Shown: one piece after another, positions 1 through 64,000 of the stretch
How the letters are laid out: each line of letters begins with the position of its first letter
How positions within the stretch are numbered: the stretch's first letter is position 1
Source: Pseudomonadota bacterium
Lineage (GTDB): Bacteria; Desulfobacterota; Desulfobulbia; Desulfobulbales; Desulfurivibrionaceae
Length of the DNA: 64,000 bases
Reading direction: 5' to 3'
Assembly: GCA_018830485.1 (NCBI GenBank)
Contig: JAHJRQ010000007.1
Coordinates: 1 to 64,000, forward strand
Notes under the pieces: generated by a model
What the model saw: only the letters and a program-made list of their open reading frames with translations
What the model was told of the DNA's origin: nothing
Database searches by the model: none
Made by a program: the position numbers and the translations under genes

Positions 1-129
1 AATTTGAAAGATCCGGCGGTGGCTACTTCGATCCAGAAAGATTATACCGGCTTTGCCGTTACCAAACCGAGCGATTATGCCAGTCTGCTTGGCATTATCA
101 AAAAGGTCGACGCCAAGATGGCCAAATAA
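1..129 (+). CDS. C-terminal end of an unidentified protein (cut by window edge)
   Basis: An open frame runs from the first base to a TAA at 127-129 and encodes the last 42 residues, ending VDAKMAK. The fragment is mixed hydrophilic and hydrophobic (for example TGFAVTKPSDY and LLGIIKKV) with no motif I recognise. The next gene begins about 120 bases downstream on the same strand. The function cannot be inferred from this piece; it is reported because reading frame, stop and codon use look like a real gene end. Confidence 0.55.
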   Translation, partial: NLKDPAVATSIQKDYTGFAVTKPSDYASLLGIIKKVDAKMAK

Positions 130-246
130 TTCCGCAACGACCGAGACCCTCTGGTGCGTTTTTTGCATATTAATGCTCCGCATCGTTTCTTTCCAACCCA
201 TATCATGAAACGTTACTCACCTGACCACCAAACGGAGGACCCCACC

Positions 247-972
247 ATGCGACACCGCCATTCTCTTACGACAGCATTTCTCTGCACCCTGCTTTCCCTT
301 TTTGTCACAACATCGATGGCTGCGGATATCCCCGTCATCTCCACTGCGGAACTCAAGAAAAAACTGGACGCCAAGGAAACCCTGGTGCTTGCAGACGCAT
401 TAAGCTCCATTGAGTTTAAGGGGAAATCCATCCAGGGCTCGGTAAATATCCCGTCAAGCAAGGTGAAGGGCAACCCGAATCTCCCCGCCGACAAGAAGAC
501 GCTGCTGATCTTCTACTGCCTCGGACCCAAGTGCGGCAAAAGCTGGATGGGGGCCAAGGCAGCCATTAAACTCGGCTACAGCAATGTTATGGTCTATGAC
601 GACGGTCTGCCGGATTGGATGAAGAAACAGTATCCCGTGTCCACGACAACCAACTACCCGAACGTCGATCTCGCACGTCTTACCCCGCAACAGCTCAACG
701 ACATGGCCAAATCCGTCACCATTCTGGACATCCGCGACGCGAAACACGCGGAAACCGGCCGACTGGCCGGAGCCATCGAAATTGACATGGACGATCTGGA
801 AGAGAAATACACCACCATCCCCAAGAATAAAAAGGTGGTGGTGATAGATCATGCCGCCAAGCAGGCTTTGACGGCTGCCAAGTTCCTCAGCATGAATGGA
901 TACAAGGATCTTGCCGCCCTTGACGGTGGAATGATGGCTTGGATCGCCGCCGGATTGCCGGTCAACAAGTAA
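247..972 (+). CDS. Exported tandem rhodanese-domain protein
   Basis: A 241-residue protein. ATG 247 is preferred over upstream starts because GGAGGA lies just before it and a clear signal peptide follows (hydrophobic core [12 protein letters not shown], likely cleavage after SMAA), so it should act in the periplasm. Two rhodanese-like domains follow, about residues 30-135 and 140-240. The first keeps a cysteine at the expected active-site loop ([11 protein letters not shown]). The second ends in the typical [12 protein letters not shown] but its loop reads DHAAKQA with no cysteine, so it is probably non-catalytic. Family knowledge: rhodaneses transfer sulfane sulfur or act as carriers or redox domains. 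The chemoreceptor gene starts 11 bases after its stop. Substrate unknown. Confidence 0.85.
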
Positions 973-983
973 GGCATACCCTC

Positions 984-2438
984 ATGAATCTCAAGCCTGC
1001 CCGCAGAATCGGCAACAAACTGCGCCTCTATGTCGCCTTTCTGCTCCTAGGCGCCTTATCCTCTGTAATCATTGCCGCCGCCCTGTTCTCCTTGCGCTCT
1101 CTTGCCCAAGAGGTGGCCGGGATCGCCCAAAAGGAATACCCGATCACCAAAATGGCCATCGAGATGGAGGGACTCATGGGCCAGGTAATTGAAAAGCTCA
1201 ACACTGCCAAGGCGGCGGCAAGCACCCAGCGGCTCAAGGAGATTGAGCCGCTGGACATACGCTTGCGCACTCTGCTTAACGCACTGCAAGAACTCTATGA
1301 AGCCAACCAGGATAAGGCGAATGCCGCCCTGATACAGAAACTGCTAACCACCTATACTGAAGCCAACGATGTCGGGGCCCAAATGGTGCGCGCCGCCATT
1401 GATCAGGAATTCGCCCTCGAAGGCGAGCTGACGCCGACATTTATGGCTCACACCACCTTCATCTTCTCTACCCTGGAACGAATGGTGACGGAAAGCACGG
1501 AGACGTATAACCGAAACACCCTTCACATTCTCGCCATCAGCTCCCTGATGACCAAGGCACTGCTGATTGCCTTTCTTCTCTGTTCCGTAGTCGGTGCCGC
1601 CACCTTCCTTCTGATCTCAAACATGTCCAAAAAATTGGCCGCAATGGCTACGGACTCATCCGAGGCGGTCGGCACCCTGCTTACCTCCATGGCTTATATC
1701 ACCGACATGTCCACCCAACTCAGCGTCGAAACCTCCGAATCGGCTGCCAACCTCGAACAAATAACCCTCTCCACAAAAGACGTTGCCGCCCAGGCAGGGG
1801 AGAACATGCAAATCGCCAGATCTGCTGGAAAATCTACCCAACAGGTATTGACCACGGCCAACCAGTCCGAGGAGGTGATCCGCGAGGTGGTGGAAGCCAT
1901 GTCCGGCATGGCAGACGCGGACCGGGAGATATCCTCCCTGGTCAGGGTAATCGAAGATATTGCCTTCCAAACAAATTTGCTCGCCCTCAATGCCGCCGTC
2001 GAGGCAGCGCGAGCCGGCGAGGCGGGCACCGGCTTCGCGGTGGTGGCGGAAGAAGTCCGCCGCTTGGCAACAAGGGCTTCGGAAGCATCCCAAAAAGCGG
2101 CCGAAGTTATCGGTCGCCTCGACCAAAAGATCCACGAAGGCGAGACCGTGATTTCCACCCTACAAATCACCTTCCCCGAGGTGAGTAAGGCAACGCTCAA
2201 TGTTGTCCAGCAGATTGGAAAGATTACGGAAAACTCACACAACCAAGCAGGCAATCAGGACAAGGTCAACCAAACCATTTCCGCCGTTGATGCGTCAGTT
2301 CAGTCCCTTGCCGCCATGTCGGAGGAGAGTGCCGCGACAGTCCAAGAGGTCTCCGAGCAGGTGCAGAGACTGAACACGTTGATTAACGAACTCATGATCT
2401 TCTGGGAAGGCCGTGCGGGACACTCCGCCCGTCAATAA
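984..2438 (+). CDS. Methyl-accepting chemotaxis protein
   Basis: A 484-residue chemoreceptor. ATG 984 follows an AAGG about 9 bases upstream. One membrane segment lies near residues 17-40 ([18 protein letters not shown]) and a second near 195-215 ([19 protein letters not shown]), enclosing a roughly 150-residue helical periplasmic domain. No clear HAMP domain follows the second segment. The signalling hairpin tip is canonical ([21 protein letters not shown], then [13 protein letters not shown]), so it should bind CheA/CheW. Unlike the two receptors at 16456 and 18378 it lacks the acidic-aromatic C-terminal tail and ends GHSARQ. Its end overlaps the next gene by 26 bases. Ligand unknown. Confidence 0.93.
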
Positions 2439-2910
2439 ACAAGCAGGTCCGGAGGCTTCCCCGCTGGACCTGCTTGTACTGGCCGACTATCACCTCGCCG
2501 CCCTGCTGCTCCTTACTGCCGCGGTTTTCAAGCTTCGAGAGCCAGGGGTCGGAGAATTATTAGAGGCCTTGCACGAGCAGGGCATGCTCAACCTTGACAT
2601 GGTCATCTTCCTGGTCCGCTGGCTACCATGGCTGGAGATTCTTCTGGGCCTGTGGGCGGTAAGCGGTATTCATCTTGAAATATCCGCCACCGTCATGGGG
2701 GCGCTTTACCTCCTTTTTACCGCCGCCATACTGGCGGCCTCAGGCGGTCATCTCTTGCTCCCCATTGACTGCGGCTGCTTCGGCACATCAGAGAGTTGGC
2801 CGGCCCTCGTGTATGTCCTCCGCAATACTGCTCTTGCCCTGCCGCTATTCCTTGCCGGAAAACGCCACAGACAGTGGTCCATTTTACGCTGGCGCCCCTT
2901 TTCCCGCTAA
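2413..2910 (+). CDS. MauE/DoxX-like integral membrane protein
   Basis: A 165-residue membrane protein with about four hydrophobic segments. The start is a GTG preceded by GGGAAGG and lies inside the 3' end of the chemoreceptor gene, suggesting translational coupling. The motif DCGCFG (about residues 117-122) is characteristic of MauE-type members of the DoxX superfamily, which act with thioredoxin-like proteins in disulfide or maturation reactions at the membrane. The neighbouring tandem rhodanese at 247 fits a thiol or sulfur role, but no thioredoxin partner is visible here. Assignment to the family is good; the physiological role is inference. Confidence 0.72.
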
Positions 2911-3252
2911 AAAAACACCACACCGGCATATCTTCCAGGCCTCCCTTCGCTCTTCTCTCCGCCTCATCGTGCACCCTTCCCTGACCCTAAACAACACCGG
3001 GCCGGATTAATCACCCATTAGAAGGACAGCCGGGCGGCCAGGTTGTCAGAATGTTTTTTTGGCGCACATGGGAAGTTTTTCGCAAAAAAACATCCTTGCT
3101 TTTTACAACACCACAACAGATCTCCCCAATTTTTTTAAAAAAATTCACTCATGCCCCTTGCTTGGTGGACTGCTTTTCGTTTACCTTACAAACAACACCA
3201 TTTTTTCTCTTTTCCACCCCATATTTCTTTTTTTGACGGAACCCGGACCCCG
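2911..3252 (+). other. Intergenic region upstream of cdaA
   Basis: No convincing gene. The stretch is markedly more AT-rich than its surroundings, with several T and A runs, including a perfect 18-base palindrome at 3128-3145 (AA, seven T, seven A, TT). An open frame continuing upstream from the cdaA start (from 3151) codes for a low-complexity, Phe-rich leader and is not believed. The region probably holds the promoter of the cdaA operon, but no clear -35/-10 pair stands out. Confidence 0.5.
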
Positions 3253-4044
3253 ATGCTGGAATTCGCACAATCACTCCGCTGGCAAGACATCTTCGATATC
3301 ATGATCGTTTCGTTCATCATCTATCGTGTCATGCTGCTGATCCGCGGAACCCGGGCCGTCCAGATACTTTCCGGCATCGTGGTCCTCGTCGTGCTCTATT
3401 TCGCCGCGCGTGAGCTCGAATTTCTCACCCTGTACTGGTTGCTGGGAACATTCCTCAGCTCGATCTTCCTGATCATCATTATCATCTTCCAACGAGATAT
3501 CCGACGGGCCCTCGCCCAGGTCGGACAAACCACTTTTTCCAAACCCCAGGAAGACACGGTGCACATTCTGCTCGAAATTGTCAGGGCGGCGCAACAAATG
3601 GCCCAGCGCAAAATCGGCGGGCTCATCGTCATCGAACGGGAAACAGGGCTCAACGAATACATCGAATCCGCCCACAGCCTTGACGCCATCGTCAGCAGAC
3701 AGCTCCTGGTCACCATTTTCCAGACCACCGCTCCCCTCCATGACGGAGCGGTGATCATCCATAACGGCCGCATCCGTTCGGCCGGGGCACTGCTCCCCCT
3801 CACCCGGAACCCTTACATCAGCAAGCAGCTTGGCACTCGCCATCGCGCGGCCATCGGTCTTTCCGAGGAGACCGACGCGGTGATCATCGTGATCTCGGAA
3901 GAAACGCAGAAGATATCCCTGGTCCAGCACGGGGCCATGACCTCCGATCTCGACGAAAACGCACTCAGAAGCCGACTTGACGCAATCTTTGTTCCCAAGG
4001 AAAACACGACTCCTCTCTTATGGAAAAACTGGTTAAACAAATAA
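3253..4044 (+). CDS. cdaA: Diadenylate cyclase CdaA (DisA_N domain)
   Basis: A 263-residue enzyme that condenses two ATP to c-di-AMP at the cytoplasmic membrane. ATG 3253 (MLEFAQSL) matches the usual CdaA N-terminus. Three hydrophobic segments lie within residues 1-80, followed by the catalytic DisA_N domain with both signatures: DGA at 164-166 and RHR at 196-198 (GTRHRAAIGLSE). The length is typical. It overlaps cdaR by 25 bases and is followed by glmM. This cdaA-cdaR-glmM order is well conserved and links c-di-AMP, turgor and peptidoglycan precursor supply. Confidence 0.95.
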   Translation: MLEFAQSLRWQDIFDIMIVSFIIYRVMLLIRGTRAVQILSGIVVLVVLYFAARELEFLTLYWLLGTFLSSIFLIIIIIFQRDIRRALAQVGQTTFSKPQEDTVHILLEIVRAAQQMAQRKIGGLIVIERETGLNEYIESAHSLDAIVSRQLLVTIFQTTAPLHDGAVIIHNGRIRSAGALLPLTRNPYISKQLGTRHRAAIGLSEETDAVIIVISEETQKISLVQHGAMTSDLDENALRSRLDAIFVPKENTTPLLWKNWLNK

Positions 4045-4988
4045 TCCGGCGAGTTCCCACCCCCAACTTCCTCAATTGGCCGAACAACTGGGGATTGAAG
4101 CTCATTTCCCTGATCTTCGCCGTCCTCCTCTGGTATTTCGTGGTGGGCGAGGACAAGGTTGACACCACGGTCTTTATTCCGGTGGAGATTGTCAATCTGC
4201 CCAGGGAGCTGGTTATCGCCAACCAGTTCAAGAAACAACTGGAGGTCACGGTCAGCGGTCCCCGCGGTCTGATCAGCGGCATCAACCGCCAGCGGATCAC
4301 GCGAACCATCAATCTTGCCAAAACCACCCCGGGAACCATTGTCATCCGCAACGAACCCGAGACGATCCAATTTCCGCGAGGCGTCACCATATCACGCATC
4401 CAGCCCACCCACATTACCCTGCTCATCGACGAGCTGGTGGAGAAGGAACTGCCGGTGCAGGCCAAGACAACGGGCTCTCCTGCCAGCGGCTACGAACTGG
4501 GCGGAGTTGTATTCGAGCCCCCGCTCATCAAGATTTCCGGCCCCAAGGCCGTTGTCGGACGGGAAAAAATCTTCACTGCCAAACCCATCGACATCAGCGG
4601 CCTGAAGAGTTCGAAAACCTTCCAGGTTCCCCTGGAATTGCGTTCGGCACTGCTGGAACTCATGGGCGAGACCGTGGTCACCGCCAATGTGGTGATCCGC
4701 GAAAAAACCACGGAAAAAGCCATCGCCGACATCCCTGTCCACCTCACGGGACCGGAGTCCGACAGAAAGGTGACCCTCGATCCCGGCACCATCAGCATCC
4801 GCGCCCTGCTTCCCTTGAGCAGCAGAGGAAACCAGGCGGGACTTGTCGAGGCCAGTGTCTCGACAGAAGGGCTTTCGGTCGGGACACACCGGGTGCAGGT
4901 GAAAATCACCGCGCCGGAAGAGGTCCACATTATCGAAGCAATCCCGCCCGTTGTCACCGTAAAGATTGGCCGGAGCCTCGGCAAATGA
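4020..4988 (+). CDS. cdaR: YbbR-domain protein CdaR, regulator of CdaA
   Basis: A 322-residue protein with one N-terminal membrane segment (about residues 22-40, [19 protein letters not shown]) and an extracytoplasmic region of several YbbR-like repeats, each about 80 residues and beta-rich (for example [19 protein letters not shown]). In characterised systems CdaR binds CdaA and modulates its activity. The start codon lies inside the cdaA 3' end in another frame, consistent with coupled translation. It has the usual membrane anchor and repeat architecture, and no catalytic motif is expected. Confidence 0.9.
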
Positions 4989-5052
4989 GCCGACTCACCA
5001 GTGCGCTCTCCCCTGCCGGCTCCGGGTTGCCCCAGACCCCCAGGAGTACAGC

Positions 5053-6411
5053 ATGAGAAAGTTATTCGGCACCGATGGAGTGCGAGGGGTGGCGAACATC
5101 TATCCCATGACCACCGAAATCGCCATGCAGATAGGCCGGGCCCTCGCCTTTCTGGTCAAGGACATGCGGCGCGGCCACCGAATCGTCATCGGCAAGGACA
5201 CCCGCCTTTCCTGCTACATGATCGAAAATGCCCTGGCTGCCGGCATCTGCTCCATGGGGGTGGATGTCCTTCTGGTCGGGCCCCTGCCCACGCCGGGCAT
5301 CGCCTTTATTACCACCAGCATGCGGGCCGACGCCGGGGTGGTCATCTCCGCCTCCCATAACCCGTTTCAGGACAACGGCATCAAGATTTTCGCCAGAAAC
5401 GGCTTCAAACTCCATGACGATCTGGAACTGGAGATCGAGGATCTGATCTTCTCGCAGAAGATGGAGGTGCTCAGGCCGGTGGCCGAGGAGGTGGGCCGCG
5501 CCACCCGCATCGACGACGCCAAGGGCCGCTACATCGTTTTCTTGAAAAACAGCTTCCCGCAGGAATACACCCTGGACGCCTTTCACATCGTGCTCGACTG
5601 CGCCAACGGAGCCACCTACGGGGTTGCCCCCCATGTTTTCGAGGAACTGGGCGCCACCGTCACCACCCTGGCGGCGAAGCCGGACGGCACCAACATCAAC
5701 CGCGATTGCGGCGCTCTGCACCCGGAACACATGGCCGCCAAGGTGCGGGAACTGGGGGCGGACATCGGCATCGCCCTGGACGGCGACGGCGACCGGATCA
5801 TCGTGGCGGACGAACACGGCAACATCGTTGACGGCGACCATATCATGGCCATCTGCGCCGCCGACCTGATGAGCCGCAAGAAGCTGAAAAAGAAAACCCT
5901 GGTCGCCACGGTGATGAGCAACCTCGGCCTGGAGGTCGCCATGCAGCGCATGGGCGGGGCCATGGTCCGCACCCAGGTCGGGGACCGCTATGTGGTGGAG
6001 GAGATGCGCAGATCCGGCTATAACTTCGGCGGGGAACAATCGGGGCATCTGGTGTTCATGGAACACAACACCACCGGCGACGGCATCCTCGCCGCGCTCC
6101 AGTTGCTGGCGGTGATGATCAAAAAACGCAAACCCCTGTCGCAACTTGCCGCCATCATGGAAAGCTTTCCCCAGGTGCTCAAGAATGTCCGCACCGCTGA
6201 AAAAATCAACACCAGCACCATTCCCGGCTTCAATAGAAAACTCAAGGAAATGGAAAAGAAACTGGACAAGAACGGCCGCATCCTCGTCCGTCCCTCCGGA
6301 ACCGAGCCGGTTATCCGGGTCATGGTGGAGGGCCAGGACGCCGCACAGATCAACGCCATGGCCGACGAACTCTGCGAAATGATCCGCAAGGCTGACACCG
6401 CCGAAGCCTGA
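5053..6411 (+). CDS. glmM: Phosphoglucosamine mutase GlmM
   Basis: A 452-residue enzyme converting glucosamine-6-phosphate to glucosamine-1-phosphate for UDP-GlcNAc. ATG 5053 ([12 protein letters not shown]) follows AGGAG and is the usual GlmM start; an in-frame extension from 4966 has no ribosome site and is rejected. The catalytic phosphoserine loop is [13 protein letters not shown] with Ser101. The magnesium loop DGDGDR is present, as are the sugar-binding GGEQSGH and the C-terminal phosphate-binding [12 protein letters not shown]. Last gene of the cdaA-cdaR-glmM set; in other bacteria CdaA and GlmM interact physically. Confidence 0.97.
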
Positions 6412-6421
6412 CCAAGCAACC

Positions 6422-7159
6422 ATGAAGACTCGACTCGACCAGCTTGTGCTGCAGCACGGGATGGCTCCCACCCTGCAAAAGGCCCAGGCCCTCATTGCCG
6501 CGGGCCAGGTGCTGGTGGACGACCAGCCGGCGGACAAGATCGGCTCGCTTTTTGCCAAGGACAGCCGGATACGGCTGAGGGAAAAAACCTGCCCCTATGT
6601 GAGCCGGGGCGGAATCAAACTCGCGGCCGGACTGGACCATTTCCGGATCGACCCCGCCGGCTTCATCTGCGCCGATATCGGCGCCTCCACCGGCGGTTTC
6701 ACCGATTGCCTCTTGCAGCGCGGAGCCTCCAAGGTATACGCCATTGATGTCGGCTATGGCCAACTGGCCTGGAAACTGCGGCAGGATCCGCGGGTGGCGG
6801 TGATGGAGAGAACCAACGCTCGAAACCTGAAAGCCGGCGACCTGGAAGAGTCCCTGGACCTGGCGGTGATCGATGCTTCGTTTATCTCCCTCAAAACGCT
6901 GCTGCCGCCGCTGCTCGTCTTTTTCGCGAAAACCATCCGGGTGCTTGCCCTGATCAAACCGCAGTTCGAGGTCGGCCGTGGCCGGCTCGGCACGGGCGGA
7001 GTCGTCCGCGACAGCGATCTCCACGAAAAGGTGGTTGAGGAAATCCGTGAATTTGCAGGCGGGCTGGGCCTTGTCCCTGTTGGGGTCAGCCCCTCCCCGA
7101 TCCTTGGCCCCAAAGGCAACCGAGAATTTTTGATCTACCTTGTGTCCGAGACGCAATAA
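6422..7159 (+). CDS. tlyA: TlyA-family rRNA 2'-O-methyltransferase (S4 plus FtsJ-like)
   Basis: A 245-residue protein starting 10 bases after glmM. Residues 1-60 form an S4 RNA-binding domain (TRLDQLVLQHG, then AGQVLVDDQ). The rest is an FtsJ/RrmJ-type methyltransferase with the SAM site ADIGASTGGFTDCLLQ. Family knowledge: TlyA methylates ribosomal RNA ribose in mycobacteria; many bacterial homologues are annotated haemolysin A without proof of lysis. The 3' end overlaps the convergent HD-GYP gene by 25 bases. Confidence 0.9.
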   Translation: MKTRLDQLVLQHGMAPTLQKAQALIAAGQVLVDDQPADKIGSLFAKDSRIRLREKTCPYVSRGGIKLAAGLDHFRIDPAGFICADIGASTGGFTDCLLQRGASKVYAIDVGYGQLAWKLRQDPRVAVMERTNARNLKAGDLEESLDLAVIDASFISLKTLLPPLLVFFAKTIRVLALIKPQFEVGRGRLGTGGVVRDSDLHEKVVEEIREFAGGLGLVPVGVSPSPILGPKGNREFLIYLVSETQ

Positions 7160-8907
7160 CGCTTGCCCCGCCAGAAAAAATCATCCCGCTGACGCGCCGG
7201 GAGATCCCGGGCAAAACGGACGATCAAACCCGACTCAACAAGCAGATCACAGAGATCCCCATCCAGATCTGCCCGGGCAACCATCCCCTCCAGAATGGAC
7301 ATGGCCTCGGAAAGCATCTTCCCTGGCTTGTAAGGCCGGTCCGCCGCGGTCAACGCTTCCAGCACATCGGCCAGGGCCAGCATCCGGGCCGGCAGGGGAA
7401 TGTCGCCATTCCCAAGCCCCCGGGGATAGCCGGTTCCGTTCAGCTTTTCATGGTGCATGCCGGCATAGACCGGGACATTCCGAAGCTTTTTGGGAAAAGG
7501 CAGCCCTTCGAGCATCCGGATGCTCATTTCCACATGATGGTTCATCACCTTGCGTTCCGCCGCGGTCAAGGTGCCTTTCTGCACGCAAAGATTTTCCACT
7601 TCATCCGGCGCAAGCAGCGGGAATTCGACGCCGCTCATGGCATAGGTTATCCCGGCCAGACGCCGCACCTTCTCGATGCTCTCGGCCGGCAACCCTTCGC
7701 CGCCCAGGTTGATCATGTCGAGAAAATTGATGATCTCCTGCCATTCTTCTTCTTTTGGAGGGGGCAAAGGAGCGGTCCGCCCTTCCGTCCTTGAGCAGGG
7801 CTCGTTTTCCAGCCGGACAAACGCATCATGCAGCCGCGAGATTTCCACCCGGTGCCGGATCAGTTCTATCCGGTCGAAAATGGTCTCCAGCTTGGTTGCC
7901 TTGTCCATCAGATGCTCAGGCGTGGTGATCTTCCCAACGTCATGGAGCCAGGCCGCCATTCTGATCTCGGCCAGCTCGTCGGCGCTGAAGCTGACCGAGG
8001 CGAATCTGCCGGCGGTGGCCCTATTGACCTCCAGGGCGATCTCTTCGGTGAGATTGGCGACCCGGTAGACATGCCCTGCCGTATAGGGGGATTTTTCGTC
8101 GATGGCGTCGCCGATTGTCCGCACGAAAGCGTCCAGCAGATTTTCAAGCCCCCGGACCAAGCGCATCTTGGTGAGGGCGATGGCCGCCTGCGAGGCCAAG
8201 CTCATGACCATGCCCACCTCATGTTCGGGAAAAGGGACTACCGCGCCGGTTTCCCGGTCCTTGGCGTTCAGGAGCTGCAAAACCCCGATAACTTCATCCT
8301 CGTGGTCCCGCAACGGAATCACCAGCATCGAGCGGGAACGGTACCCAGTGGAGGCGTCAAAATCGCGGGTTCCCTGAAAATCGTAGCCTTCGGCATCATA
8401 GACGTCGGAGATATTGATTGGCTCGCCGGCAAGGGCGCAGTGGGCGGAAACATTCCAGTGATTCTCCCCATTGTTTTCATGGCGCAGCGGCACGGGAGGC
8501 CAGGAAATGGCCTCCCCGCTTCCTCCCATGCAGACTCCGAGCGAATCATTCTGGACAATGGCAAAATCAAGGGCCTGCCGCGCGTCGTCCTTGATGTACA
8601 GGGTTCCGCCGTCGGCGTTGGTGAAATGCCGGGCCTCGCGCACAATCCTCTCCAAAAGCCGGTCAATGTTTTTTTCCGAAGAGAGTCCCAAGCCGATCTT
8701 CACCAGCTCATAGAGATGATTGCCTTGACCTTCGCTGAACTCCCGAACCTCGCGGACAACCCGGTCTGCCAGCCCGGCCACAACCTCCGGCGGAACTCCG
8801 GCCATTGCCTGGCCGACATAGCTTTCGATTCCCTGCGCAACCTTCTGCATGAGGATGTCCACCGCCGGTTGCCTGCGAGCCTGAGCCTTATCCGGAAAAG
8901 CATCCAT
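7135..8907 (-). CDS. GAF and HD-GYP domain protein (c-di-GMP phosphodiesterase-like)
   Basis: A 590-residue cytoplasmic protein. Start ATG at 8907 (MDAFPDKA) has AAGGGG at good distance; two upstream in-frame starts are too close to or ahead of this site. A GAF domain occupies about residues 75-240 (GGTLYIKDD, YRSRSMLVIPLRD, GVLQLLNAKD). The output is an HD-GYP domain with AAWLHDVGK, the HH-containing helix MNHHVEMS and the full motif HHEKLNGTGYPRGL. An insertion of roughly 90 residues lies between the HD and GYP segments. HD-GYP proteins hydrolyse c-di-GMP or related cyclic dinucleotides. The GAF ligand is unknown. Confidence 0.92.
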   Translation of the reverse strand: MDAFPDKAQARRQPAVDILMQKVAQGIESYVGQAMAGVPPEVVAGLADRVVREVREFSEGQGNHLYELVKIGLGLSSEKNIDRLLERIVREARHFTNADGGTLYIKDDARQALDFAIVQNDSLGVCMGGSGEAISWPPVPLRHENNGENHWNVSAHCALAGEPINISDVYDAEGYDFQGTRDFDASTGYRSRSMLVIPLRDHEDEVIGVLQLLNAKDRETGAVVPFPEHEVGMVMSLASQAAIALTKMRLVRGLENLLDAFVRTIGDAIDEKSPYTAGHVYRVANLTEEIALEVNRATAGRFASVSFSADELAEIRMAAWLHDVGKITTPEHLMDKATKLETIFDRIELIRHRVEISRLHDAFVRLENEPCSRTEGRTAPLPPPKEEEWQEIINFLDMINLGGEGLPAESIEKVRRLAGITYAMSGVEFPLLAPDEVENLCVQKGTLTAAERKVMNHHVEMSIRMLEGLPFPKKLRNVPVYAGMHHEKLNGTGYPRGLGNGDIPLPARMLALADVLEALTAADRPYKPGKMLSEAMSILEGMVARADLDGDLCDLLVESGLIVRFARDLPARQRDDFFWRGKRYCVSDTR

Positions 8908-9238
8908 GACCATTCCCCTTGCCCGAAACGGCAATCTTCATCGTTGACAGCTTCCCGCCCGATCCGAGGTCCGAGGTGGCGGTCCGGGATACACAATACC
9001 GTACAGAACAGATACAGTATACGGCAGAACAGGATGACAAGCAATTTCACATTGAAACGGCGCACAACGCGGGACCTGCCGCAGTATGCATGGAAGGCAA
9101 AAAAACCCGGAGACGGTTGACTTGGCCAAGCGAAAATGCTACCTTGGGTGCGGTGCAATCCCCATGGTTGTTCGGCATTCCCCGTGCACTGCGCAACCCA
9201 AGCCATACCCTAAGTTTTTTTTCAGGAGCGTATCCGTC

Positions 9239-9706
9239 ATGACAAAAATTCGTCCCCTTTTCCGATCATCCCTGTTCTCCGCCCTCGCCGGCACAGCTTT
9301 GCTGTTGCTCGCCTCCACGGCCACTGCCGCGGAATACGTCAGCGTCATCAAAGACGGGGTCAATATCCGCTCCGGCCCCGAGACGACAAAAGAAATCCTC
9401 TGGACGGTTTTCAAGGGCTTTCCGCTGCAGGTCACCTCCACACAGGGAACCTGGGCCAAGGTGGTAGATTTTGAAGGAGACACGGGCTGGATCGCCACCT
9501 CCCTGATCGCAAAGGAGAAAACCGTCATTGTCAAATCAGAAACCGCCAATCTGCGGGTCGGCGCTGGGAAAGACTACGAAATCGTGGCCGCGGCCAAACG
9601 CGGCGTGGTCTTCAAGCCCCTGACCACCGAAGGCGACTGGATCAAGGTCAAACACGCGGACGGCACAACCGGCTGGATATTGGGCAAATTGCTCTGGCCC
9701 AACTAA
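9239..9706 (+). CDS. Exported protein with two bacterial SH3 domains
   Basis: A 155-residue protein. ATG 9239 follows AGGAG and opens a signal peptide (FSALAGTALLLLASTATAAE). Two SH3b repeats follow: about 33-95 (VNIRSGPETTKEILWTV, GDTGWIATSLI) and 98-155 (ANLRVGAGKDYEIVAA, GTTGWILGKLLW). Such domains usually bind cell-wall peptides or proteins in the periplasm. The sigma-54 regulator begins 18 bases downstream, so it may belong to that operon as a periplasmic accessory or target; this link is inferred from spacing. Confidence 0.85.
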   Translation: MTKIRPLFRSSLFSALAGTALLLLASTATAAEYVSVIKDGVNIRSGPETTKEILWTVFKGFPLQVTSTQGTWAKVVDFEGDTGWIATSLIAKEKTVIVKSETANLRVGAGKDYEIVAAAKRGVVFKPLTTEGDWIKVKHADGTTGWILGKLLWPN

Positions 9707-9724
9707 GCCCCAACGCCGGACACC

Positions 9725-11152
9725 ATGGGAAAAAAAGCTCCCCCCCCATATCCGCCCCACCCCGTTCTTCTGGTTGACGACGAACTCCATACCCTTGCCA
9801 GCTTTGATATCGCCCTCCGCTCCCACGGCATCAGCAACACCCTCCGGTGCCAGGACAGCCGCAAGGTAACGTCCATCCTCGACAATCAGCCCGTGGAGAT
9901 CATCCTCCTCGATCTGATGATGCCCCATGTTTCCGGGCATGACATCCTCACGCATGTCCGCCAGCGCTTTCCGGAATTGCCGGTCATCATTGTCACCGGG
10001 GTCAATGAGGTGGAGACCGCGGTGCGCTGCATCCAAGAGGGAGCCTTTGACTATGTGCTCAAGCCGGTGGAAATCGAGCGCCTTCTGCCGAGCATCAGGC
10101 GGGCCCTTGAGGTAAGGCGGCTCCGGCGGGAGAATTCCAGGCTCGCCAGCAGCTTCTTTGACAAGGACCCGGCCCATCCGGAGGTGTTCTCCGGCATCAT
10201 CACCGGCAACGACACGATGAAATCCATGTTCCGCTACTGCGAAGCCGTTGCCGAAGGGCGGCAGCCGGTGCTGATCACCGGGGAAACCGGGGTGGGCAAG
10301 GAGAGCATCGCCAGGGCCATCCATGATCTGAGCGGCAGGACCGGCGAATATGTCACGGTCAATGTGGCCGGCCTTGACGATCAGATCTTTGCCGACACCC
10401 TCTTTGGCCACGCCAGGGGCGCCTTCACCGGCGCGGATCGCAACCGCGCCGGCTTGGTGGAAAAAGCAGCCGGAGGCTCCCTGTTTCTCGACGAAATCGG
10501 CGACCTCAGCGAACCCTCGCAGGTCAAGCTCCTTCGTTTTCTTGAGGAGGGCGAATACTATCCCATGGGTTCCGACCAGGTCCATCATTCGGACGCCCGG
10601 GTCATCGTCGCCACCCATCGCAATCTGGAACAGCAGCACCGGAAAGGATTGTTCCGCACCGACCTGTTTTACCGGCTGCGCACCCATCGCATCCAGGTCC
10701 CCCCGCTGCGGGAGCGCAAGGATGACATCCCTGCCCTGCTGGATTTCTTTCTTGCCCAGGCCGCGACGGAGTTCAACAAGGAAAAACCCCGCTGTCCGGA
10801 TGAGATCATCCCCCTGCTGGCCGGCTATGATTTCCCCGGCAATGTCCGGGAACTGAGGGCTCTGGCCTTTGACGCCATGAGCCATCACCGGGGCGCCACC
10901 CTCGCCATGGATTTTTTCCGCAAGGAACTCGGCACGGCCAGCCTGGAGAAAAATTCCTCCGCTTCCACCGCCCGGATTATTCCGCAAAAGTCCTGGGCCG
11001 CGAGCCTTGAGCACCTGCCGACCCTGAAAAACGCGGATCAGCAGCTCATCGCCGAAGCCCTCCGGCGAAGCAACAACAACCAGCGCGCCGCCGCCCTCAT
11101 CCTGGGCATAACGCCCCAGGCCTTGAATCAGCGGCTCAAGCGCCAGACCTAA
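9725..11152 (+). CDS. Sigma-54-dependent response regulator (NtrC family)
   Basis: A 475-residue regulator: receiver domain (about 12-125, phospho-acceptor Asp63 in LLDLMMP), AAA+ domain (about 155-380) with Walker [10 protein letters not shown], the sigma-54 contact loop GAFTGA, Walker [12 protein letters not shown] and arginine-finger region FRTDLFYRL, and a C-terminal Fis-type helix-turn-helix ([18 protein letters not shown]). It should activate transcription from -24/-12 promoters on phosphorylation. The histidine kinase at 11182 starts 29 bases downstream and is the likely partner. Targets unknown. Confidence 0.95.
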
Positions 11153-11181
11153 CGGCCTCCACAAGGGATCCTCCTCAGACC

Positions 11182-12501
11182 ATGGCAAGCAAAGGAAAAA
11201 TACTTGTTGTTGACGATGAGCCCATGGTCCTCAAGCTGCTCACCCTGCAGATAGAGCGCCTCGGCTACACGGCAACCCCCTCTCCCGACGGACCGGCGGC
11301 CCTGGCTCTCCTTGCCAAAAAAAACTTTCATCTCATGGTCACCGATATCATGATGCCCCAAATGGATGGCCTTGCGCTCATGCAGCAGGCCGTGGCTATC
11401 CGGCCCGATCTCGAATGCATCGTGGTTTCCGGACAGGCGGATCTGGCCATCGCCGTGGAGGCCATGAAGATGGGGGCGATCAACTATATCCAGAAACCGA
11501 TCTCCTTGATGGAACTGGAAGTCTCCCTGGCCAAGGGCATGGAGCGGCTGACCCTGTTGAAAACCCTCAAAAAAAGCCAGCAGGAACTGCGCCGGCACCG
11601 CGACCATCTGGAGCACCTGGTCGCCAAACGTACCGCGGAACTCGCCCGCATCAACAAACAGCTTGAGGCGGATATCAAGGCCAGAAAAAAGGCGGAAAAA
11701 GAGGCGGAACAACGACGGCGGCAGCTCATCGAGGCCGACAAAATGGTCTCCCTCGGCATCCTGGTGGCCGGAGTGGCCCATGAGATCAACAACCCCAACA
11801 ACTTCATCACCATGAACGCCCCCATCCTTCATCGCGCCTGGGAGGATTTCCTGCCCATCCTGGAAGAACATTACCGGGCGCAGGGCGACTTCCCCGTGGC
11901 GGGCATCCCCTTTTCCGAGATGCGCGAGCATGTTCCCGAGCTTTTTTCCGGCATCCTCGACGGCTCGGAACGCATCCGCAAGATTGTTTTCAATCTGCGG
12001 GATTACGCGCGGCAGGGCATCTCCGACATGAACCAGGACGTTGACCTCAACACCGCCCTGCGCGCCGCCCTGGTCCTGCTCGCCAATCCGTTGAAAAAGG
12101 CGACCGACCACCTCGCCATCCATTACGGCGAGGGGTTGCCGCCGGTGCGGGGCAATTTCCAGCGAACCGAACAGGTTATCATCAACCTGCTGCAAAACGC
12201 CTACCAGTCCCTCGCATCCCCGGATCTGCCCCTGACGGTTTCCACCGGGCAGGACCCAAAAAACTCCACGGTTTTTGTGGAAATAGCCGACCAGGGCTGC
12301 GGCATTTCCCAAAAAAATCTCAAACGCATTCTGGACCCGTTTTTCACCACCAAGCGCGATGGCGGCGGCAGCGGCCTCGGCCTTTCCATTTCCGCCGGGA
12401 TCATGGAAGAGCATGGAGGACGGCTGCAATTCAACTCCCGACCCGGCAAGGGCACCATCGCCCGGGCGGTCTTTCCCCTGCCAGCGCCACACGGGAAATA
12501 A
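11182..12501 (+). CDS. Soluble hybrid receiver-histidine kinase
   Basis: A 439-residue protein with no membrane segment. An N-terminal receiver domain (Asp55 in MVTDIMMP) is followed by a charged coiled coil (about 125-185), a HisKA dimerisation helix with phospho-acceptor His200 (GVAHEINNPNNF), and a HATPase domain (N-box NLLQNAYQS, G1 ADQGCGIS, G2 GGGSGLGLSIS). Having a receiver as its input suggests it is driven by another kinase and sits in a phosphorelay, with the adjacent sigma-54 regulator at 9725 as probable output. Its ATG follows a GGATCC/TCCTC-rich gap without a strong ribosome site. Confidence 0.93.
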   Translation: MASKGKILVVDDEPMVLKLLTLQIERLGYTATPSPDGPAALALLAKKNFHLMVTDIMMPQMDGLALMQQAVAIRPDLECIVVSGQADLAIAVEAMKMGAINYIQKPISLMELEVSLAKGMERLTLLKTLKKSQQELRRHRDHLEHLVAKRTAELARINKQLEADIKARKKAEKEAEQRRRQLIEADKMVSLGILVAGVAHEINNPNNFITMNAPILHRAWEDFLPILEEHYRAQGDFPVAGIPFSEMREHVPELFSGILDGSERIRKIVFNLRDYARQGISDMNQDVDLNTALRAALVLLANPLKKATDHLAIHYGEGLPPVRGNFQRTEQVIINLLQNAYQSLASPDLPLTVSTGQDPKNSTVFVEIADQGCGISQKNLKRILDPFFTTKRDGGGSGLGLSISAGIMEEHGGRLQFNSRPGKGTIARAVFPLPAPHGK

Positions 12502-12764
12502 CCCCTCGGCCACATCAACCTTTGTTGACCATATCAACCTTTATTTATTTCCGCACACCGCGAGCCGCACCGACCATCCCCAATCCGCCCGTCAACATAC
12601 CTTGATTCACCCCTCCTTCTCCCCTCTCGGTACACGAAAAAATATTTTCAGCGATATCGAGTTGTTACACACATTTTTCACAGCCTGGCACATTTCTTCC
12701 ATAAGCACCTGACAACCCCCGCAAGAAAAAAGGGACACATTCCACCTGACCAGGAGGGCAGACC

Positions 12765-13100
12765 ATGGGAACATCAGCAGGGAAAACAACGCTGGCAACG
12801 CTCATGTCCGAACCGGGCGCATGCGTCCACGGTTCGCTGCGAATCACCGAGATTCTCGGCATGATGTCGGCAACCGCCCTCCCCATTGCCAACGACACGG
12901 TCATGGGCATCATCAATTTCCGGGGCAGAACCGTGCCGGTCATTGATCTGCGAGTGAACCCCATCGGCGGCCTCAACGGCTTTGCCGAACAGATCTGCAT
13001 CCTGTCGGCGGAAGGCGCCCACCAGACGCCTCTTATCTTCGGAGCCTTGGTGGATTCGGAAGCCGACGCCTGGGAGATGATTGCAGGGAAGACCCACTAA
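12765..13100 (+). CDS. Short CheW-like coupling protein, probably C-terminally truncated
   Basis: A 111-residue protein with AGGAGG before the ATG. The core CheW strand-turn is clear (VMGIINFRGRTVPVIDLRVNP), and the following GFAEQICILSAEG and LIFGALVDSEADA match the next CheW strands. CheW proteins usually run about 140-170 residues; here the N-terminal strand is atypical and the last 25-30 residues are missing. The stop is followed at once by a block of strong hairpins (13107-13368), so an insertion or rearrangement may have cut the gene. cheD and a CheY-like gene follow, keeping the chemotaxis context. Whether it is functional is uncertain. Confidence 0.72.
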   Translation: MGTSAGKTTLATLMSEPGACVHGSLRITEILGMMSATALPIANDTVMGIINFRGRTVPVIDLRVNPIGGLNGFAEQICILSAEGAHQTPLIFGALVDSEADAWEMIAGKTH

Positions 13101-13106
13101 CAGCAG

Positions 13107-13368
13107 GGAGCCTTGAAAAATTCAAGGCTCCTGTGCGGGGCAAGGACGCCCCGTCATTTTCAGCCACTTACGTTGCTGAAAATGTGAGCAAAGGCAAAAC
13201 TTGTTTTGGTTTTGCGGCTTGAAAAATCAACAGGAAGTTGATTCTTCAAGGTTCCCAGTAAAGATCAGAGGCCCGAGCGGGCCTTACACAAGTAGCCGTT
13301 TGGATCGGTCCCCCCCCCTCGCCGGTCCAAGACTTCCTGCCAAGTCTCTTCGGGGGCTTGGCAGGAAG
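13107..13368. repeat. Run of seven inverted repeats between the CheW-like gene and cheD
   Basis: Seven non-overlapping stem-loops occupy this gap: 13107-13131 (11-bp stem, loop AAA), 13136-13153 (CGGGGC/GCCCCG), 13155-13184 (10-bp CATTTTCAGC/GCTGAAAATG), 13194-13215 (GCAAAAC/GTTTTGC), 13218-13250 (14-bp stem with one mismatch), 13270-13283 (GGCCCG-AG-CGGGCC) and 13333-13368 (12-bp CTTCCTGCCAAG/CTTGGCAGGAAG). None is followed by a T run, so they are not simple intrinsic terminators. This could be a structured RNA, a palindromic-element cluster or the scar of an insertion. Confidence 0.75.
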
Positions 13369-13408
13369 TTGGCTTTTAGCAGGGCACACAATGCAACGGG
13401 AGCAAACC

Positions 13409-14029
13409 ATGGAGCACGGCGCAACACCGACGGTTGCAACCATTCACGGAACATCCGCCATGAGGTTGACCCCAGCCATGCCGCAAACCTCTCTTTTCGT
13501 GTCCTGCCCCGATCTGCCCATCATCAATCTTACCCCCGGCAAGCTGTTGATCACCGACCAGCCTTCCATTGTTTCCACCATCCTCGGCTCCTGCGTTTCC
13601 CTGTGCCTTCATCACGAAAGATTCCGGGTCGGCGCCATCTGCCACGGCATGCTCCCGCGCCAGACCAAAATACCCATGCCCCACTATTTTCCGTATCTGG
13701 ACACGGCGGTGCCCCACATGCTTGAAACACTGCGCAACCGCTACGGCATCGCCCCATCGGAGCTTCAGGTAAAGCTGTTCGGGGGGGCAAGCGTTCTCCA
13801 GACCAGCGTCCTCGGCGCCGACGCCTTTGCCATCGGCCAGATGAACATTGCCGCGGCTCTTGAGGCCCTTGCCCGGTTCGGTCTTGTCCCCGACGTGCAA
13901 AAAACCGGGGGAACCCAGGGCTACAAGATATTTTTCAATACCTCCACCGGCGAGGTTTTCGTACGGCGCATCGCCCCCAACCTTGCAAAAGGCTTTGCCC
14001 GAATCATGAAAGCACACTTCCCCCATTGA
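13409..14029 (+). CDS. cheD: Chemoreceptor glutamine deamidase CheD
   Basis: About 206 residues from ATG 13409, which has GGGAG six bases upstream; an ATG at 13391 is the alternative. CheD deamidates chemoreceptor glutamines and can bind CheC. The catalytic set is visible: Thr and Cys in STILGSCVSLCL and His in ICHGMLP, followed by LKVLFGGA-type sequence (VKLFGGAS). The N-terminal 30 residues are extra compared with typical 160-residue CheD. Lies between the CheW-like gene and a CheY-like receiver. Receptors at 16456 and 18378 are possible substrates. Confidence 0.92.
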   Translation: MEHGATPTVATIHGTSAMRLTPAMPQTSLFVSCPDLPIINLTPGKLLITDQPSIVSTILGSCVSLCLHHERFRVGAICHGMLPRQTKIPMPHYFPYLDTAVPHMLETLRNRYGIAPSELQVKLFGGASVLQTSVLGADAFAIGQMNIAAALEALARFGLVPDVQKTGGTQGYKIFFNTSTGEVFVRRIAPNLAKGFARIMKAHFPH

Positions 14030-14054
14030 CCCCCAACCGTTTTCGGCCCCGCCC

Positions 14055-14447
14055 ATGACCAGCCCGCAGATCCTGATCGCAGAAGATGAAAAACATACCC
14101 GGCTGGCCCTGCACCTCGTTTTGCGCCAGGCAGGATTCGGCGTGATCCTGACGGCCAATGGCCGGGATGCCTATGAAAAAATCCGGCAGCAACCCGCCGG
14201 CCACCCCATCAGCCTGATCATCACCGACTTCAAGATGCCCGAACTGGACGGCCTTGGCCTGATTGACAAACTCCAGGGGGCAAACATCCGTATTCCGATC
14301 ATGGTCATTACCGGATACGGCGACAAGGAGCTCCTCCGGCAACTGCATAAACGCGGCTGCGCCTCTTATATCGACAAACCTTTCATCCCCGCGGAAGTCC
14401 TGAACCGGATCGCCGGTGTTCTGGCACACACCGAGGCCGTGGCCTGA
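14055..14447 (+). CDS. Single-domain response regulator (CheY-like)
   Basis: A 130-residue stand-alone receiver: acidic pair AEDE at 9-12, phospho-acceptor Asp58 (IITDFKMPELDG), Thr in MVITGYG and Lys in IDKPF. It starts 25 bases after cheD, so it is probably cotranscribed and serves as the diffusible output of the chemotaxis module or as a phosphorelay intermediate for the REC-kinase at 11182. No output domain. Confidence 0.9.
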   Translation: MTSPQILIAEDEKHTRLALHLVLRQAGFGVILTANGRDAYEKIRQQPAGHPISLIITDFKMPELDGLGLIDKLQGANIRIPIMVITGYGDKELLRQLHKRGCASYIDKPFIPAEVLNRIAGVLAHTEAVA

Positions 14448-14640
14448 ATACTTTCCGCGCCCGGGCCTCCCGTCATCTTCTCCGCTTTCTCCTTCCTGCC
14501 CCTCCGCCAGCTCCGTTTTTCGGCCGTGCATCTCAGAGAAAAGCTATTGACCAGCCCTTGCGAACACACTAAAAGAAGAAAAGCTCCGCCGCTGCGGCAG
14601 GACGAACACAGATCAACCACGCATCCAGCAGGTTTTGCAT

Positions 14641-16323
14641 ATGGTTTCCATAGCTACCATCGGTCCGGAAGGCTCCAACGCCTGGCAGGCGGCGCGCCAG
14701 TATAACCCGGACGCGACAATCAGGCTTTTCCCGAATCTGCCCACGGTATTCAATGCCTTTACCGAGGGGAAAACCGACCTGGCCCTGGTCCCGGTCTTCA
14801 ATACCCGCGAAGGGCAGGTCAAGGAATACAGCCGGCTGATCAAGGGGATGGACACGGGGTTTTGGCAGGACAACATCGTTCTGCCCATTCATCTTTCCCT
14901 GGGCAGCCTTTCCGCCACGGAGCCGATCACCATGCTTCTGGGTAAAAGCGGGATGCTGCGGCAGTGCGAAGACTACATCACCTCTACCTACCCAGAGGCA
15001 ACACTTACCACGGTGCAAAACCTTGACGCGGCGGTGCGGGACATCAAGGAACAGGGGATTGCCGGTCATGGGATCATCGAATCCGAGGAGGCGCTACGTG
15101 CCTACGGCCTGGCCATCCGCGCCCGGGAGATCGTGCCCCACAATCGCACCCGCTACGCGGTGCTGGGCCAGAACCCGGCTCCCCGCACCGGGTACGATGC
15201 CACGGTTCTGATCACCACTCCGATCAAGGATCGGGTCGGGATTCTGGTGGACCTGCTCAACGAGTTCACCAAACGCAGTATCAACCTGATCGACATGCAG
15301 ACGGAAACAGATCCCCAGACCCAGAAGCTCCAGTTCTTCATCGAGTTTGAAGGGCATCTTTCCGACGAGCGGGTCCGCTTGGCCATTGAGCGCATCGAGC
15401 ACCAGGTTATCCAGGAGCCCGGCTCCGTGCGGGTGCTGGGCAGTTTTCCCCGGGTGGACATGCGGGTCAAACGGATCAAAACCTTCGGTTTTATCGGCAG
15501 CGGCGACATGAGCCTCTGGTTTGCCGAGCGCTTGCAGAGCGAAGGCTACGAAACCATGATCACCGGCCGCAGCACCGTGCTGCGGCCCGCGGAGATGATC
15601 CCGCAAGTGGATGTGGTGGTGATCTGCGTGCCCATCAGCGCCACCCCCGCGGCGATAACGGAATACGGCCCGCTGCTGGCGGAAAACCAGGCCATGATCC
15701 TGCTGGCCGGCGAAGCGGAAAACGTGCTGCACACCGCTCTGACCCATACCAAGGAAGGGGTGGAGGTGCTGCTGGTCCATAACCTGTGGGGACCGCAGGC
15801 CGCCACGATGAAGGACAAAAACGCCTCGGTGGTCCGCACCGCCCGCAGCGGGGTTTTGAGCAGCGAATTCGAGGCCTTTCTTTACAAGCACGGGGCCAAG
15901 ATCTCCCACGACGCTCCGGGACAGCACGACCTGATGATGGGGGTAAGCCAGAAATTGCCCACCTCCATCTCGGTGGCCCTGGCCATGGCCCTTAAGGACA
16001 ACTCCATCCCTCCGGAGGATATCGGCAGCCACGCCACCCTCACCTCGCTCTATTCCATCCTTTCCATGGCCAGGGTACACAGCCAGAACCCCCGCACCTA
16101 TGGAGAGATCATGTCCACCAGCGGCCAAGGGTCCCGCATCGTTCTCAGCTTCGCCAAAAATCTCGAAAAGATCACCACATTGGCAGAAGCCGGCGATATC
16201 GAGGGGCTTTGCACGCTGATCGAGGAAAACCGGAGGTATCTGGGCGAAGGTTTCCTCAAGGACCGGATGCAGCAAGCTCTTGCTGTGGATGCCACCCTGG
16301 GGAGAGTGCTCAGCCGCGACTGA
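14641..16323 (+). CDS. Prephenate dehydratase-like / ACT / prephenate dehydrogenase-like fusion
   Basis: A 560-residue three-part protein. ATG 14641 has GCAGG eight bases upstream. Residues about 1-175 resemble prephenate dehydratase (start IGPEGSNAWQAA; NRTRYAVLG near the end matches the catalytic Thr-Arg-Phe motif with Tyr for Phe). An ACT domain follows at about 180-265 (DRVGILVDLLNEFTKRSINL). Residues about 280-560 resemble prephenate dehydrogenase, with nucleotide motif GFIGSGDMS and VVVICVPIS. Several hallmarks diverge: dehydratase IENS-type loop reads VFNTREG and dehydrogenase HPMFGP reads HNLWGP. It may supply both phenylalanine and tyrosine precursors, or one half may be regulatory. 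Confidence 0.83.
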   Translation: MVSIATIGPEGSNAWQAARQYNPDATIRLFPNLPTVFNAFTEGKTDLALVPVFNTREGQVKEYSRLIKGMDTGFWQDNIVLPIHLSLGSLSATEPITMLLGKSGMLRQCEDYITSTYPEATLTTVQNLDAAVRDIKEQGIAGHGIIESEEALRAYGLAIRAREIVPHNRTRYAVLGQNPAPRTGYDATVLITTPIKDRVGILVDLLNEFTKRSINLIDMQTETDPQTQKLQFFIEFEGHLSDERVRLAIERIEHQVIQEPGSVRVLGSFPRVDMRVKRIKTFGFIGSGDMSLWFAERLQSEGYETMITGRSTVLRPAEMIPQVDVVVICVPISATPAAITEYGPLLAENQAMILLAGEAENVLHTALTHTKEGVEVLLVHNLWGPQAATMKDKNASVVRTARSGVLSSEFEAFLYKHGAKISHDAPGQHDLMMGVSQKLPTSISVALAMALKDNSIPPEDIGSHATLTSLYSILSMARVHSQNPRTYGEIMSTSGQGSRIVLSFAKNLEKITTLAEAGDIEGLCTLIEENRRYLGEGFLKDRMQQALAVDATLGRVLSRD

Positions 16324-16362
16324 TTCCCGGGCCTGCCTGCGACATTTTTCCACAAACAACCC

Positions 16363-16392
16363 TTGACGCTCTATCCTTTTTTTCTATATACT
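16363..16392 (+). promoter_or_regulatory. Candidate sigma-70 promoter of the chemoreceptor at 16456
   Basis: TTGACG at 16363-16368 and TATACT at 16387-16392 are separated by 18 bases, close to consensus; TATATA at 16385-16390 gives a 16-base spacing alternative. The element sits about 65 bases before the start codon, and the preceding gene ends at 16323. A second TTGACA lies at 16401-16406. Confidence 0.55.
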
Positions 16393-16455
16393 GGAAGGTA
16401 TTGACATAATTGTAATGCACTTCCCCATGACAAACCCGCTGCGCGGAGGAGACAG

Positions 16456-18057
16456 ATGGCCAGACAACAGGTAACATTAGGCAAGAAAATCGGCGGCGGC
16501 TTCGGGGTGGTGCTCTTCCTCCTTGCCATGGTCGCGGGCATTTACCAGTTCGCTCTCACCACCGCCACCTCCACCTTCACCGAACTCATCGAGATCGACA
16601 TGACCATAGCGGTGCGGGCAAACGCAGCCCTGAACCACCTCAACAAGTGCCGACGCTTTGAAAGGAACTTTCTCCTCGCTGGCGAAGATGATAAAGCAAA
16701 GGAGCAAAAAAACAGCTACGCCGACTTGGAAGACGAGTTGGATACCCTTGATGCCTTGGCAAAGAAAGCGAACAAACCAAATATTATCGCGGAGGTGCAA
16801 AAAATCCGCCCCTTGGCCGAAGCGTATCAAAAAAGTTTTGAAGAAGTAGCAGCAGCCCCAGAGCATGAGCGGATGAGCCTTGAACCCAACCTCCGCAAAA
16901 CAGGAAAACCAGCAGAAACTGCACTGGAAAAACTTACCATCCAGGCCAATGACGAGGCAAACCAGGGCAGAGTTGCCGCCAAGGATCGGGCCGATCTCAA
17001 GGGCATATTGGCCTTGAGCCTTGGCGCCATCGCCATTGCCATCGGCTCGGTGCTCGCCTTTTTCCTGGGCCGGGAGATTTCCGCCACCCTCAAGCAGGTC
17101 AGCACGACCTTGAACGAAGGCGCGGAGCAGGTTGCCGCAGCGGCGGGCGAGGTTTCCTCCTCCAGCCAAACCCTGGCCGAAGGCGCATCCCAGCAGGCGG
17201 CGGCAGTGGAAGAAACCTCCGCCTCCCTGGAAGAGGTCGGCGCCATGATCAAGCAGGATGCCGACAACGCCCGGCAGGCGGACGAGCTGATGAAGGAGGC
17301 GAATCAGGTTATCCAGAACGCAGATGAATCCATGAAAAAGCTCACCATCTCCATGGAGGAAATTTCCGCTGCCAGCGCCCAAACCCAAAAGATCGTCAAA
17401 ACCATCGATGAAATCGCCTTCCAGACCAATCTGCTGGCCCTGAATGCCGCGGTCGAGGCGGCTCGGGCCGGCGAGGCAGGGGCCGGATTCGCGGTGGTGG
17501 CCGACGAAGTGCGCAATCTGGCCATGCGGGCGGCGGAGGCGGCCAAAAACACCTCCAATCTCATCGAGGGAACGGTGCAGAAAATTACCGCCGGCAACGC
17601 CCTGGTCAGCGAGACCAGCGAATCGTTCTATGTTGCCGCCCAATCCACCACCCGCATCGGCACGATCATCACCGAGATGGCCGGAGCGGCAAGCCAGCAG
17701 GCAAATGCCATCAGCCAGGTCACCAAGGCCATCCACGAGATCGACACCGTGACCCAGGCAAACGCCGCGGCAGCGGAAGAATCGGCCTCAGCCTCCGAAG
17801 AGTTGAACGCCCAGGCGGAAATGATGAAAGGCTCGGTTGGGCAGTTGCTGGAAATGGTGGGCGGCGGAGAGAGTCCGGCAATAAAGCCGACGGCAGACAA
17901 AAAATTGAAGCGCCCCCCCACTCGGGCACAGTACGACGCCAAAAAAATCGCACCTCCGGCACGAAAGGCCCTGCCCCCCGCACCCAAAAGCAGCCCGGCC
18001 AAGGGGAAAAAACCCGAGGATATCATCCCCATGGGCGACGACTTTGAGGATTTTTGA
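16456..18057 (+). CDS. Methyl-accepting chemotaxis protein with acidic C-terminal tail
   Basis: A 533-residue receptor, GGAGGAG upstream. Membrane segments near 13-32 ([20 protein letters not shown]) and 180-205 ([22 protein letters not shown]) enclose a four-helix-bundle sensor domain of about 145 residues (motif [11 protein letters not shown]). The cytoplasmic part carries typical methylation helices ([15 protein letters not shown]) and the tip [21 protein letters not shown]. The linker after the tip is Lys/Pro rich and ends in [11 protein letters not shown], a tail shared in form with the receptor at 18378 and resembling tethering tails for CheR, CheB or CheD. No clear HAMP domain. Ligand unknown. 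Confidence 0.94.
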
Positions 18058-18377
18058 TTCTTTTTAAAAAAAAAATGGAACTTTCACCGTAAGGGAACGG
18101 TCATACAAATATAAACACTGTGAAAGAGCAGAAATCCTCCCCTTTGGTTTCTATTTTCACCTTGTTTCTCCTCCCTCTCCCCTCGCCGCCACAAGCGGCA
18201 CTCAGAGGCCATTTCCATTCTTGCGGAAATGGCCTCTGTTTTTTTTGCGCACATCTTTTTTTCTCTTGATAATCCTTCTCACTTCGTCCTATTCTAAAAC
18301 AAGAAACGCCAGTCACCCGGCCTGTCCGCCGCACAACAAGCAGGGGAATCTTTCCCCGAGTCTTCAAGGAGAACACG
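18058..18377 (+). other. Intergenic region between two chemoreceptor genes
   Basis: No gene. It contains an A10 run just after the upstream stop, the terminator at 18203-18248, and after it an AT-rich stretch (about 18240-18300) that probably holds the promoter of the heme-binding chemoreceptor. Ribosome site AAGGAG lies about eight bases before ATG 18378. Confidence 0.5.
18203..18248 (+). terminator. Intrinsic terminator after the chemoreceptor at 16456
   Basis: A perfect stem, AGAGGCCATTTCC at 18204-18216 and GGAAATGGCCTCT at 18225-18237, with an 8-base loop, runs directly into a run of eight T. This is a textbook rho-independent terminator and separates the two chemoreceptor transcripts. 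Confidence 0.92.
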
Positions 18378-20108
18378 ATGGATCTCAAGCAGTGGTCGTT
18401 GCGGGGGAAAATAGTCCTGGTGGGCGTCTTGCTGCCCACTCTGCTCATCGTGGGTTTGTTCCGCCTATACTCGGGAGAATCAAGGGAAAAAACCCTCACC
18501 GCATACGCGGACAAGGCCAGAGCCATCTGCTTGACCGCCGAGTCCACCCGCGACGAAATGGAAAAAAAATGGCAGATGGGACTGTTCACTGCCGAACGCC
18601 TCCGGGAATTGGCCGAGGCGGGCGAGAAAGATAAGGTTCTGGCCATGGTCCCGGTGGTTTCCGCCTGGAATGCGGCCATGCGCAAAGCGCAGGAAGGCGG
18701 CTACACCTTCAAAGTGCCCAAACATTCCCCCAGAAATCCCAAAAACGAACCGGACCTGCTTGAAGCAAAGGCGCTCAAGCTGATGGACGAACAGAATCTT
18801 GACGAATATTACGAAATCGACCCCGCACTCAACGCTGTCCGGTATTTCCGGGCGGTCCGCCTCTCGGAAACCTGCCTGCTCTGCCACGGCGACCCGAAAA
18901 CCTCCCAAGCCCTCTGGGGCAACGACACCGGAACCGACCCCACCGGCGGCCCCATGGAAAATTGGAAAACAGGCGAAATCCACGGGGCCTTCGAAGTGAT
19001 ACAGTCCCTGGACCAGGCGGACAAGCAGTTGAACGCCTCGATCAGCAAAGCCACCTATCTGGTGGTGGTCGGCCTCGCCATCATGGCTGTGCTCTTCGCC
19101 ACTCTGGTGATCCGCATCGTTTCCAATTCGGTGATCAAGCCGGTCACCCGGATCATCGCCGACCTGACCCGGGGCGCGGATAACCTGCTTGACGCAGCCA
19201 ACCAGGTATCATCAGCCAGCCACGAACTAGCCGACGGCGCCACCCGGCAAGCCGCAAGCCTTGAGGAGACATCGGCCTCACTGGAAGAGATGTCCTCCAT
19301 GACCAAACAAAACGCCGAGAACGTGAGCCAAACCAGCCTGATGGCGGAAAATGCCAGAAGCTCGGCCGAGGTTGCCCAGCAGAGCATGGAGAAGATGACC
19401 GTGGCCATCGGCTCCATCAAAAAATCCGCGGACCAAACCGCGGTGATCATGAAAACCATCGACGAGATAGCCTTCCAGACCAACCTGCTGGCCTTGAACG
19501 CCGCCGTTGAGGCGGCGCGGGCCGGCGAGGCGGGCGCGGGTTTCGCCGTGGTGGCGGAAGAGGTTCGCTCGCTGGCCCTGCGCAGCGCAGAAGCCGCCAA
19601 GAATACAGCGCAGCTCATCGAAGAATCCCAGAAAAACGCGGACAATGGCGTCAAATCGGCGGCGGAGGTAAAAGAAATCCTGACCAAGATTGTTGACGGG
19701 GTCAAGAAGGTCAGCCAACTGGCCAGGGAGATCACCGTGGCCAGCGACGAACAGGCCCTGGGCGTCAACCAGATCAACAGCGCCGTTGCCGATGTGGACA
19801 AGGTAACCCAGGGCAACGCCGCCATTTCCGAAGAGGCTGCCTCGGCAAGCGAGGAGCTTTCCGGCCAGGCCAGGGAACTGAGCGAACTGGTCCACTCCCT
19901 GGCCGAGATCGTGGGCGCCCGAGAGACCGGCGCGGCGCCGCCCAAAAACATCGGCAGAAAAGCACCGGCACACATTCAGAAACGCGCATCCCTGGCGAGC
20001 CCGGCAAAGCCGATGAAAAAACTTGCCTCCCCTGCGGACGCACAGCCCAAGGCGGCCAAGGCGCAGGATGTCATCCCCTTTGACAACGATGAGTTTGAAA
20101 ATTTCTAG
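18378..20108 (+). CDS. Heme-binding methyl-accepting chemotaxis protein (Tll0287-like / DUF3365 sensor)
   Basis: A 576-residue receptor. Membrane segments near 10-30 ([18 protein letters not shown]) and 225-248 ([19 protein letters not shown]). The sensor domain between them is Tll0287-like and contains a c-type heme attachment site, CLLCH at 166-170, preceded by [11 protein letters not shown] and followed by GDPKTS. It should therefore sense redox state, oxygen or NO through a periplasmic heme. The cytoplasmic part has a weak HAMP-like piece ([14 protein letters not shown]), methylation helices and the tip [21 protein letters not shown]. The C-terminus [12 protein letters not shown] parallels the receptor at 16456. 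Bacteriohemerythrin follows 23 bases later. Confidence 0.94.
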
Positions 20109-20131
20109 CAATCACACACAGGAGAAAGAGC

Positions 20132-20539
20132 ATGGCCTTATTGACGTGGCAGGACAAGTATTCCGTCGGCATCAAACAAATCGATGACCAGCACAAACAG
20201 TTGATCTCCATGATCAACGAACTCAACGACGCCATGCTGGCGGGCAAGGGAAAGGACGCCCTGATGCCGGTGCTGACCAAGCTGGCAAACTACTGCGTGA
20301 GCCATTTCGCGGTCGAGGAAAAACTGTTCGACACCCATGGATACCCGGAAACCGCCGACCACAAGGATAAGCACAACAAGATGACCGCCAAGGTCAAGGC
20401 GCTCATCGGCGAGGTGCAAAGCGGCAAAAGCACGGTCAGCATCGAGGTGATGAATTTCCTCAAAAACTGGCTGGACAAGCACATCATGGAAACGGACAAG
20501 AAATACGGCCCCTACCTGAACAGCAAGGGTGTCAGCTAA
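20132..20539 (+). CDS. Bacteriohemerythrin
   Basis: A 135-residue four-helix-bundle protein with all diiron ligands in place: His21 (DDQH), His58 and Glu62 (HFAVEE), His77 and His81 (HKDKH), His117 and Asp122 (HIMETD). It binds oxygen reversibly and is common in micro-aerophiles and anaerobes exposed to oxygen. AGGAG lies upstream. Directly downstream of the heme chemoreceptor, suggesting a shared operon in which hemerythrin delivers, buffers or removes oxygen near the receptor; that functional link is inference. Confidence 0.95.
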   Translation: MALLTWQDKYSVGIKQIDDQHKQLISMINELNDAMLAGKGKDALMPVLTKLANYCVSHFAVEEKLFDTHGYPETADHKDKHNKMTAKVKALIGEVQSGKSTVSIEVMNFLKNWLDKHIMETDKKYGPYLNSKGVS

Positions 20540-20556
20540 GAGCGTTCCCCTCCCCT

Positions 20557-20590
20557 GGCCGGGGGAGCGGCCAGTTGCGCTCCCCCGGCC
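20557..20590 (+). terminator. Strong GC hairpin after the hemerythrin gene
   Basis: GGCCGGGGGAGCG at 20557-20569 pairs perfectly with CGCTCCCCCGGCC at 20578-20590 across an 8-base loop. There is no T run after it, so it may act as an RNA-stabilising or attenuating hairpin rather than a standard terminator. Confidence 0.55.
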
Positions 20591-20627
20591 TCTCACCGTC
20601 ATCTTTCCATCCATCCCAGGGTTTCCC

Positions 20628-20825
20628 ATGATCTGTCGGGTAAACATCGACACTTACCGCTGCAACAGTTGCGAAACCTGCGTGGTCATCTGCCCCGAGG
20701 TCTTCCGCATGAACCAGGCTCTGGAAAAGGCAGAACCCGTCTCCGACACAGCACCGTGCAGCGAAGCGCTGGAACGGGCCGTTGCCATGTGTCCGGAAAA
20801 ATGCATTGAGCTTGAACGGGTATGA
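20628..20825 (+). CDS. Mono-cluster [4Fe-4S] ferredoxin
   Basis: A 65-residue ferredoxin. ATG 20628 has AGGG six bases upstream; an in-frame extension from 20529 is rejected because it crosses the GC hairpin. Cysteines follow CNSCETCVVICP near the N-terminus with a distal CP (AMCPEKC), the pattern of Desulfovibrio-type single-cluster ferredoxins, where the extra cysteines may form a disulfide or bind a second cluster. It is a soluble one-electron carrier; its partner enzyme is not evident from neighbours. A second, similar ferredoxin is encoded at 46922. Confidence 0.88.
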   Translation: MICRVNIDTYRCNSCETCVVICPEVFRMNQALEKAEPVSDTAPCSEALERAVAMCPEKCIELERV

Positions 20826-20879
20826 TTCCGCCCCCGCCTTGCCTCGTGCCCCTCATGCATTCCAACAGTATCCAAAAAC

Positions 20880-20909
20880 AAAAGGCCATCCGGTTCCGGA
20901 TGGCCTTTT
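20880..20909. terminator. Bidirectional intrinsic terminator
   Basis: AAAGGCCATCCG at 20881-20892 pairs with CGGATGGCCTTT at 20897-20908 over a GTTC loop. It is flanked by A residues on one side and T on the other, so it can end transcription from the ferredoxin (plus strand) and from the Hsp20 genes (minus strand). Confidence 0.88.
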
Positions 20910-20938
20910 CTCCCTAAGCAAGCAATGCCCGGATCGGA

Positions 20939-21340
20939 TCAGATGCCCTGCACCGCAATCCTGCGCGGCTTGGCGGGAGCGATCTTGGGCAGCACCAGGG
21001 TAAGGACCCCATCGGCCATGGTGGCCTGGATCTTTTCCTGATCAATGGTTTCGGCCACCGTGAACTTGCGCAGGTAATTCCCTGGCTCAAATTCGCGCAA
21101 CAGAACGGTTTCCCCTCCGTGCTCGTGCGGGGCCACGGTGCCGCGGATGGTCAGGGTTTCATTTTCCAGCTCGATTTCAACCCCATCCTTGGCAACCCCC
21201 GGCATCTCCGCCAGCACATTGACCGCCTCGGCGGTTTCAAAGATATCCACCGCGGGCACATACTGCTTTTCCGGCTTGGTGGGCTCCCCTGCCTGCTGCA
21301 CTTCCTGTTTCTGCTGGATCTGCATCTCTTTTTCCGTCAT
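20939..21340 (-). CDS. Small heat shock protein (Hsp20/alpha-crystallin)
   Basis: A 133-residue chaperone, AAGGAG upstream of the ATG. The N-terminal 30 residues are Gln/Glu/Lys rich and polar. The alpha-crystallin domain covers about 33-125: VDIFETAEAVNVLAEMPGVAKDGVEIELENE, then LTLVLPKIAPAKPRRIAV, with the usual AxGVLxLxxPK-type strand (ADGVLTLVLPK). It holds unfolding proteins for refolding. Second gene of a two-gene hsp20 operon with the gene at 21388. Confidence 0.93.
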   Translation of the reverse strand: MTEKEMQIQQKQEVQQAGEPTKPEKQYVPAVDIFETAEAVNVLAEMPGVAKDGVEIELENETLTIRGTVAPHEHGGETVLLREFEPGNYLRKFTVAETIDQEKIQATMADGVLTLVLPKIAPAKPRRIAVQGI

Positions 21341-21387
21341 GGGTGTACTCCTTCAAGAAAGCATGAACACGCTGCGTCAAAGCTGCC

Positions 21388-21840
21388 TCAGCCGACATTC
21401 ACCTTGATCTGCCGGGGCTTTGCCGCTTCCGCCTTGGGCAGGCTGATGGTGACGATCCCGTTTGCTGCCTGTGCGCCTATCCTGTCAACCTGAACCTTGG
21501 CCGGCAGGGTGATGGCCCGGCTGAACCTGCCGCACTCAAGCTCCCGGCGGTGATAGGAATATTTTTCCTCCACCGTGCAGGTTTTCCGTTCGCCCCGGAT
21601 GGTCAGGGTGTCGCCCTCGATGGAGATCTCCACCTCGCCGGCCGGCACCCCGGGAATCTCGGCCCGGACATAGATATTGCCGCTGTCCTCCGAAACGTTC
21701 AAGGCCGGAAAAACCGCGCCCCTTCCGCCAGCGTCCTGCCCTGACCCCTGAAAAAGCGCGTCCAGCTCGCGGCGCATCCTTTCAAAATCGGCCCAGGGAT
21801 TTCTGAACAATTTCTGATCGGCAAATCGTACTATCGCCAT
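21388..21840 (-). CDS. Small heat shock protein (Hsp20/alpha-crystallin)
   Basis: A 150-residue chaperone. ATG at 21840 has AGGAGG five bases upstream; a GTG six bases earlier is less likely. N-terminus RNPWADFERMRRELDALFQ is typical of class A Hsp20 proteins. The alpha-crystallin domain spans about 45-150 with PALNVSEDSGNIYVRAEIPGV, LTIRGERK and ANGIVTISLPKAEAAKPRQIKV. First gene of the operon with 20939; the two paralogues probably form mixed oligomers. Confidence 0.94.
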   Translation of the reverse strand: MAIVRFADQKLFRNPWADFERMRRELDALFQGSGQDAGGRGAVFPALNVSEDSGNIYVRAEIPGVPAGEVEISIEGDTLTIRGERKTCTVEEKYSYHRRELECGRFSRAITLPAKVQVDRIGAQAANGIVTISLPKAEAAKPRQIKVNVG

Positions 21841-22188
21841 ACGCACCTCCTGTGATAATTATGTGTAACAACTCGATTTTACAGAGTTTATCTGCATTAC
21901 ACACACAATAAGAATTGTTGTTTGCTTGTCAAGACCGGACAATATTTTTCAAGAAAGCCATACAAAGCCACGCCCGCTCAATCATCTTACCACAGAGGAA
22001 ATCATCCTTGCGAAGGGGCGATGATAACGCTATCATCCACGACAAGAATCGGGTATAGTTGCGACCCGGATTCTACTTGCCGGAACCGGCGCCGTTAATA
22101 CTGCTGGCTTTCCGGCAAACCCCACCCCATTGCGGCCCCCTGCCGTCTGTTGCGGGCATACATTCATCGAAACACAGGAGAAACACAC
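21841..22188 (+). other. Divergent intergenic region between hsp20 and adk
   Basis: Holds the hsp20 promoter candidate (21905-21932) and an inverted repeat near 21862-21900 (TGTGTAA and TTACACA arms, with inner AACTC/GAGTT) that could be an operator; a CIRCE element is not present. Upstream of adk are two hairpins, GATGATA/TATCATC at 22020-22037 and GAATCGGGT/ACCCGGATTC at about 22046-22072. No gene is supported. Confidence 0.45.
21905..21932 (-). promoter_or_regulatory. Candidate sigma-70 promoter of the hsp20 operon
   Basis: On the minus strand TTGACA (21932-21927) and TATTGT (21910-21905) are spaced by 16 bases, about 65 bases before the start codon. CTTGAAA, a sigma-32-like -35, lies slightly upstream (around 21950) but lacks a matching CCCCAT -10, so heat-shock sigma control is not shown. 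Confidence 0.5.
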
Positions 22189-22836
22189 ATGAAACTCATT
22201 CTTTTGGGCGCACCCGGCGCCGGAAAAGGCACGGTGGCAAAGCTGCTCACCGCCATCGACGGTTCGGTCCAGATTTCCACCGGCGACATTCTGCGCGGCG
22301 CGGTACAGGCAGGCACAGATCTCGGCAAGGAAGCGGAAGGCTACATGAAACGGGGCGATCTGGTTCCCGATTCATTGATCATGGGTATCATGGAAAAGCG
22401 CCTTCAAGAACCCGATTGCGCCAAGGGCTTTTTGCTGGACGGCTTTCCGCGCACCATCCCCCAGGCCGAAGCCCTGACCGCCCTGCTGAAAAAACTCGAT
22501 ATCACCCTGGACATGGTCGCTTCCATCGACGTGCCCCGGGACGTGATCTTCGACCGGCTCTGCACGAGAAGGACCTGCACCAATCCCTCCTGCCAGGCGA
22601 TCTACAACACCAAGAGCAACCCGACCAAGGTGGAAGGGATCTGCGACAAGTGCGGCAGCCCGGCGATCCAGCGCGAGGACGAAACCCAGGAAGCCATCGC
22701 CCATCGTTTGGACACCTACAACGAGAAAACCGCTCCCCTGGCCGGTTTCTACGAAAAGGCCGGATTGCTGAAATCCATCGTCGGCACCTCCAGCGACGTG
22801 GTTGTTGACGCCATCAAGAAACAGCTTGGCCTCTAA
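22189..22836 (+). CDS. adk: Adenylate kinase
   Basis: A 215-residue enzyme, AMP + ATP to 2 ADP. ATG 22189 follows CAGGAG. P-loop [12 protein letters not shown]-binding [22 protein letters not shown]; a LID of the zinc type with four cysteines (CTNPSC and CDKC). The full length is standard for the long form. Its 3' end overlaps the trmFO start, so the two are probably coupled. Confidence 0.97.
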
Positions 22837-24160
22837 TACCCCGAAGATTACCATCATCGGCGGCGGCCTCGCGGGATGCGAGGCCGCCTGGCAAGCCGCC
22901 CAGCGCGGCTGCCAAGTGACCATCCACGAGATGAAGCCGGTGCGCTTCAGCCCGGCGCACGAGTCGCCGCACTTGGCGGAACTGGTCTGCAGCAACTCCC
23001 TGCGCTCCGCCGATGCCTCTTCCGCCGTGGGGCTTCTCAAGGAAGAGATGCGTCGCCTGGGTTCCCTGATCATGACAGCAGCGGACCAGACCCAGGTGCC
23101 GGCTGGCCGGGCTCTGGCTGTTGATCGCTCCCTCTTTGCCCTACACATCACCGAAAAAATCGAAGCACATCCTGCCATCACCGTGATCCGGGAGGAGGTC
23201 ACCGAACTCCCCCCTCCTGGGCAATGGCCGGTGATCCTGGCTTCCGGCCCCCTCACCTCAAGCCCGCTGGCCGCATCCCTGGCCCAGCTCACCGGGGAAG
23301 AGCACCTGGCCTTTTACGACGCCATCGCTCCCATCGTTACCGCCGATTCCCTGGACATGTCAATAGTCTACCGGGCCTCCCGTTACGACGACGGCCCGGG
23401 CGACTACCTGAACTGCCCCATGAACCGCGACGAGTACACCGCCTTTATCGAGGCCCTGCGTTCCGCGGACAAGGTGCCGCTCAAGGAATTCGAGGAACAA
23501 AAATACTTCGAGGGGTGTCTTCCCATCGAGGTCATGATGGAGCGGGGCGAAAACACCCTGCGCTTCGGGCCCATGAAACCGGTTGGGTTGCCTGACCCGC
23601 GGACCGGCCGCGACCCCTACGCAGTGGTCCAGCTCCGCATGGAAAAAAAAGACGGTCTGCTCTACAATATGGTGGGCTTCCAGACCAAGCTGACCTATAA
23701 AGCCCAGCAGGAAGTGTTTCGTCTGATTCCGGGCATGGCCCAGGCTGAATTCGCCCGGCTCGGCAGCATTCACCGCAACACCTTTGTCTGCGGGCCCAAG
23801 GTGCTGCTCCCGAGCCTGCAGGTGAAAAACCGGCCCGATCTTTTGCTGGCCGGGCAGATCACCGGGGTGGAAGGCTATGTGGAATCCACGGCCATGGGAT
23901 TGCTGGCCGGAATCAACGCAGTGCGGCTGGCCAAGGGTCAAGCGGGCCTTGAGCTGCCCAACGACACCGCCATGGGCGCCCTGGTCGGTCACCTTACCCA
24001 GACCGACCCAAAGCATTTTCAGCCCTCCAACATCAACTTCGGCTTGTTCCCTGTCTGGGAGACCAAGCTTCCGAAAAAACTGCGAGGACAACACCGTGCG
24101 CAAACAGCCCTGGCTTCCCTCAAACAACTCTGCGACGCAGAAAAGCTGGAACCGGCCTAA
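22826..24160 (+). CDS. trmFO: Folate/FAD-dependent tRNA (uracil-54-C5)-methyltransferase TrmFO
   Basis: A 444-residue flavoprotein that makes ribothymidine-54 in tRNA using methylene-tetrahydrofolate. There is no ATG at the expected place; TTG 22826 gives [21 protein letters not shown] and aligns with usual TrmFO starts, while TTG 22802 would add eight residues. FAD motif [11 protein letters not shown], then [34 protein letters not shown] and [20 protein letters not shown] are all diagnostic. Overlaps adk by 11 bases and the following gene by 65. Confidence 0.95.
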
Positions 24161-27100
24161 GCATGCGCGCTTTCCCCTGTGCCTTCTCCTGTTTTTCGGC
24201 CTGCTGATTCTCTCCGTGCCCGCTTCCGCCGCAGCCCCTCGCCCGACCCCGCCCCGGCACCAGCTCGACATCGCCTTTGACCTGCAAAGCCACCGGCTCA
24301 TCGGCACATCGCGCATCACCATCCCTGCGCAAACCGCGGTCACCATCTCCATGGCAAATCTGGAAATCATGCAGTTCGACCTGGACGGCGTCACCCTCCA
24401 GACCGCGGAGCACGTAGTCCTCCCGTCGGCGCCGCAAGACCAGCACGTTGCCATCCGCTTTCACACATCATATGCCGGCAACCGGGCCGACACCCTTAAC
24501 GGACTCATCGACCCCAGCGGCATCGCCCTCACCGGCTTTTGGCATCCGCGCCTGGACACCGACTGCCTGTATGCCCTGACCGCCGCCATCCCCCAACACT
24601 TTGCAGCCATTGCCGAGGCCGAGGAGATCAGCGACACGCTTAGCGGCAATATCCGCACCGTCCGCTTCCTGTTCGAGCATCCCCTGCCCGGCCTCAACTT
24701 CGTGGCCGGCCCCTATGTGGTGGAAGAGGAGCCCTTCGGTCCCGGCCAGACCCTGTACTCCTATTTCTTTGCCGAAGACCGGGAACTGGCGGCGGGATAC
24801 AAAAAGAAAACAATCGAGTACCTCAAACGCTACCAGGAACTGGTTGGCCCCTATCCCTACAAACGATTCAGCATCGTGGAAAACCGGCTGCCCACCGGCT
24901 ACGCCATGCCCACCTTTACCCTGCTCGGCCAAGCCGTGGTCCGGCTGCCCTTCATCACCGAAACCTCGCTGGGCCATGAAGTGCTGCACAGTTGGTTCGG
25001 CAACAGTGTTGACGTGGATACCAGCCAGGGCAACTGGTGCGAGGGGCTGACCACCTACCTGGCGGATCAGGCCTTTGCCGCGGATAAAGGGGGTGCTGCC
25101 GCATTCAGAAAGCAGCAGCTCATCACCTACCAGAGCTATGTGGGGCCGGACAACACCATGACCCTCGCGGATTTCAGCGGGGCCGGCAGCCATCTTGCTA
25201 CCGGCAACAAAGCCGCGCGGGCCGTGGGCTACGAGAAGGGGAGCATGCTCTTTCACATGCTGTTCCGGGAGATCGGCGATGTTCCATTCTATGCCGGAAT
25301 TCGCGATGTGTATGCGCGTTTCCGTCATCAACAGGCGAGCTGGCAGGATCTGGCCGCACGTTTTTCCACAAGCTCCAGCCAAAACCTTGAGCCCTTTTTC
25401 AGCCAATGGCTCGGCCGCGCCGATCTCCCCCGCCTGGAAATCAGCTCCGGAGCCCTTACGGAAAAAGGGGACCACCTGGAACTCGGGCTCACCATCAAGC
25501 AGCTCCAGGAAAAACCCTACCGGCTGCGATTGCCCCTGGATATCGTCACCGCCAAGGGCAAGGAGCGGCGGGAGGTGACCCTTTCCGAAAGCGAAACCAA
25601 ACTGCGCATCCGCCTGACCGATTATCCCTCGCTGGTAATCGGTGACCCGGACTACGACCTGATGCGAGCTTTGGCCCCCGAGGAACTGCCGCCTACCTGG
25701 TCGCGCTTTCTCGGCGCCCGCGAGAGGCTGGCCATCGCCCCGGATGGAGAAGAGCGCCAGGTCTATGCCCCGCTCATCGAACTCCTTGCCGCCATGGAGT
25801 GCCCGGTCAAACCTGCCAACGAGGCCACGGACAAGGATCTGGCCGGCAAAGCCGTGCTGTTCCTCGGCACGGACAGCCCCCTGGCCCGCTCCATCTTTGC
25901 CGGCCAGCCCCAGCCCGCCACCGGCTTTACCCTGGAGGCGCGGGAAAATCCCCTGGCCCCCGGCCAGGTGGCGGTGCTGATCTCTTCGGCCAGCACCCCG
26001 GAAACAGCGGCAGCCGCGCCGAAGCTCGCCCATTACGGCAAATACGGCACACTCCATCTCAACCTGGGCCGGGTGGCGCACAAAGCCGTGCTGGAGACGG
26101 AGCAGGGGCTGCGCCTGGTCATTGATGCCCCGCCCATGGGCCTTGCCCTGCCCCAGGCCCTTTCCTTTGCCGCCATCATGGAGCAGCTTGCTGACAACCA
26201 GGTGGTGTATGTGGGGGAGAACCACACCCGCAACGAAGACCATCTCCTGCAACTGCGGGTGATCCGGGCGCTCTTCGCCCAAAATCCCAACCTTGCCATC
26301 GGCATGGAGATGTTCAGCCGGGAGGCGCAACCCGTTCTTGACCGATATGTGGCAGGCGAGCTGAACGAACGGGATTTCTTGAAGCAAACGGAATATTTTT
26401 CCAAATGGGGCTACGATTACCGCTTCTACCGGGAGATCATCAATTTTGCCCGGCGCCACCGGCTGCCCATCGTGGCCCTCAACCAGGAAAAAGCGATTGT
26501 CAACAAGGTCTTCAAGGAAGGGACCGCCGCCCTGACCGCCGAAGAACTGGCCAAGATGCCAGCGGACCGTGACCTGACCATTCCCGGCTATCGTGAGCGG
26601 ATCACCGAGGTCTTTGCCCTGCACGGCCCGCACGGCGGCAAGCCGGAACAGGTCAACGGTTTTTTCCAGGCCCAGGCCCTGTGGGACGAAACCATGGCCG
26701 AATCCGTGACCAGCTTCCTCGCGGCCCACCCGGAAAGGAGAATGGTGGTCCTGGCCGGGCAGGGTCACACCGACAAGGCCACCGCCATCCCACCCAGGGT
26801 TGCCCGCCGGTTACCGGCCATCCGCCAGGCCGTCATCCTGAACAGCATGGGCCGGGAGCTTGATCAGACCGAGACGGACTACCTGATTTTTTCCGAGCCC
26901 GAGGAGCTGCCTCCGGCCGCGCTTCTGGGGGTGATGCTTGCCAACACCGCCGATGGCCCGCGGGTGGAAGGGTTGTCAGAAAAGAGCAAGGCAGGCGCAG
27001 CGGGGATCAGGAAAAAAGATGTCATCCTGGCGCTGGATGACGAACCGGTGACCACCATCGACGATCTGAAGATCTTCCTGCTCGACAAGGAAATCGGCAA

Positions 27101-27182
27101 TCAGGTGACGGTGCGGATCAAGCGGGAAACCGGTTTCCTGTTCAAAGGGGAATCGATTCTTTCCATTCCGGTGGTGTTGTAG
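24096..27182 (+). CDS. Exported M1-like metallopeptidase / ChaN-like / PDZ fusion
   Basis: About 1028 residues. I favour GTG 24096, with GAGGA seven bases upstream and a signal peptide ([22 protein letters not shown]) after a 25-residue polar leader; the ATG at 24163 is out of frame. Residues about 45-530 form a gluzincin domain with HEVLH at 294-298 and Glu316 in WCEGLTTY, a spacing one residue shorter than in PepN. About 690-915 is a ChaN-like (DUF399) domain ([37 protein letters not shown]), a family tied to heme or iron handling. The end, about 935-1028, is a PDZ domain ([20 protein letters not shown]). Predicted periplasmic. Confidence 0.85.
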
Positions 27183-27215
27183 CACTGATTCAGATCAGTC
27201 CAACCCTCAAAAATT

Positions 27216-27239
27216 CCCTCCCCCCTTGGCGGGGGAGGG
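27216..27239 (+). terminator. GC hairpin after the metallopeptidase fusion
   Basis: CCCTCCCCC (27216-27224) pairs with GGGGGAGGG (27231-27239). It lies 34 bases after the stop and is preceded by a smaller hairpin, ACTGA/TCAGT at 27184-27199. No T run follows. Similar C/G-run hairpins are common as intergenic repeats in many bacteria. Confidence 0.4.
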
Positions 27240-27348
27240 CTAGGGAGAGGGGGAAGCAGCTAAACACTTGGCATGTGGAGCCCCACTATCTTTTCTTTTG
27301 GCCTTCCCCCTGCTCCGGGCTATAATGGGCAAAAATCAAGGACCACCC

Positions 27349-28161
27349 ATGACCACGCCCGACGAAAACTACACCGCACCCCCACCGATCCCAGCCCAGG
27401 CCGCCCTGGAGTTTCTCCACGATATCCGGCAGCTTGTCGCCTTCCAGCAGGCAATCGGCATCGAGGGATACCCCCGCACCCCTGAACTTGCGCGGTTTCT
27501 TACCGAGCCGCAGCCACCGACAGCACCGGCCCGACCGCAAACAAAAACCGCTTCCAGGCCGGAGACGATCCGCACCCCACCCGCCCGCCGCCAGAGCACG
27601 GCAGCAGCCATGCCAAACACCACCCTGACCGAGCTGTATGCAGAGATGCAGGCCTGCCAACGCTGCCCGCGACACCAGAGCCGAAGCAAGGCAATCACCG
27701 GTGAGGGCACGACTCGAGTCAAGCTCCTGATCATCACCGATGCGCCCTCTGTAGAGGACGATTATTCCGGCCTGCCCATGAGCGGAGAACCGGGCCAACT
27801 CCTCGACAAAATGCTGGGGGCCATCGGCCTGAGCCGGGATGCTGTCCACCTGAGCCTGCTCACCAGATGCCATGCGGAGGAACCGCCGGGCAAGGAGGCG
27901 GTGGACGCCTGCCTGCCCTTCCTGCTCAAGGAAATCATGCTCGTCGTCCCCACAGTCATCTGCGCCATGGGGCCCCTTGCCGCCCAGAAGCTGCTCCGCA
28001 CCAACAAGCCCTTGAGCCAGTTGCGCGGCAGGTTCCACGATTTTCAAGGCATTCCGCTGATCCCCACCTTCTCGCCAGAATTTCTGCTGAAAAATCCGGA
28101 GATGAAAAAGGCTACCTGGCTGGATTTGCAGATGATTCAGAAAAAGCTCCAAACCGCCTAG
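27349..28161 (+). CDS. Family-4-like uracil-DNA glycosylase homologue with altered active site
   Basis: A 270-residue protein; ATG 27349 has AAGGA six bases upstream, better than ATG 27325. The N-terminal 100 residues are Pro/Thr/Ala rich and unlike the family. The rest matches the Fe-S uracil-DNA glycosylase fold, keeping four cluster cysteines (CQRC, TRC, DAC) and AMGPLAAQKLL and LRGRFHDFQG. Key residues differ: motif GEAPG is TDAPS, the YITN segment is HLSLLTR, and the catalytic HPAYLL is SPEFLL. It may be a DNA-binding Fe-S protein without classical glycosylase activity, or have another specificity. Confidence 0.8.
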   Translation: MTTPDENYTAPPPIPAQAALEFLHDIRQLVAFQQAIGIEGYPRTPELARFLTEPQPPTAPARPQTKTASRPETIRTPPARRQSTAAAMPNTTLTELYAEMQACQRCPRHQSRSKAITGEGTTRVKLLIITDAPSVEDDYSGLPMSGEPGQLLDKMLGAIGLSRDAVHLSLLTRCHAEEPPGKEAVDACLPFLLKEIMLVVPTVICAMGPLAAQKLLRTNKPLSQLRGRFHDFQGIPLIPTFSPEFLLKNPEMKKATWLDLQMIQKKLQTA

Positions 28162-28342
28162 CCGTTACCGCCATAAAGCTTCGCAGGAAAAACGCGTCAG
28201 GATTCTCCTTCTCCGCCCTTGACAGGAGATACACGCCGCAGTAGACCAGAACAAAGACATAATCCGGACACGATCAATATTCGGCTCAGGTCAGAACTGA
28301 CCGATTCTTCGGGAAAAAGAGCAATCAACCAGAGGTCTACCT

Positions 28343-28495
28343 ATGAGCAGATATGGCAGCGGCGGGGCCGGATTTGGTTTGGGCGTAGTCATTGCGGTAG
28401 CCCTTTCTTGGGGTGCAAACCATTCCATCCTGTGGGCAATCTTCCACGGATTTCTAAGTTGGTTTTATGTCATCTACTATTTTCTTTTCAGATAG
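28343..28495 (+). CDS. 50-residue membrane protein
   Basis: A short gene: MSRYGSGGAGFGLGV start, one long hydrophobic stretch (GVVIAVALSWGANHSILWAIF) and an aromatic tail (SWFYVIYYFLFR). AGAGG lies before the ATG. The Gly-rich head plus Ser-Trp, Asn-His-Ser and Trp-Phe-Tyr-Val-Ile-Tyr-Tyr pattern looks like a conserved small membrane protein; I recall similar unannotated proteins in other bacteria but cannot name a family. It stands alone between the glycosylase homologue and epmA. Confidence 0.68.
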   Translation: MSRYGSGGAGFGLGVVIAVALSWGANHSILWAIFHGFLSWFYVIYYFLFR

Positions 28496-28613
28496 ACGAG
28501 CAGCATGACCGCCACCGGGCTCCAAACTATTAAGCACGGGCTAAATAAAACCGAATCAGACGCCCCTGCCGGCCAGAGAACGTTACCATTCTCACAATAC
28601 CAAGAAAATCCCC

Positions 28614-29525
28614 CTACAACCCCTCCGGCGTAAAGGCCACCACCTGATCGATATTGTCTGCTCCGGCAAAGAGCATAACCAGCCGGTCCACCCCCAGGGC
28701 AATACCCGTAGCAGGAGGCATGGTTTCGAGGGCATCAAGAAACACCTCCGGCAGCGGGCCACAGTCCCGTCCCTGGAGCCGAATAGCCTTCTGCTCCGCC
28801 AGGAATCTGGCCCGCTGCTCTATGGGATCAACCAACTCGGAAAAACCGTTGGCCAACTCCAACCCGGCCACATACAGCTCAAAACGCTCAGCCACTGTTG
28901 GATCGGTCGGGGAGAGCCGGGCCAAGGCGCCCAGCGTGGCCGGATAGTCGCAGAGAAAGGTGGGGGTCGCCGTGCCCAGATGCGGTTCCACATACTCCAC
29001 CAGCAGCTCATCGAATCGGTCCTCGGCCAGCGCCTCTTCCACCGTGCAGGGCGCATAGCGATGGAAGGCCTCGGCCACGGTGATCCGCTCCCACTCCGGC
29101 CCAAGGTCGATCCTGCGCCCTTGCCATTCGAGCACTCCAGCCTTTTCACCCTTGCCCATGGCCGCAGCCAGATACCGCAGCAGCACCTCGCAATCCGTCA
29201 TCAAATCGCGGTAGTCCCTGCTGGCTGCATACCACTCCAGCATGGTGAATTCGGGCAGGTGGCGGTCGCCGCGTTCGCCTTTGCGGAAGCATTTACAGAT
29301 TTGGAACAGTTTGGGGATGCCTGCGGCCAACAGCCGCTTCATGCACAATTCCGGGGAGGTTTGCAGGAACCAACCCTCGCTGGTCAGCGGCTCTATGTAG
29401 GCTTCCGGGGCAGGGGCAGGGATACGGATGGGGGTTTCGACCTCGAGGTAGCCTCGGTCGATGAAAAAGGTGCGCAGGGCCTGAATGAGAACGGCCCGCA
29501 AATGCAGGCCGTGGACAGGAATCAT
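28614..29525 (-). CDS. epmA: Elongation factor P beta-lysyltransferase EpmA (LysRS-like)
   Basis: A 303-residue class II lysyl-tRNA synthetase catalytic domain without anticodon-binding domain. Motif 2 region FRKGERGDRHLPEFTMLEWY and the C-terminal GIALGVDRLVML are diagnostic of EpmA/PoxA/GenX, which attaches lysine to EF-P. Its substrate, EF-P, is encoded just upstream in the same direction at 29724, with a 105-bp repeat between. No epmB (the 2,3-aminomutase that makes beta-lysine) is in the window. Confidence 0.94.
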   Translation of the reverse strand: MIPVHGLHLRAVLIQALRTFFIDRGYLEVETPIRIPAPAPEAYIEPLTSEGWFLQTSPELCMKRLLAAGIPKLFQICKCFRKGERGDRHLPEFTMLEWYAASRDYRDLMTDCEVLLRYLAAAMGKGEKAGVLEWQGRRIDLGPEWERITVAEAFHRYAPCTVEEALAEDRFDELLVEYVEPHLGTATPTFLCDYPATLGALARLSPTDPTVAERFELYVAGLELANGFSELVDPIEQRARFLAEQKAIRLQGRDCGPLPEVFLDALETMPPATGIALGVDRLVMLFAGADNIDQVVAFTPEGL

Positions 29526-29615
29526 AGTCGTTGTCGATGCAGTATTAAGGCAGCCGCCCCATGGTTATTCATAGTAATTCGCCAAAAACGAAAACATGAA
29601 TTTCATCACTGCAAT

Positions 29616-29721
29616 GTAAACGTTCAGCAGTGCCGCAGATGCGCGGAAGAGGTCTGCGAAGTGTGCTATTGCACATGAGCAGGCCGATGACAAAGCAAAT
29701 GCGGTGCTGCTGGACGTTTAC
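29616..29721 (-). repeat. attC-like structured repeat, copy 1
   Basis: A 106-bp element immediately 3' of the efp stop codon. Its ends are inverted repeats, GTAAACGTTCAGCAG (29616-29630) against CTGCTGGACGTTTAC (29707-29721), 14 of 15 complementary. The middle contains a hairpin TGTGC-TATT-GCACA within a CTGC/GCAG stem. The internal 80 bases are nearly identical to copy 2 (30397-30500) but the end sequences differ. This resembles integron attC architecture; no integrase is visible. Confidence 0.85.
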
Positions 29722-29723
29722 GG

Positions 29724-30287
29724 CTATTCCTTTACCCGGGTCACATACACCCCGGTGCGGGTGTCGATCTGCAGCTTATCCCCTTCCTCGATAAAGGGCG
29801 GCACCTGGACCACATACCCGGTTTCCAGGGTTACGGGCTTGGAGTCGCTGCCGCTGGTGTCGCCCTTGACCCACGGGTCGGACTGGGTGACCTTGAGGTT
29901 GACGAAGTTGGGCAGGGTAACGCCGATGGGGCGGCCGTTGTACTGCAGCACCTCCACATCCATGTTGTCGGTGAGAAAATTGATGGCATCGCCCAACTGT
30001 TCTTTGGATATCTCCAATTGCTCAAAGGAGACGTTGTCCATGAAGATGTACTCATCCCCCTGGCAGTAGAGATACTGCATGGTCCGCTCCTCAAGGGCGG
30101 CCTTTTCCAATTTGTCGTTGGAGCGGAAGGTCTTTTCAAAGGAATTACCGGTGATCATGTTCCGCAAACGGGCGCGGTACAGGGCCTGGCCCTTGCCGGG
30201 TTTGGAAAAGGAAAAATCCGTCATGACATACGGTTCGCCGTCGATCTGAACCTTTAAGCCTTTGCGAAAATCAGAAGCGGAATACAT
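29724..30287 (-). CDS. efp: Elongation factor P
   Basis: A 187-residue translation factor that relieves ribosome stalling at polyproline. Three beta-barrel domains; the modified loop is KPGKG with Lys32 as the lysylation site, flanked by DFSFS and GQALYRARLRN. C-terminal signature GDKLQIDTRTGVYVTRV is standard. GGGAGAG precedes the start. EpmA is encoded downstream. Each of efp and the MoaE-like gene upstream is followed directly by an attC-like repeat. Confidence 0.97.
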   Translation of the reverse strand: MYSASDFRKGLKVQIDGEPYVMTDFSFSKPGKGQALYRARLRNMITGNSFEKTFRSNDKLEKAALEERTMQYLYCQGDEYIFMDNVSFEQLEISKEQLGDAINFLTDNMDVEVLQYNGRPIGVTLPNFVNLKVTQSDPWVKGDTSGSDSKPVTLETGYVVQVPPFIEEGDKLQIDTRTGVYVTRVKE

Positions 30288-30396
30288 ACTTGCTCTCTCC
30301 CTGTGGCAATCACAATCAAAGTCAAAAAAAAACAGTGTGCGGCACCTTACTAACCGGATTCCCGCATTTTTGCAAGGGTGAAGTTGAGTCCAGCTC

Positions 30397-30500
30397 TAAC
30401 TGCTCAGCAGTGCCGCAGATGCGCGGAAGAGACCTGCAAAATGTGCTATTGCACATGAGCAGGCCGATGACAAAGCAGATGTGGTGCTGCTGGGCAGTTA
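30397..30500 (-). repeat. attC-like structured repeat, copy 2
   Basis: A 104-bp element whose edge includes the stop codon of the MoaE-like gene. Ends TAACTGCTCAGCAG (30397-30410) and CTGCTGGGCAGTTA (30487-30500) are 13 of 14 complementary. Inner hairpin ATGTGC-TATT-GCACAT sits in a CCTGC/GCAGG stem. The interior matches copy 1 closely; the outer arms do not match copy 1 but remain self-complementary, so pairing rather than sequence seems to be conserved. Confidence 0.85.
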
Positions 30501-30857
30501 CATTACTTCCTTTTTACCGATGGCCTCTGCCTTAATGCGATCCAGGAGCTCGCCCAGCACCGGTTTCACATTCTCCCGGATATCACCGGCCACGATGATG
30601 AACAGCAGATCGTCGCCGGGCTGGAAGGAGCCGCTCTTGGCCTCGATGACGATGTCGAAGATGCCGGGCTTTTGCAGAAACTCCTTCCGGATCGCCTCGA
30701 CCTTTGCCTGATCCGGGGTGACCTCAAGGGCGGTGACCCCTTCCCTGGTCTTGCGCGACCAGGCCCGGACCACGCCGTTGTGCACAAGGACCATCCCGAC
30801 GTTCTCGGCAAAGGCGGGGTTCTTTTTCATCTCGGCAATCGTTTTTGAAATATCCAT
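30498..30857 (-). CDS. MoaE-like protein
   Basis: A 119-residue protein with GAGGTGA before the ATG. The segment GMVLVHNGVVRAWSR followed by a helix and GSFQPGDDLLFIIVAGDIRENV resembles the fold of the molybdopterin synthase large subunit MoaE (GTVR, then GxLxxGexxv). The catalytic lysine and the usual His-Arg segment of true MoaE are not obvious, so it may be a paralogue with another role. Neighbours (pepN, efp) give no molybdenum link. Confidence 0.6.
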   Translation of the reverse strand: MDISKTIAEMKKNPAFAENVGMVLVHNGVVRAWSRKTREGVTALEVTPDQAKVEAIRKEFLQKPGIFDIVIEAKSGSFQPGDDLLFIIVAGDIRENVKPVLGELLDRIKAEAIGKKEVM

Positions 30858-30889
30858 ATGGTCACCTCTGTGTTTGTTGGTCTAAGAAA

Positions 30890-33535
30890 TCAAACTCTCC
30901 CCAAACTCTTGCTCACCACCTCGTACACATCCCGGGACAATGACTTGTTGGCGGCAATTCTTTCAAGCTGAGCCCGCATCAGGCCTCGCCTTTTCTCATC
31001 ATAGCGTGCTCCCCGCCCGAGGCGGGCCGCCAGACGGGCGGCGATCTGAGGGTTGAGCGGGTCAAGGGCGAGGATCTGCTCGGCCAAAAAGCTATACCCC
31101 TTGCCCGACACCTCGTGAAAACAGAGCGGATTGCCCGCGGCAAAAGAGCCAATCAGGGCGCGCACCTTGTTGGGGTTTTTCAACTGAAAGGCCGGATGGA
31201 CCATGAGCGCCTGGACCTCCGCCAGGGTTTCCGGCAGCGGGGCCGTGGCCTGCACCGCAAGCCACTTGTCCAGCACCAGGGGATCACCCTGCCATTGCTG
31301 GTAAAAATCAGCGATCACCTGCCGGCGCTCCGGGCGGGCGGAATGGGCCAGGGCGGCAAAGGCGGCCATCTGGTCGGTCATGTTGTCCGACTTGGCGAAC
31401 TGGGCAAGGGCGAGCTGGACAGCCCCTTCGTCTTCGAGGGTCACGAGATAGGTAAGACAGAGATTGCGCAACGCCCTTTGCCCTGCCAGCGCAGGTTCGT
31501 AATGGTATGGGCCGTCAACCCGGTTAGCCTGATACGTCTGCTCCCACAGCGGACGCAGGGAGCAGGCCAAAGTCTGCCGGGCAAAGAGGCGGGAGGCGTG
31601 GATTGCCTCGACAGCCACCATCTCCATCTGCTCCGCCAGGTACTCCTCCGAGGGCAGGGTGAGCAAGAGGGCGAGGAACGCCTTATCCCCCACGGCTTCT
31701 TCCCCAAGCAACCGGCCACAGGCCTCGACAAACCGTTGGTCCAAAACCAGGGGGCGGTTGTGCCGAAAATCCTCCACCAGCCCCAGAAGCAAACGGCTGG
31801 CCAGACACTGCCCAGCCTCCCAGCGGTTGAAAGGGTCCCGGTCATGACGGAAGAGAAAGAGCAGCTCTTCCTCGTCACACTCGTAGGCAACCTTGAGCGG
31901 CGCGGAAAAATTGCGCAGGATCGAAAGCCGCGGCTTCTCCCCCACCCCATTGAACCGGATGGTCTCCTGGGGGTTGCGCAGCTCTAACAGCCCGCGCGCC
32001 GCTTCCCCCTGCCGCTCCGGGCAGGCCAGTTCCATCTCCCTGCCTTGCCCGTCGAGCAGACCAAGCGCCACCGGGATATGGAGCGGCTCCTTTTCCGGCT
32101 GGCCAGCAGTGGGTGGAGTGCTTTGTTCTAAACGCAGGGTATAGGTGCGGGCCCGGGAATCATACTCGCCCTGCACCGTGAGCTGCGGGGTGCCGGCCTG
32201 GGTGTACCACCGCTGGAACTGGCTTAGATCACGGCCCGAGACCTCGCCCATGGCCCGGACAAAATCATCGGTGGTGACGGCCTGGCCGTCATGCCGGGTG
32301 AGGTACAGGGCCAGCCCCTGCCGGAACAGCTCTTGCCCCAGTAAGGTGTGGAGCATGCGGATGATCTCGGCCCCCTTCTCGTAGATGGTGACGGTGTAGA
32401 AGTTGTTGATCTCCATGAAAGAGTCGGGCCGCACCGGGTGGGCCATGGGCCCGTTGTCCTCGGGAAACTGCACGTTGCGCAGGAGCCGGACATCGTGGAT
32501 GCGCTTGACCGCGGGGGAAACCTGATCCCCGGTGAACTGCTGATCGCGGAACACGGTGAGCCCTTCCTTGAGGCTCAATTGGAACCAATCCCTACAGGTG
32601 ACCCGATTGCCGGTCCAGTTGTGGAAATACTCGTGGGCGATGACCGCCTCGATCCCCTCGTAGTCCGCATCCGTGGCGGTGTCCGGCCGGGCCAGCACGT
32701 ACTTGGAATTGAAGACGTTGAGCCCCTTGTTCTCCATGGCGCCCATGTTGAAATCGTCCACCGCCACGATCATGTACTGGTCGAGATCGTACTCCAGGCC
32801 AAAGGTTTCCTCGTCCCAAGCCATGGCCTTTTTGAGCGAATCCATGGCATGGCCGCATTTATCGCGGTTATGGGGTTGCACATAGATCTCCAGGGCCACC
32901 GGGCGGCCGGAGCGGGTGACAAAGGTGTCGGCGATCTTGACCAGATTGCCTGCAACCATGGCGAACAGGTACGACGGCTTCGGGTACGGGTCCTGCCAGC
33001 GTGCGTAATGGCGGCCTGCGGGGAGCTCCCCTGCCTCGAGCCGATTGCCGTTGGCCAGCAGCACCGGGTAGCGCTCTTGCTCCGCGCTGATCGTTACCTC
33101 GTAACGGGCCAGCACATCGGGGCGGTCGAGGAAATAGGTGATTTTGCGGAACCCCTCTGCCTCGCACTGGGTGCAAAAATTGGAGCTGGAGCGGTACAGC
33201 CCGTCGAGGGAGGTGTTGTTTTGGGGATAGAGCTCGGTTTCGATCTCAAGCACGAACCGCTCCGGCACCTGCGGGATGGTGAGGGTTTCATCGTCCAGCC
33301 GATACTGGTCCGGACCGAGGGCGATGCCATCCAAAACGATCCCCTTGAGCACCAGCTTTCTCCCCTGAAGCACGAGGGGGGAGTTCGATGCGGCCTGGAT
33401 ATTCCGGCGGCAGACCAGGCGGGAACAGACCCGGGCCCGCTCCTCGAACAGATCCACGGTAAGCGCCACCTCTTCGATCGAGTAGGCGGGCGGACGGTAA
33501 TCCTTGAGCAGAATGGTTTTGGGTTGAGCAGCCAT
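30890..33535 (-). CDS. pepN: Aminopeptidase N
   Basis: An 881-residue M1 zinc aminopeptidase that removes N-terminal residues from peptides in the cytoplasm. Substrate motif GAMENKGLNVFN; zinc site HEYFHNWTGNRVTCRDWFQL with the downstream Glu in KEGLT; length and C-terminal helical domain fit the E. coli PepN group. It starts 20 bases after the stop of the upstream mltD-like gene. The ribosome site is weak (GGACTGATCC). Confidence 0.96.
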   Translation of the reverse strand: MAAQPKTILLKDYRPPAYSIEEVALTVDLFEERARVCSRLVCRRNIQAASNSPLVLQGRKLVLKGIVLDGIALGPDQYRLDDETLTIPQVPERFVLEIETELYPQNNTSLDGLYRSSSNFCTQCEAEGFRKITYFLDRPDVLARYEVTISAEQERYPVLLANGNRLEAGELPAGRHYARWQDPYPKPSYLFAMVAGNLVKIADTFVTRSGRPVALEIYVQPHNRDKCGHAMDSLKKAMAWDEETFGLEYDLDQYMIVAVDDFNMGAMENKGLNVFNSKYVLARPDTATDADYEGIEAVIAHEYFHNWTGNRVTCRDWFQLSLKEGLTVFRDQQFTGDQVSPAVKRIHDVRLLRNVQFPEDNGPMAHPVRPDSFMEINNFYTVTIYEKGAEIIRMLHTLLGQELFRQGLALYLTRHDGQAVTTDDFVRAMGEVSGRDLSQFQRWYTQAGTPQLTVQGEYDSRARTYTLRLEQSTPPTAGQPEKEPLHIPVALGLLDGQGREMELACPERQGEAARGLLELRNPQETIRFNGVGEKPRLSILRNFSAPLKVAYECDEEELLFLFRHDRDPFNRWEAGQCLASRLLLGLVEDFRHNRPLVLDQRFVEACGRLLGEEAVGDKAFLALLLTLPSEEYLAEQMEMVAVEAIHASRLFARQTLACSLRPLWEQTYQANRVDGPYHYEPALAGQRALRNLCLTYLVTLEDEGAVQLALAQFAKSDNMTDQMAAFAALAHSARPERRQVIADFYQQWQGDPLVLDKWLAVQATAPLPETLAEVQALMVHPAFQLKNPNKVRALIGSFAAGNPLCFHEVSGKGYSFLAEQILALDPLNPQIAARLAARLGRGARYDEKRRGLMRAQLERIAANKSLSRDVYEVVSKSLGRV

Positions 33536-33555
33536 GGATCAGTCCAAAAGGGGGG

Positions 33556-35583
33556 TCAACGAATCGGTTCAACGCGGGGCACCACCAACCGCACCCCCGG
33601 CTTCAATTGGGCGAAGTTGACGGATTCATTGTATTTTTTTATCAACCAGAAGGGCAGCTCGAATTCGTTCTCACACAGCGACCAGATGGTATCCCCCTGT
33701 TTCACCCGATAGGTGCGGGTACCTTCCAGCAGCCGGTAGGCGGCGAAGAAATCCTCGACAATCTCCTTGTGAAACTCATAGCGCTGGGCCTCAAATCGCC
33801 CCTTGCTTCCCTTGGCAAGGGGGAGTTTGATCTTCTGGTTCACGGTCAGGGGCTGTTCGTAGCGCAAGTTGTTCAGCCGGCGCAGATCCCAGGCCCGAAC
33901 CCCGAGCCAGCGCGCATAATGCCCCAGGGTTTCCTCGGCCTCCACCCGGACGACGCCATGGGTCTTGCCCTGCTTCGTGACCACCTCCACCCCGAGATTG
34001 CCCAGAACCTTGGCCGGATTGAGGGGCGGACACTGCGCCCCTTTGGCCGGGGTTTGGGCCGCAACACCCTCGGGCGCCGAAACTGTCTTGGACTGCGGAG
34101 ACCCCGACGCCGCAACCGGCGCGCCCTCCGCCTTGGCCCCAGGCCCGGACTCGGCGTTGGACTGCACAGCCGTCTTCGGAGTCAGGCCGCTCAGACGCTG
34201 GGTCTCCCCTTTGTTCCTTTCCGTGGCAACCAGCCGTACGCGGCCCCGTTCATCCGGCCCAGGAATCCGCAGGTTCTGGCCGGGGCAGATCACCGCCTGG
34301 TCATCAAGCCCATTACTCCGCAGGAGATCGGTCACCGTAACGCCATGCTCCCGGGCGATGGAAAAGGCGGTGTCTCCCTGGCGCACCTGATACATGGTGG
34401 TTTGCACCTGATCTTCCTTGAGAATCTGCGGGGGGATATTGTCCGCCAGCCGCACGATCTTGCCCTGTTGCGGCACCCGCACCTCGTAGCCCTTGGGAAT
34501 CAGCTTCTGTCCCTTGTAAACCGGCTCGCGCAGGGCAGGATTCAAAGACTTGAAGGTTTCCAGATCAACCTTGAGATGCTTGACCAGGTCGTCCACCAGG
34601 GCATAGTTGGGCAGAACCACACCCTTGCTGTTGACCGGCGGCTCGATGGGAAGCGGGCCGAAAAAAGCAGGGTAGTTCTTGGCTACCTCCCTGGCGGCGA
34701 GAAATTCCGAGTAGAAATTCCGCGAGGCAAACTTGAACAACTTGCTTTCATGCTCCTGGAAGATCCGTTCATAATCTCCCTTGGCCGCCTTGGCCCGCAT
34801 CATGCCGTTGATCCCGTGGTTATAGGCGGTTACCGCCAAAGGCCAGGTGCCGAGCTTCTCGTAATTATGCCGCAGCATTCGTGCCGCGGCATGGGTGGCC
34901 TTGAGCGGATCGCGCCGCTCGTCAATGGCATAGTCCACATCCAGCTTGAACTGCTTGCCCGAGGATTCGGTGAACTGCCAGATCCCGGCCGCGCCGAACT
35001 TGCTGTATGCCTTGTAGTTGAAGGAGGATTCCACATGGGGCAGATAGGCCAAATCCTCGGGCACCCCGTAGCTCGCCATGATCTCCTTGATCTCCTCCAG
35101 ATAGGCGCCGGAGCGGATCAGACCTTTCCGGAAATTATCCTTCTGGCCGGACTGGAAACGGATGTTCTCCTGGGCCAGCCGGAAATCCTCGGGTGTGGCC
35201 CTTGCCCCGAAGAGCGCGGCCACCCGCTTTTCCTCCCGGGTCTGGGGGGACGCGCCCGCGGCGAGGGATCTGAAAATTTCCAGATACCTCTCCTTTGCCC
35301 GTTCTATCCTCTGCCGGTCCCGTTCCCGCGCCCCGTTTTCCCAGGTTCCCTCGACATCCAGCACCTCGTAGATAATGCGCAAGTCCCGCTTGTCGTGGAG
35401 CACCCCCTGCGAAGAGGGATACTTGCCGTAGATATCACGCCAGAACACGACATTGGGGGTGATGCAGTCATAGAGGGGAAAGGGGTCCTGGGCAGCCCGG
35501 ACTGGAAAAACACCCGTGGCGGTCACGCAAAAAAACAGCGCCGTCGCCACCAACAAACGAAGATATGCCATAACAGCTCTCAT
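33556..35583 (-). CDS. Membrane-bound lytic murein transglycosylase D-like protein with LysM domains
   Basis: About 675 residues from ATG 35583; ATG 35571 is possible. A signal sequence (LRLLVATALFFCVTATGVFPVRA) is followed by an SLT domain with catalytic Glu in LPHVESSFN, then KFGAAGIWQFTESSGK and TAYNHG, as in MltD. Three LysM-like modules follow: near 400 (YQVRQGDTAFSIAREHGV), near 530 (VEAEETLGHYARWLG) and at the C-terminus (YRVKQGDTIWSLCENEF). An Ala/Pro/Gly linker separates modules one and two. It cleaves peptidoglycan glycan strands. First gene of the minus-strand run with pepN. Confidence 0.92.
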   Translation of the reverse strand: MRAVMAYLRLLVATALFFCVTATGVFPVRAAQDPFPLYDCITPNVVFWRDIYGKYPSSQGVLHDKRDLRIIYEVLDVEGTWENGARERDRQRIERAKERYLEIFRSLAAGASPQTREEKRVAALFGARATPEDFRLAQENIRFQSGQKDNFRKGLIRSGAYLEEIKEIMASYGVPEDLAYLPHVESSFNYKAYSKFGAAGIWQFTESSGKQFKLDVDYAIDERRDPLKATHAAARMLRHNYEKLGTWPLAVTAYNHGINGMMRAKAAKGDYERIFQEHESKLFKFASRNFYSEFLAAREVAKNYPAFFGPLPIEPPVNSKGVVLPNYALVDDLVKHLKVDLETFKSLNPALREPVYKGQKLIPKGYEVRVPQQGKIVRLADNIPPQILKEDQVQTTMYQVRQGDTAFSIAREHGVTVTDLLRSNGLDDQAVICPGQNLRIPGPDERGRVRLVATERNKGETQRLSGLTPKTAVQSNAESGPGAKAEGAPVAASGSPQSKTVSAPEGVAAQTPAKGAQCPPLNPAKVLGNLGVEVVTKQGKTHGVVRVEAEETLGHYARWLGVRAWDLRRLNNLRYEQPLTVNQKIKLPLAKGSKGRFEAQRYEFHKEIVEDFFAAYRLLEGTRTYRVKQGDTIWSLCENEFELPFWLIKKYNESVNFAQLKPGVRLVVPRVEPIR

Positions 35584-35716
35584 GATTTTCTTTATTGACT
35601 CGGTATTCACAACGGATAAGGAGCCCAGTATACTCGCTCCTGCCGGGATTTGCCGCTAAAATCAGGTTCAGCCGGGAATTCCAGGCAATGGGAAAGAACC
35701 TTTCCACGGGTCTCTT

Positions 35717-36096
35717 TTTCTTCTTTTGCGTGCCCAAAAGAAGAAACAAGAAAAAGGCACCCCAGCCAGTCCTGGCCCTGCGGGCTCCCCTTGCTTCTCG
35801 ACGAGGGCGGGACGCTAAAAAACTCGGGCTTCGCCCTCAAACAGTTTTAGCGTCTTTTCCCGCCCCCGTCTGCGAGGCGCGGCAGGACAAATGGGAGGGG
35901 AGAGAAAAAATCCCATTGGCACGCCGCCGAGCACCGGAGAGGCTGCCGAAAAAGGGCTTTGCACTGTTTGAGGCGCAGCCGAGTTTGCAAAGCCCCGGCA
36001 GCATCGAGGAGCACAGAAAATCCCGCCTACGGCGGGACCAGTGACACGGGTGCCCTTTCTTTGGTTCGTTTCTTTGGGCAAACAAAGAAATGAACA
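35717..36096 (-). repeat. 380-bp dispersed structured element, copy A
   Basis: A full-length copy with imperfect terminal inverted repeats (left around GCGTGCCCAAA...GGCACCC, right around GGGTGCC...TTTGGGCAAAC). Internal helices: GACGCTAAAA/TTTTAGCGTC (35811-35820, 35845-35854) enclosing GGGC-TTC-GCCC; ATGGGA/TCCCAT (35891, 35911); GCTGCCG/CGGCAGC around GGGCTTTGCA/TGCAAAGCCC (35954-35963, 35986-35995); TCCCGCC-TAC-GGCGGGA (36021-36037). It begins 47 bases after the stop of the minus-strand M32 gene. Short reading frames inside it are not believed. Confidence 0.9.
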
Positions 36097-36143
36097 AATT
36101 AATTTCATCCGAAACAGACAGCCGTTTAACTCAACTCCACGAA

Positions 36144-37625
36144 TCACCCGGCAAGCATGCTAAACTTCTCCTCCAGATAGGCAAGAAAAGGCCGCACGGA
36201 GAGCGGCGCGCCCGTTACCCGCATCAGCAGCTCCTCGGGCAGATACACGCTGCCGTGGCTGTGGATCTCCCGGACCAGCCACTCCCTGACCTTTGCCAGA
36301 TCCCCCTCGGCCAGGGTCAGACCGAACCCGGGGTCATGCCGTTTATAGGCCTCCCAAATCTGGGCTGCGGCCAGATTGCCGATGGTGTAGGTGGGGAAAT
36401 AGCCGAAGCTGCCGTGGGCCCAATGGATGTCCTGCAAGACCCCGTCGGCGTCGGATTCGACCTCCACCCCGAGGTATTGCCGGTATTTGTCCCGCCAGAC
36501 CCGGGGCAACGAGGCAACCTCCAGGCTCCCCTCGATCAGCCCCTTTTCAATCTCGAACCGGATCAGGACATGGAGGTTGTAGGTCAACTCGTCGGCATCC
36601 ACCCGGATCAACCCCGGAATCACCGCGTTTATGCCCCGGACAAAATCATCGAGCCCAAGGTGGGCAAACTGGGCCGGAAACGCCTGTTGCAGCTCCGGAA
36701 AAAATCGCTGCCAAAATGGCAGCCCGCGGCCCACGACATTCTCCCAGAAACGGGACTGCGACTCGTGGATGCCTAAGGAAACCCCGTCATCAAGATGACT
36801 GTGGGCCAGACGCTCGTCAATGCCCTGCTCGTACAGGGCGTGCCCGCCCTCGTGCAAGGCGCCGAAGATGAAGTCCAGGCTCTTGGGGGCGTACCGGTTG
36901 GTGATGCGCCGGTCGTGGTGTCCCAGGGTGGTGGTGAAGGGATGGGGTGAACGGGCCAGGCAGCCCCGGGAAAAATCAAAGCCCATGGCCACCAGAAGGT
37001 GCTCGGCAAAATGCTCCTGACCGGAGAGGGAAAAAGGCTCGTTGAAGACCAAAGGGGGAAGGCGGCCGGCGAATCTTTTGACCATGGCAACCAGGGGCGC
37101 TTGCAGCTCGCCGAACATCCCTTCCACCCGGGCGGTGGTAAGCCCTTCCTCGTACAGATCGAGCAGCGCGTCATAGGGATGGGCCGCATAGCCGAGGTAT
37201 TCGGCCTGTTGCCGGACCATGGCCACCAGCCGTTCCAGCAGGGGTTGAAAAATGGCGAAATCGGATTGCTCCCGCGCTTCAAGCCAGGCCATCTGGGCCT
37301 GGGAGGCAAGGCGGGAAAACTCGGCGACAAACTCCTCGGGCAGTTTGGTATTCTGGTCGTAGCTCCGCCGCATGACCCGCAGCAGGGCGCAGTCCTCCAC
37401 GGAAAGCGCTTCTGTGCGCGCCTCGGCCTCAGCCAGCAGGGCGCCAAGCTCCGGGGAGACCTCCCGCCGATGCACCAAAGCGCTCAGGGTGGCAAACTGC
37501 CCGGCCCGCCCTTCCGCTGCCCGGCGGGGCATGCGCACCTCCTGGTCCCACTGCATGAGGGCCAGGGTATGGTGCAGGTCAACCAGTTCGGCGGAATATT
37601 TTTTCAATTGTGCGAGCATGTTCAT
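36144..37625 (-). CDS. M32-family metallocarboxypeptidase (carboxypeptidase Taq)
   Basis: A 493-residue enzyme releasing C-terminal residues from peptides. Zinc motif HEGGH in FGALHEGGHALYEQG, then GIHESQSRFWENVVGR with the third-ligand Glu, and DELTYNLHVLIRFEIE, all typical of M32. GAGGGAG lies before ATG 37625. Length is standard for the family. Probably cytoplasmic. The TauE-like gene lies 37 bases upstream in the same direction. Confidence 0.95.
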   Translation of the reverse strand: MNMLAQLKKYSAELVDLHHTLALMQWDQEVRMPRRAAEGRAGQFATLSALVHRREVSPELGALLAEAEARTEALSVEDCALLRVMRRSYDQNTKLPEEFVAEFSRLASQAQMAWLEAREQSDFAIFQPLLERLVAMVRQQAEYLGYAAHPYDALLDLYEEGLTTARVEGMFGELQAPLVAMVKRFAGRLPPLVFNEPFSLSGQEHFAEHLLVAMGFDFSRGCLARSPHPFTTTLGHHDRRITNRYAPKSLDFIFGALHEGGHALYEQGIDERLAHSHLDDGVSLGIHESQSRFWENVVGRGLPFWQRFFPELQQAFPAQFAHLGLDDFVRGINAVIPGLIRVDADELTYNLHVLIRFEIEKGLIEGSLEVASLPRVWRDKYRQYLGVEVESDADGVLQDIHWAHGSFGYFPTYTIGNLAAAQIWEAYKRHDPGFGLTLAEGDLAKVREWLVREIHSHGSVYLPEELLMRVTGAPLSVRPFLAYLEEKFSMLAG

Positions 37626-37662
37626 TAAGCAACTCCCTCTGTATTTGCCGCAGGAATCCCGG

Positions 37663-38409
37663 CTACCCCTTCAACGCTTTAAGCAACAGGGCAATGCCGC
37701 TGCCCAGCAGAATCATGCTCACCAGCCGGACAAAGGCGGCATGGCTGATCCGCAGATGCACCTTGCCGCCAAGCCAGAGGGCCAGGGCGCCGAGAGGCAC
37801 AATTCCCGCGCAGAGCGCCAGGGTCCGCAGGGTATAAAAACCGCTCAGGGAGAACCCCACGATGCGGCACAGCCCGTCGATCACGAATACCGTGGCGATG
37901 GTGGTGCGAAATTCTGTTTTATCGAGCTGCCGCAGGGTCAGATAGATCACATAAAACGGACCCCCGGTGCCGAACAACGCCCCCACCATGCCCCCCAGCA
38001 AACCGGCTGGCCCGGCCAGCCAGCGTTCTCCGTTCAGGGGCGGAAACGGCAGCAGGGCATAGACAGCATAGAGCATGATGAAAATGGCGAGTGCGAACAG
38101 CAGACTGGTTGGCGCCAAAACGGTATGCAGGTAGAGGCCGGTGGCAACGCCCAGCACGGTGAAAGGCAAAAGCGGCAGCAGATCGGACCAGCGGATGAGC
38201 CGCCGGTTGGGCAGCCCCTGGCTGACCGAAGCCAGCCAGTCCAAGAGTCCGATCAGGGGCACCACCTGGGAAACAGGGAAATAAAGAGCCAGCAACGGCA
38301 CGGAGATCAACGCCGAACCGAAGCCGGCGATGCCGCGGATGAAATAGGCGAAAAACAACACGCCTGCGGCAAAAAGGATCTCGGGCTGCACCATCGGAAT
38401 ATCAATCAT
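37663..38409 (-). CDS. TauE/SafE-family sulfite or sulfonate exporter
   Basis: A 248-residue membrane protein with about eight hydrophobic segments and the family's repeated Gly-rich helices (FIRGIAGFGSALISVPLLALYFP near the start; GLLGGMVGALFGTGGPFYVIYL in the middle). TauE/SafE proteins export sulfite, sulfoacetate or similar anions. The small sulfite reductase at 38902 lies upstream in the same direction, separated by a 373-bp repeat, which supports a sulfite-related role by context. Confidence 0.87.
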   Translation of the reverse strand: MIDIPMVQPEILFAAGVLFFAYFIRGIAGFGSALISVPLLALYFPVSQVVPLIGLLDWLASVSQGLPNRRLIRWSDLLPLLPFTVLGVATGLYLHTVLAPTSLLFALAIFIMLYAVYALLPFPPLNGERWLAGPAGLLGGMVGALFGTGGPFYVIYLTLRQLDKTEFRTTIATVFVIDGLCRIVGFSLSGFYTLRTLALCAGIVPLGALALWLGGKVHLRISHAAFVRLVSMILLGSGIALLLKALKG

Positions 38410-38503
38410 GCCGGGTCAATCCCCCTTTTGTGGCCGCGTAAAGATTTGGTTCATGCAAGAATCCCGGAGAAGACCAGCAATATATCCCTGCCTGCTGTTT
38501 TTC

Positions 38504-38876
38504 TTTCTTCTTTTGCGTGCCCAAAAGAAGAAACAAGAAAAAGGCACCCCAGCCAGTCCTGGCCCTTCGGGCTTCCCTTACTTCTCGCCGAGGGCGGGAC
38601 GCGGAAAAACTCGGGCTTCGCCCTCAGACAGTTCCCGCGTCTTTTCCCGCCCCCGTCTGCGAGGCGCGGCAGGACAAATGGGGGAGGACTTCCCATTGGC
38701 CCGCAGCCGAGCACCGGAGAGGCTGCCGAAAAGGGATTTGCACTGTTTGAGGCGCAGCCGAGTTTGCAAATCCCCGGCAGCATCGAGGAGCACAGGGCAT
38801 CCCGCCAACGGCGGGACAAGGGACACAGGGGGCCCTTTCTTTGGTTCGTTTCTTTGGGCAAGCAAAAAAATGAACA
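38504..38876 (-). repeat. 373-bp dispersed structured element, copy B
   Basis: Second full-length copy, colinear with copy A. The first internal helix is GACGCGG/CCGCGTC (38598-38604, 38635-38641) where copy A has GACGCTA/TAGCGTC, and the apical helix is GGGATTTGCA/TGCAAATCCC (38733-38742, 38765-38774) where copy A has GGGCTTTGCA/TGCAAAGCCC: paired changes on both strands. TCCCGCC-AAC-GGCGGGA is kept with a different loop base. Begins 25 bases after the sulfite reductase stop. Confidence 0.9.
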
Positions 38877-38901
38877 AAAAAAACTTCCAATAGCTACAAC
38901 T

Positions 38902-39579
38902 CTACACCGCCTCTTTGCACCCTTCGGGCATAAGTTTCGCTTGAGCAGGCAAGCTGCTCAACTCAGCTTTATACGGAAACTCCGGATGATCGATAAGCTT
39001 CACCATCCGCTGCTTGGTCTCGGTATGGGCATCGTGGAACTCCACCAGCTCCGCCACCGCGGACACCACCCCCTGCTCGTCCAGATCCCGGAGAACCCTG
39101 CGCCCGACCTTGGGGTTGGGGCCGCCCTTGCCGCCCACATAGAGGTCAAACCCCTTGCGCGTTGCCATGATGCCGATGTCCGTGGTCAGTACCCCCGAAC
39201 ACCCCAGGGTGCACCCGGAGATGGCGATCTTGAACTTTTGCTTGGTTTTCTCCCGATCCTTGAATTTCGCAAGGATCAGGGCGGAGATGCGCTCCGGATC
39301 GCCGATGCCCATGGTGCAGTCGCGAACCCCGATGCATACCCGGGGAATCGGGAACCTGCCCGGCCCCTTGAACTGAGCGCCCAACGCGGCCAGCTCCCCG
39401 CGGATCAAAGGGAGATCCTCTTCCCGGATACCCATGAGCCGCAGATTTTGCAGGGTGCTCAGATAGATTTCCAACCGGTATTTTTCGGCCAGCGCATGGA
39501 CCTTGGCCATGAGCGGCAGGGGCAAACGGCCCGCAGGCATCAAAATGGTCAAACGTGTTGCCGCAGTGTTCTGTGTCAT
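38902..39579 (-). CDS. Small assimilatory-type siroheme sulfite reductase
   Basis: A 225-residue single-subunit protein with GAGGTGA before its ATG. Siroheme-[4Fe-4S] ligands are the two pairs Cys82 and Cys88 (CIGVRDC) and Cys123 and Cys127 (CTLGC). The N-terminal ferrite-reductase half carries STLQNLRLMGI. Length and motif match the low-molecular-weight assimilatory sulfite reductase of sulfate reducers such as Desulfovibrio vulgaris. It reduces sulfite to sulfide in the cytoplasm. Electron donor unknown; two ferredoxins occur elsewhere in the window. Confidence 0.9.
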   Translation of the reverse strand: MTQNTAATRLTILMPAGRLPLPLMAKVHALAEKYRLEIYLSTLQNLRLMGIREEDLPLIRGELAALGAQFKGPGRFPIPRVCIGVRDCTMGIGDPERISALILAKFKDREKTKQKFKIAISGCTLGCSGVLTTDIGIMATRKGFDLYVGGKGGPNPKVGRRVLRDLDEQGVVSAVAELVEFHDAHTETKQRMVKLIDHPEFPYKAELSSLPAQAKLMPEGCKEAV

Positions 39580-39774
39580 CTCTCACCTCACTGTTACTGT
39601 AGAAATCAGCGACCGGCGCTGAAAAAGAACAATCATATCCCCGCTGTTTCATAAAACATTTTTGCCCGAATGCAAGAATTCTCTTATCTTTCCCCTTTCC
39701 CTTTATGGAATTTTCCGTTATTTAACTACAATTCATTCAATACTATATCGGAACAGGCGCGGGGGAATAGAAAA

Positions 39775-40194
39775 ATGGGCAGTCACAGCAGACCTCACAA
39801 CGACACGGCAGGTGGAGCGATCGACCGCAAACGCGAACGCGAGCGGCGCTACATGATGCAGATGCTCTACAAGAACGCCGACGAACTGGCAACCAAGATG
39901 GTGCAGCGGCTGCTGGACAAAAAGATCCTCGAGATCACCGACGAGACTGCAATCCGAAAGCTCTTCAACGAGCTGTTTGAAAAGCTCTCCAACATGGAAG
40001 AGTTCGACATGCTGTACAAGATCGCCCCGCTGCGGCAGTTGGTGGTGGACCCCAACTTCCTCAGCCTCTATGTGACCCAATACATCTGCGAGGATCTGGT
40101 GGAAAACGACAAGGTGCAGGACGTCTATGGAGACGACCTTGAGATATACCAGGTCGTTGAATCCGTGCTCAAGGTTATCCGCCCCAAGGACTAA
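39775..40194 (+). CDS. Conserved-looking hypothetical protein, helical
   Basis: A 139-residue protein from ATG 39775 (MGSHSRPHND), preceded by GGGGGAA. The N-terminal 30 residues are basic (DRKRERERRYMMQ); the rest is predicted alpha-helical and acidic (DELATKMVQRLLDKKILEITDE, EDLVENDKVQDVYGDDLE). No signal or membrane segment. No family recognised. It lies alone between divergent sulfite reductase and convergent speA. Codon use and helical periodicity support a real gene. Confidence 0.72.
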   Translation: MGSHSRPHNDTAGGAIDRKRERERRYMMQMLYKNADELATKMVQRLLDKKILEITDETAIRKLFNELFEKLSNMEEFDMLYKIAPLRQLVVDPNFLSLYVTQYICEDLVENDKVQDVYGDDLEIYQVVESVLKVIRPKD

Positions 40195-40310
40195 GAACAG
40201 GATTGAGAAGAAGACAGGTGAAAGGATAAAGGTCAAAGGTCAAAAAAAGACCCTCAAACCGCCCTTACTCCTGATACCCACGTTCTGTCCCGCATCCTTT
40301 CCCCTTTCCC

Positions 40311-42254
40311 TTACCCCTTCTTCCTGACCTTCTTGAGATCCAGGTAGGTATATCCCTTCAAGCCTTTCTCATACTCGCCCAGCAGCCGCATGGCCTCATT
40401 GGGCCGCAGCCTGTCTTCCTTGATGGCGCTGTCCACCTGACTCTTCATCTTCCGCTTCAGATCGGTGCCGGTGTACTGGACCAGGGCCAGCACCTTTTCC
40501 ATGGTGGTGCCCTCGATGGTCTCCTCGATGTAATACCCGGAGTCCTCATCCTCATCCAAAAAGACATGGGCCTCGTTTACCCGGCCGAAGAGATTGTGCA
40601 GATCGCCCATGATGTCCTGGTAGGCGCCGGTCAAGAATACCCCGAGATAATAGGGCTTGCCGTTGAGGTCATGGAGCGGCAGGGTGTCCACCCCTTCCTC
40701 GTAGAGATTGATGAATTTGGAGACCTTGCCGTCGGAATCGCAGGTGATGTCGGCCAGGGTCCCGCGCCGCTGGGGCTCCTCGTTCAGCCGGTGCAGGGGC
40801 ATGATCGGGAAGAGCTGCCCGTAGCCCCAGTGATCGAGCAAGGACTGGAACACGCTGAAGTTGCAGAGATACTGGTCGGAGAACTTGCTCTCCAGCTCGA
40901 CGATATCGTCGGGCTTGTACTCGGCGTCCTTGAACTGTTCCAGCACCCTGGCGCCGGTGAGCCAGAACAGCTTTTCCACCTCTGCCTTGACCTCAAGGCC
41001 GATGAGGCCCAGCTCGAAATGGACCTGGGTCTCCTCCTTGTTGTGCAGGGCGTCGTGGTACGCCTCCAGTGGATTGCTGGGATTGACATGGGTGTAATTG
41101 TACCAGCCGTCCTCCACCAGTTTGTGGCTGATGGTCGGCTTGGCCGGTTCCTTGACATGTTCCATCTTCTTGATGTCGCCGAAGGTCTCCACCACCAGCA
41201 CGGAATGATGCGCCACCACGGCCCTGCCAGATTCGCTGATGATCACCGGATGCTCGACCCCCTGGGAATCGCAGACATCCATGATATTGTGGACGATGTC
41301 CCGGGCGTATTCATTCAGGGAATAGTTGATGGACGAATGAAACGTGGTGCGGCTGCCGTCGTAATCCACGCCCAACCCCCCGCCCACATCGATGTATTCG
41401 AGAGCATGGCCGATCTGCCGGATCTTGGCATAAAACATGGCCCCTTCCCGTACCGCCTTCTTGATCGTCAGGATGTCCGGGATCTGGGAGCCGCTGTGGA
41501 AATGCACGAGCTTGAGGCAATCGGCAAGGTCGGCTTCTTTAAGCAGATCGGAAACCTGAAGAATTTCCTGGGTGGACAGACCGAATTTGGCATCCTCGCC
41601 GGTGGATTTCTCCCACTTGCCCTTGCCGCCGCTCATCAAGCGGACCCGCAGGCCGATCATCGGCGCCACCTTCAACTCCTTGGCATAACGGATGATACTG
41701 GCAACTTCCTCGACCTTTTCCACCACCAGGATGATCTTTTTGCCCAGCTTGCGGCCCAGAAGCGCGGTCTTGATATAGAGGGAATCCTTGTAGCCGTTGC
41801 AGATGATCAGGCTTTCCCGGTCTTCGTGGAAGGCCAGAGCCGCGTAAAGCTCCGGCTTGGAACCGACCTCCAGGCCGTGGTGGAAAGGCTTGCCCGCGTC
41901 GATGATCTCCTCGACCACCTCGCGCAACTGGTTGACCTTGATGGGATAGACGCCGCGGTAGATGGATTTGTATTCCAACTCGACAATGGCGTCGATAAAA
42001 GCCTTGTTGATCCGCTCCACCCGGTTGCGCAGCAGGTCGTGAAAGCGGATGAGCATGGGGAAATGCAAGCCCTGCTCCACCGCCTCCTTGATCACGTCCA
42101 CGATGGCGATGGAACCGCCCTGTTCCTTGAGAGGAGCCACGGTTACCTGGCCGCGGCCATTGATATCAAAATAGCGCAATCCCCAACGGGCAATACCATA
42201 CAGCTCCCGGGCCTTGTCGATACTCCAGGCCTTTGTTTCCGCTGTCTGCTGCAT
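40311..42254 (-). CDS. speA: Biosynthetic arginine decarboxylase
   Basis: A 647-residue PLP enzyme converting arginine to agmatine for polyamines. ATG at 42254 has AGGAGG seven bases upstream; an in-frame extension to 42305 is rejected. PLP lysine is Lys106 in GVYPIKVNQ; substrate loop and barrel motifs LVHFHSGSQIPD, DVGGGLGVDYDG and ISESGRAVVAHHS are present, as is the C-terminal SpeA-specific helical region. Full length for the family. Confidence 0.96.
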   Translation of the reverse strand: MQQTAETKAWSIDKARELYGIARWGLRYFDINGRGQVTVAPLKEQGGSIAIVDVIKEAVEQGLHFPMLIRFHDLLRNRVERINKAFIDAIVELEYKSIYRGVYPIKVNQLREVVEEIIDAGKPFHHGLEVGSKPELYAALAFHEDRESLIICNGYKDSLYIKTALLGRKLGKKIILVVEKVEEVASIIRYAKELKVAPMIGLRVRLMSGGKGKWEKSTGEDAKFGLSTQEILQVSDLLKEADLADCLKLVHFHSGSQIPDILTIKKAVREGAMFYAKIRQIGHALEYIDVGGGLGVDYDGSRTTFHSSINYSLNEYARDIVHNIMDVCDSQGVEHPVIISESGRAVVAHHSVLVVETFGDIKKMEHVKEPAKPTISHKLVEDGWYNYTHVNPSNPLEAYHDALHNKEETQVHFELGLIGLEVKAEVEKLFWLTGARVLEQFKDAEYKPDDIVELESKFSDQYLCNFSVFQSLLDHWGYGQLFPIMPLHRLNEEPQRRGTLADITCDSDGKVSKFINLYEEGVDTLPLHDLNGKPYYLGVFLTGAYQDIMGDLHNLFGRVNEAHVFLDEDEDSGYYIEETIEGTTMEKVLALVQYTGTDLKRKMKSQVDSAIKEDRLRPNEAMRLLGEYEKGLKGYTYLDLKKVRKKG

Positions 42255-42477
42255 CTGATATCCTCCTCGGAGATTATTGCCGAAATCAAGAGGGACAAAA
42301 TACACAATTATCGCAGAAACTCAACAGGTTTTTGCCTGATCATCCTCCGGCAACACCCCTGCTGTCCATCGGAAAAGAGCGAAAAGGCAAGAACTCTGGT
42401 TGTTCATCGCTTAAAACTGTTCTAGGATAGGAAAAACAACCAGCCAACCCAGAATAATTCCAGCCCGACACACCACA

Positions 42478-43770
42478 ATGCCAACCCGACACCCCGCCAG
42501 AATTCCCAACCTGGTCTTTGCCAACGCCGCCGGCGAAATCACGGATTATCCCGAGCTTGAGATGGCGGGACGCAGTGGCAGCCATTATTCCCGGCCCGGC
42601 CTCGAAGATCTTATCCCCCTGCCCGAGGGCAGCGATGTCTTTGTCCTCCCCGGCCGTCTGCCCGTGGGCATCGACCCGGAGACCGGCGAGCCCCTGCTGG
42701 TTGCGGAAAACCCGCTGGACCCGGACTCCGGTATCCAGGCGGTGGCGGCCTTCATGTCCCCGGCCCACACCGCCATCCACTGGTCCGGATTTGAAAAGCC
42801 AAAACCCGACCTGCCCCACCTGCCGTTGTTCGCTTACACCGCCGTGGGCTGGCTCGACGGCCAGTTCTGGGTCAGCGCTTTCCGCAGCGACCCGGACAAA
42901 CGCCAGGAGATGAACCGCTTCCAGCCGGAAAAACTCGCGCACCGCACCGAGCAGTGGCTGCGGCAAAACGAGCAGAACCGGCTTATCCAGCATCTGGGCA
43001 AGTGCTGCCTCACCTACCGCTGTCCGGCCGCGATCAACTATTTTCTCCGCCAGTTCGAAGCGCCCCTGCCCTGTTCGCCGGTGTGCAATGCCCAATGCCT
43101 GGGCTGCATCTCGCTCCAGCCTTCGGGCTGCTGCCCCTCCACCCAGGATCGGATCGCCTTTATCCCGACGCCCAAGGAGATCGCCGAGATCGCGGTACCC
43201 CATCTCAAATCGGTCAAGGGCGGGGTGGCGAGTTTCGGTCAGGGCTGCGAGGGCGAACCCCTGCTCCAGGCCGACACCATCGAAGCGGCCATCCTCCTGA
43301 TCCGCAAGCAAACCGACCAGGGCACCATCAACCTCAACAGCAACGCCTCCCTGCCCCAAGCCGTGGACCGCCTGGCCCATGCGGGCCTCGACAGCCTGCG
43401 GGTCAGCATGAACAGTGCGCAAGATGTTTACCACCAGCGCTATTACCGGCCCAAGGGCTTCAGCTTCGATTCGGTCAGACAGTCGATCCGGATCATGAAG
43501 CAGCATGGCCGCTTTGTCTCGCTCAACTACTTCATCCTGCCCGGCTTCACCGACGACCCGGCGGAGTTTGCCGCCCTGTGCGAACTGATCGCTGAATACA
43601 GCCCTGATTTCCTCCAGCTCCGCAACCTCAACATGGACCCGGACTGGTATTTTGACACCTTGCAATTCAAGGAGGCCGGCGCGCCCATGGGCATCCGCGC
43701 CTGGCTGCGGGAGCTGAAACAGCGCTTTCCCCGGCTGCGCTACGGCTACTTCAACCCGCCCCTGCGCTGA
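42478..43770 (+). CDS. Radical SAM protein of unknown function
   Basis: A 430-residue enzyme. The cluster motif is Cys203-x3-Cys207-x2-Cys210 (CNAQCLGC), unusually far from the N-terminus. The preceding 200 residues form a separate domain with ADP-like or SAM-unrelated content I do not recognise (FVLPGRLPVGIDPETGEPLL) and extra cysteines (GKCCLTYRCP). The barrel continues with FGQGCEGEPLL, INLNSNAS and LDSLRVSMNSA. It could act on nucleotide or peptide substrates; nothing around it fixes the role. No clear ribosome site precedes ATG 42478. Confidence 0.82.
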   Translation: MPTRHPARIPNLVFANAAGEITDYPELEMAGRSGSHYSRPGLEDLIPLPEGSDVFVLPGRLPVGIDPETGEPLLVAENPLDPDSGIQAVAAFMSPAHTAIHWSGFEKPKPDLPHLPLFAYTAVGWLDGQFWVSAFRSDPDKRQEMNRFQPEKLAHRTEQWLRQNEQNRLIQHLGKCCLTYRCPAAINYFLRQFEAPLPCSPVCNAQCLGCISLQPSGCCPSTQDRIAFIPTPKEIAEIAVPHLKSVKGGVASFGQGCEGEPLLQADTIEAAILLIRKQTDQGTINLNSNASLPQAVDRLAHAGLDSLRVSMNSAQDVYHQRYYRPKGFSFDSVRQSIRIMKQHGRFVSLNYFILPGFTDDPAEFAALCELIAEYSPDFLQLRNLNMDPDWYFDTLQFKEAGAPMGIRAWLRELKQRFPRLRYGYFNPPLR

Positions 43771-43833
43771 ACCAGGCCCCACAGGACACAGATTATGGGA
43801 TTGCAACAACTCAAAATTCACTTCCAGCAGGTG

Positions 43834-43920
43834 CTTCGACAGGCTCAGCACGAACGGAATATCAATACATTAAGACAACATCCGTCGCCACTAGCGCTGC
43901 TCGCCCTGAGCCTGTCGAAG
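43834..43920. repeat. Short palindromic element (CTTCGACAGGCTCAG ends)
   Basis: An 87-bp unit with perfect 15-bp inverted ends: CTTCGACAGGCTCAG at 43834-43848 and CTGAGCCTGTCGAAG at 43906-43920, with GAACGG next to the left arm. A related unit lies at 52742-52870. Motifs of this kind recur between genes in many bacterial genomes. It sits in the gap before the CarS-like gene. Confidence 0.8.
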
Positions 43921-43946
43921 GGCCGTGGTTACGAGCGCCGTAAGCG

Positions 43947-45365
43947 ATGACCGCCGCCATCCAAATCCTTTTCTTTCTCTTCTGGGGCAACCTGCTGCCG
44001 CCCCTGGCCAGCCTGGCCCTGGGCGATCGGTTGGCCAGGCCCCTGGACCATGGGGCTACCTGGTTCGACGGCAGGCCGATTTTCGGCCCCCACAAAACCA
44101 TCAGGGGCATCCTGACCAGCCTCATCGGCTCCACCCTGGCCTTCCCGCTGCTGGGTGTTTCCTGGCAGACGGCCATGGGCGCCGGAGCCCTGCTCATGGC
44201 AGGCGATCTGCTCTCCAGCTTTATCAAGCGGAGGCTGCACATGGCCAGCGGGGAATCGGTTTTCGGGCTGGACCAGATTTTCGAAGCGCTACTGCCCGCC
44301 CTCTATCTTGCCAGCCGGATGCAGGCCCCTCTCTGGTCGGCAGCCCTGGCCCTGGTCATCTTCGTGCCGGTGGCCCATGCCGGAGCCCGATTCTGGAAGT
44401 ATGTCCTCTTCAAGCCCCCCATGGAAAACTATCCGCGTTTTGTCCGCTCCACGGTGCGGCTGCGCGAATGGCGCTCATGCCACCAGCCCCTGGCGCGCTG
44501 GCATGTCTTGTTCAATCTTTCTTCCCTGATCTACAACCGGGTGGTCGTGTCCACTGTTTTCCGCCTTCTGGGATTCTACAGACAGGGGATTGCCAATGCC
44601 CTGCAACTGGAACTGAGCGAACACGACATTCCCTGCCCCACCCTGCCACAACCCTTTGACGGCTTTACCATCCTGCTGCTCACCGACCTGCACCTCGACG
44701 GCTTGCCCGGGCTGGTCGATCGCGTCCTCGCCCGCCTTGAGGGACAAAGCTTCGACCTCTGCCTGATTGGCGGCGACATCCGCATGGAAACTTACGGCCC
44801 CATCGCCCCATGCCTCAGGGAGCTGCGCCGGCTCCTGCCGCAAATCACAACACAGCACGGGATCTTCGGGGTGCTGGGCAACCACGACTGCATCGAGATG
44901 GTTCCGGATTTCGAGGAGGCAGGGATGCTGATGCTGGTCAACGACGCGACCCTGATCGAAAAAAACGGCGCGCATCTTTGGCTGGTCGGCATCGATGACC
45001 CCAACTACTACAAAACCCATGATCCGGCCAAAGCGTTCAGCGCGGTGCCGCCCAACGCTTTCAGCATCCTGCTCGCTCACTCGCCCGAAGCGTATCGGGA
45101 AGCGGCCCGGCATCAGGCAGCCCTCTATCTTTGCGGCCATACCCACGGCGGCCAAATCTGCCTGTGCCCGGGCACGCCCATCTACACCAACAGCAGCGCC
45201 CCGCGCTTCACTGCCGGAGGACGCTGGCAATACCAGGGGATGCAGGGGTTCACCAGCCGGGGGGTCGGCGCTTCCGGCGCGCCGCTGCGTTTCAACTGCC
45301 CCGGCGAGGTCGCCGTCCTCACCCTGCGCACCGCTGCACCGCACCCGGTAACAACATCCTGTTAA
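43947..45365 (+). CDS. Fusion of a CDP-archaeol synthase-like membrane domain and a metallophosphoesterase
   Basis: A 472-residue two-domain protein. Residues 1-165 hold about four hydrophobic segments and the CarS/DUF46 pattern: GNLLPPLAS, a PLDHGATWFDGRPIFG loop and GPHKTIRG, as in CDP-archaeol synthase, a CDP-diglyceride synthase relative. Residues about 235-465 are a calcineurin-like phosphoesterase with TDLHLDG, GGDI, GNHD, HSPE and CGHTHGGQ, closest in form to the membrane-associated YaeI/LpxG group. Phospholipid or lipid-A-type substrates are likely. A [2Fe-2S] ferredoxin follows 21 bases later. Confidence 0.8.
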   Translation: MTAAIQILFFLFWGNLLPPLASLALGDRLARPLDHGATWFDGRPIFGPHKTIRGILTSLIGSTLAFPLLGVSWQTAMGAGALLMAGDLLSSFIKRRLHMASGESVFGLDQIFEALLPALYLASRMQAPLWSAALALVIFVPVAHAGARFWKYVLFKPPMENYPRFVRSTVRLREWRSCHQPLARWHVLFNLSSLIYNRVVVSTVFRLLGFYRQGIANALQLELSEHDIPCPTLPQPFDGFTILLLTDLHLDGLPGLVDRVLARLEGQSFDLCLIGGDIRMETYGPIAPCLRELRRLLPQITTQHGIFGVLGNHDCIEMVPDFEEAGMLMLVNDATLIEKNGAHLWLVGIDDPNYYKTHDPAKAFSAVPPNAFSILLAHSPEAYREAARHQAALYLCGHTHGGQICLCPGTPIYTNSSAPRFTAGGRWQYQGMQGFTSRGVGASGAPLRFNCPGEVAVLTLRTAAPHPVTTSC

Positions 45366-45386
45366 GATTTTTTCGAGGAGACCGCC

Positions 45387-45719
45387 ATGCCGAACCAGCC
45401 CAAGGTGTGCATAGCCAACCGCTCGCTCACCATAACGGTCAACCCCGCCTTCAGCCTGCTCAACAACTACCTGATGCAGAACATCCCCATCCAGACCCTC
45501 TGCGGCGGCAAGGCTGCTTGCGGCCGCTGCCGGTTCCGGGTGCTTGCGGGCGCATCCCACCTCAGCCCGGTGCGTCCGGCGGAAAAGGGTTGCCTCGGGG
45601 AAGCGCTGATCGCCGCGGGCTGGCGGCTCTCCTGCCAAAGCCATGCCCTGCGGGATATAACCATCGAGCTGCCTGGCCTGGAAGAAAAGCTCGACGGCCT
45701 TCCCCAATCTGCCGATTGA
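45387..45719 (+). CDS. [2Fe-2S] ferredoxin
   Basis: A 110-residue soluble ferredoxin. Cluster cysteines are in CGGKAACGRCRFRV and LSCQS, the Cys-x5-Cys-x2-Cys-xn-Cys pattern of plant/adrenodoxin-type proteins. AGGAG lies before the ATG. The following MreB paralogue starts 94 bases downstream. Pairing of a [2Fe-2S] protein with an actin-like ATPase recalls reductive activators of corrinoid proteins, but the neighbour here is clearly MreB-like, so this parallel is weak. Confidence 0.88.
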   Translation: MPNQPKVCIANRSLTITVNPAFSLLNNYLMQNIPIQTLCGGKAACGRCRFRVLAGASHLSPVRPAEKGCLGEALIAAGWRLSCQSHALRDITIELPGLEEKLDGLPQSAD

Positions 45720-45813
45720 TTCCACTGCAAAAACAACAACTTGCCATTTCCAAAAAGAATCTGTATGCTGACGGCAAAGTTTGCGTACCATAACCATTTC
45801 AGGACATGACGCC

Positions 45814-46848
45814 ATGCTCTCATGCTTTCGGCAAATACTTACCCAGCCCAGCATCGCCATTGATCTCGGCACGGCCAACACCAGAGTGTACGCCAGCCAG
45901 GGAGAGGACTTCCGCGAAGAGCCGTCCCTGGTCCAGCACATCCGCCAGGATCAGGAAGTTCAAGCTCCGGACGACTACTTCTCCTACCTCAACACCCAGT
46001 TCACCTCTTCCCCGTTGCGCGGCGGGGTGATTGTTGATATCCACAATGCCGTTTCCCTGCTGAAACCCCTGCTGAAACGGACGCGCACCGGCCTGCGGCA
46101 CCCGGTTTCGCTCACCTGCGCCCCCACCGACACCACGGAGCTTGAACGGAAACTGCTGACCAAGGCGGTCCGGGAAGCAGGCGCCTCCCAGGTGGCCATT
46201 ATTCCGGAGGTCTGGGCCGCGGCCATCGGCGCGGGGATCGACGTGACCCTCCCCTCCGCCCAGATACTCATCGACATCGGCGAAGGCGTCACCGACATGG
46301 CCGTGATCCGCGACGGGCAACTGGCCTTTGCCACGGCGACTCGCACGGCCTGCAGCGACCTGCAGAAAGCGATACGCTCCGCGATCATCTCCCGGCACAA
46401 GGTCTGCCCCGCCCACGCGGAGACGGAACGCCTGACCCACGAAATTGCCGCCTTGCAGCAGGGCAACAATGTGACCGTCCGGGATATCCCGGTGCTGGGG
46501 ATGGATATCATCCGCCGCCGGGAGGTGAGCATCGCGGTGCACAACCGGGAGATCCTCGACGCCATGGCTCCGGTGCTGGAAAAAATCCTCAAGATGATCG
46601 AAACAGGGCTCAAAAAACTTCCGGAAAACATCTCCTGCGAGGTCGTGGAATCCGGCATCTGTCTGACCGGGGGCGGCAGTTGCATCCTGGGCATGGACAG
46701 CCTGATCGGGGCACACACCGGCCTTGAGGTGCGGATCGCGCCGGACCCCATGCATTCGGTGATCAACGGGGCGATCCTGACCCTGGAGTACTGGAAGGGA
46801 AAAGAAAACTGGTGGGAGAATATCGGCTGGCCCTGCATTCCGGCATAA
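45814..46848 (+). CDS. MreB-like actin-family protein
   Basis: A 344-residue actin-fold ATPase. Phosphate-1 motif IAIDLGTANTRVY; GGVIVDIHNAVSLL and TTELERKLLTKAVREAGASQVAIIPEVWAAAIGAG match MreB; phosphate-2 is ILIDIGEGVTDMAVI and adenosine motif is LTGGGSCILGMDSL. It is more divergent than housekeeping MreB and is not next to mreC/mreD, so it is probably a paralogue. It could position a membrane process linked to the upstream CarS-phosphoesterase gene; this is inference. ATG 45814 has AGGA ten bases upstream. Confidence 0.86.
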   Translation: MLSCFRQILTQPSIAIDLGTANTRVYASQGEDFREEPSLVQHIRQDQEVQAPDDYFSYLNTQFTSSPLRGGVIVDIHNAVSLLKPLLKRTRTGLRHPVSLTCAPTDTTELERKLLTKAVREAGASQVAIIPEVWAAAIGAGIDVTLPSAQILIDIGEGVTDMAVIRDGQLAFATATRTACSDLQKAIRSAIISRHKVCPAHAETERLTHEIAALQQGNNVTVRDIPVLGMDIIRRREVSIAVHNREILDAMAPVLEKILKMIETGLKKLPENISCEVVESGICLTGGGSCILGMDSLIGAHTGLEVRIAPDPMHSVINGAILTLEYWKGKENWWENIGWPCIPA

Positions 46849-46921
46849 GGCCGGAAAAATGAGCTGGAAAATGGCGCCGGACGCGCTGCACCAATAAGCC
46901 GGAAGGCGGAACTACCAGGCG

Positions 46922-47104
46922 CTAACGAAGCTCAATGGCGCTGACCGGGCAGGAGGACGCAGCCTCTTCGCAATCGCAGGTATGGCATTGGTCCGGCCCG
47001 ATCACCCACGATATATCATCCCGCAATTCAAAAACCGCAGGACACAATTCCACGCACACTCCGCACCCGATGCACAGATCCTGATCCACTGTCGGCGTTG
47101 CCAT
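46922..47104 (-). CDS. Mono-cluster [4Fe-4S] ferredoxin
   Basis: A 60-residue ferredoxin with CIGCGVCVELCP near the start, a distal CP (SSCP) and an extra CHTCDC. This is the same class as the gene at 20628 but with a richer cysteine set. AAGGAG lies before the ATG. Cytoplasmic electron carrier. It follows the cupin gene at 47136 in the same direction with a 31-base gap. Confidence 0.9.
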   Translation of the reverse strand: MATPTVDQDLCIGCGVCVELCPAVFELRDDISWVIGPDQCHTCDCEEAASSCPVSAIELR

Positions 47105-47135
47105 GGTTCTCTCCTTGGTTATGGTACGAGCCGAA

Positions 47136-47669
47136 CTATTTCCCCTGATCCCGGAACCCTTCCCGGATCATCCGATATGTGCCGCTTGGTGTATCCAGAT
47201 CATAAATATTGAAGTTGGTCCGCATGTCGAGCCCCTCGTAATGCACGGCAAAATTGAGCGAGGCCGAGCCTTCCGGGCCGCTGACGATGCGGTGGAACAC
47301 ATACCGCGGCCAAACCAGCATGGCAGGCTCGTCGAGCAGCACCTTGCCGCCCTGGATAATCTGGCTGGGGGTGACGGTGAAGCTCTCCATGCCGTGCGCC
47401 TGGATGTAGATATCCACCTGCCGCGTGCCGTGGAGAACGATGAGGTTGTCGTCCTGGTGGGGATGCATGTACCAGGGCCGGGCCACCTCGCCCACCGGCC
47501 CCGGGGAAACCGCGCTCTTTTCGTGCAGTACCCGGTCGATGGCGTCGATCCGGGGCAAACACCCCATGGGCACGTTGTCGAAAACCACCCCCGGGGTACG
47601 GCGCAGCAACTTCAGGGGAATGATCCGGTAAAAATCCTGCACTTCCTTGAATATTTCATAATCTGCCAT
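47136..47669 (-). CDS. Cupin-like protein
   Basis: A 177-residue protein, AAGGAG before the ATG. The pattern WYMHPHQDDNLIVLHGTRQVDIY followed about 45 residues later by LVWPRYVFHRI fits a cupin beta-barrel with two-histidine plus acidic metal ligands. No catalytic assignment is possible. It lies upstream of a ferredoxin and may form a two-gene unit with it. Confidence 0.65.
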   Translation of the reverse strand: MADYEIFKEVQDFYRIIPLKLLRRTPGVVFDNVPMGCLPRIDAIDRVLHEKSAVSPGPVGEVARPWYMHPHQDDNLIVLHGTRQVDIYIQAHGMESFTVTPSQIIQGGKVLLDEPAMLVWPRYVFHRIVSGPEGSASLNFAVHYEGLDMRTNFNIYDLDTPSGTYRMIREGFRDQGK

Positions 47670-47718
47670 GTTGAGCTCCTTTGTCTTGACTATTGCTTCG
47701 GTGGTTAACTATCTAAAC

Positions 47719-47783
47719 CGTCATTCCCGCGCAGGCGGGAATCCAGTCGAATGGATGCCCGACGGAAGCATTCGGGCATGACG
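47719..47783. repeat. Short palindromic repeat (CGTCATTCCCG type)
   Basis: A 65-bp unit with ends CGTCATTCCCG (47719) and CGGGCATGACG (to 47783) and an inner CCCGCGCAGGCGGGAATCC hairpin. Units beginning CGTCATTCCCGC and containing GCGGGAATCCAG are common between genes in many bacteria. It lies upstream of dgkA. Confidence 0.7.
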
Positions 47784-47927
47784 CATTTAATCGTCGAGTC
47801 AATAAAACCCGGGGATGGACTTTTTCAATATCCCTGCTATATTGTGACAGTTTTCGCGGCATGGTGCAAGAGAACCTCGCATCGAGCCGCCAACCCTGCA
47901 TTTGCCCGCGATACCGAGGAGAGCATC

Positions 47928-48290
47928 ATGGACAAACATAGCGGCGCGGGGTTCGCCCGGATTCGCAACGCCTTCGGCTGGTCCATGGCAGGACTCGCCG
48001 CCACCCTGAAGCACGAAAAGGCCTTTCAGCAGGAACTCGCACTGTGCATCATTCTGGCTCCCCTCGGGCTCTGGCTGGGCGAAACCGGCGTTGAAAAAGC
48101 GTTGCTCGTGGGCTCGCTTTTTCTGGTGCTGATCGTCGAGATCCTCAACAGCGCCATCGAAGCGGTGGTGGACCGTTTCGGCACCGAGCACCATCCCCTG
48201 TCCGGACGGGCAAAGGACATGGGCTCCGCCGCCGTGTTCCTCACCCTGGCCAATGTGGCGCTGGTCTGGCTCCTGGTTCTCGTTTTCTAA
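47928..48290 (+). CDS. dgkA: Diacylglycerol kinase
   Basis: A 120-residue integral membrane kinase that phosphorylates diacylglycerol to phosphatidate. ATG 47928 follows GAGGAG; an in-frame extension from 47751 crosses a repeat and is rejected. Three membrane helices and the signature EILNSAIEAVVDRFG are present, followed by GRAKDMGSAAVFL. Standard length. Confidence 0.95.
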   Translation: MDKHSGAGFARIRNAFGWSMAGLAATLKHEKAFQQELALCIILAPLGLWLGETGVEKALLVGSLFLVLIVEILNSAIEAVVDRFGTEHHPLSGRAKDMGSAAVFLTLANVALVWLLVLVF

Positions 48291-48415
48291 TCGCGAAAAA
48301 TATCCCACATTGTGGCACACACTTTCCTTGACAACAACTCGCCGGTCGGGAATAATCACGATCTGTCGATACAGCATACTATCTTGTTATTACGAGCTTA
48401 GACACAGGTAGACCC

Positions 48416-50164
48416 ATGAACAACACCCCCATCCGCCCCGCCGACTGCCTCAAACACTATACCCTGGATCAGGACAAGGTCTGCAGCCCCATGGAGACGG
48501 TGAACCGCTTCAAGGCACGGCTCAAGGAAGTGAATCTGGACATCCTCCAGGAGGTGCGCCGCATCGACAACGGCAGGCTGGACATTCCGGTCTATTTCAG
48601 CGTCTGCGGCAAGGATGCCCGGGCGGTGATCGGCAACAAGAAGCAGATGGGCAAGGGCAGCTCGCCGGAGCAGTCCCAGGCCAGCGCCTGCATGGAACTG
48701 GCCGAGCGGTTCAGCTTTTTTTCCTTCAAGCAAAACGAAGCAAACTTCATCACCGACACCTACGCCAATCTCAAACAATCCGGCCAGCCGCTGCTCCCTC
48801 TGGTGCGTCTTCTGCTCTCGGTGCATGACGAGCACACCGACATCGCCACCCTGGAGCGGCTCATTGAGGATATCCCCATCCAGTGGACCTGGGGTACCAA
48901 CCTCAACAGCGGCGAGGTGCTGCTGGTGCCCTTCAGCTGGTTTTACGCGATCAACGAGTTCAACGGGCCCTCGGCGGGCAATACTTACGAGGAGGCCATT
49001 CTCCAGGGGATCAGCGAGCTGGTGGAGCGGCATGTCTGCTCGCTGGTCAACCACCACCGCCTTTCCACCCCGGCCATCGACCCGGACTCCGTTACCGACC
49101 CGGTGGCCCGCGAGCTGCTGGACAAGTTCAGCAAAAACAACATCGAGCTCTACCTCAACGACTTCACCCTGGACACCGGTATCCCCACGGTGGGGGCGCT
49201 GGCCATCGACCGCTCCACCTTCCCTGCCACCAGCGAAATCGTCTATACGGCGGGCACCACTCCGGACCCGGAAAAGGCCCTGATCCGGGCGATCACCGAG
49301 GTGGCCCAACTGGCCGGGGATTTCAACTCCCAGGCCAACTACGTGGCCAGCGGGTTGCCCAAGCCCCTGTCCATGGACGAGGTGCGCTACCTCACCGAGA
49401 CGGAATCCACCATCTCCATCCACGACATGCCGCAATTGAGCGACAACAACATGCGGATCGAGATCGAGCGCTGCCTGGCCGCCCTCTCCCGCCTCGGTCT
49501 TGAGGTGCTGGTGGTCAATACCATGCACGAAAAACTGCAGGTTCCGGCGATCTACACCATCATCCCCGGCTGCCATTTCCGGGAGCGCTCCCGGATCAAC
49601 AACGTGGGGCTATTTGCCGCCAAGCTGGTGACCGAGCGCATTGACGACGCGGACGAGCAGCTCGTCCAACTCCTCAAGATGCAGCAACATCTGCCGGACG
49701 CCTATTATCTGGAATATTACCTCGGCAAGAACATGCAGGCCCGAGGGCAAGTTGCCTTGGCCGTGGCGCATCTGGAGCGGGCTCTGACTCTACAGCCGGA
49801 AGAGGAGGATATCCCCTACATCTATTCCCACCTGGGTGACTGCCTGAAGGATATGGAGGAGTACGACCGGGCCATTACCGCTCTGCGAAAGGGGATGGGA
49901 CACGACGAGGAACGGCCGGACATCCACAACCTGCTGGGGTTCTGCCATTTCAAGCGGGATGAGTACAAAACAGCCATCGCCCATTTCCACCGGGCAGTGG
50001 AGCTGAACCCGGCCTCGGCCATTGACTACGCCAATCTGGGCGTCAACCACCGCAGGCTCGGCAACAACGGAGAAGCGGCCCGCTACTTCGAGCTGGCCCT
50101 TGATCTGGACCCGAGCATCGAGTTTGCCCGGAGCCATCTGGCGGAGTTGGCAGCAGGCAACTGA
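48416..50164 (+). CDS. YcaO-domain protein with C-terminal TPR repeats
   Basis: A 582-residue protein. Residues about 1-390 form a YcaO domain, an ATP-dependent cyclodehydratase/thioamidation fold: SPEQSQASACMELAERFSFF, ILQGISELVERHVCSLVN and PEKALIRAITEVAQLAGDFN carry its ATP-binding Glu residues. Residues about 420-580 are TPR helices (YIYSHLGDCLKDMEEYDRAITAL and two more repeats). No precursor peptide, dehydrogenase or partner TfuA gene is adjacent, so it is more like the non-RiPP YcaO group that acts on ribosomal or other protein targets. Function unproven. Confidence 0.87.
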   Translation: MNNTPIRPADCLKHYTLDQDKVCSPMETVNRFKARLKEVNLDILQEVRRIDNGRLDIPVYFSVCGKDARAVIGNKKQMGKGSSPEQSQASACMELAERFSFFSFKQNEANFITDTYANLKQSGQPLLPLVRLLLSVHDEHTDIATLERLIEDIPIQWTWGTNLNSGEVLLVPFSWFYAINEFNGPSAGNTYEEAILQGISELVERHVCSLVNHHRLSTPAIDPDSVTDPVARELLDKFSKNNIELYLNDFTLDTGIPTVGALAIDRSTFPATSEIVYTAGTTPDPEKALIRAITEVAQLAGDFNSQANYVASGLPKPLSMDEVRYLTETESTISIHDMPQLSDNNMRIEIERCLAALSRLGLEVLVVNTMHEKLQVPAIYTIIPGCHFRERSRINNVGLFAAKLVTERIDDADEQLVQLLKMQQHLPDAYYLEYYLGKNMQARGQVALAVAHLERALTLQPEEEDIPYIYSHLGDCLKDMEEYDRAITALRKGMGHDEERPDIHNLLGFCHFKRDEYKTAIAHFHRAVELNPASAIDYANLGVNHRRLGNNGEAARYFELALDLDPSIEFARSHLAELAAGN

Positions 50165-50189
50165 TCAGTTTGAGGTTGCCCTGCTGTCT

Positions 50190-50372
50190 CCCATTGGCAC
50201 GCAGCCGAGCACCGGAGAGGCTGCCGAAAAAGGGATTTGCACTGTTTGAGCGAAGCGAGTTTGCAAAGCCCCGGCAGCATCGAGGAGCGCAGGGCATCCC
50301 GCCAGCGGCGGGACAAGTGACACGGGTGCCTTTTCTTTGGTTCGTTTCTTTGGGCAAGCAAAGAAATGAACA
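50190..50372 (-). repeat. Partial copy C of the dispersed structured element
   Basis: Matches the right half of copies A and B, starting at the CCCATTGGCA arm and ending in TTTGGGCAAGCAAAG. It keeps the GCTGCCG/CGGCAGC stem and TCCCGCC-AGC-GGCGGGA hairpin. The apical helix is GGGATTTGCA/TGCAAAGCCC (50232-50241, 50262-50271), which leaves one A-G mismatch, and the apical loop is re-formed as GCGAAGC. Begins 19 bases after the stop of the minus-strand methyltransferase; the left half is missing. Confidence 0.88.
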
Positions 50373-50391
50373 GAAGCGATGGCACAATAAT

Positions 50392-51126
50392 TCACCCCGC
50401 ATACATCGCCGCCATCTCCACCGTATACGGACCACCCTTCTCCTGAGAGATACAAAACTCCGGCAGCACTTCCAGCCCCTCCCCTCCATCCTTCACCGCC
50501 TCCACCAACACCAGCCCGGCGTCCGCTTCGGGATAGGGATGCACCCTCTGCAACCGTTTCGGCGCAAGCCCATTTCCCCGCAAAACACCAAGCAGGTGTT
50601 CTTCCCGCGCCGCCGGGTAGACAAAAGCCGCCCTCCCTCCGACCTTCAAGGCAAAAGATGCAGCCCCAGCCATCTCCCCAATCCCGCCAAGAATCTCGTG
50701 CCGGGCCTGTGATCGTTCGGTTCCCGGATGATGGCGACCGCTTGCGGTCGGGTAATAGGGAGGATTTGCCGCCACCCAGTCAAAAGTGTTCGGGGGCAGC
50801 AGGATGGCAATGCGGCGGCAGTCGCCTTCGACAACCGTAACCCGGCTCTCAAGGGAATTGATGACCACGTTCCGGCGGACAACCTCGGCCAGGCGCGGCT
50901 GCAACTCAAGGGCGACAAGGGTGGTGGCAGGATAACGGTGGGAGAGGATCAGCGAGACAATCCCGCATCCGGCGCCCAGATCAAGAATCCGGGCCTCGGG
51001 TTCCGGGGCGAGGAAATGGGCGAGGAGAACGGCATCCACGGAAAACCGGTAGCCCTGCCGAGGCTGCAGACAGCGCAGCTTGCCGCCAAACATGGGCTCT
51101 TCGCTGAACTTCGCGGAAAAAGCCAT
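50392..51126 (-). CDS. TrmN6-like methyltransferase (tRNA/protein N-methyltransferase, NPPY type)
   Basis: About 244 residues from ATG 51126; ATG 51093 is possible and neither has a strong ribosome site. FGGKLRCLQPRQGYRFSVDAVLLA is typical of tRNA1(Val) A37 N6-methyltransferases. SAM motif ILDLGAGCGIVSL and catalytic VAANPPYYP are present. It probably modifies tRNA adenine; target not established. Convergent with the YcaO-TPR gene across repeat copy C. Confidence 0.87.
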   Translation of the reverse strand: MAFSAKFSEEPMFGGKLRCLQPRQGYRFSVDAVLLAHFLAPEPEARILDLGAGCGIVSLILSHRYPATTLVALELQPRLAEVVRRNVVINSLESRVTVVEGDCRRIAILLPPNTFDWVAANPPYYPTASGRHHPGTERSQARHEILGGIGEMAGAASFALKVGGRAAFVYPAAREEHLLGVLRGNGLAPKRLQRVHPYPEADAGLVLVEAVKDGGEGLEVLPEFCISQEKGGPYTVEMAAMYAG

Positions 51127-51253
51127 TCGACGAGAATCACTCTGTGTAGCCACGTTAGTAAATTTTCTCGCCAAGGCGCAGAGACCGCACAGAAAAACCT
51201 TGTTTTTCAATTGTTCTCTTTGCGCGCTCCGCGTCGCTGCGAGATGTATTAAA

Positions 51254-52618
51254 TCAGGAAGGAATTTTCTCTTCGGGCACGACCTTATTAAGCAGCAGCC
51301 CGGTGAGCAGCTTGGGGTAAAAATAGGTGGACTTGTGCGGCATGACCAACCCCTCGTCCGCCACCCGCTTCACCTGGGACACCAGGGTCGGGTTCATCAG
51401 AAAGAGCAGGGGGCTGCGGTCGGAGTTGCTCTCGCCCTCCTTGATCGCAACATCCATGGCGGTATCCGGATCGCTGTAATACTCCACCAGACCCTCCTTT
51501 ACGCACCGATCATGACCAAGCTGCAGCAACCCCTCGATGATGAGGTCGGAGAGGATCACCACATCCAGCTCGCGCAGGGAGGCGGGCTGCTTGGCGCCGA
51601 GAGCCTCGTCGATCACCCCGTCCCGCAGGTTCAGGAGCAGACAGCGATCCTCCTGGGGATGGTACAGGCCAAACATCGTGGCCGCGCCGGCATTTTCCGC
51701 CATGCGGGAGAGAACCTCGGTCATCAGGGTCTCGCGGGAGCCGCCGGTAATCTCCTCCACGATAAAGCTCAGCGCAAGCCTGGCCCTCAACCCGTCCAAG
51801 GAAACCGCCTCGGGCATCCGCACCAGCCGGTGGGTGGGAAGCACGGACAGGCCGGGATCTTCCATGCCGCAGAGATACATCATCGTGTGGTTGTAAGGAC
51901 TGTCAGCAGGCACCTCGCCCAGCCGCTCCCGCATCAGGGCGCGGAACTGGAGGGCGGTGGTGTAGCGGTGATGGCCGTCGGCGATGTAGAGGGATTTTTC
52001 CGCGAACTGCGCCCGGACCTGAGCCAGGATCGCCGGATCGGTCACTCCCCAGATGGTATGGTGGCAGCCGTCGTGATCGGTAACGCTGGCCAGGGGCTCG
52101 GCGGAGCGCCCGGATTCCAGCAACGCCAAAATCCGGCCATCCGCATCGGGGTACAGGGAAAAGATCGGGCTGAACTGGGCATGGCAGGTGTCCAGCAGGC
52201 TGAGCCGGTCGGAGGTGACACCGGAAAAGGTCTTCTCGTGGGGCTTGACAACCCCCTCGGCAAACTCGGCCAATTGCACCAGGCAGAGCAACCCCTTGCG
52301 GGTAAGACGCTTACCCGAGGGAATGGAATACTCGGTGTGATACAGATAGATGGCGGGTTCGCTGTCCCGGACCAGCACCCCTTCCTGCTGCCATTTCACA
52401 AAGGTTTCCTTGGCCTGCTGGTAGCGGCTCTCGGTCAACTGCTCGGCATTGACGTTCTTGCTCAGATCCAGATGGATCATATTGTAGGGATTCTTGGCGG
52501 CAAAGGCGGCCTGGGCCTCATTGTTGATCACGTCATAGGGGGGAGTGACCACATCTTCCAAGTGCTGAATCTTGGCCGGGTTGTATCGAAGGGCGCGAAA
52601 GGGCGCGATCAAAGCCAT
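51254..52618 (-). CDS. DUF1015 family protein
   Basis: A 454-residue protein, AAGGAG before the ATG. Start ALIAPFRALRYNP with TPPYDVI, and the core YIADGHHRYTTALQFRALMRE, are hallmarks of DUF1015. The family is widespread and cytoplasmic; I cannot give a reliable reaction. It stands alone, about 130 bases downstream of the methyltransferase start. Confidence 0.9.
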   Translation of the reverse strand: MALIAPFRALRYNPAKIQHLEDVVTPPYDVINNEAQAAFAAKNPYNMIHLDLSKNVNAEQLTESRYQQAKETFVKWQQEGVLVRDSEPAIYLYHTEYSIPSGKRLTRKGLLCLVQLAEFAEGVVKPHEKTFSGVTSDRLSLLDTCHAQFSPIFSLYPDADGRILALLESGRSAEPLASVTDHDGCHHTIWGVTDPAILAQVRAQFAEKSLYIADGHHRYTTALQFRALMRERLGEVPADSPYNHTMMYLCGMEDPGLSVLPTHRLVRMPEAVSLDGLRARLALSFIVEEITGGSRETLMTEVLSRMAENAGAATMFGLYHPQEDRCLLLNLRDGVIDEALGAKQPASLRELDVVILSDLIIEGLLQLGHDRCVKEGLVEYYSDPDTAMDVAIKEGESNSDRSPLLFLMNPTLVSQVKRVADEGLVMPHKSTYFYPKLLTGLLLNKVVPEEKIPS

Positions 52619-52968
52619 TGTTGTGTCTCCTTGCCCCTCCGGGCAGAGCGTGCGCCCAAACCTGTCGGCAATTGCTCCCGGTGGTCATGAACCGGTTGAC
52701 TTCCCTTGGGGGAATATATATGTTTTGTTGACTATGCCAGTAGAGCTTCTTGCAAAAGTCTTGCTTGTGGTTCGACAGGCTCACCAGGAACGGAAAGATC
52801 ACTGATTTCGATGTAGCTACCGTTCACCCTGAGCTTGTCGAAGGGTGTTTTCGAAGTTTTGCAAGAGCCTCTTTACATAGTAAAAAAACACCCATATTTC
52901 AAGTGGACATTGTACCCGGACCGTAAACTTTTACAAACGAACTTTTCCCATACTCAAGAGGTGTTACC
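52619..52968. other. Intergenic region between DUF1015 gene and queD
   Basis: Holds the palindromic element 52742-52870. After it, an AT-rich leader (about 52880-52965) with AGAGGTG before ATG 52969 probably carries the queD promoter; TTTACA at 52872 is a weak -35. I looked for a preQ1-type riboswitch, plausible before queuosine genes, and saw none. Confidence 0.45.
52742..52870. repeat. Palindromic element with nested inverted arms (TTCGACAGGCTCA type)
   Basis: Outer arms CTTGCAAAA (52749-52757) and TTTTGCAAG (52857-52865) enclose inner arms TTCGACAGGCTCA (52771-52783) and TGAGCTTGTCGAA (52830-52842). Inner arms match those of the element at 43834-43920. The whole forms a cruciform-capable 120-bp unit between genes. 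Confidence 0.78.
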
Positions 52969-53340
52969 ATGTACGATATCTTCACCCGCACCCATTTTTC
53001 CTCGGGCCACCACCTGCGCAACTATCCCGGCAACTGCGAGCGTCCCCACGGCCACAACTGGAAGGTGGAGGTGACGGTGCGCGCCACCGAGCTGGACGAA
53101 CTGGGCATGGGCATCGACTTCAAGAACCTGAAAAAGGCGGTAAATGTGATCATGGAGGATCTCGACCACCGCGATCTCAACGAGCATCCGGCCTTTCAGA
53201 AGAAGAACCCCTCTTCGGAAAACATCGCCGCCTATATCTTCGAACAACTCAAGGAAACCCTCACCACCGAGCGCTACCGCCCCTACAGCGTCACGGTCTG
53301 CGAAACGGAGAACTGCTGCGTGACCTACCGTGAGGGATGA
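52969..53340 (+). CDS. queD: 6-carboxytetrahydropterin synthase QueD
   Basis: A 123-residue T-fold enzyme that converts dihydroneopterin triphosphate to 6-carboxytetrahydropterin for 7-deazaguanine (queuosine) synthesis. Zinc histidines in THFSSGHHLRN and RPHGHNWKV, catalytic Cys in NCERPHGH, and LDHRDLNEHPAF are present. AGAGGTG precedes the ATG. Its stop overlaps the queE start by 11 bases. Confidence 0.94.
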   Translation: MYDIFTRTHFSSGHHLRNYPGNCERPHGHNWKVEVTVRATELDELGMGIDFKNLKKAVNVIMEDLDHRDLNEHPAFQKKNPSSENIAAYIFEQLKETLTTERYRPYSVTVCETENCCVTYREG

Positions 53341-53986
53341 GCCCATCCTGCACATTTCCGAGATCTTTCACAGCATCCAGGGGGAGTCTTCCTATGCGGG
53401 CTACCCCTGCCTTTTCTTCCGGCTCTCCGGCTGCAACCTGCGCTGCTCCTACTGCGACGCCAAATACACCTACGAGGAACCAGCAACCCCCACCCCGCTC
53501 GACACCCTGCTGACCGAAGCGGCGCGACACCCCAAGGCCCTGATCGAGATCACGGGCGGCGAGCCCCTATTGCAAGTCGGGGTCTACCCGCTAATGGAGG
53601 CGCTGCTTGCCGCTGGCCGCACCGTGCTGCTGGAAACCAACGGCAGCCTCAGCATTGCGCGGGTGCCGCGGGAGGTGGTGAAAATCCTCGACCTCAAATG
53701 CCCGGACAGCGGGATGGCCGAAAAGATGGACCTTGCCAACCTTGATCTGTTGGCGCCCCACGACGAGATCAAGTTCGTGGTGAGTTCCCGCACTGACTAC
53801 GACTGGGCCAGGGCAATGATGACAGAACACCGGTTGGCCGAAAAGGCCAAGCTGATCCTCTCCCCGGTTATCAGCCGCCTTGCGCCCGCCCTGATGGCCC
53901 AGTGGCTCATGGCCGACGCGCTCCCGGCCCGGCTCCAGCTCCAGCTCCACACCCTGCTCTGGCCGGGAATGAAGTGTGGAGTGTGA
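53330..53986 (+). CDS. queE: 7-carboxy-7-deazaguanine synthase QueE
   Basis: A 218-residue radical SAM enzyme acting after QueD. GTG start at 53330 overlaps queD, consistent with coupling. EIFHSIQGESSYAGYPCLFFRLSGCNLRCSYCD contains the Cys-x3-Cys-x2-Cys cluster; EITGGEPLL and the C-terminal QLQLHTLLWPG are diagnostic. queC and queF are not in the window. Confidence 0.94.
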   Translation: MRDEPILHISEIFHSIQGESSYAGYPCLFFRLSGCNLRCSYCDAKYTYEEPATPTPLDTLLTEAARHPKALIEITGGEPLLQVGVYPLMEALLAAGRTVLLETNGSLSIARVPREVVKILDLKCPDSGMAEKMDLANLDLLAPHDEIKFVVSSRTDYDWARAMMTEHRLAEKAKLILSPVISRLAPALMAQWLMADALPARLQLQLHTLLWPGMKCGV

Positions 53987-54853
53987 GAAAAATGCCTTTC
54001 CACCCGCAAAAAGAACACAGGGCTGTCCCAACCCGCCACTCTCATCTTTTCATTTTTGCTCAGTCTCCCTGAAGGCAAGAACCTCTCCCCCTGCTTTTCC
54101 CTCCAGAAAAAATGCATTTTTTATCAATTCCTAACCAAACAAAAATTTTCACGGGATATCATCTGTTAAATGAACTGGAACGGTTCCTCGAAAAATGATC
54201 ACATACCCTAATGGAGACAATGTATGCCAGAAAGACAAATCCACTGTGAACCCTCACATGATCCCGCAGCCACCAGCATTATGACGACCGCAGACAAAGT
54301 CAAGAAAATGCCGGATACGCGCCAGCCTGAATGCAGCGACTTCAGCAACGACGAGGTCAGAAGGGATCGCTACCGGATGCGCTGAATTTTTTTTCAGATT
54401 CCGGAAAAATAGCCTCGCATCAAGGGGCACGGCAAACCGCCCCAAAAAAGTCGCAGAGATCGCCGATCTCGATCAGGCACTGCCATGCCTGAAAAGATCG
54501 GCCATGAGCAAATTCGTTCTTTTCTCTTCCCGCGAGGAAATACCATTCCCCCCGCTCCCCCGTGCCGATCATGACCGCGCCATGCCCATGATCAGCACAC
54601 ACCGCCGGACCGCATGAGCCACGACAATCCTTCCCCCCTGTAGTTTGCCGACCTGCATACTCGCATCCCAGCTTCCAACACCTCCAATTCCCCCCTTCTC
54701 GGGCTGGGGAAAAATAACCCTGTCCCCTTTTGTATTTCAGGGGTAAAATCAATGGTATCCTACAATTCAACCCCTTGGCAAAATTCGTCCGGACATGAAC
54801 GAATACCTCTGCTTTTCCGACCCATTCCGGCAACCAACAGGAGAATGACATTT
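53987..54853. other. Long intergenic region after queE
   Basis: About 870 bases with one small plausible gene (54224-54385) and otherwise no convincing coding sequence. A perfect palindrome AAAAAATGCATTTTTT lies at 54107-54122. A minus-strand open frame (54420-54851) has patches that look protein-like but no ribosome site and no recognisable domain, so it is not called. Codon and base use differ from the flanking genes. Confidence 0.5.
54224..54385 (+). CDS. Small hypothetical protein (53 residues)
   Basis: ATG 54224 has TGGAGA about six bases upstream and the frame runs 53 residues to TGA. The product is polar and charged, starting MPERQIHCEP and ending NDEVRRDRYRMR. No signal, membrane segment or motif. 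The good ribosome site is the main support; no homologue known to me. Confidence 0.42.
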   Translation: MPERQIHCEPSHDPAATSIMTTADKVKKMPDTRQPECSDFSNDEVRRDRYRMR

Positions 54854-55255
54854 ATGGACATGAAAGAGTATCTTGAGAGCACCGCCGGTCGAGGGGTTCT
54901 GGCCACAGTCGCCAGCGATGGCCAGGTTGACGCCGCAATCTACAGCGTCCCGCATGTGCTGAAGGATGGCGTTGTCGCCTTTCTCATGCGCGACCGGCTC
55001 TCCCACCGCAATATCCAGGAAAACCCGCACGCCACCTTCCTCTTCATGGCAGAGGGGCCAGGCTCCCACGGGGTGCGTCTTTTTCTCAAGAAAATCAAGG
55101 AAGAAACCGACCCCGCCGCGATCAAGAATCTGATGCGAAGACACCTCACCCCGGAGGAGGATCAGGCCCGGGGGCAGACCTTCCTGGTCTCCTTTGCGGT
55201 GGAGAAAATCCTACCCCTGATCGGTGACGATCCGTCCAAAATCCCTTTTTGCTGA
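54854..55255 (+). CDS. Pyridoxamine 5'-phosphate oxidase-like FMN-binding protein
   Basis: A 133-residue split-barrel protein. ATG 54854 (MDMKEYLES) lies ten bases after AGGAG; ATG 54845 is too close to it. RGVLATVASDGQVDAAIYSVPHVL, FLMRDRLSHRNIQENPHATFLFM fit the family, which binds FMN or F420 and includes uncharacterised flavin reductases and heme-utilisation proteins. Cytoplasmic. A gene of related type lies at 57400. Confidence 0.85.
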   Translation: MDMKEYLESTAGRGVLATVASDGQVDAAIYSVPHVLKDGVVAFLMRDRLSHRNIQENPHATFLFMAEGPGSHGVRLFLKKIKEETDPAAIKNLMRRHLTPEEDQARGQTFLVSFAVEKILPLIGDDPSKIPFC

Positions 55256-55308
55256 GCCGAAAAAGCCATTGCCTCTTGCCGTGACCCCTTCAACCCGAGG
55301 AGTACCGC

Positions 55309-56778
55309 ATGGCCGACACCTGCAAGGTCTTGATCACCGGCGCCACCGGCTACATCGGCCGGCGCCTGAAGGACCAACTGCTGAACCACCCGGAACTAAC
55401 CCTCCGGCTGCTGGTGCGCAACCGGCATAAGGTGCGGCCCGAGGTGCTCGCCAGGGTTGAGGTGGCGGAGGGCGACACCTTCAGCCCCGAGGCTTTGGCT
55501 GCAGCTCTTTCCGGCATCGAGGTCGCCTTCTACCTCATCCACTCCATGGGCTCGGGCCAGGATTTTGCAGAGCGCGACCGGCAAAGCGCCGTCAACTTCC
55601 GCGACGCCTGCATCGCAGCCGGGGTGAAGCGGCTCGTCTACCTGGGAGGGCTGGGGGTCAAGGAAAGCGCCAGCCGCCATCTCCTGAGCCGGATCGAAAC
55701 CGGGGAACTCCTCTCCTCCCGTCCCGAAAAGTTGCAAACCATCTGGTTCAGGGCCGGGATCATCATCGGCGCGGGCAGCGCCAGTTTCGAGATCATCTAC
55801 AACCTGCTCCAAAAACTGCCCCTCATGGTGACGCCGAAATGGGTCACCACCCGAACCCAGCCGGTGGCGGTGGACGACGTGCTCGCCTATCTGGAGGCGG
55901 CCATCGCCGTAAAGGTCCAGGGCAATCTGGTGGTGGACATCGGCGGCGAAGCCATGAGCTTTCGGGAGATGATGCTCCGGGCCGCCAAGATCATGGGGCT
56001 GCGGAGGTTCCTCCTGCCGGTGCCGGTGCTGAGCCCGCGCCTCTCCTCCTTCTGGCTGATCCTCTTTACCCCCATCCCCTACCGCATGGCCGCCGCCCTG
56101 GTGGAGGGGCTCCGCTCGGAAACCGTCATCCAGAACGACCATGCCCAACGCCATTTCCCCGGGATAACGCCCCGCAGCTACGAAAGCGCGGTGAAGGCCG
56201 CCATCGCCGAGCTGGAGCAGGATCTGGTCATCAGCCGCTGGTGCGACAGCTCCACGGAGCCGTTCTGCGACATCAAGCACCAGGACAACCCCGGCGCCCC
56301 CATCCTGCGAGACCAACGGGAGATCCCCCTGCACGGGCTGGACCCGGCTTTTGTTTACGCGGCAGTCAAGGGAATCGGCGGCGCCCATGGCTGGGGCGCC
56401 TACAACATGCTCTGGCAGATCCGGGGTTTTTTGGACAAGCTGAGCGGCGGCTATGGCCTGAACCGCGGCAGAAGACAGCAGAAGGAACTGCGCGTGGGGG
56501 ATGCCCTTGATTTCTGGAAGGTTGCCGACCTCAAGGAAAACAAACGGGTTCTGCTCGTGGCCCAGATGAAGGTGCCGGGCAAGGCCTGGCTTGAGTTCGA
56601 CATCCAGGATGACCGGCTGGTGCAGACCGCCCATTTTCATCCGCGCGGGCTGCTGGGGAGACTGTACTGGTATGCGGTCCTGCCCTTTCACGAACTGGTG
56701 TTCAAGAATCTTGCCGAAAAAATCGTGGCGCACGCTGCAGCTCACTCAAGCGGCACAATCTCTTCCCCCGCAAAATAA
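55309..56778 (+). CDS. NAD(P)-binding SDR protein with C-terminal DUF2867
   Basis: A 489-residue two-domain protein, GAGGAG upstream. Residues about 1-290 are an atypical short-chain dehydrogenase (ITGATGYIGRRL nucleotide motif, FYLIHSMGSGQDF, LVYLGGLGV). Residues about 320-480 are DUF2867 (RSYESAVKAAI, then WGAYNMLWQIRGFLDKL, GLLGRLYWYAVLPFHELVFKNL). The pairing is common in bacteria but its substrate is unknown. One hydrophobic patch (FWLILFTPIPYRMAAALV) may touch membranes. Confidence 0.88.
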   Translation: MADTCKVLITGATGYIGRRLKDQLLNHPELTLRLLVRNRHKVRPEVLARVEVAEGDTFSPEALAAALSGIEVAFYLIHSMGSGQDFAERDRQSAVNFRDACIAAGVKRLVYLGGLGVKESASRHLLSRIETGELLSSRPEKLQTIWFRAGIIIGAGSASFEIIYNLLQKLPLMVTPKWVTTRTQPVAVDDVLAYLEAAIAVKVQGNLVVDIGGEAMSFREMMLRAAKIMGLRRFLLPVPVLSPRLSSFWLILFTPIPYRMAAALVEGLRSETVIQNDHAQRHFPGITPRSYESAVKAAIAELEQDLVISRWCDSSTEPFCDIKHQDNPGAPILRDQREIPLHGLDPAFVYAAVKGIGGAHGWGAYNMLWQIRGFLDKLSGGYGLNRGRRQQKELRVGDALDFWKVADLKENKRVLLVAQMKVPGKAWLEFDIQDDRLVQTAHFHPRGLLGRLYWYAVLPFHELVFKNLAEKIVAHAAAHSSGTISSPAK

Positions 56779-56920
56779 AACGTTCCACCGAAACCGTCAT
56801 AATTTTGCACAGTTGACAAAGAAACTGAGAGTGTATAAAGATTTAAAATATAGCGCAGGCACCAGGGCAACAAAACCTGGCGATATCAACGAACCTTACT
56901 TGAAGCACAAGGGGGATTGC

Positions 56921-57223
56921 ATGAAATCAAAAGACTATTGTCGCAGCGCAGAAATCGAACTCACCACCTGGAAGGCAAAACTCTATGACGTGATCCGCAA
57001 GATCGACAAACTGCCCACCGGCGACAAGGAAAAGATGCTCGGCAGCGTGGGAGACTTGAACATCTTGGTCACCGAACTGGAGGACCGCATAGATCAGTTG
57101 CGGATCGCCTGCCCCGCCGACTGGAAACCGGAAAAGGATACCCTGGGCGCCAAGATCGAAGGCTTGGGCGACAAGGTGGATGGCATTGAAAAAGAATTGT
57201 TTGCCTATGACTTTGGCGGCTGA
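56921..57223 (+). CDS. Small coiled-coil hypothetical protein
   Basis: A 100-residue protein. ATG 56921 has GGGGGA upstream; a longer in-frame reading from 56591 overlaps the SDR gene and is rejected. Almost wholly helical (EIELTTWKAKLYDVIRKID, GDLNILVTELEDRIDQL), with two cysteines. It resembles small stress-associated coiled-coil proteins, but this is only an impression. It is followed at once by a strong terminator, supporting a real, monocistronic gene. Confidence 0.78.
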   Translation: MKSKDYCRSAEIELTTWKAKLYDVIRKIDKLPTGDKEKMLGSVGDLNILVTELEDRIDQLRIACPADWKPEKDTLGAKIEGLGDKVDGIEKELFAYDFGG

Positions 57224-57241
57224 GACAAACAGTTAGCGATG

Positions 57242-57271
57242 AAAAAGGCGGCCGCCCGGTCGCCTTTTTTT
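57242..57271 (+). terminator. Intrinsic terminator after the coiled-coil gene
   Basis: AAAAAGGCG (57242-57250) pairs with CGCCTTTTT (57261-57269) over a 10-base loop, running into T residues. It lies 19 bases after the stop codon. Confidence 0.88.
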
Positions 57272-57399
57272 ATTGCCCGTGGCGCAAACACAGTGCCTGC
57301 ATGAGGAGCGTGGGAAACGATGTGAATCGAAACGATTTCACGGGAATCAGAGCCAGTTGGGCGAAGACTGTGGATGGGGCAAAAAACAGCAGGGTGTGC

Positions 57400-57879
57400 A
57401 TGAGCAAAGACGCTATTCCGACAACGACGAGCACAGGAACGGTATCAGTTCTTGCACGGCTTGAGAGTTTCGACCGTAGCCAGCGCCACGCGGTGCTGGC
57501 TACGGCATGGAACAACCGGCCCCATGTGAGCCTCGTAGCATTTGCACTCACCCCGGACCGGCAGGGACTCCTTTTCGCAACGCCGAAGAACACAACGAAA
57601 TACCAAAACCTCATCAGGAACAGCCGGGTGTCGCTGGCGATCGACAACCGGGAGAACAGCACAGAGGACTATCTCGGCGCAGAAGCGTTCACGCTTTTCG
57701 GCAAGGCCCGTGAAGTAAGACAGAAACTTGCACGAACAACCATGTCGGCAATCCTGACGCTGAAGCATCCGGCGCTCAAAGAGTTCATCGAAGCTCCGAC
57801 CACGGCCCTGATATTGGTGAAGATCGAACGATGTCTCCACATTGGAAAGTTCCAGACCATTTCGGAGTGGAAAATCTAA
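57400..57879 (+). CDS. Pyridoxamine 5'-phosphate oxidase-family FMN-binding protein
   Basis: About 159 residues from ATG 57400, with AGGG upstream; an in-frame ATG at 57301 is possible but would extend into an odd leader. Split-barrel pattern HAVLATAWNNRPHVSLVAFALTPDRQGLLFATPKNTTKYQNLIRNSRVSLAIDN matches the family. Base use is less GC-rich than neighbours and the leader before it is unusual, so a recent arrival is possible. Substrate unknown. Confidence 0.8.
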   Translation: MSKDAIPTTTSTGTVSVLARLESFDRSQRHAVLATAWNNRPHVSLVAFALTPDRQGLLFATPKNTTKYQNLIRNSRVSLAIDNRENSTEDYLGAEAFTLFGKAREVRQKLARTTMSAILTLKHPALKEFIEAPTTALILVKIERCLHIGKFQTISEWKI

Positions 57880-58017
57880 AAATACGCTCCTCCCGACCTC
57901 TCCCCGCCCCCACTTCCTGACACTGCCGAGCGGCGCTGAACCAAGGTCCGTGGCGCAACACAGCGCCTGCACAGAATTTCCCCTCCTCCGGCCGCTGGAT
58001 GTGCTACAATATTTGCC

Positions 58018-58971
58018 ATGGAAACAGCGCTCAAAATAGGGATCAGCGCCTGCCTGCTGGGGGAACCGGTTCGCTACGACGGCGGTCACAAGCTGGACCA
58101 ATTTCTTGTCGAGACTTTGGGCCGGTTCGTCTCCTTTGTTCCGGTCTGCCCGGAAACGGAATGCGGCCTCGGCGTGCCCCGCGAGGCCATGCGGCTTACG
58201 GGCGACCCGGCCTCGCCGCGCTTAATGACCATCCGCACCGGGCAGGACCTCACCGCCCGGATGGAGCAATGGGCAACCCGACGGGTCAGCGAGTTGGCCG
58301 AAGAAGATCTCTGCGGCTTCATTTTCAAAAGCCGCTCCCCCTCCAGCGGCATGGAGCGGGTAAAGGTATATGCCGATACCGGCGGGGAGCCGGTGAAAAC
58401 CGGGGTGGGCCTCTTTGCCAGGGAGTTCATGGCGCGGTTGCCCCTGCTGCCGGTGGAGGATGAAGGCCGCCTCCATGATCCGGTCCTGCGGGAAAACTTT
58501 ATCACCCGGATTTTCGTGCTCAAGCGCTGGCGCGATCTTTTGGCCGCCAACCGGTCACGCGGCGGGCTGGTGGCCTTTCACACCGCCCACAAGCTCCTGC
58601 TCCTCTCCCACAGTGAAAAACATTATCGCGCCATGGGCAGACTCGTTGCCGAGGCCAAAAAAATGCCCCTGGATGACTTGTTTTCCGCCTACGAGGCCAT
58701 GCTCATGGAGGCCCTCCGGCTGAAAAGTTCGCTCGCCAAAAACAGCAATGTCCTGCTCCACATTCTGGGTTACTTCAAAAAGAATCTCGCCGCTGATGAA
58801 AGACAGGAAATGGTTGAGCTTATCGACCGCTACCGGGGCGGCCTGGTCCCACTTATCGTGCCCATCACCCTGCTCAACCACTATGTACGCAAATACGACC
58901 AGTCCTATCTGGCCGGCCAGATATATCTCTATCCCCACCCCTTGGAGCTGAAACTGCGCAACCATGCCTAG
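58018..58971 (+). CDS. DUF523 (TudS-like) and DUF1722 fusion protein
   Basis: A 317-residue protein. Residues 1-155 are DUF523, the family of the [Fe-S] thiouracil desulfidase TudS: SACLLGEPVRYDGGHK with Cys12, VCPETECGLGVPRE with Cys44 and Cys49, and Cys99 before FIFKSRSPSSG. Residues about 165-310 are DUF1722 (LVAFHTAHKLLLLSHSEKHYRAMGRLV), as in YbgA. It may desulfurate thio-modified pyrimidines; the role of DUF1722 is unknown. Overlaps the lipocalin gene by 8 bases, so the two are probably coupled. Confidence 0.87.
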   Translation: METALKIGISACLLGEPVRYDGGHKLDQFLVETLGRFVSFVPVCPETECGLGVPREAMRLTGDPASPRLMTIRTGQDLTARMEQWATRRVSELAEEDLCGFIFKSRSPSSGMERVKVYADTGGEPVKTGVGLFAREFMARLPLLPVEDEGRLHDPVLRENFITRIFVLKRWRDLLAANRSRGGLVAFHTAHKLLLLSHSEKHYRAMGRLVAEAKKMPLDDLFSAYEAMLMEALRLKSSLAKNSNVLLHILGYFKKNLAADERQEMVELIDRYRGGLVPLIVPITLLNHYVRKYDQSYLAGQIYLYPHPLELKLRNHA

Positions 58972-59524
58972 CCGCCATCAAGCTGTCGCCGTGCTTGCCG
59001 CATTCCTTCTCTGCTCCTGGTACGGTTGCACCAGCCGAACCACCGCCGTACCACCGGCCACCGTCCCCTTTGTCGATTTGGTCCGCTACAGCGGCACCTG
59101 GCATGAGTTGGCCCGCCTGCCCATGTGGTTCCAGCGCGACTGCCTGCAATCCTGGGCCGAATATACCCTGTTGTCGGAGAATGAAATCACGGTGGTCAAT
59201 TCCTGCCCCACTGCAAGTGGCGGCAATAAAAAAGCACACGGCATTGCCACCGTGGTGGACAAACAGACCAACGCCAGGCTCACGGTCCGCTTCGACAACT
59301 GGTTTTCCCGGCTTTTCCCAGGTCTCACCACCGGGGACTATTGGATACTCTGGCTCGACCCTGACTATCAAACCGCCCTGGTCGGCACCCCTGATCGGAA
59401 ATTTCTCTGGATCCTGGCGCGCACGCCCTCGGTGGATACTGAAACCTATGCCCAACTGGTAGCCCATGCCCGCGAAATGGGCTTTGCCACGGAAAAACTG
59501 CTCGTTTTCCAGCAGGACAGGTAG
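58964..59524 (+). CDS. blc: Outer-membrane lipocalin (Blc-like lipoprotein)
   Basis: A 186-residue lipoprotein: signal AVAVLAAFLLCSWYGC with a lipobox cysteine, then the lipocalin signature YSGTWHELARLPMWFQ and the second motif DYWILWLDPDYQTALVGTPDRKFLWILAR. Bacterial lipocalins bind lysophospholipids or hydrophobic ligands at the outer membrane. No Asp after the lipobox cysteine (next is Thr), so outer-membrane sorting is expected. Confidence 0.92.
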   Translation: MPSRHQAVAVLAAFLLCSWYGCTSRTTAVPPATVPFVDLVRYSGTWHELARLPMWFQRDCLQSWAEYTLLSENEITVVNSCPTASGGNKKAHGIATVVDKQTNARLTVRFDNWFSRLFPGLTTGDYWILWLDPDYQTALVGTPDRKFLWILARTPSVDTETYAQLVAHAREMGFATEKLLVFQQDR

Positions 59525-59565
59525 CCACAAAATAAACGGAAATCACGGCCAACACAGGAGGACAT

Positions 59566-59988
59566 ATGCAAATAATCAAGGAATTCAAAGAGTTTTCCAT
59601 GCGCGGCAACGTTGTGGACATGGCGGTCGGCATCATCATCGGCAGCGCATTCGGCAAGATTGTCAGCTCCCTGGTTCAGGACGTCATCATGCCGCCCATC
59701 GGCCTGATCATGGGCAATGTAGATTTCGCCCATCTGACCGTCACCCTCCGGAAAAAAAGCGAGGGCGTGGAGGCGGTCACCCTCAAATACGGGGTGTTCA
59801 TCAACACCATCCTGGATTTCACCATCGTGGCCTTCGCGATCTTCATGCTCATCAAGCAGATGAACCGGCTCAAGAAGGAAGCGCCACCCTCGGAAGCTAC
59901 AACCAAGGAATGCCCCCGCTGCTGCTCCAGCATTCCGGCCAAGGCGCTGCGTTGCCCGCACTGCACTTCGGAGCTTCATGAGGCGTAA
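59566..59988 (+). CDS. mscL: Large-conductance mechanosensitive channel with C-terminal zinc ribbon
   Basis: A 140-residue protein, AGGAG before the ATG. The channel part is standard: [32 protein letters not shown] with pore helix, and TM2 [19 protein letters not shown]. After the usual KQMNRLKKE linker the tail carries a four-cysteine ribbon, CPRC and CPHC around PAKALR. The tail is extra compared with E. coli MscL and may bind zinc. Confidence 0.95.
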
Positions 59989-60158
59989 AAGGGGAAGGAA
60001 GATTGGGGGGATGGATAGGAGGGTGCCGCTACCGACTTAACGCAAACATCTGCGGCTTGTCAGTAGAATGCTTTGGCTGGAATTAAGCATCCTGTTCCCA
60101 GAATTCCAGGCAGAGCCGGGAGGTGCCTGTTTGTTATTACCCTCAAGCCTGAAAACCC

Positions 60159-61124
60159 CTATTCCGAGAGTTTGACAGGGGAGACAAACCCGGCAGGCTT
60201 GAGCGCAAGCACGGAACACTGCACCTGCTCCAGAATGGCTTCAGCGGTATTGCCGATAAGCAACCCGGGAATGCCTGTCCGCGCAACCGTCCCCATGACA
60301 ACCAGGTCCGCCTGCACTTCCCCGGCCAGGACGGTTATCACCTTGCGCGCTTGCCCCTTGCGGAGGTGGAAACGAGGGGCAAGGTAGTCATACGCTTCCG
60401 CGCCGATCCGATTCCGCAGCCACTCCCCTAGCTGGTACAACCCGCTCTCATGCTGCAAACGTTCATTTTCGACATAGGTGGCGGCAGCGGCGGGGTTCCC
60501 ACCCCACACACTGATTTTGCCTTCGCCAAAAGCCTCCCAGGCATGTGCCAGATGCAAGGCGGCAAAATCGGACAGCGCAAGCGAAGCGGACAAACCGATA
60601 ATCTGCTCATTGAGGTCCGGCTCCTCGACCCCGGCCATCAGCGGGTCGAAATCGACCGCCGCGAGAATACTGCTGTAATTAGATTTCTCCCGGGGCTTCA
60701 TCAGCCACACCGGAACGGGGCATTTGCGCAACAGATGCATATCGTCGCTGCCGAACAGCCTCGCCAGGAAATCGGGATTTTCCGCGGGCTTGATTACCAG
60801 GTCATACCCATGGCGCAGCACGGCGCGGATGATTTCGAGAAAAGCCGTGCCCGTGAACACCTTGCGCGCAATGTTGATTCGTTGCCCATGGGGATCGATC
60901 AGCGACTCCAGCCTTTGCATCTGCTCACTCTCCAGTGTCGCCTGCAGCCCGGCGGAATCCGGCACGCCATCCGCCGCCCCTTTACTTCCCGGGATACGCG
61001 GAACAACGGCAATGACCGTCAGTTCGGCCTGATTGTTTTCCGCCAGCGTCACCGCCCGCGTCAAGGCGGAGGCCTGGTCCACGCCCTCTTCTGATACATA
61101 GAGAATGTTCTTGAATCGTTTCAT
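60159..61124 (-). CDS. Tandem universal stress protein (UspE-like)
   Basis: A 321-residue protein with two Usp domains. The second carries the ATP-binding Gly-rich motif VMGTVARTGIPGLLIGNTAEAIL; the first (VWLMKPR ends it) lacks a clear one. It overlaps the upstream CPA2 antiporter gene by 4 bases (ATGA), indicating cotranscription and coupling. Usp-antiporter pairs are frequent and the Usp may regulate ion transport; inference. Confidence 0.92.
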   Translation of the reverse strand: MKRFKNILYVSEEGVDQASALTRAVTLAENNQAELTVIAVVPRIPGSKGAADGVPDSAGLQATLESEQMQRLESLIDPHGQRINIARKVFTGTAFLEIIRAVLRHGYDLVIKPAENPDFLARLFGSDDMHLLRKCPVPVWLMKPREKSNYSSILAAVDFDPLMAGVEEPDLNEQIIGLSASLALSDFAALHLAHAWEAFGEGKISVWGGNPAAAATYVENERLQHESGLYQLGEWLRNRIGAEAYDYLAPRFHLRKGQARKVITVLAGEVQADLVVMGTVARTGIPGLLIGNTAEAILEQVQCSVLALKPAGFVSPVKLSE

Positions 61125-62788
61125 AAGACGGCCTCCGTATTGGTTTTCAAACTCGATTCGACATGGGGAAACAGGCGGTCCGCAGCTTCCCGTGCTGCGT
61201 CGGCATAAGGGACAAAGACCAGGTCTACTCCCTCCCGTTCAAACTGTTGGGCCTCATGGCGGCTGGAGGCGGAAAGCGCCACCTTGCCGGGGTAGCCCTG
61301 CTGGTGAAGCCCGTGGAGCAGCATCCGGTTGATGGCGCGATCCCGCATGGTGCTCACGACCCAGCGCACTTGCTCCAGCGGCAGCGAAGCAATGAATTCC
61401 GGATCCTCTGCGTCACCATAATGGACTGCGTAGCCATCGCGGAGGTGGCGCCGCACCACCTCCGGATCAAAATCCACGGCGAGCAAACGGCAGCCCCGTT
61501 GGCGCAGATTGTCCGCCACCGCAGCGCCGTAACGCCCCAGGCCGAAGAGGAGAACATCCATGTTCCGGTCATCCCCGGCCGAACCATCCAGCTCCCGGTG
61601 CGCCACCTTGCGCTCGAACACGCCAAGATAGGGGGCGAGCCGCTCATACAGGGAATGCGAGTAGATGATCATATAGGTGGACCCGCTGATGGTAATCAAC
61701 CCCACCAAGGTAATAAGCCCCACTGTCTCCCGGTCGAGATGCCCCAGGCTGAGGCCCAGCGCGGCAAGGATAAGCGAGAATTCACTGATCTGAGCCACCG
61801 TGAGCCCGGCCAGAAAGCCGGTGCGCTTGCGATACCCCATGTAGCCCATGATCGCCATGACAATAAGAGGATTGCCCACCAGCACGAAAAGCGAAAACAG
61901 CATCGCCGGGCCCGCCTGTGCGCCAAGGGTACTTATGTCCAACCCGGAACCCAACTCGATAAAGAAAAAAAGCAACAGGAAGTCGCGCAGGCTGACCAGG
62001 CGCGCGGCCACCTGCTCACGGTAGGGTGTGGACGCGACGGAAATACCTGCCAGGAAGGCCCCCACCTCTTTGCTGAAGCCCAGGGTGTCGCCGGCTGTGG
62101 CGCCCAGCACCGCCCAGGCAATGGCGAACAACATCAACAGCTCGGGCGAGTGGGCGAGACGATGGAGCAACCCGGTCAAAACGTAGCGGATCAACAAGGC
62201 CACAACAAGCAGCATCGCGATCCCTTTGGCCAAAATCAGCAATGCTTCCAAGCCCAGATGCATCTCACCGGCGGGCTGGCCAAAAGCGGTGAGCCCAATC
62301 ATGACCAGCACCACCACAATATCCTGGACAATGAGAAAGCCCACCGCAATCCGCCCATGCAGCGAATCCACCTCCCGTTTGTCCGAGAGGAGCTTCACGA
62401 TGATGATAGTGCTGGAAAAAGTCAGCGCGACAGCCACATAGATGGCCATGACATGCGGCATGCCCAGCGCCAGGGCGATCAGATATCCGATGAGCGAGGT
62501 GAAGACAACCTGCCCCAGACCGGAAGCCAGCGCAACCGGCCCCACGGTACGGATGATGTGCAAGTCGAGCTTCAACCCGACCACGAACAGCAGCAGGGCA
62601 ATGCCCAAACGGGCAAACAGCTCGATTTCGCTGCTGTGCGTCACCCATCCGAAAACCGAGGGGCCGAGCAGTATGCCCACCACGATGAAGGCAACGATCA
62701 GCGGTTGGCGCAGGAGTTGAGCGATGCCCCCGCTGACGACCGCCAGACCCAGGATCAGGCCCATCTGTACAAAAACATTTTCAACCAT
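61121..62788 (-). CDS. CPA2-family cation/proton antiporter with TrkA-N domain (KefB/YbaL-like)
   Basis: A 555-residue membrane protein. About 12 hydrophobic segments in residues 5-375 (LLGPSVFGWVTHSSEIELFARLGIALLLFVVGLKLD; FSSTIIIVKLLSDKREVDSLHGRI) followed by a TrkA-N nucleotide-binding domain (about 400-540; VLLFGLGRYGAAVADNL, VDFDPEVV, GDAEDPEFI). It probably exchanges K+ or Na+ for protons under nucleotide or redox control. GAGGGA upstream of the ATG. Confidence 0.93.
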   Translation of the reverse strand: MVENVFVQMGLILGLAVVSGGIAQLLRQPLIVAFIVVGILLGPSVFGWVTHSSEIELFARLGIALLLFVVGLKLDLHIIRTVGPVALASGLGQVVFTSLIGYLIALALGMPHVMAIYVAVALTFSSTIIIVKLLSDKREVDSLHGRIAVGFLIVQDIVVVLVMIGLTAFGQPAGEMHLGLEALLILAKGIAMLLVVALLIRYVLTGLLHRLAHSPELLMLFAIAWAVLGATAGDTLGFSKEVGAFLAGISVASTPYREQVAARLVSLRDFLLLFFFIELGSGLDISTLGAQAGPAMLFSLFVLVGNPLIVMAIMGYMGYRKRTGFLAGLTVAQISEFSLILAALGLSLGHLDRETVGLITLVGLITISGSTYMIIYSHSLYERLAPYLGVFERKVAHRELDGSAGDDRNMDVLLFGLGRYGAAVADNLRQRGCRLLAVDFDPEVVRRHLRDGYAVHYGDAEDPEFIASLPLEQVRWVVSTMRDRAINRMLLHGLHQQGYPGKVALSASSRHEAQQFEREGVDLVFVPYADAAREAADRLFPHVESSLKTNTEAVL

Positions 62789-63105
62789 TCGTTATCCCTC
62801 GGTCTCTGAGGCACCCCCGTTTCCCATGCGCGTATCGCCTTTTCCATGGGAGCTTCGCACCTGGTAGGATTCTATGCAATGGGAGATGGAAAGTCAAAAA
62901 AAACAGCCGCGCGTCCCTAACAACCAACAACTGCGCGGGATGCGTATTCTCCTGCTGTTTTCCCTCTGTTCCGTGGAGTAACAAGATGTTTTTTCTTTGC
63001 AAAAAAAGAGTGCAGGGATAAGATTACCGGCAGCCGACAGCGCACGAGACCGGCACAGTACCTCCGCATTTAAAACCCAACCGACACAAGACCTTGCCGC
63101 CAAAC
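62789..63105. other. Divergent intergenic region between the antiporter and the PAS kinase
   Basis: No gene seen. It should hold promoters for both flanking genes. A and T runs occur around 62897 and 62990-63010. No strong -35/-10 pair or terminator-like hairpin stands out. Confidence 0.45.
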
Positions 63106-64000
63106 ATGAACGAACATCTCTGTCCTTCCGAAATATCCCAGCAGCCGCGCTGCTCTCGGGTTGAAATCGAAACCCTGAGCAAAACCATCGGCAGCAACCG
63201 TCAACTGCTGGACGTTCTGGATGCCTTCCCCGGCTTTGTCCTGGTTCTCAATCATACCCGGCAGATCATTTTTGCCAACCAGGCTTTTCTGCATTTTCTT
63301 GGCGCCGCATCCCTTGCCGAGGTGCTGGGGAAAAAACCGGGGGACGCCTTGGCTTGCGAGCATGCCGTGCAAAGCGTTCTGGGCTGCGGCACCACCGTCT
63401 TCTGTTCCGCCTGCGGCGCAGCCAAAGCCACTCCCCCGCTTCTCCTGCACCAGCCGGAAAACGGTGATGCCCAGGAATGCCGGATCAGACAGGAGGGCAG
63501 CGGCAAGTCCTTTGATTTCCGGGTGCAGACCGCACCGTTTCCCGGCGGAAGCGACAATCTCTATCTCTTCTATCTCACCGATATCTCACACGAAAAACGG
63601 AGGCGAGCGCTGGAGCGCATCTTCTTTCACGATGTGGCCAATATCGCCAACGGCATGGTGGGCTTGAGCCGGACCCTCTGCGAAAAAGAACTGGGCGGGG
63701 ATAAAAAGAAGCAGTTTCAGCGGGTGCTGCACCGCTATGCGCATCGGCTGAGCGACGAGGTCGAGGCGCAGTCCTCCCTGGCCGCGGCGGAAAACAACGA
63801 CCTGCACCTTGCGATCCAGCCCTGCGCAACCCTTGGACTGCTTGAGGAGGTGGCCTCCTTTTTCAACACCATCACCAACGAGCAGATGAGCAAGGTGGAG
63901 ATCGGGGCCGATACCGTGGACAAGGAGTTTTTCACCGACCCGCGCCTTTTGCACCGCATCCTGATCAACATGACCAAGAATGGGATCGAGGCCTCCCCCC
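63106..64000 (+). CDS. PAS-domain histidine kinase, cut by window edge
   Basis: The frame from ATG 63106 is open to the right edge (298 codons seen). Residues about 30-160 are a PAS domain (LDAFPGFVLVLNHTRQIIFANQAFL) containing a cysteine set, CEHAVQSVLGCG then CSACG, a pattern I recall in several deltaproteobacterial sensor kinases and consistent with metal or redox sensing. The HisKA-like helix has FHDVANIANGM as phospho-acceptor region, and the HATPase N-box begins at ILINMTKNGIEAS. No membrane segment, so it is cytoplasmic. Confidence 0.88.
   Translation, partial: MNEHLCPSEISQQPRCSRVEIETLSKTIGSNRQLLDVLDAFPGFVLVLNHTRQIIFANQAFLHFLGAASLAEVLGKKPGDALACEHAVQSVLGCGTTVFCSACGAAKATPPLLLHQPENGDAQECRIRQEGSGKSFDFRVQTAPFPGGSDNLYLFYLTDISHEKRRRALERIFFHDVANIANGMVGLSRTLCEKELGGDKKKQFQRVLHRYAHRLSDEVEAQSSLAAAENNDLHLAIQPCATLGLLEEVASFFNTITNEQMSKVEIGADTVDKEFFTDPRLLHRILINMTKNGIEASP

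What the first reader, a model, noticed from the sequence alone, without database searches (positions are those of the whole stretch)
35717..38876. Dispersed ~380-bp element whose helices are preserved by compensatory base changes
Copies A (35717-36096) and B (38504-38876) are colinear. At the first internal helix A has GACGCTA/TAGCGTC and B has GACGCGG/CCGCGTC; at the apical helix A has GGGCTTTGCA/TGCAAAGCCC and B has GGGATTTGCA/TGCAAATCCC. Both arms change together. Three further helices (ATGGG/CCCAT, GCTGCCG/CGGCAGC, TCCCGCC/GGCGGGA) are kept while loops vary in length or sequence. This argues for selection on a folded nucleic acid, either a structured RNA or a single-stranded DNA mobile unit, rather than on any encoded peptide.
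Basis: seen in the sequence. Interest (0 to 1): 0.82.

Follow-up and report, generated by a model that had tools for sequence, protein, structure and literature searches.

The report
Mobile element with triple-helix pseudoknot ends
A short non-coding sequence scattered through these bacterial genomes is two back-to-back folded modules, each ending in a knot that probably wraps into a triple helix; the same ending recurs in several bacterial phyla, which points to an undescribed class of mobile structured RNA (or single-stranded DNA).

Summary
The window has three copies, G000 about twenty, and all 17 genomes of the genus carry it; orthologous empty sites show past mobility. Compensatory pairs are real in the larger sample. 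But the unit is not one 380-nt fold: it is two diverged, inverted ~190-nt modules (L, sense on minus; R, sense on plus) that also occur singly, usually inside short outer inverted repeats. Each module ends 3' in a hairpin preceded by a pyrimidine tract. Across Pseudomonadota, Bacillota, Bacteroidota, Desulfobacterota and others the hairpin loop covaries with bases upstream of the tract (27 of 42 distinct combinations pair over 4 bp or more; best of 5,000 shuffles 11): an H-type pseudoknot. The tract is the parallel Hoogsteen match of the stem's purine strand (asymmetric cases: mirror 18, direct repeat 0), so a pyrimidine triple helix is predicted. A model of the window's R module, pseudoknot removed, finds gammaproteobacterial modules directly followed by this pseudoknot. 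Rfam's TwoAYGGAY RNA, of unknown function, abuts the same pseudoknot; the window element itself is not TwoAYGGAY. RNA is my preferred level of action, single-stranded DNA the rival; neither was tested.

The parts
35665..35688 (+). left outer terminal inverted repeat (type I, GGTTCAGCCGGGAATTCCAGGCAA) of copy A
   Evidence: pattern search with 3 mismatches; the orthologous site lacks it in relatives
35717..35746 (-). copy A, L module: pseudoknot stem S2 with its loop
35747..35763 (-). copy A, L module: tract L1 (TTTTTCTTG on the minus strand, parallel-Hoogsteen match of AAAAGAA) and S1 strand GGTGCC
   Evidence: sequence; mirror test
   Evidence: covariation in 55 copies; fold
   Evidence: model R1
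36051..36095 (+). copy A, R pseudoknot: S1a TGCC 36051-36054, L1 36055-36063, S2a 36064-36076, S1b GGCA 36077-36080, S2b 36083-36095
   Evidence: cross-phylum covariation
38504..38876 (.). copy B, full element: L module on minus (hairpin 38504-38533), R module on plus (pseudoknot 38831-38875; its S2 has lost one C-G pair)
50189..50372 (+). third copy, R module only (pseudoknot 50327-50371)

Best explanation
It is a non-coding, formerly or still mobile element made of two structured modules head to head, with 5' ends at the centre and 3' ends outward. Shown: copies scatter, sites are empty in relatives, modules occur alone or paired, stems covary, and each module ends in a conserved 3' unit. 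Inferred from covariation: that unit is an H-type pseudoknot, S1a-L1-S2a-S1b-S2b, with L1 lying in the deep groove of S2 as a pyrimidine (U.A-U and C+.G-C) triple helix. Inferred and unproven: the working form is RNA, made when a neighbouring or outside promoter reads through the module, and the triplex pseudoknot caps or protects its 3' end, so that transcripts arriving from either side meet a correctly oriented 3' unit. The outer inverted repeats (type I or II) are the parts used for insertion, by an enzyme not found here.
For: Copies and empty sites. Type I and II repeats occur around these cores and their decayed remnants. Covarying stems. S1/loop covariation. Hoogsteen (mirror) relation of L1 to the purine strand, mirror 18, direct 0. 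Strand bias: in S2, 26 G.T against no A.C cells at the inner pair; in the L module 42 cells are G.T on its sense strand against 10 A.C (one column gives 24). Same module body in Gammaproteobacteria, 18 of 24 hits followed directly by the pseudoknot. A predicted RNA family, TwoAYGGAY, abuts the pseudoknot. Pattern left free in S1, L1 and S2: no reversed-control hit in 395 genomes.
Against: No transcript evidence was available. G.T tolerance and pyrimidine triplexes also suit DNA. Orientation to the upstream gene is not significantly biased (14:6 sites in the genus, 41:31 elsewhere), so a 3'-UTR role is not favoured. The triple helix rests on sequence logic, not on a structure. In R stems other than S2 the G.T/A.C bias is not seen.
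Confidence: 0.55

Rival explanations
1. The folded form is single-stranded DNA: the 3' pseudoknots at both ends are recognition structures for an enzyme that moves the element during replication or transfer, in the way folded ends work in IS200/IS605 or attC sites.
For: Dispersal and empty sites; pseudoknots sit at the outward ends of both strands in two-headed elements of several phyla; both strands carry the structure; apical loops of the GNA type, which established work describes as very stable in DNA.
Against: No Y1 transposase gene is consistently next to copies; the one RAYT neighbour has its own GTAG repeats. In the genus the outer inverted repeats, not the pseudoknots, mark the ends, and those repeats differ between taxa while the pseudoknot is conserved.
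Confidence: 0.3
2. An ordinary MITE moved by a DDE transposase through its double-stranded terminal repeats; structure and covariation are by-products of palindrome correction (template switching), without selection on a fold.
For: Outer repeats, empty sites and duplication-like T-tracts of about 7-8 bp; multi-base changes on both arms, as template switching would give.
Against: S1 pairing is interleaved with S2, which hairpin correction does not create; the Hoogsteen (mirror) match is not a hairpin product; conservation spans phyla with different outer repeats.
Confidence: 0.08
3. The conserved end acts as double-stranded DNA, for instance as a protein-binding site or H-DNA forming mirror repeat.
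For: L1 and the S2 5' arm form a pyrimidine mirror repeat.
Against: H-DNA does not call for S1/loop covariation or for a 3' purine arm pairing with the second tract; the G.T bias is strand-specific.
Confidence: 0.05

Closest known systems
TwoAYGGAY RNA (Rfam RF01731; Weinberg et al. 2010, PMC2864571)
   Same: Long outer stem with variable internal hairpins; in Halothiobacillus and Chromatiales loci the Rfam match is directly followed by the same pseudoknot; some elements are two-headed.
   Different: The window element and its relatives do not match the model; it has one long hairpin without AYGGAY loops; the Rfam model stops before the pseudoknot.
Telomerase RNA pseudoknot (K. lactis type; from general knowledge)
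   Same: H-type pseudoknot with loop 1 pyrimidines predicted to form U.A-U and C+.G-C triples in the deep groove of stem 2.
   Different: Different stems, host and setting; no homology claimed; triplex not proven here.
MITEs and REPIN/BIME repeats (e.g. PMC3116915, PMC3733652)
   Same: Short, non-coding, dispersed, intergenic, with inverted repeats.
   Different: No GTAG or CGTC tagged REP hairpin, no linked RAYT, much larger and structurally complex interior, cross-phylum conserved 3' unit.
STAXI motif (PMC2864571)
   Same: Pseudoknot-based motif with an open RNA versus single-stranded DNA question.
   Different: Tandem repeats near DNA-processing genes; no sequence relation seen.

Membership tests
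TwoAYGGAY RNA (RF01731) | covariance model score of at least 43 bits | tested here: not met
   no match in the window, none at E up to 10 on copy A, none in G000 and 37 relatives (where nothing rang in the control genomes either; the model does ring in L251 and L280)
TwoAYGGAY RNA (RF01731) | two hairpins with AYGGAY loops | tested here: not met
   R module alignment shows one long hairpin with a GNA apical loop
Superfamily defined here by the 3' pseudoknot | S1/L1/S2 arrangement directly 3' of the module | tested here: met
   window coordinates 36051-36095 and 35717-35763
MITE | terminal inverted repeats | tested here: met
   type I and II repeats
MITE | target-site duplication | tested here: inconclusive
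   about 7-8 extra T-rich bases at some filled sites, none at others
MITE | autonomous partner with the same ends | tested here: inconclusive
   no transposon with these ends found in 17 genomes, 3 mismatches allowed; several are incomplete assemblies
REPIN/BIME | GTAG- or CGTC-tagged REP pair with linked RAYT gene | tested here: not met
   sequence of the ends; Y1 genes not linked
STAXI motif | tandem copies near single-strand-binding or topoisomerase genes | tested here: not met
   Rfam scan at gathering score negative; copies dispersed, not in tandem

The most novel reading that the evidence does not exclude
A pan-bacterial class of mobile structured RNAs, including the orphan TwoAYGGAY RNA, defined by a 3' terminal triple-helix pseudoknot and often arranged as two-headed elements, with the pseudoknot serving as a transcript cap or as the handle for RNA-based mobility.
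Probability: 0.35. Interest if true: 0.92.

Novelty: new variant of a known kind. Interest (0 to 1): 0.78.

Why it matters
It links an orphan candidate RNA (TwoAYGGAY) to a dispersed element and supplies a conserved, testable 3' structure that the Rfam model leaves out. If the fold is real, bacteria of several phyla carry many copies of a telomerase-like triplex pseudoknot, and single-base swaps in S1 or L1 would show directly what it does.

Tried and rejected
Text searches for the conserved letters in papers found nothing relevant. Pfam on the long ORFs across the copies gave nothing credible. Y1 transposases as movers: present in most genus genomes but not next to copies, and a RAYT search in the 118 cross-phylum loci gave no hit (no positive control was run). 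Autonomous transposon by terminal-repeat pattern: none found. Bordetella BRE considered and set aside: a ~90-bp tandem-capable repeat with 69% G+C. Orientation bias as 3'-UTR evidence: not significant. Phages: no match; plasmids: only the hairpin, in Ilyobacter, Pseudoalteromonas and Caballeronia. RNAalifold on one strand was not used for the G.T/A.C comparison because it chooses pairs that suit that strand.

Full report
Observation. Copies A (35717-36096) and B (38504-38876) are real and about 91% identical; a third copy, R module only, is at 50189-50372. G000 (2.89 Mb) has 25 BLAST places; all 17 genomes of the genus and 3 of 6 genera of the family match. The quoted arms are right, and in 55 full copies the quoted helices show two or three Watson-Crick types per column with few mismatches; in 22 R modules five pairs have changes on both sides.

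Anatomy. The 380-bp core is two diverged inverted modules: R matches the reverse strand of L at about 72% over query 9-129. Both begin CCCATT.G at the centre and end in an outward hairpin. Full, R-only and L-only copies all occur. Outside the core lie terminal inverted repeats, type I (GGTTCATCCGGGAATTCCGGGGAA) mostly on full elements, type II (CTGATTACCAAGCAATCTCAGC) mostly on R-only ones. Pattern searches for both ends in 17 genomes return these elements or decayed remnants and no autonomous transposon.

Mobility. At site A relatives are empty (G015, G010, G012, G006, G016, G002), filled (G000, G001, G013) or hold L only (G004); at site B the genomes show a full copy, a full copy in reverse orientation (G002), R only, or nothing. 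Of seven further sites tested, six have spanning empty alleles in the fetched loci. Several type I copies sit in the T-tract after a terminator hairpin, with about 7-8 extra T-rich bases at some filled sites, compatible with a duplication but not proof.

The 3' unit. Bases upstream of the pyrimidine tract covary with the loop: TGCC/GGCA, TGTC/GACA, CGTG/CACG, GGGCC/GGCCC, CGACC/GGTCG, CGGCC/GGCCG, also TGGA/TCCA and GGCGGA/TCCGCC. Over 42 distinct combinations from 33 genomes, 27 pair over 4 bp or more; 5,000 shuffles average 3.7 with a maximum of 11. The shuffles do not model relatedness, but combinations were counted once and the variants come from distant phyla and also differ within single genomes.

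Triple helix. Where the purine strand is asymmetric and S1 pairs over 4 bp or more, the tract matches it as a parallel third strand: TTCTTTT with AAGAAAA, TTTTCTT with AAAAGAA (the genus's own L modules), CTTCTTT with GAAGAAA. The count is mirror 18, both 1, neither 3, direct repeat 0. Many of the mirror cases are L modules of one genus, so independent origins are fewer, about five variants. In an H-type pseudoknot loop 1 runs along the deep groove of stem 2 in just this direction, as in telomerase RNA (established knowledge; K. lactis telomerase has U.A-U and C+.G-C triples). The triplex is therefore a prediction.

Which strand. S2 accepts G.T in 26 cells and A.C in none at its inner pair, on the strand that holds the tract. 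In the L half the cells A.C on plus, which are G.T on minus, are 42 against 10, one column giving 24. L is thus read on minus and R on plus. Other R stems show no such bias.

Relatives. A covariance model of 22 R modules with the pseudoknot left out matched loci of Stenotrophobium, Thioalkalivibrio, Marinobacterium and other Gammaproteobacteria, best E about 1e-4 (rough calibration); 18 of 24 examined matches are followed directly by the pseudoknot. The loci had been chosen for the hairpin, so adjacency, not occurrence, is the evidence. Shared core: GCCGAGCA.CG.AG on the 5' side and CGAG.AGC.CAGGG on the 3' side. Rfam TwoAYGGAY abuts the same pseudoknot in L251 and L280. Its function is unknown; CsrA binding has been suggested (PMC4333381). 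The window element is not TwoAYGGAY. Two-headed elements of about 400-730 bp occur in Bacillota, Beta- and Gammaproteobacteria. In a Bacteroidota genome single modules have their own closing stem with compensatory changes (CCACGCCC/GGGCGTGG, CCACGTCC/GGACGTGG, CCACGCGT/ACGCGTGG). Distribution is patchy: 7 of 395 genomes of the phylum, reversed-pattern control 0.

Mechanism. Shown: dispersal, two modules, fold-level covariation. Inferred: pseudoknot and triplex. Open: RNA or single-stranded DNA. I prefer RNA (0.55) because of the complex conserved internal loops, the G.T tolerance and the link to a predicted RNA; orientation to neighbouring genes gives no significant support, and no transcript data were at hand.

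Novelty. Parts are known kinds (orphan structured RNA, MITE-like repeat). The 3' triplex pseudoknot, the two-headed layout and the link between them were not found in Rfam or in the text searches made; subscription literature was not searchable.

Noticed in passing
L003, L044, L093, L035, L109, L106, L189, L007 (element copies): A 20-25 nt mini-hairpin (like TACCCCATGCGGGGCATAAACTCC) is inserted at different loops and junctions of different copies, including a pseudoknot loop; looks like a micro-element that targets hairpin loops.
   Followed up: partly
L070 versus L062 and the window (site B); L134 versus L196: At the same intergenic site the element lies in opposite orientations in different species: in-place inversion or repeated insertion.
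   Followed up: partly
L038:906-1480: A RAYT-like transposase gene flanked by its own GTAG-type repeats stands directly beside a full element.
   Followed up: partly
window 38408-38893 (+) and 38451-38861 (-): Long ORFs run through copy B; annotation could list them as hypothetical proteins, but they match no family.
   Followed up: partly
window 1925-2113, 17379-17567, 19433-19621 and 29617-29733, 30397-30513: Other direct repeats, 68-85% identical, probably paralogous coding stretches.
   Followed up: no
L395, L396, L400 (Bacteroidota genome G057): Another short repeat, GCCGTCGGCAGACAAGCGCCGCAGGC, often follows the pseudoknot directly.
   Followed up: no
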